A program made the translations under genes and the position numbers. From Caloramator sp. (lineage in GTDB: Bacteria; Bacillota; Clostridia; Clostridiales; Caloramatoraceae): a stretch of DNA of 39,868 bases. Of this stretch, positions 1-39,868 are shown piece by piece. Position 1 is the first letter of the stretch; each line of letters begins with the position of its first letter. The notes beneath the pieces were generated by a model. That model was not told where the DNA came from and did not search any database. It saw only the letters and a program-made list of their open reading frames with translations. Location: NCBI GenBank assembly GCA_026418935.1, contig JAOAAJ010000042.1, forward strand, positions 1 through 39,868. Direction: 5' to 3'.

Positions 1-642
1 ACCTCCTACCATACAAAGTCTTGTTCTTTGGGCATAAGCACCAACAATTAACCCAACAACAAGTGCCAATAAAATTGGAGCGTGCTGTGAACCTGGCCCC
101 TTTTGACTAAACATTAAAACTGCTGAACCAGAAATTAATAATATAAATAGTGCTATATTTATCAATGGAAATATAAATCCTTCTGCCTTGTTTAGATTGT
201 AGGTTCTTTTTAATGTAAATCCCTTGTTTAAAAATAATATTCCTAAACCTATTCCTACTGTAAACCCTATTATTCCAAATATTGCATTTAGATCTCCACC
301 TGCAAGTCTTAAAACCATTCTTAGTGGACAACCTAAAAACATTAAGGCTCCAACCATAACTATAAAACCTAATACAAATCTTGTAAGAGGTGATGAGCCT
401 CCTCTTGATTGAAACTCCTTTTTACCATAGGACATTAGAAAAGCACCAAGTACTATACCTATTATTTCAGGTCTAACATATTGAACAACTTCTGCCCTAT
501 GTAAACCAAGACCTCCCACTGTATCTCTTATAAAGCAGGCAATGCAAATACCCATATTAACTGGGTTTCCATACTTTACAAGAAGAACTGACAATATACC
601 CACAATAAAACCATTAATAATAATTGATTTTTTAGAACCCAT
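1..642 (-). CDS. yedE: YedE-family selenium/sulfur membrane transporter (3' end cut by window)
   Basis: Polytopic inner-membrane protein of the YeeE/YedE (Sulf_transp) family. From the ATG at 640-642 the frame stays open for 214 codons to the window edge, so the C-terminus is missing. The ATG follows a GGGGGA ribosome site. The protein is almost wholly hydrophobic helices with Gly-rich turns. The early block GNPVNMGICIACFIRD followed by LGLHRAEVVQYVRPE, and a second half with LGCPLRMVLRLAGGD, match the selenium-metabolism YedE/FdhT subgroup, where small conserved Cys-containing motifs in the membrane handle a reduced sulfur or selenium species. No selD, selA or sirA-like gene lies inside the window, so the selenium role is by family resemblance only. 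Another YeeE-like thiosulfate or sulfide carrier is the alternative. Confidence 0.82.
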   Translation of the reverse strand, partial: MGSKKSIIINGFIVGILSVLLVKYGNPVNMGICIACFIRDTVGGLGLHRAEVVQYVRPEIIGIVLGAFLMSYGKKEFQSRGGSSPLTRFVLGFIVMVGALMFLGCPLRMVLRLAGGDLNAIFGIIGFTVGIGLGILFLNKGFTLKRTYNLNKAEGFIFPLINIALFILLISGSAVLMFSQKGPGSQHAPILLALVVGLIVGAYAQRTRLCMVGG

Positions 643-676
643 ATAAATCCCCCTTTTTTCTGAATTTTCTACTATA

Positions 677-706
677 AGTATAATTTATTTGTACACAGAT
701 TGTTAA
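677..706 (-). promoter_or_regulatory. Candidate sigma-A promoter for yedE
   Basis: On the minus strand TTAACA (701-706) and TATACT (677-682) are separated by 18 bases, about 35 bases upstream of the yedE start. The spacing is acceptable and the hexamers are near consensus, but the region is AT-rich, so chance matches are easy. Confidence 0.4.
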
Positions 707-757
707 ATAGATAATTTTTATGGATAACTATTTTTTATTAAATTTACCTATAAATGT

Positions 758-803
758 AAAGGTGCTGTGAAGCGTTAATACATTAAATTTTCACAGCACC
801 TTT
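758..803 (-). terminator. Intrinsic terminator after nfnB
   Basis: A perfect 14-bp inverted repeat (AAAGGTGCTGTGAA at 758-771 and its complement at 790-803) with an 18-base loop lies 37 bases past the nfnB stop. The distal arm ends in three U residues on the minus strand and the next bases are AT-rich, so the U-tract is weak. Confidence 0.7.
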
Positions 804-840
804 ATATTTAATTGTGTTTAATTCCATATTATGGTTCAAT

Positions 841-2223
841 TCACCTTTCACCTATGTGGCAATATTTATCTATTGCGTAGGCGGCTTTTTTACCTGCCTC
901 CATTGCAAGTATTACAGTTGCAGCCCCCGTTACTGCATCTCCACCTGCATATACTCCCTCCATAGTTGTTTTTCCTGTTTCCTCTTCAACTATTATGCAT
1001 TTTCTATTGTTTATTTTTATTTCGCTTGTTGTATAGGTAATTATTGGATTTGGTACAGTTCCTATTGCCATAATTACCGTATCAAATTCTTCAATATAAT
1101 CTGATCCCTCAATTTCAACAGGTGTTCTTCGTCCTGTCTCAACGGCATCCCTAAGTTCCATTTTTCTAAGTACCATTCCCTTTACCCAACCTTTGTCATC
1201 CTTAAGTATCTCAACTGGATTTGTTAAAACATCAAATATTATTCCTTCTTCCTTTGCGTGATGCACTTCCTCTAATCTTGCTGGCATTTCCTCCTCTGTT
1301 CTCCTATATATAATATGAACCTCTGCACCAAGCCTTACTGCTGTTCTTGCAGCATCCATCGCAACGTTTCCTCCACCAACTACTGCTACTTTTTTGCCTA
1401 TCTTAAGTGGTGTATCATACTCATCTATAAAGGCTCTCATTAGATTTACCCTTGTTAAAAATTCATTGGCAGAGAAAACACCATTTGCATTTTCACCCTT
1501 TATTCCCATAAACTTTGGAAGTCCAGCTCCTGTTCCAATAAATATAGCATCATAGCCCATTTCATCCATTAGCTGATTTATCGTCACTGTTCTTCCAACA
1601 ATTACATTAGTCTTTATTTGAACACCTAATTTTATTAAATTCTCTATTTCTCTTTTTACTATTTTATCCTTTGGAAGCCTAAATTCAGGAATTCCGTAAA
1701 CTAAAACTCCTCCTGCTTCGTGAAGTGCCTCAAATACAGTAACTTGATAGCCTAAATTCGCAAGAGTTGATGCACAGGACAATCCTGCTGGTCCACTTCC
1801 AACAACAGCAACCTTCTTACCATTAGTAGGCCTTCTCTCTACCACATCTAAATTATTCTCTAATACATAATCTCCTATAAACCTTTCTAACTTTCCTATT
1901 GCAACTGCTTGTCCTTTATTTTTAAGAACACATCCACCTTCACACTGTATTTCCTGTGGGCATACTCTTCCACAAATAGCAGGAAGATTGTTATACCTGA
2001 ATATAACATCTGCTGCCTCTTTAAACTCTCCCTTTTTTATGTTATCTATAAACTTTGGTATGTCAATTCCAACAGGACACCTCTTTACACAATTAGCATT
2101 TTTACAGTTTAAACACCTTGAGGCCTCCTTAATTGCCTCCTCTACACTATAACCTAAACAAACTTCATCAAAGTTTTTTATTCTCTCCATAGCGTTTAAT
2201 TCTCTAACAGGAACTCTTTGCAT
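841..2223 (-). CDS. nfnB: NADH-dependent ferredoxin:NADP oxidoreductase subunit B (GltA-like)
   Basis: Large subunit of the cytosolic flavin-based bifurcating transhydrogenase NfnAB, which couples reduced ferredoxin plus NADH to reduction of two NADP. An N-terminal 4Fe-4S domain carries CLNCKNANCVKRCP and CGRVCPQEIQCEGGC. It is followed by an FAD site (VAVVGSGPAGLS), an NADPH site (VAVVGGGNVAMDAART) and the C-terminal GGDAVTGAATVILAMEAGKKAA-like FAD cap. The frame is open from an ATG at 2236-2238 that overlaps the nfnA stop, but GGAGGG at 2231-2236 is the ribosome site for the ATG at 2221-2223. That gives about 460 residues starting MQRVPVREL, the usual family length. It was once annotated as glutamate synthase small subunit; the adjoining nfnA, and no large subunit in the window, argue for Nfn. 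Confidence 0.92.
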   Translation of the reverse strand: MQRVPVRELNAMERIKNFDEVCLGYSVEEAIKEASRCLNCKNANCVKRCPVGIDIPKFIDNIKKGEFKEAADVIFRYNNLPAICGRVCPQEIQCEGGCVLKNKGQAVAIGKLERFIGDYVLENNLDVVERRPTNGKKVAVVGSGPAGLSCASTLANLGYQVTVFEALHEAGGVLVYGIPEFRLPKDKIVKREIENLIKLGVQIKTNVIVGRTVTINQLMDEMGYDAIFIGTGAGLPKFMGIKGENANGVFSANEFLTRVNLMRAFIDEYDTPLKIGKKVAVVGGGNVAMDAARTAVRLGAEVHIIYRRTEEEMPARLEEVHHAKEEGIIFDVLTNPVEILKDDKGWVKGMVLRKMELRDAVETGRRTPVEIEGSDYIEEFDTVIMAIGTVPNPIITYTTSEIKINNRKCIIVEEETGKTTMEGVYAGGDAVTGAATVILAMEAGKKAAYAIDKYCHIGER

Positions 2224-2237
2224 AGATAAACCCTCCA

Positions 2238-3092
2238 TTAAAAACAGCTACATTCTCTGCTATGATGTAATCTTCTTACTTCCTCATCCTTAAACATATT
2301 CTGTCTATTTATTGCCTCATCAAAATCTACTAAATGTCCATCAAATTCTGGCCCATCTGTACAGGTAAATTTAGTTTGACCTCCAACGGTTACTCTACAA
2401 GCACCACACATACCTGTACCATCAACCATTATTGAGTTTAAACTAACTGTTGTTTTTATACTATATTCCTTTGTAAGAAGACAAACAAATTTCATCATTA
2501 TCATTGGACCTATTGCTACAACATCATCATATCTATTACTCTCATCAAATAACTTTTTCATAAAATCAGTAACTCTGCCCTTAAAGCCTAAGCTTCCATC
2601 ATCAGTACATATATATACTCTACACCCTAACTTTTCTATTTCATCCTTTAATATAACCAATTCTTTATTTCTTGCACCAATAACTACATCACAGTCTATT
2701 CCCTTTTCTCTTAAATACTTAACTTGTGGGTACACTGGTGCTGTACCTACTCCCCCTGCTACAAATAAAAACCTTTTTTGTCTTAGTTCTTCATTATTTA
2801 AATTAACAAATTCTGATGGATTTCCAAGTGGTCCTGCAAAATCTAATAAAAACTCTCCTTCATTTAATTTTGACATTTTAATTGTAGAAGCACCAACCAC
2901 CTGAAATACTATTGTAACTGTGCCTAATTGCTTATCAAAATCACATATAGTAAGAGGAACTCTTTCTCCCTTTTCATCTATTCTAACAATAACAAACTGA
3001 CCTGGTTTTGCAGACTTTGCAACCATTGGAGCCTTTACTTCAAACATTATTATATTTTCTGCTAAGGTCTTCTTCTTTAAAATCTTATACAT
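2238..3092 (-). CDS. nfnA: NADH-dependent ferredoxin:NADP oxidoreductase subunit A (SudB-like)
   Basis: Small subunit of NfnAB, 284 residues. It has a ferredoxin-NADP reductase fold: an FAD-binding barrel (RVPLTICDFD), a nucleotide site (FLFVAGGVGTAPVYPQ, about 108-123) and a C-terminal 2Fe-2S lobe. In the lobe the usual first cysteine of the PyrK pattern is Asp (D224, then C229, C232 and C244 in VDGTGMCGACR and TCTDGPE). A three-Cys/one-Asp ligand set is the hallmark reported for NfnA, which supports Nfn over dihydroorotate dehydrogenase subunit PyrK. The ATG has GGAGGT six bases upstream. Its stop overlaps the upstream in-frame ATG of nfnB, so the two genes form one operon and are probably translationally coupled. 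Confidence 0.92.
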   Translation of the reverse strand: MYKILKKKTLAENIIMFEVKAPMVAKSAKPGQFVIVRIDEKGERVPLTICDFDKQLGTVTIVFQVVGASTIKMSKLNEGEFLLDFAGPLGNPSEFVNLNNEELRQKRFLFVAGGVGTAPVYPQVKYLREKGIDCDVVIGARNKELVILKDEIEKLGCRVYICTDDGSLGFKGRVTDFMKKLFDESNRYDDVVAIGPMIMMKFVCLLTKEYSIKTTVSLNSIMVDGTGMCGACRVTVGGQTKFTCTDGPEFDGHLVDFDEAINRQNMFKDEEVRRLHHSRECSCF

Positions 3093-3277
3093 TTATATAC
3101 CTCCAATTAATGCAATGTTATTTTGTATTAACTTCATTTTTGGCTTTAGACATATAATTATATATTATTTAAATAAAAGGTTAAAATCAAGTTATACAGG
3201 GTAAATATTTTTTGATTATCAAAGTATTTTTGTGTACTTATTTATTTATACGCAATATTTTAAGGTTAATCATTCAA

Positions 3278-3313
3278 AATTAAGGACAGGCATCTTAATA
3301 CCTGTCCTTAATT
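3278..3313 (-). terminator. Terminator of the tsaE-aroE operon
   Basis: Thirteen-bp perfect stem (AATTAAGGACAGG at 3278-3290 and its complement at 3301-3313) around a 10-base loop. It overlaps the last codons and stop of aroE. The minus-strand arm ends in AATTTTG, so the U-run is short. Confidence 0.7.
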
Positions 3314-4131
3314 TCAACTTCTTTATATATAATCTCAAATATCTCCTTAATAATTTCATCATCTATACTTACCCCATTCCATATCTTTTGTGCTTTAACA
3401 GCCTGTGCTATTAGCATATATAACCCATTAACAGCCTTAAGTCCCATTTCCTCTGCCATTTTTAAAAATAATGTTTTTGTTGGATTGTAAATTAAATCAA
3501 TTGCTACACTATAATTTTGAAGTATATCTTTGTCAACTGGTGAAAAATTAATATTTGGATACATTCCAACTGGGGTACAGTTTATTATATAGTCTAAATT
3601 ACGAAGGTTATGTAGCTCACCATATTCAATGCATTTTATCCCTTTAAATTTATCCTCTGCACCTACTTTATCTCTGCTTACTAAAACTATTTCACCTATT
3701 CCATTATCTAAAAGAGAGCTTATTACTGCCTTTGAAGCCCCTCCACTTCCTAATACTACAGCACCCCTATTTTTTATTTCAATATTATAAACATCAAGCA
3801 TAGCTTTAAAACCAAAGTAGTCTGTATTGTATCCTATCATTAGATTATCCTTGAGATCTATTGTATTAACAGCACCTATCTTTTTGGCCTCATCCGATAT
3901 ATCATCTAAAAACTCCATTATCTCAAGCTTATATGGAATTGTAACATTTAATCCTTTTACTTTGTTCTTAAGTTCACTTATTTTTTCCTTTAATCTGCCT
4001 CTTTCAATTTCAAATAAAATGTATTCACCCTCAATATTTAGTCTTTTTAATATCTCATTATGAATAATAGGAGAGTAACTATGGGAAAGTTTCTCTCCTA
4101 TTAAGCCATATACGCCTTTTATACCATCCAT
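3295..4131 (-). CDS. aroE: Shikimate dehydrogenase
   Basis: NADPH-dependent reduction of 3-dehydroshikimate to shikimate, in the cytosol. Its 278 residues match the family length. The N-terminal substrate domain has LIGEKLSHSYSPIIHNE and the catalytic GLNVTIPYK lysine region, then YNTDYFG; the nucleotide domain has VVLGSGGASKAVISSL and INCTPVGMYP. The ATG lies inside the last codons of aroC (13-base overlap), with AAGGATGG as ribosome site, so translation is coupled. It is the last gene of the operon, and the terminator stem covers its stop codon. The paralogue YdiB is less likely given the aroA-aroC neighbours. Confidence 0.95.
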   Translation of the reverse strand: MDGIKGVYGLIGEKLSHSYSPIIHNEILKRLNIEGEYILFEIERGRLKEKISELKNKVKGLNVTIPYKLEIMEFLDDISDEAKKIGAVNTIDLKDNLMIGYNTDYFGFKAMLDVYNIEIKNRGAVVLGSGGASKAVISSLLDNGIGEIVLVSRDKVGAEDKFKGIKCIEYGELHNLRNLDYIINCTPVGMYPNINFSPVDKDILQNYSVAIDLIYNPTKTLFLKMAEEMGLKAVNGLYMLIAQAVKAQKIWNGVSIDDEIIKEIFEIIYKEVEIKDRY

Positions 4132-5219
4132 AAATATCCATCCTTTTCAATAAGTAAGTCTAAAATACCTATTGCCGCTACAGCCTCAACTACAGGAACT
4201 GCACGTGGCACAATACAAGCATCGTGTCTTCCTTCAACCTTTAATTTTACATTTTGCATTAAATCAATATCCACCGTATCCTGTTCCTTTAATATTGATG
4301 GAGTAGGCTTTATAGCAACCCTAAAAACTATAGGCATTCCATTTGTTATTCCACCTAAAATTCCACCGTTGTTATTTTTTTTTGTTTTTATTTTTCCCTT
4401 ATCTATAATAAACTCATCATTTGCCTCTGAACCTGTCATTTTTGTTATATTAAAACCTTCTCCAAACTCTACGCCCTTAACTGCTGGTATTGAAAAAAGT
4501 AATTGGGATAATTTTGACTCAACCGAATCAAAAAAAGGAGAACCAACACCAGCTTCTACGTTTATTATTGCTGCTTCAATTATTCCACCTAACGAATCTC
4601 CCTTTTCCTTTGCATCTAATATTGCATCCTTCATTTTTTGTATAACGCCATCATCTAAAACAGCAAATTCCTTATTATAAAGTGCCTCTATTGTTTCTTT
4701 ATATATATTACAATAGTCAAAACTACTATCCTCTATATCCTTTATACTCTTTATATGTGCACCTATTACTATCCCCTTCTTTTTTAATACCGTTTTTGCT
4801 ATTGCACCAACAAAAACAAGTGGAGCTGTTAGCCTACCTGAAAAATGTCCACCACCTCTATAATCATTGAAACCATTGTATTTTATAAATCCCGTATAAT
4901 CTGCGTGTCCAGGTCTTAATATATTCTTTATCTTATCATAATCCCTTGAATGCTTGTTTTCATTTAAAATGATACTACAAAGAGGTGTTCCTGTTGTCCT
5001 TCCATTAAAAAAGCCACTTAATATTTTGATTTCATCCATCTCTTTTCTTGGAGTAGATACGCTGCTTCTACCCGGTGCTCTTCTTGACATTTCTCTTTTT
5101 ATAAAATCAAAATCAAGCTCTAATCCTGCAGGAAGACCATCTATTACAACTCCTATTGCTTCTCCGTGTGACTCCCCAAACAAAGAAATTTTTATATTTT
5201 TTCCCCACATACTACTCAT
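4119..5219 (-). CDS. aroC: Chorismate synthase
   Basis: Converts 5-enolpyruvylshikimate-3-phosphate to chorismate using reduced FMN. About 366 residues, family-typical. Signatures: SLFGESHGEAIGVVIDGLPAG near the start, RAPGRSSVSTPRKE, the RPGHADYTGF region, GGGHFSGRLTAP, and the C-terminal GRHDACIVPRAVPVVEA. The frame extends upstream to a GTG at 5229-5231, but the ATG at 5217-5219 (MSSMWGKNIKIS) is preceded by AGGTGG and matches how the family begins. This ATG overlaps the stop codon of aroA, and the 3' end overlaps aroE by 13 bases. The order aroA-aroC-aroE performs three of the last four shikimate steps; shikimate kinase is not in this cluster. Confidence 0.96.
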   Translation of the reverse strand: MSSMWGKNIKISLFGESHGEAIGVVIDGLPAGLELDFDFIKREMSRRAPGRSSVSTPRKEMDEIKILSGFFNGRTTGTPLCSIILNENKHSRDYDKIKNILRPGHADYTGFIKYNGFNDYRGGGHFSGRLTAPLVFVGAIAKTVLKKKGIVIGAHIKSIKDIEDSSFDYCNIYKETIEALYNKEFAVLDDGVIQKMKDAILDAKEKGDSLGGIIEAAIINVEAGVGSPFFDSVESKLSQLLFSIPAVKGVEFGEGFNITKMTGSEANDEFIIDKGKIKTKKNNNGGILGGITNGMPIVFRVAIKPTPSILKEQDTVDIDLMQNVKLKVEGRHDACIVPRAVPVVEAVAAIGILDLLIEKDGYLWMV

Positions 5220-6489
5220 ACACTTCACCACCTAATTTTTTAAAGTGGTCAAAAAAGTTTGGATAGGATTTTTTAACAGCATCATAATTTTGTATTATCA
5301 CAGGTTCTCTACATCTAATTGAAGCAACTGCAAGTGCCATAACTATTCGGTGGTCATTCCAGCTATCTACAACACCACCATCTAATTTTTCCTTTCCTTT
5401 TATAAAAAGTCCATCCTCAAATTCTACAACATCTGCACCTAATTTATTAAGTTCTGTTGCAATTGCCTTTAACCTGTCTGACTCCTTTATTCTCAATCTT
5501 TTTGCATTTACTATCCTTGTTGTTCCCCTACTTAAGGCTGCAAGTGATGCGATTATTGGAGTTAAATCTGGACACTGGGATACATCAATTTCTACCCCTT
5601 CTGTTATAGAATTTTGAGTAGTTAAAAAGTCTCCATCAACTATTATCTTTCCCTTCATTTTCCTTATAATATCTACTATTACCCTATCACCCTGAAGTGA
5701 ATTTGCATTTAAACCACTGCATTTAATTTCTTCACCTAAAAGCCCTGCCACCAACCAAAAGGCCGCCTGTGAATAGTCTCCCTCAACTCTATAATCTGTA
5801 GGTATATATCTTTGACCTCCTTTAATATAAAACTCTCTATAGTCATCATTTACTATATCTATTCCAAAACCTTTTAAAACATCTAAAGTCAAATCCACAT
5901 ACCCCTTAGATTCAAGATGAGTTGTCAAAACTATTTTAGAATCTTCATCAAGAAGAGGAAGTGCAAACATAAGGCCTGAAATAAACTGTGAGCTTATATT
6001 CCCTGCAACTTCATAAATTCCACTCTTTAAAGTTCCTTTTATAGTAAGGGGAAGCCTTCCACTATCATTTTTATATTTTATACCCTTCTCTTGAAATATC
6101 TTATAGTAAACATCAAGGGGTCTTTCAACTAATTTACCTCGACCAGTAAAGGTAACCTCACTATACTGTAAAAGAGAAACAGGGATTAAGAATCTCAAAG
6201 TTGACCCTGACTCCCTGCAATCTATTTCCTTCTCTATTAAATTAAGTTTTTCTCTACCTTTAATCAAAAGAGTGCTACCTTCACCTTTATTATCTATATC
6301 ATATGTAACTCCAAAGGCCTTCACCGCCTCAAGTGTTGCTGTAATATCCTCTGAAAATATAATGTTTTCTACTCTACTTATTCCATCTGTCAAAGACGCA
6401 CATATTATTGCTCTATGGCTTATGCTTTTAGAGGAGGGGATTTCTACACACCCCTTTAAACTTCTTGGTATTATTTTTATACTCTTCAC
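5212..6489 (-). CDS. aroA: 3-phosphoshikimate 1-carboxyvinyltransferase (EPSP synthase)
   Basis: Joins phosphoenolpyruvate to shikimate-3-phosphate. About 425 residues with both six-fold lobes: SKSISHRAIICASL at the N-terminus, CRESGSTLRFLIP in the PEP-binding region, GDYSQAAFWLVAG mid-protein, RIKESDRLKAIATEL and the C-terminal WNDHRIVMALAVAS. Two GTG codons could begin it. The first (6496-6498) is itself part of the GAGGTG ribosome site, so the second (6487-6489), six bases further on and giving MKSIKIIPRSLKG, is preferred. The CRESGSTLR form differs from the GNAGTA(M/V)RP block of class I enzymes and is more like class II, glyphosate-tolerant types; that class call is inference from motif memory. 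Confidence 0.95.
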   Translation of the reverse strand: MKSIKIIPRSLKGCVEIPSSKSISHRAIICASLTDGISRVENIIFSEDITATLEAVKAFGVTYDIDNKGEGSTLLIKGREKLNLIEKEIDCRESGSTLRFLIPVSLLQYSEVTFTGRGKLVERPLDVYYKIFQEKGIKYKNDSGRLPLTIKGTLKSGIYEVAGNISSQFISGLMFALPLLDEDSKIVLTTHLESKGYVDLTLDVLKGFGIDIVNDDYREFYIKGGQRYIPTDYRVEGDYSQAAFWLVAGLLGEEIKCSGLNANSLQGDRVIVDIIRKMKGKIIVDGDFLTTQNSITEGVEIDVSQCPDLTPIIASLAALSRGTTRIVNAKRLRIKESDRLKAIATELNKLGADVVEFEDGLFIKGKEKLDGGVVDSWNDHRIVMALAVASIRCREPVIIQNYDAVKKSYPNFFDHFKKLGGEVYE

Positions 6490-6506
6490 CAAATTCACCT
6501 CAAACT

Positions 6507-7583
6507 TTAATATCTTACTCCCTTTATTCCAGAACCTATTTCCTTTGACATCTTAATTATGTTTTTATGATACTCTATTCCTCCATCAACCCTATTTTCC
6601 TTTAAAAGAAGAGCTGCATCTAAATCAACCTTTTTTATTCCAAGCCTGCCACAGGCAAGGGATGCCGCAAAGGTAATGCCTACACTACTCTCCATCATAC
6701 TACCTATCATACAATCAACACCATAGGCTTCTGCTATAGATAATATTTTTTGTGCATTATATAGCCCACCGCACTTCATAAGCTTTATATTCAATATATC
6801 ACAGGCTCTATTTGATAGAAGCCTTACTGCATCCTGAAGTGAAAATAAAGATTCATCTGCCATAATAGGTATGTATGTATTGTCGGTTACATACTTCAAA
6901 CCCTCTATATCATAATAGGGTACTGGCTGTTCAATTAGCTCTATATCAAGTCCCATATCCTCCATTTTTCTAATCGTTCTAACTGCCTCTTTTGCACTCC
7001 ACCCTTGATTTGCATCAAGTCTTATCTTTATGTGCTTTGGAACTGCATCTCTTATAGCCTTAACCCTTTTTATATCAAGTTCACTATCAATTCCAACCTT
7101 AATCTTTAGAGTATTAAATCCTCTTCCTACATACTCCTTTGAATCCTCTGCCATATCCTTTGGTTCTTTAACACTTACTGTTATATCTGTTTCAACTTCT
7201 GACCTTGCACCACCTAAAATAATATTTAAAGGTTTTTTGCACATCTTTGCAAATAAATCATAAACTGCCATATCAACTGCAGCCTTTGCACTTGTGTTTT
7301 TGATAAGACATTTATTTATTCTATGCATTATATTTTCTATCTCTTCAATATCCATTCCCTTTATAGCGGGAAATATATAATTAAATACAGCATCCTTTAT
7401 GTTCCCCTCTAAATCACCTGTTATAACAGGTGTTGAGGCTGCTTCACCATATCCTACACTACCATCATCTGTATAAAGCTCTAATATGTAAGTTTTTAGC
7501 GTTGTAACCTCTCTTAAGGCTGTTTTAAAGGGTTTTTCTAAAGCTACCTCAAGCGTTTTTATATCTACTCCACTTATTTTCAT
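6507..7583 (-). CDS. ykfB: Dipeptide epimerase (L-Ala-D/L-Glu epimerase type), enolase superfamily
   Basis: Muconate-lactonizing subgroup enolase-superfamily enzyme, 358 residues, likely epimerizing L-Ala-D-Glu or related dipeptides in murein recycling. The catalytic set is visible: Lys pair in LKIKVG (about 162-164), first metal ligand in IRLDANQGW, second in LIEQP, third in IMADES, and the opposing Lys in NIKLMKCGG. The N-terminal capping domain (VGYGEAASTPVITGD) fits dipeptide epimerases. It sits 16 bases after rimI and 17 before aroA, so it is co-transcribed with aromatic synthesis genes with no evident pathway link. Exact dipeptide specificity cannot be read from sequence. o-Succinylbenzoate synthase is the main alternative, disfavoured by context. 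Confidence 0.87.
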   Translation of the reverse strand: MKISGVDIKTLEVALEKPFKTALREVTTLKTYILELYTDDGSVGYGEAASTPVITGDLEGNIKDAVFNYIFPAIKGMDIEEIENIMHRINKCLIKNTSAKAAVDMAVYDLFAKMCKKPLNIILGGARSEVETDITVSVKEPKDMAEDSKEYVGRGFNTLKIKVGIDSELDIKRVKAIRDAVPKHIKIRLDANQGWSAKEAVRTIRKMEDMGLDIELIEQPVPYYDIEGLKYVTDNTYIPIMADESLFSLQDAVRLLSNRACDILNIKLMKCGGLYNAQKILSIAEAYGVDCMIGSMMESSVGITFAASLACGRLGIKKVDLDAALLLKENRVDGGIEYHKNIIKMSKEIGSGIKGVRY

Positions 7584-7599
7584 TTTATCCCCTCCAAAT

Positions 7600-8058
7600 T
7601 TAATTTTTATCTAAATCGTACTTCCACATAATATAGGCATCTTCTCCTGTATCTTGATAATATCCCTTTCTTGTTGCAACACAAACAAAACCTTTTTTCT
7701 TATACAGATTAATTGCAGGTATATTTGATACCCTAACTTCAAGTGTCATAGCATTTATACTTCTTTTTTTTGCCTCATCAATCAAAACATCTACTAATTT
7801 TTCGCCAAGTTTAGATCCTCTAAACTCTGGATGAACTGCTATGTTTGTGATATGACCTTCATCAATCATACACCACATACCAGCATATCCTATTATCTTT
7901 TCTTTGTATTTTAAAACCTTATATACTGCACAGCTATTTCTTGTAAGTTCAGTGTAAAAGGCCTCTTTACTCCATGGAGTTTTAAAACTTAAAACTTCAA
8001 CCTCATAAACCCCATCTACATCTTCCATTTTCATATCATCTATAATATAATCATTCAA
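7600..8058 (-). CDS. rimI: Ribosomal protein S18-alanine N-acetyltransferase
   Basis: GNAT-fold acetyltransferase that acetylates the N-terminus of S18; in this context it may also be functionally tied to TsaB/TsaE. Motifs: VLSFKTPWSKEAFYTEL near the start, acetyl-CoA loop EFRGSKLGEKLVDVLI, and VRVSNIPAINLYKKKGF. A TTG at 8056-8058, preceded by AGGTGAG inside the end of tsaB, gives about 152 residues, the normal length. Reading the frame from further upstream (to 8172) would add about 38 residues translated from the tsaB region and looks wrong. The TTG start overlaps the tsaB stop, implying coupled translation. Confidence 0.9.
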   Translation of the reverse strand: MNDYIIDDMKMEDVDGVYEVEVLSFKTPWSKEAFYTELTRNSCAVYKVLKYKEKIIGYAGMWCMIDEGHITNIAVHPEFRGSKLGEKLVDVLIDEAKKRSINAMTLEVRVSNIPAINLYKKKGFVCVATRKGYYQDTGEDAYIMWKYDLDKN

Positions 8059-8761
8059 TCTTCTCACCTGTCCTCTTTTCATATTCCCTTTCTGCTTGAG
8101 ACTTTCTAATATATAAAGGACTGAAGGTATAAATATCTGAAACTTCTCCTTTATTATATTTTTTAAGTGCAATCTCTCCTATGCTTGATGCCCTTGGAAG
8201 CATATTATTTTGTGTTGAAAAAAGGGCCCTATCCTTTAATCTATCCTTGATTTTTCCACTATGTATTGAAACTGCATCACCACAGAATAAAATTTTGTTG
8301 TATATTTCAAGCTTTTCAAATAGTTCATCTATATGCAGTGCATCTATCTGCATTATATTATTAAGTTCTCCATCTTTAAACTCATAAAGTGCAGTATATA
8401 CATTATCCCTTAATGCATCCATAATAGGACAGATTACACCATCAAAATGCCCCTGCTGATATGCCATTGCTTCAAGGCTTGAAACTGTTATAAAGGTTTT
8501 ATTTGAACCTTGAACCATTCCCTTTGCTGCTGCAACACCTATTCTAAGTCCTGTAAAGGAGCCTGGTCCTCCTGATACAGCAATTATATCAATATCCTTT
8601 AGGTTGTTTTCTGTAATCTCAAGTAACCTCTCTATCATTGGAAATAGAATTACAGAATGTTGCATCTTATGGTTAAGATATATTTCACCCTCAACCTTTT
8701 CATCAGATACAATAGCCACAGTTGCAACGCTTGATGACGTATCCATTGCTAAAACCTTCAT
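8051..8761 (-). CDS. tsaB: tRNA threonylcarbamoyladenosine synthesis protein TsaB
   Basis: Inactive ASKHA-fold partner of TsaD in making t6A37 on ANN-decoding tRNAs. 236 residues. Begins MKVLAMDTSSSVATVAIV and has the family block DIIAVSGGPGSFTGLRIGVAAAKGM (about 60-83). The N-terminal half is conserved and the C-terminal half is variable, as usual. The ATG overlaps the tsaE stop by one base, with GGAAGGTG upstream. tsaD itself is not in the window. The adjacent order tsaE-tsaB-rimI is the standard Firmicute arrangement. Confidence 0.94.
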   Translation of the reverse strand: MKVLAMDTSSSVATVAIVSDEKVEGEIYLNHKMQHSVILFPMIERLLEITENNLKDIDIIAVSGGPGSFTGLRIGVAAAKGMVQGSNKTFITVSSLEAMAYQQGHFDGVICPIMDALRDNVYTALYEFKDGELNNIMQIDALHIDELFEKLEIYNKILFCGDAVSIHSGKIKDRLKDRALFSTQNNMLPRASSIGEIALKKYNKGEVSDIYTFSPLYIRKSQAEREYEKRTGEKIE

Positions 8762-9189
8762 TATATTTCACCTTCCAATCCACTTATTTGTACTTCTCTA
8801 ACATTATCTTCTAACTTTTTAATGTATATATATTTTTTATCCTTTGGAAGGAGCTCATCTACCATATCTCCCCATTCAACAACACAAACTCCATCTCCAT
8901 ACAGATATTCATCAAAGCCTATTTCGTACATTTCATATATATCATCAATTCTATATACATCAAAATGGTAAAATGGAAGTCTTCCCGTATATTCATTTAC
9001 AATTGTAAAGGTAGGGCTTGTGATATAATCATCCACACCAAGTCCTGCTGCTATTCCCTTTGTAAGATTAGTTTTTCCTGCACCTAAGTCACCATTTAAG
9101 GAGATTACATCTCCCTTTTTAAGCATTGTACCTATTTTATATCCTAATTCAAAGGTTTCTCTTTCATTATTTGTGATTATAGTCTTCAT
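8761..9189 (-). CDS. tsaE: tRNA threonylcarbamoyladenosine synthesis ATPase TsaE
   Basis: Small P-loop ATPase that drives the TsaBD complex in t6A formation. 142 residues. Walker A GDLGAGKT at 33-40, then TSPTFTIVNEY and YHFDVYR, and the C-terminal VVEWGD motif, all diagnostic. First gene of the seven-gene operon. The ATG at 9187-9189 has a GAGGT about 10 bases upstream, and a promoter is visible 40-70 bases upstream. The stop codon overlaps the tsaB start by one base. Confidence 0.95.
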   Translation of the reverse strand: MKTIITNNERETFELGYKIGTMLKKGDVISLNGDLGAGKTNLTKGIAAGLGVDDYITSPTFTIVNEYTGRLPFYHFDVYRIDDIYEMYEIGFDEYLYGDGVCVVEWGDMVDELLPKDKKYIYIKKLEDNVREVQISGLEGEI

Positions 9190-9231
9190 CTATTACACCA
9201 ACCTCACAAGTATTTATTTTGGCATAAATCT

Positions 9232-9260
9232 ATTTTATACCATAAATGTGAAATCATCAA
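9232..9260 (-). promoter_or_regulatory. Promoter of the tsaE-aroE operon
   Basis: Minus-strand TTGATG (9255-9260) and TAAAAT (9232-9237) are 17 bases apart. They lie between the chemoreceptor terminator and tsaE, the only gap in which the seven-gene operon could start. Confidence 0.6.
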
Positions 9261-9269
9261 TTAGAAAGC

Positions 9270-9296
9270 AAAAAGTTGCCCTTGGGCAACTTTTTT
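9270..9296 (-). terminator. Intrinsic terminator of the H-NOX chemoreceptor gene
   Basis: AAAAAGTTGCCC and GGGCAACTTTTT form a 12-bp stem with a tiny loop. It is near-symmetric, so it can act on both strands: U-runs flank both arms. It touches the chemoreceptor stop codon. Confidence 0.8.
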
Positions 9297-11088
9297 AGAT
9301 TTTGTATATATTTATATCCTGTGAAAATTGTTCTGTAATCTTTTTAAAGTCTGAAATGCTGTCTATAAGCTTTTTAATCTCTTCTGTATAAGTTTGAACG
9401 TTTGCTGCAACCTCCTCTGATGATGCAGAGTTCTCCTCTGCAATAGCTGCAAGAGATTCAATCTTTTCATAAACTTTAATTATAGCATCTGTTTCTGCTT
9501 GAAGTTTATTTGATGTTTCAATAAGTTTGTCTGCAACCTGCTTTATAGTATCCTTTGCTTCACTACTTGAATGAACTGCTGTATTTAACTTTTTGTTTTC
9601 ATCGTTTAAAACCTCAAACTGCTCTGCAACAGAGTTTACTTGAATTTCTATCTGATTAACAAAATCAAGAAGTCTGTTGTTTATATCGTCAACTGCATTT
9701 TTTGACTGTTCTGCAAGCTTTCTAACCTCATCTGCAACAACAGCAAAACCACGTCCTGCTTCTCCTGCACGTGCTGCCTCAATTGATGCATTAAGTGCAA
9801 GAAGGTTTGTCTGTGCTGCAATTTGTGAAACAAGTTCTACAACCTCTGTTATTCCCTTTGCTTGTTCCTTTATTTCAAAGCTTCTGTTCTTTACAACTTC
9901 AAAATTCTTCAATAGCTCATTTAGTTTTTGAGATGTCATATCAACATACTTAAAGCTTGTCTCTATTTTTTCAACTGCATTTTCAAGCTCTTCTTTGTTT
10001 TGCATCTCTATTTCAACAACATTTTTAATTGCCTCAACATTATCATTAAGTAGTGCAACTGATGTTTCTGTTTCTCCAGCTTGTGTCATAGCCGCCTCTG
10101 CCACCTGTTCAACAACGCCTGATATTTCATCTGATGTATATTTCATCTTATCTGCAATTGTTGTTAATGTATTACTAAACGTATTCATCTCATCAGTAAT
10201 TCCTTTGAATCCCACAAAATCCTTTCTTACTACGTCTTTGTATTCATTTAATGCATCGAATATTTTTTCAAAGTAATCTCCAGTTTCAATTCTTCCATCC
10301 TCAACATATTCATGGGATTTAATTCTCTTTAGTTCATTTACTATCCTATACAATGGTCTATTTATAAGCTTCGTACCTAAAAGAGTTGCTACTATGGCAT
10401 ATACGAAGGACGCATAAAGCGCAACTTCCTTTGAAACTAAAAGAGTAGGTATTTCAAGTAGTGCAAATATTATAAATGAAACTATTGATGATTTTAATTC
10501 TATATCCTTAACAAAACCTAATAGCTTGTTTAATCTAAACTTTTCTGTTATATATATGTCCTTTTCAAAAGTTAATTTTAGCTCTAATGTATCTGCTGCC
10601 TTTGAAATCTCACTTATTTCAACCTTTTCTTTAAAATATTCTGCAGAACCCTCTATTAAACCTAAGAAATAATCAAACATTCCTCTTTTGGAGAAATATT
10701 TAAATACAGCTTCCCTTCTTGATATTGGTTTCATCTCTAATATTGGAGGCTTTGCACCTGGTATTCTCTTTACAACAATTACATGCACATCATACATAGA
10801 CTTTAAAAAACCATAAAGGCTATCGTGCTTAAAAAAGGCTGGATAATCTTTACTAAAAGTTCTTATATTATCTCTACCTATGCTTCTCCAAAGTTCATTT
10901 ATTGTTATTCCCTTTTCCTTTGATATAAAACTCATCATTGATTTTACTTTTTCATCCTGTACATCTTCTATAGGCGAAAACATTTTATCCTTATTAAAAC
11001 CTATATGTTCAAGTGCTCTATCTACAACGCTATCACCGTATAATTTTCTACAGGTTTTTACCCAAGTTGATACTGCTGTTCCCTTCAT
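9295..11088 (-). CDS. Methyl-accepting chemotaxis protein with N-terminal heme H-NOX domain
   Basis: A 597-residue transducer predicted to sense a diatomic gas. Residues 1-185 are an H-NOX domain that aligns without gaps to my memory of the Caldanaerobacter (T. tengcongensis) one: MKGTAVSTW start, proximal heme ligand H102, P115, and the heme-propionate motif Y131-x-S133-x-R135. Distal-pocket W9, N74 and Y140 are all present, the set associated with stable O2 binding. Two membrane segments follow (about 201-217 and 222-238), then a HAMP-like linker and a long signalling coiled coil with the hairpin [20 protein letters not shown] and [18 protein letters not shown]. The sensor is cytosolic, ahead of the membrane hairpin. 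Good GGAGGTG site before the ATG. The gene has its own promoter and terminator, and no che genes are nearby. Confidence 0.93.
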
Positions 11089-11106
11089 ATTAACACCTCC
11101 ACCTAA

Positions 11107-11135
11107 ATTGTATCAAATATTTACAACCAATTCAA
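11107..11135 (-). promoter_or_regulatory. Promoter of the H-NOX chemoreceptor gene
   Basis: Minus-strand TTGAAT (11130-11135) and TACAAT (11107-11112) with a 17-base spacer, close to the sigma-A consensus. The -10 is about 20 bases from the start codon, so the leader is very short. Confidence 0.65.
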
Positions 11136-11238
11136 TTCTTTTAATAATGATTTTTTCTGCTAATTGTAGAATTAATGATTGTTTTGTTGTACAATAGTAT
11201 ATATCGAATAAATTATAAAAAAGTTTACGGAGGTTTTT

Positions 11239-12480
11239 ATGGAAAGACTTGACCTTCATCAAGTTGTTGCATCCCTTGCATTTTCTGTTGATTTAGCTGA
11301 AACAAGTATTATAGCCGACACTGATTTTAAAGATTATACTGCAAATATAAACTTTTCAAAACATAAATTTCTAAACCACGCAAGAAGAGCAACCTATGTT
11401 GCCTTAAAGTTAGCAAAGAAAATAAATAAAGATGAAAAATTTTTAAGCAACGTTTTTATCTCTACTGCACTACACGATATAGGTATAAGAAAAGATATTG
11501 ATTCTGCCCATTCTGACTTTGACATCATACTTGAACATTCTAAACTTGGAGAAGCACTCATACTTAGGCTCCCAATTGATAAGGAACTTGCAAGCGTTAT
11601 TAAGTACCATCACGAAAATTTTAATGGTACTGGCCTTTTTAAGTTAAAGGGAGAAGATATCCCACTTATATCAAGAATTATAAGATTAGCAGACATTTTT
11701 GAAATATTATACGATGAGACAAAGTCTAACTTTATACAGAGAAATAGAATTAACGAATGGATAAATGAACATAAAAACAGTTTATTTGATCCTAAAATAG
11801 TTGAAATATATAATGAAGTACAATCTATCGATGCCTTTTGGCTTGATATTGAAAATCTTGCCTACTCAAGTCAAATACTTGATAGAATGATACCTGAAAC
11901 TAAAATACCTGCAACGCTTGAGGATATTAAAAAGATTGCTGAGGTTTTTGCCTATATAATTGACCACAAAAGCCATTTTACATATACACATTCTACAAAC
12001 CTTGCAAAATATATTAAAAAGGTATGCAACTATATTGGGTTTGATAAAAACAAAACACTTAAAATGGAAATTGCTGCTCTTCTTCATGATATAGGTAAGC
12101 TTTCTATACCAAATTCTATACTTGATAAGAACGGTAAACTTAATGCAGAGGAAATGCAGATAATGCGTTCCCATACCTACTACACAAGATTTATTCTTTC
12201 TAAAATAGATGGATTTGAGGAAATTGCAGAATGGGCTGCAAACCATCACGAAAAGCTAAATGGAAAAGGATATCCATTAGGCTTAAATTTAGATGAGCTA
12301 TCTTTTGAATCAAGAATAATGGCAATATGTGATATATATGAAGCATTAACAGCTGATAGGCCCTACAGGGTTGGAATGAGGCCTGATGATGCATTTAAGA
12401 TAATTCAAACTATGGTGGAGGCTGGTGAAGTTTGCAATAAGGCATTTAACATTGTAAAACAAGCTCTATTAGAGGGATAA
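11239..12480 (+). CDS. Tandem HD / HD-GYP phosphodiesterase-like protein
   Basis: 413-residue soluble protein with two HD-type metal phosphohydrolase domains and no recognisable sensor or membrane segment. The first (about 45-160) has H47, HD 79-80 and HHE 124-126 but NGTG in place of the GYP motif. The second (about 245-400) is a full HD-GYP: H251, HD 283-284, H312, HHE 336-338 and GYP 344-346. HD-GYP enzymes degrade cyclic di-GMP; the first domain may be degenerate in specificity or regulatory. GGAGG stands before the ATG. It is divergent from the H-NOX chemoreceptor gene and shares a 150-base intergenic region with it, suggesting a link between gas sensing and c-di-GMP signalling; the link is inference. 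Confidence 0.85.
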   Translation: MERLDLHQVVASLAFSVDLAETSIIADTDFKDYTANINFSKHKFLNHARRATYVALKLAKKINKDEKFLSNVFISTALHDIGIRKDIDSAHSDFDIILEHSKLGEALILRLPIDKELASVIKYHHENFNGTGLFKLKGEDIPLISRIIRLADIFEILYDETKSNFIQRNRINEWINEHKNSLFDPKIVEIYNEVQSIDAFWLDIENLAYSSQILDRMIPETKIPATLEDIKKIAEVFAYIIDHKSHFTYTHSTNLAKYIKKVCNYIGFDKNKTLKMEIAALLHDIGKLSIPNSILDKNGKLNAEEMQIMRSHTYYTRFILSKIDGFEEIAEWAANHHEKLNGKGYPLGLNLDELSFESRIMAICDIYEALTADRPYRVGMRPDDAFKIIQTMVEAGEVCNKAFNIVKQALLEG

Positions 12481-12487
12481 TATATAC

Positions 12488-12537
12488 AAAGAGCCCCGTA
12501 AAGGATTTTTAGTTTATATCCATTTACGGGGCTTTTT
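12488..12537. terminator. Bidirectional terminator between HD-GYP gene and ribU
   Basis: GCCCCGTAAA (12493-12502) pairs with TTTACGGGGC (12523-12532). The arms extend as A-U pairs and end in U-runs on both strands, so it can end the HD-GYP transcript (+) and the ribU transcript (-). Confidence 0.8.
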
Positions 12538-12563
12538 AATATATACTTCAAAATTAATTACAA

Positions 12564-13142
12564 TTATTTTAATATCGTATGCATCTTTTTATATAGTACA
12601 AAGGTTACAAGTGAAGCTATAGTACCCTTTATTAGATTAAAAGGCATAATGCAGTAAACAATTAGAGTATTTAAATCTACAACCAATTTGTTTACCTTTG
12701 AAGTTATCTGAACAACTGCCTTTATTGGAAAATGTAAAACTTTTTCGTAAAGTGGTAAGAAAACATAATAGTTTGCAACTGACGCTACAATTGCCATAAC
12801 AAGTACACCTGCAATTAAAGACAAAACTGCTCCCTTTTTCGTTTTATCCCTTTTATAAAGTGCACCAGCAGTGTAAACCAAACTTGAACCTACAATAAAA
12901 TTAGCAAGTTCACCAATACCTGATGTATTACCCTTTGTAATAAGATGTAGAAGATTTTTTACCGCCTCCACAACAACGCCAAATACAGGTCCAAAGGCAA
13001 AGGCTGAAAACAATGCTGGAACATCGCTTAAATCAATCTTTAAAAACTCCGGGAATAGTGGCAGTGGAAATTCAATAAACATTATCAGATAGGCTACTGC
13101 TGCTAACATTGAAATTTTTGTTAGTTTTTGTGTTTTTGACAT
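12564..13142 (-). CDS. ribU: Riboflavin ECF transporter S component
   Basis: Substrate-binding membrane subunit for riboflavin uptake, working with shared EcfA/EcfA'/EcfT energy modules. 192 residues, about six hydrophobic helices. The helix-1/loop region LAAVAYLIMFIEFPLPLFPEFLKID-like (kept short here), SDVPALFSAFAFGP, and the later EAVKNLLHL...SGIGELANFI are RibU signatures. Start: the ATG at 13140-13142 has GGGGAGG six bases upstream. The frame stays open upstream to 13352, but that extension is translated FMN riboswitch and must not be called protein. The FMN riboswitch in the leader confirms the substrate class. The generic cbiO-cbiQ set elsewhere in the window is tied to cbiM, not to ribU. 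Confidence 0.93.
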   Translation of the reverse strand: MSKTQKLTKISMLAAVAYLIMFIEFPLPLFPEFLKIDLSDVPALFSAFAFGPVFGVVVEAVKNLLHLITKGNTSGIGELANFIVGSSLVYTAGALYKRDKTKKGAVLSLIAGVLVMAIVASVANYYVFLPLYEKVLHFPIKAVVQITSKVNKLVVDLNTLIVYCIMPFNLIKGTIASLVTFVLYKKMHTILK

Positions 13143-13182
13143 AAAATCCTCCCCTTTCTTAATCTCAGGGCGGAGAGAAAAT

Positions 13183-13207
13183 AAAAAACCTCTGAAATCT
13201 CCAGAGG
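13183..13207 (-). terminator. Riboswitch-controlled terminator of ribU
   Basis: CCTCTG-GAGATTT-CAGAGG followed by UUUUUUA on the minus strand, between the FMN aptamer and the ribU ribosome site. It is the expected expression platform: FMN-bound aptamer lets this stem form and stops transcription. Confidence 0.85.
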
Positions 13208-13220
13208 CAAAAAAGATAAA

Positions 13221-13326
13221 CCTTCTCCCATCCAGACTATACTGTCGGCCCCGGAATTTCACCGAGTCATGCCTTTCGGCTCGCGGGCTATACCGCCGGT
13301 CGGGAATTTCACCCTGCCCTGAAGAT
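13221..13326 (-). ncRNA. FMN riboswitch (RFN element)
   Basis: Minus-strand RNA contains the near-invariant blocks AGGGCAGGGTGAAATTCC, CGACCGGCGGTATAGCC, GTGAAATTCCGGGGCCGACA, and GTATAGTCTGGATGGGAGAAGG. Together they make the six-helix FMN aptamer essentially at consensus. It lies in the ribU leader, upstream of a terminator, so high FMN should switch riboflavin uptake off. Confidence 0.98.
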
Positions 13327-13351
13327 TTTAATATTCTTATTCTTTTATTCA

Positions 13352-13380
13352 ATTATATAATAATTTCCAATTAAATTCAA
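13352..13380 (-). promoter_or_regulatory. Promoter of the FMN riboswitch-ribU transcript
   Basis: Minus-strand TTGAAT (13375-13380), 17-base spacer and a perfect TATAAT (13352-13357). The predicted start, near 13345, is about 20 bases before the aptamer. The -35 lies just past the crp-like gene stop. Confidence 0.75.
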
Positions 13381-13384
13381 TATA

Positions 13385-14071
13385 TTAACCACAGAATTTT
13401 TCTAAATCTAATATTTTTAAATAGCGTCTTCCTGACTCTATTATTCCATTATCTTTAAATTCATTTACGATACGGGATAATGTTTCTCTTGTCATATTTA
13501 AAAGATATGCAATTTCTTGATAATTGACATCAAGTTCCACTTCAACTTGTCCATCATCATAGTTACTATATCCATTAAAATATTCAAGTATAAAGCTTAC
13601 AAAGGAGTGTCTATGGTTGCCTGAGCTTGTATATCCCTGTCTTATCATTTGCAAGTCCATACTTTTTATAATTAAACTATGAATATATGCTCTAAATTCA
13701 ACATTTTCGTGTAAATAGCTTAATATCTTATCCCTATCAATAAAATATACACAGCTATTTATAGCCGCTTCATATTTAAAGGTAGACTCATCTGTAAACA
13801 CAGAAAAATTAAAAAACTCCCCTGGGAACACAAAGCTACATATCATATCCCTTCCCATATAGTTGTCGTGCTTTATTGCAACTTTACCCTTTTCTAAAAA
13901 GAAAAATTTATTTTTAATATTTTCCCTTTCTATTTCTTCACCCTTTAAATATAAAACCTTCTTAAATTCACTACCAAAGATATCATAAAACTTATCTATT
14001 GTTTTTTCTATGTCATAAAAATATCGCCTATGATGTGTATTTAAAATTTTATCATAAATTTCCCTGCTCAC
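13385..14071 (-). CDS. Crp/Fnr-family transcriptional regulator
   Basis: 228-residue regulator with an N-terminal cyclic-nucleotide-type beta-barrel (about 30-150: GEEIERENIKNKFFFLEKGKV and FPGEFFNFSVF) and a C-terminal winged helix (about 175-225) with the recognition helix in YLLNMTRETLSRIVNEFKDNG. No N-terminal Fnr-type cysteine cluster is present, so a 4Fe-4S oxygen sensor is not indicated, and the cNMP-binding arginine motif is not clear. The effector is unknown. It starts at GTG (14069-14071) behind AAGGAGTGAG. It is monocistronic as far as can be seen; the ribU promoter begins right at its stop, with no dedicated terminator, so read-through into ribU is possible. Confidence 0.87.
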   Translation of the reverse strand: MSREIYDKILNTHHRRYFYDIEKTIDKFYDIFGSEFKKVLYLKGEEIERENIKNKFFFLEKGKVAIKHDNYMGRDMICSFVFPGEFFNFSVFTDESTFKYEAAINSCVYFIDRDKILSYLHENVEFRAYIHSLIIKSMDLQMIRQGYTSSGNHRHSFVSFILEYFNGYSNYDDGQVEVELDVNYQEIAYLLNMTRETLSRIVNEFKDNGIIESGRRYLKILDLEKFCG

Positions 14072-14220
14072 AATCTCACTCCTTTTTGTTTACTTATTAA
14101 TATATCGTAATCTATTTAAATAAATTTAGTTAATTTTTATAAAAAAATAAAGAATTATTATTTTATAATTGTTCTATTTAAAAACTAAATACCTGCTGTT
14201 TTTGCTTATTTAATATGTAA

Positions 14221-14255
14221 ATGCCCCCCTTGATTTTTAAAATCAAGGGGGGCAT
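14221..14255. terminator. Strong palindromic hairpin after the amidohydrolase gene
   Basis: ATGCCCCCCTTGATTTT is followed, after one base, by its exact complement ending at 14255: a 17-bp perfect palindrome with a C6/G6 core. It is 43 bases past the amidohydrolase stop, so it is the likely 3' end of that operon, but it lacks a U-run on either side. Confidence 0.55.
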
Positions 14256-14297
14256 CATCAATCTGAATGGACATCTAAATATATCCATCTTAATTTT

Positions 14298-15455
14298 TTA
14301 TTCTCTACTATACACAATCTTTCCATCAATTAAAACACATTGTGTTTTTGCCATTACATCAAGTGGAAATCTATCTAACACCACTATATCTGCATCCTTT
14401 CCGACCTCTAATGAACCTACTCTATCATCAATTTTTAGTATCTTTGCAGGATTTATTGTTATTGCCTTTAGAGCCTCCATTTCATCCATACCGTGTTTTA
14501 CTGCAAGGGCTGCACAAAGTGGCAGATATTGTATCGGAATAACTCCATGGTCAGTCATTATTGCAATATCTATTCCCTTCCTACTTAAAATACCTGCAGT
14601 TTCAAAGGTAAGTTCTCTAAGCTCTACCTTACTTCTCTCAGAAAGGCTTGGTCCTACTATAAGAGGATACCCCTCTTCTTTTAGTTCATCTGCAATTAGA
14701 TGTCCTTCTGTACAGTGATCCAAAGTTAAATCTATATTGAATTCCTTTGCTATTCTTATTGCAGTAAACATATCATCTGCTCTATGGGCATGTACCTTTA
14801 AAGGTATTTCCCTTTTTAAAACTGGTATTAGACTTTCGTACTTCATATCAAAATCTGGCTTATCTTCTTCTTCCTCTGCATTTTCCTTTTTATTTAGATA
14901 CTCCTTAGCCTTAAATAGAGTATCTCTTAAAAGAGCAGCTATTCCCATTCTTGTTGTAGGCATCTCATGCTTTTCGTGATAAGTTGATTTTGGATTTTCT
15001 CCAAAGGCTACTTTTATAGCAGCTGGACTCTTTATAATCATATTATCAATTCTTTTTCCATAGGTCTTTATTACTGCAAAGCTCCCTGAAATAACATTTG
15101 CACTTCCTGGTCCTGAACAAACACAGGTTATACCATTTTCATAAGCCTCTTTAAAGGTTTTATCCATTGGATTTATACCATCTATTGCTCTTAAATGTGG
15201 AGTTATAGGATCTGTTGCTTCATTTCCGTCTGCTCCCTCAAATCCAACTCCATCCTCCCACATTCCAAGATGGCAGTGAGCATCTATCATTCCAGGCATT
15301 ATATATCCACCTTTTGCATCTATAACTTCAATATCGCCACTAAATTCCTTTTCCTCACCTACATATTTTATCTTTGAACCTTCTACAAGTACACATCCTT
15401 TTTCTATAACTTTACCTGCCATAGTCAAAACAGTACCATTTTTTATTAAAATCAT
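14298..15455 (-). CDS. Metal-dependent amidohydrolase (imidazolonepropionase-like)
   Basis: Cytosolic amidohydrolase-superfamily enzyme of 385 residues, substrate unknown. It has a beta-sandwich N-terminus (LIKNGTVLTMAGKVIEKG), the first metal pair in PGMIDAHCHLG (about 53-63), metal His residues in LKVHAHRADD and LTLDHCTEGH, the catalytic Asp in AIMTDHGVIP, and the closing VGSLEVGKDADIVVLD. Closest in feel to the imidazolonepropionase/aryldialkylphosphatase-like group common in Clostridia. No histidine-degradation genes flank it. It is the third gene after DUF2294 and tex, starting 12 bases past the tex stop. Intact active site, so probably active. Confidence 0.83.
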   Translation of the reverse strand: MILIKNGTVLTMAGKVIEKGCVLVEGSKIKYVGEEKEFSGDIEVIDAKGGYIMPGMIDAHCHLGMWEDGVGFEGADGNEATDPITPHLRAIDGINPMDKTFKEAYENGITCVCSGPGSANVISGSFAVIKTYGKRIDNMIIKSPAAIKVAFGENPKSTYHEKHEMPTTRMGIAALLRDTLFKAKEYLNKKENAEEEEDKPDFDMKYESLIPVLKREIPLKVHAHRADDMFTAIRIAKEFNIDLTLDHCTEGHLIADELKEEGYPLIVGPSLSERSKVELRELTFETAGILSRKGIDIAIMTDHGVIPIQYLPLCAALAVKHGMDEMEALKAITINPAKILKIDDRVGSLEVGKDADIVVLDRFPLDVMAKTQCVLIDGKIVYSRE

Positions 15456-15467
15456 TTAATAACCCCC

Positions 15468-17621
15468 TTATATCTTCATTGAAAGTGCTATTCTCTTTCT
15501 CTCTAAATCTACTTCTAAAACCTTAACATCTACAACTTGCCCTACCTTAACAAAGTCAGCTGGATGCTTTACATATGTTTCTGCTATCTCTGATTTATGA
15601 ACAAGTCCATCTTGATGTACACCTATATCAACAAATGCACCAAAATCTGCAACATTTCTAACAGTTCCCTTTAATATCATACCAGGTTTTAAATCTTCCA
15701 TCTTTAAAACATCACTTCTAAAAATAGGCTTTTCAAGTTCATCTCTTATGTCTCTTCCTGGTTTTTTAAGTTCTTTAACTATATCAAGTAAAGTAGGTAT
15801 TCCTATGTTTATTTCAGATGTAATTTTTACTTCTCCATAGTTTTTTAGTCTTTCATCTATATCCTGCAGTTTATTTTGCTTAACATCATCCTTGCTGTAG
15901 CCTAATATATTTATGAGTTTTTCTGCTGCTTCATAGGATTCTGGATGAACAGCAGTATTATCAAATACATTGTCTCCATCTGTTATTCTTAAAAATCCTG
16001 CACACTGTTCAAAGGCCTTTTCTCCTAATCTCTTTACCTTTAAAAGTTCTCTTCTATTTCCAAACTTTCCGTTTTCTTCTCTATATTCTACGATGTTTTT
16101 AGCAATAGCTGCATTTATACCTGAAACATATGAAAGAAGTGATTGTGACGCTGTATTTAAATCTACTCCAACAGAGTTTACAGCATCCTCTACAACTCCG
16201 TTTAGTGCTTCTGATAGACGCTTTTGGGATACATCGTGCTGATATTGTCCAACACCTATTGATTTAGGATCTATTTTTACAAGCTCTGCAAGTGGATCCT
16301 GAAGTCTTCTTGCAATTGAAATTGCACCTCTTAGCGAAACATTTATATCTGGATCCTCCTTTGCTGCAAGTTCTGATGCTGAATAAACTGAAGCTCCAGC
16401 CTCAGATACAACAACATAGAATATCTCTTTTCCTGTCTCCTCTTTTACTTCCTTAATAAGCTCTGATAAAAAGCCCTCTGATTCACGTGATGCAGTACCA
16501 TTACCTAAAGAAATAATATCAACATTATGTTTATATATTAACTCCTTAAGGGCCCTTTTACTTCCCTCAATATCATTTTGTGGCTCTGTTGGGTAAACTG
16601 TAGTAGTATCAAGCAGTTTTCCGGTTTCATCTACAACTGCTATCTTACACCCTGTTCTAAAGGCAGGGTCAAACCCTAATACAACCTTGTTTTTTACAGG
16701 AGGTTGAAGCAATAGGTTTTTTAAGTTTATTGAAAACACTTTTATTGCCTGCTCTTCTGCTTTATCAGTAAGCATATTTCTTATTTCTCTTTCAATAGAA
16801 GGAGAAATTAATCTGCTGTAGCTATCCTTTATTGCATCCTTTATGTAATTTGTCTCCTGACCTTCTCTTTTTATTATCTTCTTTTCAAGGTATAGAAGAA
16901 TTTTATCAACCGGTGCCTCTATCTTAACTTGTAAAAACTCTTCCCTTTCTCCTCTATTTATTGCTAATATTCTATGGGGAACAATTTTACAAACTGCCTC
17001 ACTATAGTCATAGTACATTTCGTAGGGTGAACGTTCATCCTTTGCCTTTTTAGCTACTATAACTCCTTCTTTATATGTAATATCTCTTATTGCCTTTCTA
17101 AAGTCTGCATTATCTGATATATCCTCTGCTATAATGTCAAGTGCACCTAAAATAGCATCTTCCTTTGTTAATACCTTTAATTCTTCATTTAAATACTTTT
17201 CTGCTTCTTTGTCTAAATCTCCGTCAAATTCCTGTGAAATTATTAAATTTGCAAGGGGCTCAAGTCCCTTTTCCTTTGCAATTGTTGCTCTTGTTCTCTT
17301 CTTTGGTCTAAATGGCCTATAAATATCATCTACCTCTGTTATTGTCTCTGCTGCTTCAATCTTTTCAATTATTTCATCTGTAAGCTTTCCCTGTTCATCT
17401 ATCAACCTTTTTACTTCATCTTTTTTGGCTAATAGGTTTCTAAGATAAGTTAATCTTTCATAAAAATTTCTAAGTGTTGTATCGTCAAGATTTCCTGTAG
17501 CCTCTTTACGGTATCTTGCAATAAAAGGAATAGTGTTGCCTGCATCAATTAGTTCAATTGTATTTTTTGCCTGCCATTCCTTTATACTTAGTTCCTCTGA
17601 CAACCTCTTAATAATATCCAT
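15468..17621 (-). CDS. tex: Tex, RNA-binding transcription accessory protein
   Basis: 717-residue Tex/YhgF protein, related to eukaryotic Spt6. Domain order is visible: N-terminal helical part (IPFIARYRKEATGNLDD), YqgF-like fold around LGFDPAFRTGCKIAVVD (about 318-335), helix-hairpin-helix with QYQHDVSQKRL and VDLNTASQSLLSYVSGI, and a C-terminal S1 RNA-binding domain (about 645-715: LKPGMILKGTVRNVADFGAF, VGQVVDVKVLEVD). It probably binds nucleic acid during transcription; the molecular role is poorly defined across bacteria. It begins six bases after DUF2294 and precedes the amidohydrolase. Confidence 0.95.
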   Translation of the reverse strand: MDIIKRLSEELSIKEWQAKNTIELIDAGNTIPFIARYRKEATGNLDDTTLRNFYERLTYLRNLLAKKDEVKRLIDEQGKLTDEIIEKIEAAETITEVDDIYRPFRPKKRTRATIAKEKGLEPLANLIISQEFDGDLDKEAEKYLNEELKVLTKEDAILGALDIIAEDISDNADFRKAIRDITYKEGVIVAKKAKDERSPYEMYYDYSEAVCKIVPHRILAINRGEREEFLQVKIEAPVDKILLYLEKKIIKREGQETNYIKDAIKDSYSRLISPSIEREIRNMLTDKAEEQAIKVFSINLKNLLLQPPVKNKVVLGFDPAFRTGCKIAVVDETGKLLDTTTVYPTEPQNDIEGSKRALKELIYKHNVDIISLGNGTASRESEGFLSELIKEVKEETGKEIFYVVVSEAGASVYSASELAAKEDPDINVSLRGAISIARRLQDPLAELVKIDPKSIGVGQYQHDVSQKRLSEALNGVVEDAVNSVGVDLNTASQSLLSYVSGINAAIAKNIVEYREENGKFGNRRELLKVKRLGEKAFEQCAGFLRITDGDNVFDNTAVHPESYEAAEKLINILGYSKDDVKQNKLQDIDERLKNYGEVKITSEINIGIPTLLDIVKELKKPGRDIRDELEKPIFRSDVLKMEDLKPGMILKGTVRNVADFGAFVDIGVHQDGLVHKSEIAETYVKHPADFVKVGQVVDVKVLEVDLERKRIALSMKI

Positions 17622-17627
17622 TACCCA

Positions 17628-17993
17628 TCACTCCTTAAACAAACTTTCTACATCCTTTTCCATAACAAAAACCATTAAATATTCTCCTGTTTTTGTACTA
17701 ATATCACAGTGAATACTTACTACCTTTACATTTACAATATCCTCAATTATTGCCTCAAGCTTTCCTCTTAGAACATCCTCAAGCATATATCTAAATTCTT
17801 TAATTGTTTTTCTTCCCTCTGGAGATAATGCAAGTCTTTTTTCTGCTGGAGTTAAAACCTTTTTTAACCTAACAATTATCATATCCTTAAATATGTGTGC
17901 CATTGCTTCTTCAGCACCACGACCTATCTCTTCTTTTTCAAAATGTATAAGAGCATTACTTATTTTCATTTCTAAATTTCCCTTAAGAGACAT
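17628..17993 (-). CDS. DUF2294 (YbcI-like) protein
   Basis: 121-residue soluble protein of the DUF2294 family, function unknown. The family block GRGAEEAMAHIFKDMIIVRLK followed by VLTPAEKRLAL and the ending with KTGEYLMVFVME are conserved (listed in parts). No catalytic motif stands out. It leads the operon DUF2294-tex-amidohydrolase and has a good promoter, so its role may be connected with Tex, but nothing here demonstrates it. ATG with GGAGGT upstream. Confidence 0.8.
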   Translation of the reverse strand: MSLKGNLEMKISNALIHFEKEEIGRGAEEAMAHIFKDMIIVRLKKVLTPAEKRLALSPEGRKTIKEFRYMLEDVLRGKLEAIIEDIVNVKVVSIHCDISTKTGEYLMVFVMEKDVESLFKE

Positions 17994-18023
17994 AAAAATA
18001 CCTCCATTTATAATTTCTCTACT

Positions 18024-18052
18024 ATTTTATATTTACCTTCCTATAATATCAA
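18024..18052 (-). promoter_or_regulatory. Promoter of the DUF2294-tex operon
   Basis: Minus-strand TTGATA (18047-18052), 17-base spacer and TAAAAT (18024-18029), about 30 bases before the DUF2294 ATG. Confidence 0.65.
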
Positions 18053-18064
18053 GGGAAATTTAAT

Positions 18065-18322
18065 TTATTTAAATATTAAAAAAGATATCAACAATTGCAA
18101 TATAATTATTGCAGGTATTCCATACCTAAACTTAGGCTTTCTTGTTTTATGATGGAAAATGTGCATAGATAGATATAAACCTAAGCTTCCACCCATTAAA
18201 GCCACAATTAATAGAGTGTTCTCCTTTATTCTCCATCTTCTATATTTTGCTTTAAATTTATCTATCATAATGATTAAAATACCAAAGATATTAATGATTA
18301 ATAAATAGTATTCTAAGAACAT
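18065..18322 (-). CDS. DUF1294 small membrane protein
   Basis: About 85 residues, a small integral membrane protein of the DUF1294 family with unknown role. Two or three hydrophobic stretches (LLIINIFGILIIMIDKF; LLIVALMGGSLGLYLSMHIF; AIIILQLLISFLIF) surround the typical basic segment YRRWRIKE and the HHKTRKPKFRYGIP motif. The frame opens 16 codons earlier, but GGGAGGTG at 18328-18335 serves the ATG at 18320-18322, which also gives the normal family length. A short CACCT upstream could pair with this ribosome site (low confidence). Its 3' end is 12 bases before the DUF2294 promoter, with no clear terminator. Confidence 0.83.
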   Translation of the reverse strand: MFLEYYLLIINIFGILIIMIDKFKAKYRRWRIKENTLLIVALMGGSLGLYLSMHIFHHKTRKPKFRYGIPAIIILQLLISFLIFK

Positions 18323-18627
18323 ACCGCCACCTCCCAAAGTGCCACTTAGGTGAAATGTGAATAGAACCATATTATGGAATTTGATTTGTACAAGCTATAC
18401 TAAGAATATACCAATAATAGTATTATACTATATTTTACTCAATATGGATTATCATTTATAAATAATGCTTGTCTAAAAATACATTTTAATACCATTTATT
18501 TTAAAGTAAGATTGGATTCAATAAGTGTTCACTAAAAGACATACATAGCCAAGCAAAATTCAAAAAAAATAAAACAAAAAGTATAACTTTCAAAAAAAAT
18601 TACTTTTTAAAAATTAAGTAAAAAAAT
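18323..18627. other. Gene-free AT-rich spacer
   Basis: No coding frame of note. It holds the leader of the DUF1294 gene at one end, long A-runs near 18560-18600, and one weak stem (AAAAAGTA at 18578-18585 with TACTTTTT at 18601-18608). Nothing else is recognisable. Confidence 0.5.
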
Positions 18628-18650
18628 AATGTGTCCGATTAGGACACATT
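18620..18650 (-). terminator. Terminator of the 22-residue peptide gene
   Basis: AATGTGTCC-gatta-GGACACATT gives a 9-bp stem with a 5-base loop. On the minus strand it is followed by UUUUUUUA, and it overlaps the peptide stop codon. Confidence 0.85.
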
Positions 18651-18717
18651 ATTCTTCTTCAGGCATAGTTTCTTTTTTTCTGTTTTTCTTTTGTTTCTTT
18701 TCTTCTTTCTTTGCCAT
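18649..18717 (-). CDS. Very small Lys/Glu-rich protein (22 aa)
   Basis: Small gene encoding MAKKEEKKQKKNRKKETMPEEE in 22 codons. Support is contextual: AGGAGGGG (18726-18733) lies eight bases before the ATG, the strongest kind of ribosome site in the window, and a U-tailed terminator overlaps the stop. A basic body (Lys/Arg) with an acidic tail suggests a nucleic-acid- or ribosome-associated peptide, but no family is recognised and no function is claimed. The composition is low complexity, so a purely chance frame in an A-rich region must be considered; the ribosome site plus terminator make this less likely. Confidence 0.6.
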   Translation of the reverse strand: MAKKEEKKQKKNRKKETMPEEE

Positions 18718-18790
18718 ACTTATCACCCCTCCTCATATAAGTTAACCAAATTTTTATAATTTATACAGGTTATAATAATTTTTCTTATAA

Positions 18791-18832
18791 AAAAATAACG
18801 ACTATCCTTTCCTTTTAGGACAGTCGTTTTGC
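18791..18832 (-). terminator. Terminator of rubrerythrin gene
   Basis: ACGACTATCCT (18798-18808) pairs with AGGACAGTCGT (18817-18827), one mismatch. On the minus strand it is followed by UUAUUUUUUUA. It lies just past the rubrerythrin stop. Confidence 0.8.
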
Positions 18833-18836
18833 TATA

Positions 18837-19385
18837 TTACTTATTAAAATATCTTTCTAATAATCCCTTAAATGCTGCACCGTGTCTTGCTTCATCCTTA
18901 CACATTTCGTGAACAGTATCGTGGATTGCATCAAGGTTTAATTCCTTTGCTCTCTTTGCAAGCTTTAATTTTCCTTCACATGCACCATATTCTGCTTGAA
19001 CTCTCATCTCTAAGTTCTTCTTTGTGCTATCAGTTACAACTTCACCTAAAAGTTCAGCAAACTTTGCAGCATGTTCTGCTTCTTCAAATGCTATTCTCTT
19101 ATATGCTTCTGCAACTTCTGGATATCCTTCTCTATCAGCTTGACGGCTCATTGCAAGGTACATACCAACTTCAGTACATTCTCCTATAAAATTCATCTTT
19201 AAACCTTCTATTATTTCTGGATCAATATCCTTTGCAACTCCTATTCTGTGTTCATCTGCCCAAACAAGCTTTCCATCCTCTTTTACTATAAACTTTTCCT
19301 TTGGAGCGTTACATTGTGGACACTTGTCTGGTGCCTCCATACCTTCGTGAACATAACCACATATTGTACATACAAACTTTTTCAT
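18837..19385 (-). CDS. rbr: Reverse-type rubrerythrin (rubredoxin domain first)
   Basis: 182-residue cytosolic peroxide scavenger. The rubredoxin-like Fe(Cys)4 domain is at the N-terminus (C6-x2-C9 and C22-x2-C25 in CTICGY and CPQC), ahead of the four-helix diiron domain with ligands in [34 protein letters not shown] and CKDEARHG. This reversed order is that of clostridial revRbr proteins, which reduce H2O2 (and O2) with electrons from NADH via rubredoxin partners and are typically derepressed by PerR loss. GGGAGG before the ATG, strong promoter upstream, own terminator: a monocistronic, probably highly expressed gene. Confidence 0.95.
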
Positions 19386-19436
19386 ATTAACATCCTCCCT
19401 TTATATAAATAATTTTTATTTCCCTTTGACATCTTA

Positions 19437-19465
19437 ATAATAACATAAATATTTTGTTTTGACAA
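19437..19465 (-). promoter_or_regulatory. Promoter of rubrerythrin gene
   Basis: Minus-strand TTGTCA (19460-19465), 17-base spacer ending in TGT (extended -10) and TATTAT (19437-19442). Confidence 0.75.
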
Positions 19466-19477
19466 TAGTTTTCTTTA

Positions 19478-19490
19478 GAAAATAATTTTC
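19478..19490. promoter_or_regulatory. Palindromic candidate operator between rbr and fmdB
   Basis: GAAAATAATTTTC is a perfect 13-base palindrome 13 bases upstream of the rbr -35 and 14 upstream of the fmdB-like -35. It is AT-rich like Fur/PerR-family boxes, but does not match the PerR consensus closely. The regulator is unknown. Confidence 0.35.
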
Positions 19491-19503
19491 CGTAATAAAA
19501 TTA

Positions 19504-19531
19504 TTGAAAACATACAATTTTTGTTTATAAT
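19504..19531 (+). promoter_or_regulatory. Promoter of the FmdB-like gene
   Basis: TTGAAA (19504-19509), 16-base spacer and a perfect TATAAT (19526-19531), about 33 bases before the ATG. Confidence 0.7.
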
Positions 19532-19563
19532 ATACCATAGAGGGGTATTAAGGAGGTGACATC

Positions 19564-19740
19564 ATGCCATTATTTACTTATAAATGTGAAATATGCGAAA
19601 ACGAATTTGAGGAATTAGTAAGAAATGCAGATGAAAAGGTAGAATGCCCTAAATGTAAAAGTACACTTGTTAAGAGAAAACTTCCTACTATAAAAGTAAA
19701 TGGCTCATCAAGCACACCTAAATCAAGTGGTTTCTCTTGA
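19564..19740 (+). CDS. FmdB-family zinc-ribbon protein
   Basis: 58-residue small protein with MPLFTYKCEICENEFEELV and a second ECPKC pair: Cys 8, 11, 28 and 31 make one zinc ribbon. This is the FmdB/CxxC-CxxC-SSSS regulatory-protein family, with the usual Ser-rich tail (NGSSSTPKSSGFS). Members are often called putative regulators; the function is not established. The ATG is preceded by AAGGAGGTGAC, an optimal ribosome site, and a good promoter. Divergent from rubrerythrin. Confidence 0.88.
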   Translation: MPLFTYKCEICENEFEELVRNADEKVECPKCKSTLVKRKLPTIKVNGSSSTPKSSGFS

Positions 19741-19773
19741 GCAGGTTGCTAATTTTGGCTGGAGGCCAAAAAT

Positions 19774-19801
19774 AAAAGTAGGTGAATTTTCACCTACTTT
19801 A
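19774..19801. terminator. Bidirectional terminator between fmdB-like and coiled-coil genes
   Basis: AAAGTAGGTGAA (19775-19786) and TTCACCTACTTT (19789-19800) form a 12-bp stem with A/U-rich flanks on both sides, shared by convergent genes. A weaker stem (TTTTGGC with GCCAAAA, about 19753-19771) precedes it on the plus side. Confidence 0.75.
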
Positions 19802-20234
19802 CTATTTTTAAATAATCCTTAATATCAAATACATCCTCTTCTGTTTGATATAGTTTATGCTTTACAAACTTTACATCCTTATATGTTGTTTTTAGCATAC
19901 TCATCATTGCAATATGATTTTTTGCATTTTTTGAATCTAAATCCTCTAATCTTGCCTCAAGTCTATTTTGACTTGCTCTTATTTCAGTTACATCAGATTT
20001 TATTTCTTTTACGTCTGATTCTATAGAATCCACTCTTTTTTCAATATTGTCAATTCTTATCTCGATATTATCCATACGTTTTTCGATATTATCCATACGT
20101 TTTTCGATATTATCCATACGTTTTTCGATATTATCCATTCTAATTTCAATGTTATCAATTCTCTTTTCAATATTATCAATTCTTTTATCAATATTATCTA
20201 ACTTATTCAAAATCAAATTCAAAACCTGTTCCAT
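19794..20234 (-). CDS. Heptad-repeat coiled-coil protein
   Basis: 146-residue protein made mostly of consecutive seven-residue repeats of the form R-(M/I/V)-D-N-I-E-K (about residues 12-75), then a less regular helical part and a C-terminal segment (HKLYQTEEDVFDIKDYLKIVK). The pattern of Ile/Met/Leu at a and d positions predicts a long parallel coiled coil. No signal peptide or membrane segment. No assigned function; a scaffold or a phage-like tail-associated role cannot be told apart. Sequence after the repeat (HIAMMSMLKTTYKDVKFVK) is more complex and probably the conserved part. ATG behind GGAGGTG. The DNA behind part of the repeat is a 21-base tandem repeat, so repeat number may vary between strains. 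Confidence 0.75.
   Translation of the reverse strand: MEQVLNLILNKLDNIDKRIDNIEKRIDNIEIRMDNIEKRMDNIEKRMDNIEKRMDNIEIRIDNIEKRVDSIESDVKEIKSDVTEIRASQNRLEARLEDLDSKNAKNHIAMMSMLKTTYKDVKFVKHKLYQTEEDVFDIKDYLKIVK
20063..20146. repeat. Four tandem 21-base units inside the coiled-coil gene
   Basis: Units at 20063-20083, 20084-20104 and 20105-20125 are identical (cgatattatccatacgttttt, one base over 20 if run on, so given as cgatattatccatacg plus ttttt). The fourth, 20126-20146, diverges after tccat. Each unit encodes one heptad, so slippage keeps the frame. Confidence 0.9.
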
Positions 20235-20299
20235 AGATACACCTCCAAAACACCCTCAAAGATAATTTTATACTAATTATGCTTATATATCAATAAAAT

Positions 20300-21766
20300 C
20301 TATAATACAAAATAAAACTTAACTCCACCTTCAATATTTTGAGCTCCAACCTGTCCACCGTGTAGTTCAATAATATTCTTAACTATACTTAGACCTAACC
20401 CAGTACCCCCATATCTTTTATTCCCTGATTTATCAATTTTATAAAACTTATTCCATATATTTTCCAACTCATCTTCTGGTATGTTCTCACCAGAATTTAT
20501 TACTTCAAATTTTACCCTTTCATTTTCTTTATATAAATTTATATAAGCTTTTCCTGTGGAATGTCTTATTGCATTAGTTAAATAGTTAGTTATAACCTGT
20601 TCTATTCTTGTAAAATCAGCTTTTACAAAAACATCTTCTATATTTAATTTTAATTCTATACTTTTACTCCTTGTAGATTCCTCAAATTTATTAATTACCT
20701 TTTTAACTAAATCACATAAATTAAACTCCTCTATTTCAAGTTTATATTTTCCTGATTCAAGTTGTGATAAATCAAGCATATCATTAACAAGACCTGCCAT
20801 TTTTTTAGTTTCATCAAGTAAAATATCTATATAATAGTCCTTATCCTTGTCTTCAAACACATCATCCTTAAAGGCCTCAAGATAACCCTGTATAAGATTG
20901 ATAGGTGTTTTTAACTCGTGGGAGGTTGCTGCAATGAAATCTTTCCTCATTCTTTCAAGCTTTTTCTCCTTTTCTATATCCTCCTCAAGCTTTTTATTTG
21001 CCTCCCTTAAAGAATTAAGTGCATTCTTTAGGTTTTCTGACATCGTATTTATTGCACCAGCAAGCATTCCAAGTTCATCATCCGACCTTATTTCAATTTT
21101 TTTACTAAAATCTAAATTAGCTATCCTATCCGCTGCATCCTTTATTTCTAATATTGGTCTTGATACATTTTTGGAGTAGATTAAAGATATTATTAGAGTA
21201 ACAATTATTCCTGCTACAAATAAATATATATAAAGCTCTCTTATTACCTTAGACGCCTCATTTATTGGCTGAAGCAGTGAACTACATACAATATACTCAT
21301 TTTTTTCACTTAAATTATATATGGTTATAATACTGCTTATTGTAAATCTTTTATTATAATAAACCATAGATAAATATTTGTCTTTTTCAACTTTTGACAG
21401 CAAATTATCTGTATTAATCCTAAAGATTGCATCAGTAAGAATCCTTATATTCTCCTTTGCACCTTTATCTATCGCTGGATTGATCGCATATTTTACATTT
21501 CCTTCTCTATCTAAAATCAAAAACCTATAACCAAAGGCCTTGTTAATATCTACTGACTTTTCAAAGGATAACTTTAAATCACCTGTTTTTTCATATGTTT
21601 CAACAAAATTTGTTAATACATTTACTGACTCTATTTTTCTTTTATGAACATAAAACCTTTCAAAAAATATATGTTGAAATGCAAAGGATAAGACAATAAA
21701 AAAGATTAAAATTAGCGAGTTTATTAAAAACAACTTCTTTACTATACTACCTTTCATTTTTCGCAT
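20300..21766 (-). CDS. Membrane sensor histidine kinase
   Basis: About 488 residues. Order: N-terminal membrane helix (about 11-30), an extracellular sensor of about 145 residues (probably PAS-like, with FRFLILDREGNVKYAINP-type strands), second membrane helix (about 180-199), HAMP (RPILEIKDAADRIANLDFS), coiled coil, H-box with phospho-accepting His about residue 283 (ATSHELKTPINLIQGY), N-box (NYLTNAIRHSTG), and ATP lid GGTGLGLSIVKN. All catalytic motifs are intact. A TTG sits immediately upstream of the ATG taken here (21764-21766), and another ATG at 21755-21757 is possible; no clear ribosome site is seen, so translation is probably coupled to the overlapping response regulator gene. Confidence 0.92.
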   Translation of the reverse strand: MRKMKGSIVKKLFLINSLILIFFIVLSFAFQHIFFERFYVHKRKIESVNVLTNFVETYEKTGDLKLSFEKSVDINKAFGYRFLILDREGNVKYAINPAIDKGAKENIRILTDAIFRINTDNLLSKVEKDKYLSMVYYNKRFTISSIITIYNLSEKNEYIVCSSLLQPINEASKVIRELYIYLFVAGIIVTLIISLIYSKNVSRPILEIKDAADRIANLDFSKKIEIRSDDELGMLAGAINTMSENLKNALNSLREANKKLEEDIEKEKKLERMRKDFIAATSHELKTPINLIQGYLEAFKDDVFEDKDKDYYIDILLDETKKMAGLVNDMLDLSQLESGKYKLEIEEFNLCDLVKKVINKFEESTRSKSIELKLNIEDVFVKADFTRIEQVITNYLTNAIRHSTGKAYINLYKENERVKFEVINSGENIPEDELENIWNKFYKIDKSGNKRYGGTGLGLSIVKNIIELHGGQVGAQNIEGGVKFYFVL

Positions 21767-22430
21767 CAAATTTATATCCCACTCCTCTTATTGTTGTTAT
21801 TAGATAAGATTTTTCCTTTAATTTTTCACGAATTCTCCTTATATGTGTGTCAACTGTCCTCAAATCTACATCCTTTTCTAATCCCCAAACACTATCTAAA
21901 ATCTGTTCCCTCGTTAGAATTATTCCTTTATTTTTATATAAATATAATAAAAGTTCAAATTCCTTTGGTGATAAAATAACCTCTTCATTATCCAAATAGA
22001 CTGAATAGGCTGCTTCATCAATTCTTAATCCATCAACAACATCAATACATAATTCATTTTTAGAATGATATACTCTTTTTATAATAGCTGTTACACTTGC
22101 TAAAACTACCTTAGGACTTAATGGCTTTGTTAAGTATACATCAACTCCAAGGGAATACCCTAAAAGTTTATCGTCATCCTCTGATTTTGCTGTTAACATA
22201 ATAACTGGAACATCCGAAAATTTTCTAACTTCAATCAAAGTTTGCCATCCATCCAAAACAGGCATCATAACATCAAGTACGACAAGATGTACCTTTTCCT
22301 TTTTTAAAATATTAATAGCCTCGAAGCCATTTGAGGCCTCGAGGGTATTATAATCTTCTTTATTTAAATATGCACATATAAGCTTTCGTGTTCTTTCTTC
22401 ATCGTCAACAACTAAAATAGTCTCCTTCAT
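21747..22430 (-). CDS. OmpR/PhoB-family response regulator
   Basis: 227 residues. Receiver domain with D9, D10, the phospho-acceptor D53 (VVLDVMMPV), the T in VIMLTAKS and the K in YLTKPLSP. The C-terminal winged helix has SPKEFELLLYLYKNKG and VDTHIRRIREKL...TIRGVGYKF. Cognate of the following kinase, with which it overlaps by about 20 bases. It lies 14 bases after the MacB-like permease gene, behind GGGGTGG, as the fourth gene in the efflux operon, so it probably controls that operon. The inducing signal is unknown. Confidence 0.94.
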   Translation of the reverse strand: MKETILVVDDEERTRKLICAYLNKEDYNTLEASNGFEAINILKKEKVHLVVLDVMMPVLDGWQTLIEVRKFSDVPVIMLTAKSEDDDKLLGYSLGVDVYLTKPLSPKVVLASVTAIIKRVYHSKNELCIDVVDGLRIDEAAYSVYLDNEEVILSPKEFELLLYLYKNKGIILTREQILDSVWGLEKDVDLRTVDTHIRRIREKLKEKSYLITTIRGVGYKFDAKNER

Positions 22431-22444
22431 TTTACCACCCCTTG

Positions 22445-23617
22445 TTATTCATAACGAAGAGCATCTATTGGATTTAATTTTGATGCTCTGCTTGCTGGGT
22501 ATATACCAAAGAATATACCTACAAAAATTGAAAATACTACAGCAAACAATACAACATTAAAGGATATATATACAGACATATTTAACATTGATTTCAAGAA
22601 ATTTGCAAGTATATACCCTGAAATAACTCCAAAAACTCCTCCCATTAGACTTACTGTTGAGGATTCTATTAAAAACTGTATCATTATATCTCTTCTCTTT
22701 GCACCCATTGCTTTTCTAATACCTATTTCACGAGTTCTCTCTATAACAGCAACAAGCATTATATTCATAATACCAATTCCACCAACCAAAAGAGATATTG
22801 CTGCAATTCCCATAAGCATTAATGTCATAGACTCTGTGGTTTTTGTTGCTGTTTCAAGAAGACTTGTTTGGTCAAAAACTCTGTATTGACTTGTATCTCC
22901 TTTAAATCTATTGTTAAAATAAAGCTCTAAATAACCTCTTGCAAGCTGCGTGTCGTCTCTTGAGGTTCCCTCTATATATATAGTTCTAACCTCATCTGTT
23001 TTAAAAAGCCTCTTGGCTGTAGTTATTGGTATAATAACTCTATCATCTCCAGAGCCACCAACTGAACTTCCTTGTGATTTTAAAACACCAACGATGGTAA
23101 AATCAACACCCTGAATATTTATACTTTGTCCTATTGGATTTTGAAGAGGAAATAGTTCTATCACAATATCTTGCCCTATTACTGCAACTGTCCCCCTTGA
23201 TTCAATATCATCCTTTTCTAATTTTCTTCCACTTTCTACTTCTAATTTTCTAATTCCAAAATACTCTGGAGTTGATGCTTCAACTGTAGTTGAATAGGTT
23301 TTTGTTCCACTTTTTACTATTATACCATTTTGATTTAGGAGTGGAGCAACATTTTTTATTCCTGGTTTTGTTTTAATAAGTTCAATATCCTCATCGCTTA
23401 AACCCTTTGTTCTTCTTGATGTTATATTTACTGTAATCAAATTTGTTCCGAGACTCTCTATCTGCTCCTGAACCTTCTTTTTAGTTCCTTCACCTAAACC
23501 CACAAGGGTTATAACTGATGATATTCCAATTATTATACCAAGCATAGTTAAAAAGGTTCTTATTTTATTGGAGGCAATAGAAGTAAAGGCCATTTTAAAG
23601 AGCATCAATCTTCGCAT
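22445..23617 (-). CDS. MacB-type ABC transporter permease
   Basis: 390-residue permease of the FtsX/MacB family: one N-terminal membrane helix (IRTFLTMLGIIIGISSVITLVGLGE), a large extracytoplasmic domain (about 45-265, MacB_PCD), and three C-terminal helices with IGIMNIMLVAVIERTREIGIRKAMGAKRRDI between the first pair (quoted in fragments of the motif). Mechanotransmission transporters of this kind export peptides, antibiotics or lipoprotein cargo. Ribosome site GGAGGTGGGAG before the ATG; 13-base overlap with the ATPase gene. The substrate cannot be deduced. Confidence 0.92.
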   Translation of the reverse strand: MRRLMLFKMAFTSIASNKIRTFLTMLGIIIGISSVITLVGLGEGTKKKVQEQIESLGTNLITVNITSRRTKGLSDEDIELIKTKPGIKNVAPLLNQNGIIVKSGTKTYSTTVEASTPEYFGIRKLEVESGRKLEKDDIESRGTVAVIGQDIVIELFPLQNPIGQSINIQGVDFTIVGVLKSQGSSVGGSGDDRVIIPITTAKRLFKTDEVRTIYIEGTSRDDTQLARGYLELYFNNRFKGDTSQYRVFDQTSLLETATKTTESMTLMLMGIAAISLLVGGIGIMNIMLVAVIERTREIGIRKAMGAKRRDIMIQFLIESSTVSLMGGVFGVISGYILANFLKSMLNMSVYISFNVVLFAVVFSIFVGIFFGIYPASRASKLNPIDALRYE

Positions 23618-24330
23618 ACTCCCACCTCCTTTAGATTCTCTACATAAGAATCAGAAACTATCACTCCATCCTTTACTGTTATAATTCTTTTAGCATTTAA
23701 AGCTATGTTCATATCGTGTGTAATTAAAACTATTGTATTTCCTTCTTTATTTAAATCCTTTAATATATTTAAAACTTCTAAACCAGTTTTAGAATCAAGT
23801 GCACCAGTTGGCTCATCTGCTAATATAATCTCAGGGTTTGTTACTATTGCTCTTGCTATTGCAACCCTCTGCATCTGTCCACCTGACAGCTCTGTAGGTT
23901 TATGCCTAAGGTGACTCTCTAATCCAAGTTTTTGAAGAGCAGAAATAGCTCTTTTCCTTGTTTCATTTATAGGTGTACCCATATATATTAAAGGAAGTTC
24001 AACATTTTCTAATACATTTAGCTTATTTATTAAATTGTAGGTTTGAAAAATAAAGCCTATTTTTCTATTTCTAATTTCGGCAAGCTGATTATCCTTCATA
24101 TTTCCAATGCTTATTCCATCAAGATAGTATTCACCCTCTGTTAAAGTGTCTAAACATCCAATTAAATTCATAAGTGTAGATTTTCCTGCACCAGATGGTC
24201 CAACTATTGCAACAAACTCACCCTTTTCTATTTCAAGATTCACTCCATTTAATGCCCTATATTTGTTTTTACCTGTTGAGTAAACCTTTCCGACATTATT
24301 CATAATAATAACCTTTTCTTTATTATCCAT
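23605..24330 (-). CDS. MacB-type ABC transporter ATP-binding protein
   Basis: About 241 residues, cytosolic ATPase partner of the adjacent permease. Walker A GPSGAGKST, Q-loop FQTYNLI, signature LSGGQMQRVAIARAI, Walker B IILADEPTGALD, H-loop LITHDM. The frame extends to 24381 across the end of the adaptor gene, but AGGGGTG (24336-24342) positions ribosomes at the ATG 24328-24330 (MDNKEKVIIM), so the apparent long overlap is not real. LolD/MacB subfamily. Confidence 0.93.
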   Translation of the reverse strand: MDNKEKVIIMNNVGKVYSTGKNKYRALNGVNLEIEKGEFVAIVGPSGAGKSTLMNLIGCLDTLTEGEYYLDGISIGNMKDNQLAEIRNRKIGFIFQTYNLINKLNVLENVELPLIYMGTPINETRKRAISALQKLGLESHLRHKPTELSGGQMQRVAIARAIVTNPEIILADEPTGALDSKTGLEVLNILKDLNKEGNTIVLITHDMNIALNAKRIITVKDGVIVSDSYVENLKEVGVCED

Positions 24331-24340
24331 CAAATCACCC

Positions 24341-25516
24341 CTATCTTTGTGGTGCTCCACCTGGTCCACCCATTCCTCCATCCATGCCAGGCATTCTCAT
24401 ATTATTATTTCTATAGTTATTTCTTATTGTATTTGAATTTGTACTTGTTGAAACCTTTACAAGTACAATATCTCCTTCCTTTAATCCCTCTACAATTTCT
24501 ACAAAGCTATCATTTCTTAATCCTGTCTTTATTTCAACTAACCTTCCATTTCCTTCGTTAAATCCAAATTGCCTTCTTTGACTTCTTGTCTGTGTATTTG
24601 AACTCTGGCTATTTTGTTCAGTAGTCTGAGTATTTACATTTTGTTCTTGAAGAAGTACATATTTTTTACCGTTTATTTCTTGGAGTGCTTCAATAGGTAT
24701 TAATAATGCATCCTTTTTACTTTGTGCCTCAATTTCTATACTTGCAGTCATACCAAGTTTTATTCCTTCTGGATTATTGATGGATACAACTACATCATAG
24801 CTTGTAACATTATTTTGAGTAGTTCCTATATCCGAAATCTCCTCAACTTTTCCTTCAAAGGTTTTATCCTCAAGAGCATTTATTTTTATATTTACCTTTT
24901 GACCAACACTAATTTTAGATATATCAAGTTCATCAACTGAAGTTTTTATTTTAAGTGATTTAGGATCAACTATTGTAACTACTGTTTTTCCAGATTGAAC
25001 ATTATCCCCATTATTAACATTTACTGCAGTTACAACACCACTAATTGGAGCTTTTATAGTCATTTCACTTTTCTGCTTCTTTAAATTTGCTAAGTTGTTT
25101 TTGGCTTCCTTTAGCTGTAGATTAATAAGTTTCTCCTCATCCTCTGATTTTGCATTACTTAATTGTAGGTTTAATTTTTCTATATTTATTTCTGCATTTG
25201 TTATTTGTGAATCTATTTGATCGTTATATACAGTTAAAAGTGTCTCTCCTTCCTTTACTGTATCCTTAACCTTTACATTTAAGTTCTTAACCTCACCACT
25301 GTTTTTAGCAACTACATCCTTTGTAGTTCCAGCAAAAACAACACCAGTTGATTTAATTTTGACTGAAATATCCTGCTTTACTACCCTCTGGGGTATGTAC
25401 CTTACTGCTAATTGTGTATTATTAGCTGCTGATTTTTTTGAATAAAAATAATATACAGTAAAGGCAATGATTAAAAATAAAACAATACCAATTAAGATTT
25501 TAATACTTTTCTTCAT
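24341..25516 (-). CDS. Membrane-fusion (HlyD/RND-type) adaptor of the efflux system
   Basis: About 391 residues. N-terminal membrane anchor (IKILIGIVLFLIIAFTVYYF) then a MacA-like adaptor: split lipoyl domain (VVAKNSGEVKNLNVKVKD and APISGVVTAVNVNNGDNVQ), alpha-helical hairpin between them, beta-barrel, and C-terminal membrane-proximal part. Ends in an unusual Asn/Gly/Met-rich tail (NNMRMPGMDGGMGGPGG). A Gln/Ser/Thr-rich insertion (about 300-320) is probably a loop. Start: ATG at 25514-25516 with GGAGGAG; the TTG six codons earlier is part of the ribosome region. First gene of the operon, 10 bases before the ATPase. Confidence 0.92.
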   Translation of the reverse strand: MKKSIKILIGIVLFLIIAFTVYYFYSKKSAANNTQLAVRYIPQRVVKQDISVKIKSTGVVFAGTTKDVVAKNSGEVKNLNVKVKDTVKEGETLLTVYNDQIDSQITNAEINIEKLNLQLSNAKSEDEEKLINLQLKEAKNNLANLKKQKSEMTIKAPISGVVTAVNVNNGDNVQSGKTVVTIVDPKSLKIKTSVDELDISKISVGQKVNIKINALEDKTFEGKVEEISDIGTTQNNVTSYDVVVSINNPEGIKLGMTASIEIEAQSKKDALLIPIEALQEINGKKYVLLQEQNVNTQTTEQNSQSSNTQTRSQRRQFGFNEGNGRLVEIKTGLRNDSFVEIVEGLKEGDIVLVKVSTSTNSNTIRNNYRNNNMRMPGMDGGMGGPGGAPQR

Positions 25517-25600
25517 TTTCTCTCCTCCTATCAAGTTTTAAATTCATTTTATAGATTAAAGAAGGAGTAGAATTGACAAAATTGTGAATAAATTATAAAT

Positions 25601-25670
25601 AAAAAAGCTACTTCTTATAGGTGATTTAAATCTAAATAATAAAACAGCTTAAATCACCTAAAGAAGTAGC
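25601..25670 (-). terminator. Long-stem terminator of the cbiMQO operon
   Basis: GCTACTTCTT-A-TAGGTGATTTAA (25607-25629) pairs with the arm at 25649-25670, giving 22 bp with one bulged base and a 19-base loop. On the minus strand it is followed by UUUUUUA and lies two bases past the cbiO stop. It is unusually long for a terminator. Confidence 0.85.
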
Positions 25671-25672
25671 AT

Positions 25673-26398
25673 CTAAATTATATTATTTTGTTCTAAAAAT
25701 TCCTTATTACCTATGAGGCTTTCAAAATCACCATCATATATTATTTTGTGTTCACTTGATATTACAATAGCTTTTTTAAACACTCCCTTAAAATATTCAA
25801 AATCGTGTGTTGCACAGATTATAGTTTTACCATAATCATTTAGTGTTTTTAATAGTTCCTTTATTTTTCTTTTACTTTTAGGGTCTATTTCATTTAAAGG
25901 TTCATCTAATATTAAAACCTCTGGATTTAAAGCAAGAGTTGAAGCAATTGCAACCTTTTTCTTTTCACCACCGCTTAAAGTGTATGGAACTCTCTCCTTT
26001 AAATGTTCAATATCAAGTAATTTAAAACAGTCAAAAACTCTTTTTTCAACCTCTTCATATTTTATATCAAACTGAAAAAGCCCAAAGGCTACTTCATTAA
26101 AAACTGTTTTACAAAATAGCTGATTATCTGAATTTTGAAATACAAAGCCTACTCTTTTATGAAAAATTTTTCTTTTCTTTGCATCATTTATAAATTTATT
26201 ATCAATTCTCTGTCCATCAAATATATATTCTCCCTTTTTAATATCAAGTAAACCATTTAAAAACCTAAGCAAAGTAGTTTTACCTGAACCATTTGGTCCA
26301 ATTATAGCAACGCTTTCACCGTTATTTATTTTAAAGGATATATCATCTAATACTACATTTTCATTCAGCTTACAGGTTAAATTTTTTATTTCAATCAT
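25673..26398 (-). CDS. cbiO: Cobalt/nickel ECF transporter ATPase
   Basis: 241-residue ATP-binding subunit. Walker A GPNGSGKTT (about 35-43), Q-loop VFQNSDNQLFCKTVFNEVAFG typical of CbiO/EcfA (quoted in part), signature LSGGEKKKVAIAST, Walker B VLILDEPLNEIDP, H-loop CATHD. Last gene of the cbiM-cbiQ-cbiO operon, 29 bases after cbiQ, AAGGTG before the ATG. Single ATPase (homodimer expected), which fits dedicated type I ECF systems for metals. Confidence 0.92.
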   Translation of the reverse strand: MIEIKNLTCKLNENVVLDDISFKINNGESVAIIGPNGSGKTTLLRFLNGLLDIKKGEYIFDGQRIDNKFINDAKKRKIFHKRVGFVFQNSDNQLFCKTVFNEVAFGLFQFDIKYEEVEKRVFDCFKLLDIEHLKERVPYTLSGGEKKKVAIASTLALNPEVLILDEPLNEIDPKSKRKIKELLKTLNDYGKTIICATHDFEYFKGVFKKAIVISSEHKIIYDGDFESLIGNKEFLEQNNII

Positions 26399-26427
26399 TT
26401 TATCACCTTAATTTTTAATTATTTCTA

Positions 26428-27210
26428 TCATAGTATAAAAAATCCTAAAATAATAATTATATTTATTATACTATAAAAAAACTCAACCTTCCCAATCCTT
26501 TTATATATCTTATATTTAAACTCACCACTAAAACACCTACACTCTAAAGCTTCATCCATTTTAAAGCTCATATCAATAGAAGTTACAAATAAATTATACA
26601 TTATTTGTGATAAAGTATTATATGGCTTTTTAATGTATCCAACACTCCTTATCTTTAAACTACAAAGAATTGCATATGCCCTTTCTGATAACAAGTATAT
26701 AAACCTTATTGCAGAATTAAATATAAAAAGGACAATATTAGGAACTTTGATTAGTCTAAATGCTGAAATTATATTATGCCAATTTGATGTAATTGACATA
26801 ATCATTGTTAATGAAATTGATATAGTTATTTTAACTATAACCAATACTGCATTTTTGTTTCCCCAAAACCAAGATGGACCTATTATTAATGAAGATACAA
26901 CAAAGGCTACTAATGATATATTTAGTATCCTTAAAACATCCTTATCTTCTAAAAGAATTATAAGTAGTATTACATATGAAGCATTTAACATTATATAAAA
27001 CTTATTAAAGGAAAGGGATAGAAGTATTATATTGATGAGTGTAAAATAGAGCTTAAAAGCCTCGTGTATTCTATATATACCTCTACCCTTATTGTCAAAT
27101 CTCCTAATCTTTGATATAAGGCTTAATAGGGAAGAAAGAGTTTTTTCAATAAAAGATTCATTTCTAATTTTAAATTCAAACTCATCCTTTTCCTTTAACC
27201 AATCCATCAT
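26428..27210 (-). CDS. cbiQ: Cobalt/nickel ECF transporter transmembrane protein
   Basis: 260-residue T-component with about five membrane helices. Coupling-helix motifs of EcfT/CbiQ proteins are recognisable: SLKIRSVGYIKKPYN region and the ALECRCFSGEFKYK motif (A-x-x-x-R-x-F/G pattern near 225). It begins immediately after the cbiM stop (TAAATG), so it is coupled. Either of two adjacent ATG codons could start it. Connects CbiM and CbiO in the membrane. Confidence 0.88.
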   Translation of the reverse strand: MMDWLKEKDEFEFKIRNESFIEKTLSSLLSLISKIRRFDNKGRGIYRIHEAFKLYFTLINIILLSLSFNKFYIMLNASYVILLIILLEDKDVLRILNISLVAFVVSSLIIGPSWFWGNKNAVLVIVKITISISLTMIMSITSNWHNIISAFRLIKVPNIVLFIFNSAIRFIYLLSERAYAILCSLKIRSVGYIKKPYNTLSQIMYNLFVTSIDMSFKMDEALECRCFSGEFKYKIYKRIGKVEFFYSIINIIIILGFFIL

Positions 27211-28176
27211 TTAATTCTCTAACCCTTTCCTTGAAAATATACCAATTAACCTAAATAAAAGCATAATCATCATGACACCTAAAATAGCAGATATAATATA
27301 TCCTAATACTTCATTTACTCCTGAAACTGTGTAATCTGGCATAATAGCTTCAAAATTTAATCCCTTTTCCATTCCCTTTGGAACAAAACCTACAATTTCT
27401 TTTATCTCATCTAATCCCCACTCACCCCAAGCTGTTCCTTGAGCAATTAATCCAAGTGGTGATAAGGCTATTAATATAGCAATAAATATATATACTTTAT
27501 TCATCACTTTTGTTTTTCCATCATCCTCATAAATTTTTACTAAATTAATTTGTTTTGCAGCCTTATATATAAGTAATGATACAGCACCCTCAACAACCCC
27601 TGCAACTAAAAGATGCGACAGCATCATTGCAGGTATTGCTACATTTAAACCATATGGACAGTAAAGAGGAGTCCCATCTGCTGCTTTAAAAAGGTATGGC
27701 TGTATTCCAAATTCTATCGCAGTTAAAAATGCTGCAATATTAAGTCCTATGTATGAGCCTAAAAAAACTGCTAAGTTTTCATTTTTGTCCTTGAGCCTTT
27801 TATATATATAATATCCGCTAAAGGACATAGCAAAGGCCATATTGAATATATTAGCACCTAATGATAATATGCCTCCATCTCCAAAAAATAGGGCTTGTAT
27901 TGTAAGTGCAACAGCAACTGATATAAAGGCTGCATAAGGGCCAAGAAGTATAGCTATTATTACAGCTCCAACAGCGTGACCTGTTGTCCCTCCAAGCAGT
28001 GGAACATTAAACATCATAATTAAGAAGGAGTAGGCTGCTGCAACGCCTAAAAGAGACATTTTTCTTCTGTCTAATTCTTCTTTTACCTTAGCTATTGTTC
28101 TTTTAATTATTGGTATTATAGCCAAGTAAAAGGCTGTACAAGTAGATGGGCTTAAATAATTCTCTGGTATATGCAT
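27211..28176 (-). CDS. cbiM: Cobalt/nickel ECF transporter substrate-binding protein CbiM with fused C-terminal CbiN/PDGLE-like domain
   Basis: 321 residues. The first about 210 are CbiM/NikM: starts MHIPENYLSPST, where the free N-terminus and His2 coordinate the metal, with the second metal block GGTTGHAVGAV and the helical core LGANIFNMAFA. The last about 100 (NKVYIFIAILIALSPLGLI to the end, two membrane helices around an extracytoplasmic loop with WGEWGLDEIKE and PDYTV) correspond to CbiN/PDGLE domains that are separate proteins in enterobacteria. Ni versus Co cannot be decided from sequence. AAGGAGGGA before the ATG. The promoter and a terminator-containing leader are upstream, with no cobalamin riboswitch motif. 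Confidence 0.92.
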   Translation of the reverse strand: MHIPENYLSPSTCTAFYLAIIPIIKRTIAKVKEELDRRKMSLLGVAAAYSFLIMMFNVPLLGGTTGHAVGAVIIAILLGPYAAFISVAVALTIQALFFGDGGILSLGANIFNMAFAMSFSGYYIYKRLKDKNENLAVFLGSYIGLNIAAFLTAIEFGIQPYLFKAADGTPLYCPYGLNVAIPAMMLSHLLVAGVVEGAVSLLIYKAAKQINLVKIYEDDGKTKVMNKVYIFIAILIALSPLGLIAQGTAWGEWGLDEIKEIVGFVPKGMEKGLNFEAIMPDYTVSGVNEVLGYIISAILGVMMIMLLFRLIGIFSRKGLEN

Positions 28177-28214
28177 AAAATCCCTCCTTAAAATTTAATA
28201 CGTTATAAGTGATA

Positions 28215-28298
28215 TAAAAAAGGGTAGCGTTAAAAACGCTACCCTCGTGGTAACAATATTATTCTAAAAAGTTGATAATCAAACTGCCTTCGTGGCTA
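28215..28298 (-). ncRNA. cbiM leader: two ACGA-loop hairpins overlapping an attenuator
   Basis: From the predicted transcription start near 28298, the minus-strand RNA has: hairpin P1 GCC-ACGAA-GGC (28296-28286); an A/U-rich linker of about 31 bases; hairpin P2 GUUACC-ACGAG-GGUAGC (28254-28238, 6 bp with one G-U); and a perfect 11-bp terminator stem (28245-28235 with 28231-28221, loop 3) followed by UUUUUU. The 3' arm of P2 is part of the 5' arm of the terminator, so P2 and terminator exclude each other: stabilising P2 should let cbiM be read. The two-hairpin, ACGA-containing layout recalls mini-ykkC (guanidine-II), but loops here look like five bases. Not a known metal riboswitch as far as I recognise. 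Confidence 0.55.
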
Positions 28299-28304
28299 TA
28301 TTTA

Positions 28305-28333
28305 ATTTTATCAAAAATCATAGATTACTTCAA
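28305..28333 (-). promoter_or_regulatory. Promoter of the cbiMQO operon
   Basis: Minus-strand TTGAAG (28328-28333), 17-base spacer ending in TGA (extended -10) and TAAAAT (28305-28310). It puts the start two bases before hairpin P1 of the leader. Confidence 0.7.
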
Positions 28334-28361
28334 TACTTTTCCCATTAAACTTATATCATTA

Positions 28362-30413
28362 TCATATATTCCCGTTATAAACTTCCTTCATAGAATCAAG
28401 ATTAATTACACTTATTGCTCTACTTGATATTACAAACATTAGATTATCTACAAATACTGCTCTATAACCATATAATGGTTCTCTATACGCATCAGGTGAA
28501 TCAGTTTTGCTATGGGTTACCTTTGCCTTAATATCCAATTTACCATTCTTAATTTGCATTAGGCAAAGCCCTGAAAATTCAAGATTAAATGAATCATCAT
28601 TTTTAGTCTCATATAAATCAAAGGCATATAGGTCATATTTTCTATATTCAACAAGTGCCTTATGGTTGTAGAGGGATTCTGAGAAGGTACCCTTTCCACC
28701 AATTTCAATGCTATCCTTCTGCTTTGGATGGTTTAAATCAGATATATCAAATATTGCAACCTTCATACCCTTATTAACAACTCTTCCTTCCATTTCTCCT
28801 GTATCCATTCCAAAACCTATAATTGTATTTTCATCGTATGGGTGAAGGTAAGTGCTATAGCCTGGTATTTTTAGTAGTCCTAATATTTTAGGTTCTCTTG
28901 GATTTTTTAAATCTATTACAAATAGAGGGTCTACCTGTTTAAAGGTAACCATATAAAGTTTATCTCCTACAAACCTTGTTGAGTATATTCTTTCATCAGG
29001 TGCTATATTATTAATCTTTCCTACAACATTCATATTTTTATCTATTACAAATACATTGTTTGATGTTGAAAATTTATTATTTTCATTTATGCTCTCTGTT
29101 GTTGCTATTCTAAAGTATCCGTCATACTCATCCATTGAAAATTGATTTATTATTCTTCCCTTTACACTTGTAAACTTCTTATACTCAACCTTTTCTTCTA
29201 AATCAAATTTATATATAACTGTATTTTCATCATAGACTGAAACTGCTATGCTCTCATTTGGCTTACTTGAATCCTGCTTTATTTCTTTATAATTTACAGC
29301 AGTTTTAACAAGGTATAGACTCTCATGGGACATATACATATTTTCAAAATATCCTAAAACAACCTGATTACTTATCTTATTATTGATTAAGTCAATTGAG
29401 GATATAATTGTATAGTTTGGTTGAATGTCCTGCTTGTTATATCTAATGTTGCTTGCATCTATTTCTTTTTTAATTGCTTCTTGACCATATTCTATATAAT
29501 ATGGTATTAAATTGTCATTTTTATTTAATTCGCTTATATAATAGTAAAATCCTTTATTTGTTACTAAATATACCTTCCCATCCTTTAGCCTTGCCGACAA
29601 TTTATTTCCTGTAATTTCGTATTGCTTAACTGGATTAACCTTTTCAATATCAGATACATCATAAACACTTATAAGTGTTGTATCTTCTCCATAGTATATT
29701 GGCATTATGCCTATTACCCTTTCTTTTAATGTTGGCTGCTGTGGATTTTCTTTATATCTATTTACACTGGACATAATAATCAAGTAATCTCTGTCACCAT
29801 TTTTGTATAAAAACATATCTTGTAAGCCTATATGCCTTTTATATCCCTTAAACTCCTTTGCCTCTTTGTTACCTAATATATCTTCTCCATTTAAGTTTAA
29901 AACCTTTTTAGGTTTCTCCTCTGCTGTATATACATTTAATTCGTTTCTTTCAAAGTTTATAACATAAATATACTTTCCATCTGTTTTTATAATGTCTGCC
30001 TCATCTATTCCCTCAACCTGAACATTTGTATTTGAATGTTCTTTTGAAGCTGGTTGTGCTGATGAATCTAATGCCTTCTCTTCTTTTGCTCTTCCCCCAA
30101 AGAATCTTATTCCACCACTTTGTTCTCTTAATTTTTTGTTCATCATAGAAACAAACTCTTTTTTACTTTGAACCTGCGTAAGCTCATAGGATAAATCCTT
30201 TGCATCCTTATCCTGCCTTAAGTAGGATAAAACATAGGTGAAGGCAAAAATAGAAACTACCAAGGTCATAACTACAGCTGCCCATCTTCTCTTCATAACT
30301 ATCCCTCCTTTATTTAAATCTTTACATTTTAATAGGGTTCTTCTTTTTAAGTCTTCACTTATGTATATTTCATCAAGCCTTCTTAAATCAAGCTCCCTTT
30401 TGTCATTCCTCAT
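28362..30413 (-). CDS. Membrane-anchored beta-propeller protein, likely partner of the ECF sigma factor
   Basis: Up to 683 residues. After a short charged N-terminus (MRNDKRELDLRRLDEIY) comes one membrane helix (about 44-62, WAAVVMTLVVSIFAFTYVL), then a long extracytoplasmic part of the pfam Beta_propel type: NTNVQVEGIDEADIIKTDGKYIYV, repeated blade strands such as GYFRIATTES, STRFVGDKLYMVTF and DPLFVIDLKNPREPKILG (fragments). ATG overlaps the sigma gene stop and has GGAGGG upstream; a second ATG at 30294-30296 (MKRRWAAV) also has a strong AAAGGAGGG, so two forms are possible. Adjacent, overlapping gene order implies an anti-sigma or signal-receiving role, but no ZAS/RsiW domain is recognised; that role is inference. 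Confidence 0.8.
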   Translation of the reverse strand: MRNDKRELDLRRLDEIYISEDLKRRTLLKCKDLNKGGIVMKRRWAAVVMTLVVSIFAFTYVLSYLRQDKDAKDLSYELTQVQSKKEFVSMMNKKLREQSGGIRFFGGRAKEEKALDSSAQPASKEHSNTNVQVEGIDEADIIKTDGKYIYVINFERNELNVYTAEEKPKKVLNLNGEDILGNKEAKEFKGYKRHIGLQDMFLYKNGDRDYLIIMSSVNRYKENPQQPTLKERVIGIMPIYYGEDTTLISVYDVSDIEKVNPVKQYEITGNKLSARLKDGKVYLVTNKGFYYYISELNKNDNLIPYYIEYGQEAIKKEIDASNIRYNKQDIQPNYTIISSIDLINNKISNQVVLGYFENMYMSHESLYLVKTAVNYKEIKQDSSKPNESIAVSVYDENTVIYKFDLEEKVEYKKFTSVKGRIINQFSMDEYDGYFRIATTESINENNKFSTSNNVFVIDKNMNVVGKINNIAPDERIYSTRFVGDKLYMVTFKQVDPLFVIDLKNPREPKILGLLKIPGYSTYLHPYDENTIIGFGMDTGEMEGRVVNKGMKVAIFDISDLNHPKQKDSIEIGGKGTFSESLYNHKALVEYRKYDLYAFDLYETKNDDSFNLEFSGLCLMQIKNGKLDIKAKVTHSKTDSPDAYREPLYGYRAVFVDNLMFVISSRAISVINLDSMKEVYNGNI

Positions 30414-30924
30414 AGGCTAATCCCTCCTTAAGATTGCTTCTAAGTATTTCTCTTGCTCGCATAAGCCTACTTCTTATAGTCGATTCTTTAGTATTTAATA
30501 TCTGTGACATATCCGCTGTTGTAAATCCTTTGTAATAGTAAAGATATACAACAACTCTATACTTTTCAGGCAGTTTCAATACTGCTTCAAGTATGTAATC
30601 CCTTTCTATTTCTTTAATCACATCATTTTCAACAGTTTCCTTTTCTTCTGTTTTAACATCCCAAAACAAAATATTTCTCTTTATCCAAGCACTTTTTAAA
30701 TAATCTTTACAAGTATTTATTGCTATCCTTGTAATCCAAGTATATACATCTGAATCCTGCCTAAACTTATCTATATTCTTATATATCTTTATAAACACCT
30801 CTTGAAATAAATCCTCAGCCTGTGAATAATCCTTTGTGTATATAAAGCAGAGTCTTAAAACATCATCTCCATATTCATCAATTAAAGTCTCAATTTCTGC
30901 ATTTCTATCCTGCCTACTAATCAC
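30403..30924 (-). CDS. ECF-type RNA polymerase sigma factor
   Basis: About 173 residues from a GTG at 30922-30924 (ribosome site GGGAGG seven bases upstream; the more distal GTG at 30940-30942 lies within that region). Sigma region 2 spans about 20-80 (YGDDVLRLCFIYTKDYSQAEDLFQEVF with VYTWITRIAINTCKDYLK), region 4 about 115-165 (LPEKYRVVVYLYYYKGFTTADMSQIL with RSRLMRAREIL), quoted in fragments. Region 3 is absent, as in ECF factors. An ECF-like promoter precedes the gene, suggesting autoregulation. Overlaps the beta-propeller gene by 11 bases. Confidence 0.9.
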   Translation of the reverse strand: MISRQDRNAEIETLIDEYGDDVLRLCFIYTKDYSQAEDLFQEVFIKIYKNIDKFRQDSDVYTWITRIAINTCKDYLKSAWIKRNILFWDVKTEEKETVENDVIKEIERDYILEAVLKLPEKYRVVVYLYYYKGFTTADMSQILNTKESTIRSRLMRAREILRSNLKEGLAYEE

Positions 30925-30946
30925 ACCTCTTCCTCCCTTCACATAT

Positions 30947-30975
30947 TAGACGATATAAAATTAAATTATGTTGCA
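30947..30975 (-). promoter_or_regulatory. ECF-sigma-type promoter of the sigma/beta-propeller operon
   Basis: Minus-strand TGCAAC (30970-30975) and CGTCTA (30947-30952), 17 bases apart. This resembles the Bacillus sigma-M/W/X -35 AAC and -10 CGTC type rather than sigma-A. The -10 is about 23 bases from the GTG start. Confidence 0.6.
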
Positions 30976-31019
30976 GTTAAATATTACTTCTATTAATTTT
31001 TTATTTTTCCTTCAAGAAA

Positions 31020-31046
31020 AAATAAAAAGAGGCAAAACTGCCTCTA
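31020..31046 (-). terminator. Terminator of the GAF-GGDEF gene
   Basis: AGAGGCA-AAAC-TGCCTCT (31028-31045), followed on the minus strand by UUUUUAUUUUUUC. It overlaps the stop codon at 31044-31046. Confidence 0.8.
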
Positions 31047-32138
31047 TCTTTCTACCTTCTTTATCCTTTTTTGTTCATACATCTTATCATCTGCCTTTGT
31101 CATTATGCTGTCTATATTCATTCCGTCCCTATATTCACATATACCATAACTAAAATCTATAACTATATTTTCAATAGGATTTTCTCTTAAATAATTTTTT
31201 ATAAATCCAATTTTACCCTCTGCCTTATTTTCATCTGCTCCATGTAAAAGAAGTACAAATTCATCTCCACCTAACCTTGCAACCACATCTGTTTCCCTTA
31301 AGTTTCTCTTTAGAACATCTGCAAAATACTTTAATACCCTATCTCCCATTTTATGACCATAGGTATCGTTTATAGGCTTAAAATCATCTAAATCTATTAA
31401 AATAATACTAAAATTATTTCCATATCTTACTGCCCTTTTTATTTCCTTTTCGAGTATCTCTTCAAAACATCTTCTATTATATACGTCAGTTAGCTTATCA
31501 GTTCTTAAAGCGTATTTTAATTCTTCAAGTAAAATAGCATTTTTTATTGAGGCCTCAAGCTGCTTTACCAGAAATTCAATAAGTTCAATGTCCTTATTTG
31601 TGAAGGCATCAACCTTATTGAGATTATCAATATTTATTACTCCGTAAAATTCACCCTCTAAATAAATTGGTGCACTTAAAGTCGACTTAATCTCTAATGC
31701 ATTCATTTCAAGAAGCATTTTATACTTTTCATTGTCTATATATTCGCTATCGAAGGAACGTGGATTTTTTATTATATCTGCAGAATTCAATCTATTTAGC
31801 TTATATAGATACAGCTCATCCTTATTAAAATTAACTTTCTTCAGTTCATCTATGTCATACCCTATTGCTGCTACATACTCCATACAATTTCTCTGTTTGT
31901 TATATACCAGTATGCTTCCCGCATCCCCCTCTTCTATAATTTTTAGTGTATCAACCAATATCTTTTTAAATAGCTTATTTACATCCTTATATGCCATTAA
32001 TTCTTTTGAAATTTCAATTAGTAGATTATTAAGATCTACCTCCCTCTCATATTTTTCTCTTAGCTTAATATACTGATTGTGAAGTATCAGAAAAATAAAA
32101 ATTAGTATAAGAGATAAAACTGCAAAAAAAGGTCTCAA
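31044..32138 (-). CDS. Diguanylate cyclase (membrane anchor, GAF, GGDEF)
   Basis: 364 residues. N-terminal membrane helix (about 4-20, FFAVLSLILIFIFLIL), short coil, GAF-like sensor domain (about 40-205, with LSAPIYLEGEFYGVINIDN), then GGDEF (about 212-360). The active-site loop is intact (LGGDEF, 290-294), as are DLDDFKPINDTYGH and the product-inhibition I-site RETD (281-284), five residues before GGDEF. So it should make c-di-GMP with feedback inhibition. The frame begins at TTG (32136-32138) with GGGGGA upstream. It is the synthetic counterpart of the HD-GYP protein at 11239-12480; the signal for GAF is unknown. Confidence 0.9.
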   Translation of the reverse strand: MRPFFAVLSLILIFIFLILHNQYIKLREKYEREVDLNNLLIEISKELMAYKDVNKLFKKILVDTLKIIEEGDAGSILVYNKQRNCMEYVAAIGYDIDELKKVNFNKDELYLYKLNRLNSADIIKNPRSFDSEYIDNEKYKMLLEMNALEIKSTLSAPIYLEGEFYGVINIDNLNKVDAFTNKDIELIEFLVKQLEASIKNAILLEELKYALRTDKLTDVYNRRCFEEILEKEIKRAVRYGNNFSIILIDLDDFKPINDTYGHKMGDRVLKYFADVLKRNLRETDVVARLGGDEFVLLLHGADENKAEGKIGFIKNYLRENPIENIVIDFSYGICEYRDGMNIDSIMTKADDKMYEQKRIKKVER

Positions 32139-32221
32139 CTATATTCCCCCTAATAAAAAGTATATCACATTTGTGAAATTAACTTATAGATAACATTATT
32201 ATAAATTATTTTTGATATTTT

Positions 32222-32249
32222 TTGAACATTTATTTTTTTATTATATATT
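32222..32249 (+). promoter_or_regulatory. Candidate promoter for the 61-aa protein
   Basis: TTGAAC (32222-32227), 16-base spacer, TATATT (32244-32249), about 53 bases before the ATG. Region is very AT-rich. Confidence 0.45.
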
Positions 32250-32301
32250 TTCAAGTATCTTTTATTAGATAAATTCAAATAATACAACTGGAGGTGTTTT
32301 T

Positions 32302-32487
32302 ATGACTAAAAAAGAGTTTAAAAATAATGTAACACCAGAAACATCAGAGATGTATCCAACAAATGATAGAGCTGTTGAATCCTACTGTGAAGGAGAACCC
32401 TGCACCTTTAAACACGTTGAATCTAATATAAAAAAAATTGATACAAGTGCTATGGAACCAAGCCTTAGAAAAAAGTTAAAAAAATAG
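32302..32487 (+). CDS. Small hypothetical protein (61 aa)
   Basis: No family recognised. 61 residues, hydrophilic, Lys-rich at both ends, with two cysteines (C29, C34, in SYCEGEPCTF) spaced too unevenly for a zinc ribbon on their own. TPETSEMYPTNDRAVESYC looks like a conserved central motif rather than random coding. The ATG follows GGAGGTG at ideal spacing; a strong terminator overlaps the stop codon. So it is most likely a real, short monocistronic gene. Confidence 0.72.
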   Translation: MTKKEFKNNVTPETSEMYPTNDRAVESYCEGEPCTFKHVESNIKKIDTSAMEPSLRKKLKK

Positions 32488-32507
32488 GCTGCACTGCAGC
32501 CTATTTT
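32481..32507. terminator. Terminator of the 61-aa gene
   Basis: AAAATAGGCTGCA (32481-32493) and TGCAGCCTATTTT (32495-32507), a near-perfect palindrome. Ends in UUUU on the plus strand; A-rich on the other flank, so it could also act on the minus strand. Confidence 0.8.
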
Positions 32508-32690
32508 GGGAGGATTTAATGGTGTTGGGGGATTGTTTTAATTATTATTATTAATAAATAATAATTATCTTTATAATTAAATAATAACACAACATAGTTA
32601 TTTGTCAATATATGTAGAAAATTTTATATTATACAAATATAAATTTATTTAATCACACATTAACACATACATATACAGTTTTCTAACACA

Positions 32691-32716
32691 ATAAAAAAGC
32701 AGCTTATCGCTGCTTT
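32691..32716 (-). terminator. Terminator of the zinc-ribbon gene
   Basis: AAAGCAGC-ttatc-GCTGCTTT (32696-32716); on the minus strand it is followed by a U-run from aaaaaa at 32693-32698. Confidence 0.8.
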
Positions 32717-32723
32717 AAACTTC

Positions 32724-32885
32724 TTATCTATTGAAGTTTCTCTTTTGTTGCTTTCTTGCCTTTCTACACTCTGGGCATCTCTTTGGTTCGTTTTCAAATC
32801 CCTTTTCAGCGTAGAATTGTTGTTCTCCTTCTGTGAAGATGAACTCCTTACCGCAGTCTACACATACTAAATTCTTGTCTGCCAT
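32724..32885 (-). CDS. Small zinc-ribbon protein (53 aa)
   Basis: MADKNLVCVDCGKEF starts a 53-residue protein with one treble-clef or ribbon: Cys 8, 11, 37 and 40 (LVCVDCG and RCPECRKA), then a Lys/Arg-rich tail (RKARKQQKRNFNR). It belongs to the zinc-ribbon probable-domain proteins common in Clostridia, presumed nucleic-acid binding; no specific function is known. ATG 32883-32885, ribosome site AGGAGGA at nine bases. The leader can fold over the ribosome site (see the leader entry). It has its own promoter, but sits just downstream of the DEAD-box gene with no clear terminator between, so both transcripts may include it. Confidence 0.88.
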   Translation of the reverse strand: MADKNLVCVDCGKEFIFTEGEQQFYAEKGFENEPKRCPECRKARKQQKRNFNR

Positions 32886-32982
32886 TTCAACATTCCTCCT
32901 AAAATATAACCTTTTTCCTTAAGACCAGGTACAACATTTCCAAGGCTATACAAGGAGAATGTTGAACTGTCTTTCGGGTACT
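32886..32982 (-). promoter_or_regulatory. Structured leader with mutually exclusive pairings over the ribosome site
   Basis: Minus-strand RNA of about 96 bases. Segment a, TTCAACATTC-TCCT (32966-32953), is complementary to segment c, AGGAGGAATGTTGAA (32900-32886), with one extra base in c: 10+4 bp covering the whole Shine-Dalgarno and reaching the base before the ATG. Segment b, GGAAATGTTG (32941-32932), between them, can pair with the same part of segment a (7+3 bp) in a local hairpin. If a pairs with b the ribosome site is free; if a pairs with c it is masked. This is a bistable translational control element by inspection; ligand or temperature response is not shown. Confidence 0.6.
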
Positions 32983-32987
32983 TTATA

Positions 32988-33016
32988 ACTATAACACATA
33001 TCCTGTGTAATTGCAA
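32988..33016 (-). promoter_or_regulatory. Promoter of the zinc-ribbon gene
   Basis: Minus-strand TTGCAA (33011-33016), 17-base spacer ending in TGT (extended -10) and TATAGT (32988-32993). It starts just past the DEAD-box stop codon. Confidence 0.7.
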
Positions 33017-33026
33017 GTAAAATATT

Positions 33027-34598
33027 TTATTTTTTCTTTGCAATCTCAATATTTACTTTTTTACCTTTTATAGTATTTTCGTTCATTATCTTCATTACTT
33101 CCTTTGCATACTCCCTTGGGACTTCAACAAATGAGAATTTGTCATATATATCTATACTTCCAATTAAATCCCCTGGTATTTTAACCTTATCTGCAAAGGC
33201 ACCAACAATATCTCTTGGGGATATCTTTTGATTTTTACCAATATTGATAAATAGTCTTGTCATTTCTCTATCCTGCTCTATTTCCTGTATGTCGTCATCA
33301 TATCTTTCGTCTAACTTCATGGTCATCTTTAAAAGTGCTGACGCAATATCTAATGAAGTATAGTCATCTCCTACTATCCTTTCAATTATGCCAACGTATC
33401 TTTCAAGCCCACCTTCATTTATTACCTCTTTAATGTTGTCTATTAAAGCTGAAATCTTTCTTTCCTCTACATCGTTTATTGTTGGAATCTTACCCATCTT
33501 AATCTTTGTTTTTGTATATCTTTGTATGTCCTTTAATTTATATATTTCTTTTCCTGATATAAAGGTATAGGCCTTTCCTTCTCTTCCTGCTCTTCCTGTT
33601 CTCCCTATTCTATGGACATAGTTTTCAATGTCCTGTGGAACATCATAGTTAAAAACCATCTCTACATTTTCAACATCTATACCTCTTGCTGCAACATCAG
33701 TTGCTACAAGTATTTCAATTAAACCATTTCTAAACTTTTGCATTACCTTGTCTCTCTGTATCTGTTTTAAATCTCCGTGAAGCCCATCTGCAAGATAACC
33801 TCTTGCCTGAAGGCTCATTGAAACTTCATCTACCTTCTTTTTTGTGTTACAGAATACTAAAGATAGTTTTGGATTATGTATATCTAAAAGTCTTGATAAA
33901 ACTTCTATTTTATCTGCCTCTCTTACCTCTATATAAATCTGTTCAATTGTTGGAACAGTAAGTTCTTTTTGAACTATTTTAACCATCTTAGGACTCTTTT
34001 GATATTTCTGTGTTAGTTCTAAAATTGGCTTTGGCATTGTTGCAGAGAAAAGAAGTGTTTGTCTTTCTTTTGGTGCACTGCTTAATATAAATTCAATATC
34101 CTCAATAAATCCCATATTTAGCATTTCATCTGCTTCATCAAGTACAATCATCCTTAGATTGTCTAATTTAATTGTTCCTCTATTTATATGGTCAATAACT
34201 CTACCTGGCGTACCTATTACAATATTTACACCCTTATTAAGTGCCTGTATTTGTCTCTCTATAGCCTGACCTCCATATATAGGAAGTGCAAATACTCCCT
34301 TTTTAAAGGAGGATAGTTTTTTTATCTCCTCGCTTACCTGTATTGCAAGTTCTCTTGTTGGACATAAAATTAATGCTTGTATTTGTTTCTTACTTGTGTC
34401 TATTCTCTCTATAACAGGTATTGAAAAGGCAGCTGTCTTTCCAGTTCCCGTTTGAGCTTGACCTATTACATCGTGACCTTCTAATACTATAGGAATTGCT
34501 TGGCTTTGTATAGGAGTTGCCTCTTCATATCCAAGATTTGCAATAGCCTTTAAAAGTTCCTTTGAAAGATTTAGTTCATTAAAATTTAATGTTGTCAT
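33027..34598 (-). CDS. DEAD-box RNA helicase with DbpA-like C-terminal RNA-binding domain
   Basis: 523-residue ATP-dependent RNA helicase of the CshA/DeaD/DbpA type. Q motif (ATPIQSQAIP), Walker A AQTGTGKT (48-55), PTRELA, GTPGR, DEAD box VLDEADEMLNMGF, SAT, and C-terminal ATDVAARGIDVENV and HRIGRTGRAGR are all present. The tail (about 445-523: RLFINIGKNQKISPRDIVGAF to VNIEIAKKK) is a DbpA-type RNA-binding domain that targets rRNA or structured RNA. Likely roles are ribosome assembly, RNA decay and cold adaptation. Has its own promoter. The structured zinc-ribbon leader just downstream suggests a functional pairing; that is inference. Confidence 0.94.
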   Translation of the reverse strand: MTTLNFNELNLSKELLKAIANLGYEEATPIQSQAIPIVLEGHDVIGQAQTGTGKTAAFSIPVIERIDTSKKQIQALILCPTRELAIQVSEEIKKLSSFKKGVFALPIYGGQAIERQIQALNKGVNIVIGTPGRVIDHINRGTIKLDNLRMIVLDEADEMLNMGFIEDIEFILSSAPKERQTLLFSATMPKPILELTQKYQKSPKMVKIVQKELTVPTIEQIYIEVREADKIEVLSRLLDIHNPKLSLVFCNTKKKVDEVSMSLQARGYLADGLHGDLKQIQRDKVMQKFRNGLIEILVATDVAARGIDVENVEMVFNYDVPQDIENYVHRIGRTGRAGREGKAYTFISGKEIYKLKDIQRYTKTKIKMGKIPTINDVEERKISALIDNIKEVINEGGLERYVGIIERIVGDDYTSLDIASALLKMTMKLDERYDDDIQEIEQDREMTRLFINIGKNQKISPRDIVGAFADKVKIPGDLIGSIDIYDKFSFVEVPREYAKEVMKIMNENTIKGKKVNIEIAKKK

Positions 34599-34622
34599 AC
34601 TTTACCACCTTTTATTTAGTTT

Positions 34623-34651
34623 AATATATTAATATTATGTGTTATTTTCAA
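34623..34651 (-). promoter_or_regulatory. Promoter of the DEAD-box helicase gene
   Basis: Minus-strand TTGAAA (34646-34651), 17-base spacer, TATATT (34623-34628); about 24 bases before the ATG. Confidence 0.65.
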
Positions 34652-34663
34652 AAAAAGCAACTC

Positions 34664-35797
34664 CTATTTAAAAATTTTTATAAATCTCATTATCCTTTCA
34701 GCTGTATCCTCTATCAAAATAGAGGCATTTTTCATAGATTCTTCTAAAGAAATTGGTCCATTTGTTATTGGGAATATAGCATCTACACCATAATTATATA
34801 TTTCTTCATAACCTTCTTCTAAAAGACCACAAATTACAATCACAGGTTTATTATATTTTTTAGATAATTTTGCAACTCCAAGTGGAACCTTTCCTGAAAG
34901 TGTTTGACCATCAATTTTCCCTTCACCAGTTATAACATAATCAGAATTTCTTATTACTTCATCTAATTTTAAAGTATCAATTAAAACATCTATTCCTTTT
35001 TTTAATTTACCATTTAAAAATATAAGTGCTCCTGCACCAAGTCCTCCAGCTGCCCCTCCACCTTTTATTTTACTTACATCAATTCCAAACTCCTCAAAGA
35101 CAATATCTGAAAAATTAATAATTGATTTTTCTAATAAATTTAAATCCTCTTCCTTCGCTCCCTTTTGTCTTGCATATACATAGGTAGCACCATTTTCTCC
35201 ATATAATGTATTTTCAACATCACAAGCCACCAAGAATTCACATTCATCTAATCTTTTATCTTTGTATTTTGCATCTATTGAAACTAAATTTAAAAGTTTA
35301 GCTCCTCCAAATCCAATGTCATTCCCATATTTATCTAAAAACTTATAACCGAGTGCCATTGCCATACCTACACCAGCATCGTTCGTTGCACTTCCACCTA
35401 TTCCAAGTATAAATTTTCTATACCCCATATCAAGTGCCCTTTTTATTAATTCTCCAGTACCATATGTTGTTGTATATAAAGGATTTTTCTCAACCTTCTT
35501 AAGAAGTGGTAATCCTGAAGCTGCTGCCATTTCAATAACCACAGTTTCCCCATCACCTAATACCCCAAAGTACGAATCAATATCCCTCATCAATGGGTCC
35601 TTAACCTTTGTTTTTATTATTTTTCCATTTGTATAATTTACTAATGCCTCTACAGTCCCCTCCCCTCCATCTGCTATAGGAACCTTGATAACTTCTACAT
35701 CTTTTTTTACACGTTTTAATCCTTTTTCAAAGGAATTTGCAGCATCCAAAGAAGATATACTTCCTTTAAATGAATCTATTGCAAGAATAAATTTCAC
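34664..35797 (-). CDS. garK: Glycerate kinase (type 1, GarK/GlxK family)
   Basis: About 377 residues. Phosphorylates D-glycerate. Starts VKFILAIDSFKGSISSLDAA and has the family blocks KVPIADGGEGTVEALV, GIGGSATNDAGVGMAMALGY and GGGAAGGLGAGALIFL plus DYVITGEGKIDGQTLSGKVP. Start is a GTG at 35795-35797 with AAAGGGGG upstream; the frame is open 12 codons further but that part has no family similarity. It is the last gene of the maltose PTS operon, 54 bases past the phospho-glucosidase gene with a hairpin between. No glyoxylate or serine-cycle gene is nearby, so the pathway is unclear. Confidence 0.9.
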   Translation of the reverse strand: MKFILAIDSFKGSISSLDAANSFEKGLKRVKKDVEVIKVPIADGGEGTVEALVNYTNGKIIKTKVKDPLMRDIDSYFGVLGDGETVVIEMAAASGLPLLKKVEKNPLYTTTYGTGELIKRALDMGYRKFILGIGGSATNDAGVGMAMALGYKFLDKYGNDIGFGGAKLLNLVSIDAKYKDKRLDECEFLVACDVENTLYGENGATYVYARQKGAKEEDLNLLEKSIINFSDIVFEEFGIDVSKIKGGGAAGGLGAGALIFLNGKLKKGIDVLIDTLKLDEVIRNSDYVITGEGKIDGQTLSGKVPLGVAKLSKKYNKPVIVICGLLEEGYEEIYNYGVDAIFPITNGPISLEESMKNASILIEDTAERIMRFIKIFK

Positions 35798-35826
35798 ACT
35801 TAATACCCCCTTTAATTTGAAATATA

Positions 35827-35848
35827 AGGGCATGGTATTCCATGCCCT
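35827..35848 (-). terminator. Intercistronic hairpin between phospho-glucosidase and glycerate kinase genes
   Basis: AGGGCATGG-TATT-CCATGCCCT, a 9-bp stem. The minus-strand tail is UUAUAUUUC, so termination would be partial; it may lower glycerate kinase expression or protect the upstream message. Confidence 0.55.
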
Positions 35849-35851
35849 CTA

Positions 35852-37174
35852 CTATTTTAATTCTGGCCAATAGCCTTTATTGGCCTCAATCAAAGCATCT
35901 AAAACTTCTCTTGCCTTCTTTGCTGATACTATAGTTCTATTTAACGTTAAAGCCTGAAGTGCCTTCTGATATGATTCTTCAAAGTATGCATCCACAGTTA
36001 ATTTTTCATAGGCCAACTGATTTTCAATAAGTCCTTTATAGAAGGTTGGTATCTTTCCAACAGCAAGTGGTCTTGGCCCATTTGATGTAACTACTGCTGC
36101 AACTTCTACCATTGCATCATCTGGTATATTTGATATTATACCATTATTTTCTACAATCACTATAAATATTTTATGTTTATTAAAGGCAATTGATTCTGCA
36201 AGTTCTATTATATACTCGCTATGTGCGTCATTGTGAACTAAGCTTGACCCCTTTGAAGTACCCTTTTCAATAACCTTCCTACACTCTTCAAAAACTCTCT
36301 TTTCCCTACCATCCATAACTTCATTTGCTCTTGTATAGTTAGGATTTAAATGTGCCACTTTATAATCTGGGTAGTAGTAATATTGTAAATATGTGTTTGG
36401 CAGATAATCTGGGAAATCAACCAACATATCCTTTACTATTGCATAGGTATCAAGCCAGGATTTATCTCTTTGTTCAGCATCTACTGGTTTAAAACCAGTT
36501 TCAAGAATTATTTCTTTTATTTTAGGTACTAAATCATTACCATCTTTATCATAAAGATGCGTAAACCAACCAAAATGATTAAGTCCAAAGTAAACCGGTT
36601 CAAATTCATTTGGATTCATATTTAGTAATCTTCCATAGGATCTTAATAAATTTACAGGTTGATCACATATGTTAAGTATTCTTTTATCCTCTGGGAATAC
36701 CCTTCTTAATGCTTCTGCTACAATTGCTGCAGGGTTTGTATAATTTAATATCCAAGCATCCTTAGAGTATTTTCTTATATCAATTATTGTATCTATCATA
36801 TCTCTAATTGATCTCATACCATATGCAAAGCCACCCGGCCCACAGGTTTCCTGACCTAATACACCTAAGGAAAGCGGAATTTTTTCATCCTTCTCCCTCA
36901 TTTTTAGGCCACCAGTTCTCATTTGAATAAATACAAAATCAACATCTTGATATGCTTCTTCAACCTTTGTTGTATAGCTGAATTCAAGCCCTTCATATTC
37001 TTCATTAAAAAGTATTTTAGCAAATTCGCCTATTGGTTTTTGTCTCTCTTCGTCAATATCAAATAGCACTAATTTTTTTAGTGGAAATCTGTCCTTCATT
37101 TTGCATAGGCTTTGAAGTAGCCCTGGTGTCCAAGTACTTCCACCACCTACAATTGTCAAATTAAATTTTTTCAT
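35852..37174 (-). CDS. glvA: 6-phospho-alpha-glucosidase (GH4, maltose-6'-phosphate hydrolase)
   Basis: 440-residue NAD(+)- and Mn-dependent family 4 glycosidase. NAD site TIVGGGSTWTPGLL, metal Cys in LGQETCGPGGFAYGMRSI, NYTNPAAIVAEALRR, GLNHFGWFTHL, and the C-terminal IEANKGYWPELK, all highly similar to Bacillus GlvA as I recall it. The stretch ICDQPVN corresponds to ICDMPVG in GlvA: the Asp typical of the alpha type is kept but Met is Gln. Beta-type enzymes have CN(V/I)P. Follows the PTS permease gene by 23 bases, with AAAAGGAGG before the ATG. Hydrolyses phospho-sugars made by the PTS. Confidence 0.92.
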   Translation of the reverse strand: MKKFNLTIVGGGSTWTPGLLQSLCKMKDRFPLKKLVLFDIDEERQKPIGEFAKILFNEEYEGLEFSYTTKVEEAYQDVDFVFIQMRTGGLKMREKDEKIPLSLGVLGQETCGPGGFAYGMRSIRDMIDTIIDIRKYSKDAWILNYTNPAAIVAEALRRVFPEDKRILNICDQPVNLLRSYGRLLNMNPNEFEPVYFGLNHFGWFTHLYDKDGNDLVPKIKEIILETGFKPVDAEQRDKSWLDTYAIVKDMLVDFPDYLPNTYLQYYYYPDYKVAHLNPNYTRANEVMDGREKRVFEECRKVIEKGTSKGSSLVHNDAHSEYIIELAESIAFNKHKIFIVIVENNGIISNIPDDAMVEVAAVVTSNGPRPLAVGKIPTFYKGLIENQLAYEKLTVDAYFEESYQKALQALTLNRTIVSAKKAREVLDALIEANKGYWPELK

Positions 37175-37197
37175 CGTTTTGCCTCCTTTTTTGTCCT

Positions 37198-38745
37198 TTA
37201 CATTTTCTTTAATGCCTTTGTTATTGAAACCTTTATATTAGATGCTGATGGTCCATAGATAACTTGTACATTATTTTCATTAGGCTTTATTATCCCTTTA
37301 GCTCCAGTCTTTTTAAGTTCTGCCTCATTTATTAAAGATGAATCCTTTACTGTTACTCTAAGTCTTGTAAAACAGTTATTTACAACTTCGATATTTGACT
37401 TTCCACCTAATGCATTTATTATTTGGACTGCTCTTTCATCTACAGATACCTGTTTTACGTCATCATCTTCTATATCTAAATCTTCTTCTCTTCCTGGAGT
37501 CTGTAAATTGAATTTTATTATTATAAATTTAAATATATAGTAATATGCAATTGCATATAGAATACCTATAAATAGAGTTATATACCACTTCGTATTAGGT
37601 TGCATCATACCAAATACTATAAGGTCAATTACTCCACCCTGTGTATTACCTATTGCCACTTTAAAAATATGGTTTAGCATAAATGACATACCACTTAGCA
37701 CAGAGTGAATTAAGAAAAGAACTGGTGCAACAAATAGGAATGAGAATTCAAGTGGTTCTGTAATTCCTGTTACAAGTGAAGCTAAAGCTCCTGTTAACAA
37801 TATACCCTTTACCTTATTTTTATGTTCTTCCTTTGCTGTATGGTACATAGCTAAGGCTGCTGCTGGGAGACCAAAAACCATTATTGGAATTTTGCCTTGT
37901 GCAAGGAACCTTGTAGCTTCTGTAGAAAAGTTTGTACTTCCTGCTGCAAGTTCTGCAAAATAAATGTTTAAAGCACCTGTCACAGTTTTACCTGCAACTT
38001 GAATTTCGCCACCAACAGGTGTAAATCTAAACATAGCATTTAATATATGGTGAAGACCAAAAGGAATTAATAATCTTTCTAATGCTCCAAATAAGAATGT
38101 TCCAAAATATCCAAGTTTAGCTATACCATATCCTATCGCCTGTATTCCATTTCCAATAGGTGGCCAAATTACTGGGAATATTAAACCTATAATCATAAAT
38201 ACAAATGTAGTTACAATTGGAACAAACCTTGTTCCTCCAAAGAAACCAATATAATCTGGAAGTTTTATGTTGTAATATTTATTATGAAGGGCTCCAACTA
38301 CCATACCAGTTAATATACCACCGAAAACACCAAGTTCTAATGTTTGTATGCCAAGAACCATTGCTTGTCCAGCTTGCTTCATCTTATCAGGTTCAACTAA
38401 CATTTTATTTGTTTTTAATACAAAATTTATTGCTACATTTAGAATTATGAATCCGACAAAACCTGAAAATCCAGCAATAGCAGGCTCATCATCTGCCAAT
38501 CCTATAGCCAAAGCTATTGCAAATAATACGGGTAAATTTGAAAATAATGTTCCAGTTATTGCTCTAATATACTGAATAAAGTTTTGAACTCCAGCTCCTT
38601 TTAACATAGGAAGCTTTGCTATAATGTTAGGATTTGAAAATGCAGCACTTAAACCTAAAAAAATACCTGCTGCTGAAATAAGTGCTATAGGAAGCATAAA
38701 TGCTTTTCCTAATTTTTGAAAGTAGTTATTTAACTTTTTGAGCAT
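37198..38745 (-). CDS. glvC: Alpha-glucoside (maltose) PTS permease, EIICB
   Basis: 515-residue fused PTS permease. EIIC with about eight to ten membrane helices (about 10-410; includes GLADDEPAIAGFSGF and GITEPLEFSFLFVAP), then a linker and an EIIB domain (about 435-515) with the phospho-cysteine in VNNCFTRLRVTV. No EIIA; a glucose-type EIIA must be supplied elsewhere, as for GlvC/MalB. Shares the maltose or alpha-glucoside clade by motif and by gene neighbours glvA and an RpiR regulator. ATG behind GAGGAGG. Divergently transcribed from the regulator. First gene of the PTS operon. Confidence 0.92.
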   Translation of the reverse strand: MLKKLNNYFQKLGKAFMLPIALISAAGIFLGLSAAFSNPNIIAKLPMLKGAGVQNFIQYIRAITGTLFSNLPVLFAIALAIGLADDEPAIAGFSGFVGFIILNVAINFVLKTNKMLVEPDKMKQAGQAMVLGIQTLELGVFGGILTGMVVGALHNKYYNIKLPDYIGFFGGTRFVPIVTTFVFMIIGLIFPVIWPPIGNGIQAIGYGIAKLGYFGTFLFGALERLLIPFGLHHILNAMFRFTPVGGEIQVAGKTVTGALNIYFAELAAGSTNFSTEATRFLAQGKIPIMVFGLPAAALAMYHTAKEEHKNKVKGILLTGALASLVTGITEPLEFSFLFVAPVLFLIHSVLSGMSFMLNHIFKVAIGNTQGGVIDLIVFGMMQPNTKWYITLFIGILYAIAYYYIFKFIIIKFNLQTPGREEDLDIEDDDVKQVSVDERAVQIINALGGKSNIEVVNNCFTRLRVTVKDSSLINEAELKKTGAKGIIKPNENNVQVIYGPSASNIKVSITKALKKM

Positions 38746-38952
38746 ATTTAAACCTCCTCTTGTTTATTTACTCACATTATAAATAATTCGCTTTGATTTT
38801 AAAATATATTTTGACAATATAGAAAATTAGTATATATGTTGTACAATTTTCAAAGTATGAATTTTTTTTCACACCTATATTCATTTTTTTGTATTTTTAT
38901 AGTATAGTAAACTTTGTTATAATTAAAGAAATAATTTTATAAAGGTGATAAT
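38746..38952. promoter_or_regulatory. Divergent control region of glvC and the RpiR regulator
   Basis: 207 bases, very AT-rich. Two inverted repeats are visible: GAAAATT...AATTTTC (38821-38827 with arm ending about 38850, 16-base spacing) and ATGAAT...ATTCAT around 38858-38885. They are candidates for the RpiR-family operator. Several -10-like TATAGT/TATAAT sequences occur on the plus strand before the regulator gene, none with a convincing -35. Confidence 0.4.
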
Positions 38953-39717
38953 ATGTTAAAAATCAAAGATATCGAAGCAATAAAATATAAATTAAACAAA
39001 AATGAAAATGAACTTTTAAAATATTTTCTTGATAACTCTGATAAGATAAAAAATATGACCATACAAGATGTAGCAAAAAATGCCTATACATCAACAGCAA
39101 GTATAGTACGTTTCTGTAAAAAATTGGGATATAGTGGTTTTTCTGAATTTAAAATTGCTATAATGTATTATTTTGAAGATAAAATAAAGGAGAACAACAA
39201 TTATGTTAGACTGAATAATTTTAAACATACAATTTTTGATGATATAGATCAAAGTAAAGCATTAATAAATGATGAAAAAATAAATTCTGTTTTGGATTTA
39301 ATATACAACTCAGGTAGAATCGATTTCTATGGAGAAGGTTCTTCAAGAATGATATGTATGGAAATGTCAAGAAAATTCCATATAATTGGTAAACCTTCGA
39401 ATTATTATGATGATACAAGTATGATGTATATTTCTGCTGCCTCCCTTAAACCGGATGACGTAGTTTTTGCCATTTCAATGTCTGGTGAAACAAACCAAAT
39501 ACTTAAGGCAGTTAATATAGCAAGAATGCGAAAGTGCAAAATTATTTCCCTCACAAATATAGGAGTAAATACATTATCTAAACTATCAGATATAAACCTT
39601 TATGTTTGTGCAAGCAATTTTACAATAGATGATATTAGCTTCATTTCCCGCATCCCTGCATTAACTTTAATGGAATATATTTATTTTGCGTATCTTAATA
39701 AATATAAAACAAAATAA
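38953..39717 (+). CDS. glvR: MurR/RpiR-family regulator (GlvR-like)
   Basis: 254 residues. N-terminal RpiR helix-turn-helix (about 1-75: YTSTASIVRFCKKLGYSGFSEFK) and a C-terminal SIS sugar-phosphate isomerase-like domain (about 105-245: DFYGEGSSRMICMEMSRKF, DVVFAISMSGETNQILKAV, ARMRKCKIISLTNIGVN). Members sense phospho-sugars; Bacillus GlvR activates glv genes. Here it is divergent from glvC-glvA, so maltose-6'-phosphate or a related ligand is likely; activator or repressor is not determinable. AAAGGTGATAAT before the ATG. The stop is followed by A/T-runs but no clear terminator. Confidence 0.9.
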   Translation: MLKIKDIEAIKYKLNKNENELLKYFLDNSDKIKNMTIQDVAKNAYTSTASIVRFCKKLGYSGFSEFKIAIMYYFEDKIKENNNYVRLNNFKHTIFDDIDQSKALINDEKINSVLDLIYNSGRIDFYGEGSSRMICMEMSRKFHIIGKPSNYYDDTSMMYISAASLKPDDVVFAISMSGETNQILKAVNIARMRKCKIISLTNIGVNTLSKLSDINLYVCASNFTIDDISFISRIPALTLMEYIYFAYLNKYKTK

Positions 39718-39792
39718 AAAAACAATGAATATTTTTTTTAAAACAGGGCATTACTAATAGTGTAAGGTAAGGGTATATAACAGTTGAGCTAA

Positions 39793-39830
39793 GACTTATA
39801 TATGCTCCCTGGCAGGGGTGTATATAGGTC
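39793..39830 (+). other. Long G-U-rich hairpin at window end
   Basis: The plus-strand RNA forms a 16-bp uninterrupted stem (39793-39808 with 39815-39830, six-base loop CTGGCA) with four G-U pairs. On the minus strand those would be A-C mismatches, so the structure favours a plus-strand transcript. The right arm TATATAGGTC recurs at 39843-39852. Element continues beyond the window; identity unknown. Confidence 0.45.
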
Positions 39831-39868
39831 GACCAAAGATTATATATAGGTCCATTTAGTTTCATCTA

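Follow-up and report, generated by a model that had tools for sequence, protein, structure and literature searches.

The window analysed here is a 39,868-nucleotide stretch of a Caloramator sp. genome (contig JAOAAJ010000042.1). It contains a minus-strand cbiMQO operon for a Co/Ni importer of the ECF type, and the 185-bp gap from the end of the upstream beta-propeller gene (28362) to cbiM is filled by a leader in which two small hairpins, P1 and P2, precede an intrinsic terminator. In the following list, the -35 box, the terminator U-tract and the Shine-Dalgarno motif are read from the sequence, the extended -10 is assigned by its match to the consensus alone, and the transcription start is predicted from the promoter consensus.

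28333-28328, minus strand: -35 box TTGAAG, separated from the -10 by a 17-nt spacer
28305..28313, minus strand: extended -10 TGATAAAAT (TGA-TAAAAT)
about 28298-28297, minus strand: predicted transcription start, approximately two bases 5' of P1
28296-28286, minus strand: hairpin P1, GCC-ACGAA-GGC, 8 nt past the -10
28255..28285, minus strand: P1-P2 linker of 31 nt, unconserved (about 12-59 nt in relatives)
28254-28238, minus strand: hairpin P2 (putative antiterminator), GUUACC-ACGAG-GGUAGC
28246-28220, minus strand: intrinsic terminator hairpin, 12 pairs, loop UUU
28221-28216, minus strand: U-tract of the terminator
28183..28189, minus strand: Shine-Dalgarno motif AAGGAGG of cbiM
27211..28176, minus strand: cbiM (CbiM plus PDGLE domain), substrate-specific component of a Co/Ni ECF importer (NF005598, PF01891, PF13190)
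26428..27210, minus strand: cbiQ, ECF T component (PF02361)
25673..26398, minus strand: cbiO, ECF ATPase, part of the cbiMQO operon

The CbiM protein of the window scores 445 bits on NF005598, for which the cut-off is 401. Directly upstream of the element lie an ECF sigma factor gene and then the beta-propeller gene (PF09826), together spanning 28362-30942 on the minus strand. Elsewhere in the window, an ECF S-component gene (frame 12564-13352), presumably encoding a riboflavin transporter, has an FMN riboswitch (120.7 bits; 13216-13330, minus strand) at its start.

The 3' arm of P2 (28243-28238) lies inside the 5' arm of the terminator, and P2 and the terminator are therefore mutually exclusive. 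The element is present in front of cbiM as the preliminary description had it, with an extended -10 promoter whose predicted start falls some two bases before P1, with P1, P2 and a U-tailed terminator that cannot coexist with P2, and with loops of five bases in both hairpins. The promoter layout TTGAAG-17-TTAAAAT also occurs at another element (L004). Across the 80 elements collected as set out below, a -10 box was present in 74, with 64 expected from shuffles; as this enrichment is weak, the promoter assignment in the window rests on the local match.

Folding energies indicate which of the two exclusive structures would prevail in the free RNA. In the window element, P1 together with the terminator folds with -22.8 kcal/mol against -11.7 kcal/mol when P2 is forced, and a slightly longer piece reaches -26.2 kcal/mol (z = -5.3), a value that none of 200 shuffles equalled. 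Mean energies over the 80 elements are -3.7 kcal/mol for P2 alone and -20.6 kcal/mol for the part containing the terminator, and a U-tract terminator excluding P2 was present in all 80 elements examined. A terminator part that is far stronger than P2 alone and always exclusive with it suggests a leader whose default state is OFF and in which, judging from this anatomy, P2 would need to be stabilised for the genes to be switched ON.

The element is not confined to the window. The species collection and 60 related genomes supplied CbiM homologues, and twin hairpins precede the cbiM genes of Thermobrachium celere, Caloramator proteoclasticus, Fonticella tunisiensis, Clostridium tetanomorphum and other relatives. 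Each hairpin of these leaders carries the loop ACGAA or ACGAG, stems and linker differ, and the terminator takes up either the 3' arm of P2 or the whole of P2; in front of more distant cbiM genes the element is often absent. Conservation in related cbiM leaders was the point on which the preliminary description had proposed to let its reading fall, and the hairpins proved to be conserved there, the on-switch architecture of two hairpins with P2 set against a terminator recurring across genera with covariation. By pattern search, the genome from which the window derives contains three copies of the element, one before cbiM, one before an operon encoding FmdE, a FecCD permease, an ATPase and a substrate-binding protein, and one before the gene of an orphan ECF S-component, and this trio of contexts recurs within the genus.

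A covariance model (R1) was built from 22 sequences, its seeds being partly cbiM and FmdE leaders. In genome-wide searches with this model, whose E-values are rough, the element was detected within the order in 59 of 226 genomes, in 14 of 391 genomes of a class sample that includes members of the order, and in 5 of 398 genomes of a phylum sample, its occurrence outside the order being sporadic. Most of the 80 elements were obtained by these genome-wide searches and not from seed leaders. The window element itself scores 63.7 bits against R1, with its own sequence in the training set. Six matches (L218, L255, L257, L260, L261 and L274), all with E > 0.008 and lacking a convincing element or nickel gene, were set aside as false positives or remnants. 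At five other loci (L256, L230, L227, L231 and L031), P2 and the terminator are intact, and a P1 carrying the loop motif cannot be recognised nearby.

This distribution bears on a simpler explanation, namely that the terminator merely ends the upstream beta-propeller gene and that P1 and P2 resemble each other by chance. The hairpin does lie about 115 bp past the stop of that gene and on the same strand, and the preliminary description had allowed for such a role. However, one pair of twin ACGAR hairpins was found in the window where the same rule yields 0.005 per dinucleotide-shuffled window, and the terminator, together with the hairpins, recurs behind unrelated upstream genes, both before cbiM and before other nickel genes. 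Conservation and the covariation described next already refute this explanation, which is scarcely credible, and the element is almost certainly a real, conserved leader RNA.

In an alignment of 53 elements, 145 cells in the two stems carry changes on both sides. The covariation score is 0.641, compared with 0.239 after shuffling and 0.06-0.16 with slid partners, scores of this kind being inflated by kinship, which the slid-partner controls retain; 22 sequences gave a similar outcome. All six pairs of P1 show compensatory changes across the 53 elements, and the two loop-proximal pairs of P2 are nearly fixed as C-G. The loops were recorded by an unbiased search over the 80 elements collected with R1, in which the best hairpin was taken whatever its loop of 3-8 nt. 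For P2, 78 of the 79 scorable elements returned a motif pentaloop (69 ACGAA, 8 ACGAG, 1 AUGAA), and the one remaining pick, AACTC at L262, is an artefact at a locus where the real P2 is CUC-ACGAA-GGG. For P1, a pentaloop was returned in 68 of 79 (43 ACGAA, 22 ACGAG, 2 AUGAA, 1 AAGAA). Loops are mostly closed by C-G or U-A; P1 has C-G, U-A, U-G or A-U as its closing pair, and P2 has C-G. The window element shares what defines the family, with AYGAR pentaloops in P1 and P2, exclusion between P2 and the terminator, and a nickel-type gene downstream.

The inverted repeats adjoin the promoter, as would be expected if they were DNA operators of a repressor and not RNA structures. Operators of this kind are nevertheless very unlikely, as the stems vary with compensatory changes around a fixed, non-palindromic loop, and the repeats are located past the predicted start and in every case exclude a terminator.

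The rare loop AUGAA is found in both hairpins at once before an ECF S-component gene (L213), before FmdE (L273) and at CbiM-type loci (L281, L286, L293, L295, L296 and L298), and in a single hairpin at L212 only. Further exceptions to loop matching are L254 (AAGAA/ACGAA) and L297 (AGGAA, then AUGAA). Concerted occurrence of AUGAA gives a Fisher p of 7e-10 on raw counts and of about 0.002 after hand-thinning to independent contexts, the thinned counts being the author's estimate. Since AUGAA is almost always concerted, the two loops are matched within an element. Such matching fits a reader of both loops, possibly existing in two loop-specific versions, or a direct contact between the loops.

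The genes behind the element point to nickel. A nickel-type gene was first downstream in 78 of the 80 elements, the first recognisable gene being CbiM/CbiQ in 44 cases, an ECF S-component in 15, FmdE in 10, NikA/NikB-type in 6, NicO in 2 and LarC in 1, with none in 2. Because reference proteins were partly taken from the same loci, gene names rest on Pfam and NCBIfam. NicO (PF03824) stands behind the element at L211 and L223; LarC, LarE and LarB exceed their curated cut-offs at L217; LarC follows cbiMQO at L208, and HypB, also with a score above its cut-off, follows cbiMQO at L150. A NikB-like permease lies behind the element at L201, and at L197 the element is followed by a NikA-like SBP_bac_5 protein, a carbonic-anhydrase-like lipoprotein and then the urease genes ureA/ureB (urease gamma). 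The NikA/NikB assignments fall below the equivalog cut-offs, so that by sequence alone these genes could encode peptide transporters, and they are read as nickel genes because of the company that they keep. At L197, an Rfam match to 5_ureB_sRNA (810-1101) lies on the strand opposite the urease genes.

Two further gene families belong to this set. One consists of orphan ECF S-components that share the signature LPMHIPV(L/M)L and are found under the element at L121, L209, L219, L236, L244, L247, L251, L258 and L294; a nickel-related substrate is predicted for them. At L209, L219, L236 and L244, the ECF S-component gene is followed by one that probably encodes a SAM-dependent methyltransferase (about 190 aa). 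The other is the operon encoding FmdE (with a DksA/TraR zinc finger), FecCD, an ATPase and a substrate-binding protein, which occurs at L143 (C66 in the genome of the window), L145, L147, L148, L262 and L273; its position suggests an importer of nickel or of a nickel chelate. For both families a nickel role, not previously established, would be probable on the basis of regulon membership. At L237 (genome G149), a good element resembling the lar leader of L217 precedes genes without nickel annotation and is possibly a remnant left after rearrangement.

As several transporter types and the genes for the nickel pincer cofactor, hydrogenase and urease have nickel in common, the set can be read as a nickel regulon. 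Based on this comparison of sequences, which also documents the RNA family, its covariation and the exclusion of the terminator, it is highly probable that the element controls genes for nickel uptake and nickel-enzyme assembly in Clostridia. In other bacteria, target genes of the same kind are controlled by NikR (PMC2667541), which acts by protein-DNA repression and is nearly absent from the order. Of the 226 genomes of the order, 16 gave weak matches to the NikR_C profile, and among the matches listed the frames are about 80-116 aa long. These are probably not genuine NikR proteins, and the order probably has no standard nickel repressor.

Comparison with known RNA systems did not reveal an existing family to which the element belongs. 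In Rfam 15, no family exceeded its gathering threshold at the window element or at 20 positive loci, and at the window element an E-value limit of 10 returned chance-level matches only (E = 0.04-7). Searches of the open-access literature on cbiM or nickel in connection with riboswitches, attenuation or antitermination revealed no account of the element, nor was it found in the text of a premature-terminator survey, a review of C. difficile riboswitches or a 50-genome ncRNA survey. The NiCo (czcD) riboswitch, cited in PMC11477304 as having since been reinterpreted as an iron riboswitch, is likewise a leader RNA controlling transition-metal genes, but its genes serve metal efflux whereas those of the element serve nickel import and insertion, and its Rfam model had no match in the window or at the 20 positive loci. 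Firmicutes also carry the guanidine-IV variant Gd4v (PMC9788692), a motif with two hairpins, a terminator and no known ligand. Identity with Gd4v was rejected, as its hairpins form a pseudoknotted pair of which the second is itself the terminator, and it precedes transaminase, GNAT and MATE genes and no nickel genes (PMC9788692).

The preliminary description had likened the element to the mini-ykkC (guanidine-II) riboswitch, which would then have acquired a new gene association. Guanidine-II RNA (RF01068, PMC5486947) does share with the element two similar hairpins, loops containing ACGA and a variable spacer, and on-switch logic would suit both. Yet the loops of guanidine-II are ACGR tetraloops, and the 5' base of their closing pair is a G on which guanidine stacks (PMC5486947), while the element has loops of five and not four nucleotides closed mostly by C-G or U-A and not G-C, excludes a terminator and sits before nickel genes. 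No guanidine gene was present among the genes classified downstream of the 80 elements, and RF01068 had no match at the window element or at the elements of 15 positive genomes even at E = 10. The guanidine-II reading is thus largely refuted and very improbable, and the loose link through a nickel-dependent guanidine hydrolase that had been offered as speculation is not needed. The other suggestion made at that stage, a Co/Ni-responsive element or one bound by a protein, is strongly favoured, with the regulon narrowing the metal to nickel.

An architectural parallel is the class of antiterminators bound by ANTAR proteins, such as the eut, nasF and amiE leaders (PMC3369931, PMC8934654), in which two hairpins precede an intrinsic terminator, P1 being free and P2 overlapping the terminator; a variable linker, loop-specific conservation and a default OFF state are also shared. 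An ordinary ANTAR substrate is still a highly improbable identity for the element. ANTAR target RNAs carry hexaloops that require A1 and G4 (PMC8934654, PMC3369931), whereas the loops of the element are ACGAR, rarely AUGAA, with five nucleotides (A1 C2 G3 A4 R5) and hence A4, and they precede nickel genes. Moreover, the ANTAR profile exceeded its cut-off in 20 of 37 element-bearing genomes and had no match over the cut-off in the other 17, several of which are single-contig genomes of 98-99% completeness (single-contig genomes in this group include G022, G087, G094 and G211).

We lean towards the view that the element represents a family of nickel-gene attenuators that are OFF by default and would be turned ON by a protein binding both loops under nickel shortage. 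The RNA would begin just 5' of P1, and in the default case the nascent leader would form the strong terminator, P2 would be swallowed and transcription would stop. A factor recognising the two similar ACGAR loops would keep P2, together with P1, folded, so that the terminator would be unable to form and the nickel genes would be transcribed. That the element is an ON-type antiterminator is very likely. As the targets are mainly genes for importers and for nickel insertion, a factor that acts at low nickel is most likely, and nickel shortage is the likely, if less secure, ON signal.

The reader of the loops would most likely be a trans-acting RNA-binding protein that acts in the manner of ANTAR proteins through a different domain and binds in its nickel-free form. 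A protein is judged reasonably probable and a sensor made of RNA alone less so, because an RNA that binds Ni2+ and thereby turns importers ON would work backwards, and because the architecture matches that of known protein-bound antiterminators. The case for such a protein comes mainly from the expectation that importers are switched ON at low metal; the genes next to the elements include no recurrent regulator.

Alternatively, the element could be a true riboswitch in which the loops of P1 and P2 kiss (CG with CG, as in guanidine-II) and form a pocket where a small ligand or ion stabilises P2. The ligand would be a nickel signal other than free Ni2+ if binding means ON, or Ni2+ itself if the metal breaks the loop contact. 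Tiny, strictly conserved loops on freely varying stems with a variable linker recall guanidine-II, and the missing regulator gene would also be in line with an RNA sensor. Concerted AUGAA loops occur in at least three gene contexts, and genome G985 contains both loop types, each concerted within its own element (ACGAA/ACGAA before an ECF S-component gene at L294, AUGAA/AUGAA before cbiM at L298). A kiss between C2 and G3' would, however, tolerate mixed C and U loops, so that concerted change is not simply implied by it, and two loop-specific proteins would explain the concerted loops equally well. Some elements, moreover, apparently have P2 only. A kissing-loop riboswitch is possible but less probable than a protein reader, and its fullest form, a riboswitch class not described before, whose two matching AYGAR pentaloops would touch, sense nickel status directly and control the nickel regulon of Clostridia without NikR, is slightly less probable still.

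If the reading as an antiterminator of nickel genes is right, antitermination at the RNA level would explain how nickel genes are regulated in many Clostridia that lack NikR. The element would offer a compact and testable RNA and would lead either to an antiterminator protein with a new domain or to a new riboswitch. Likewise it would give a probable nickel role to the orphan ECF S-component with the LPMHIPVLLCG signature and to the FmdE-FecCD-FecB operon.
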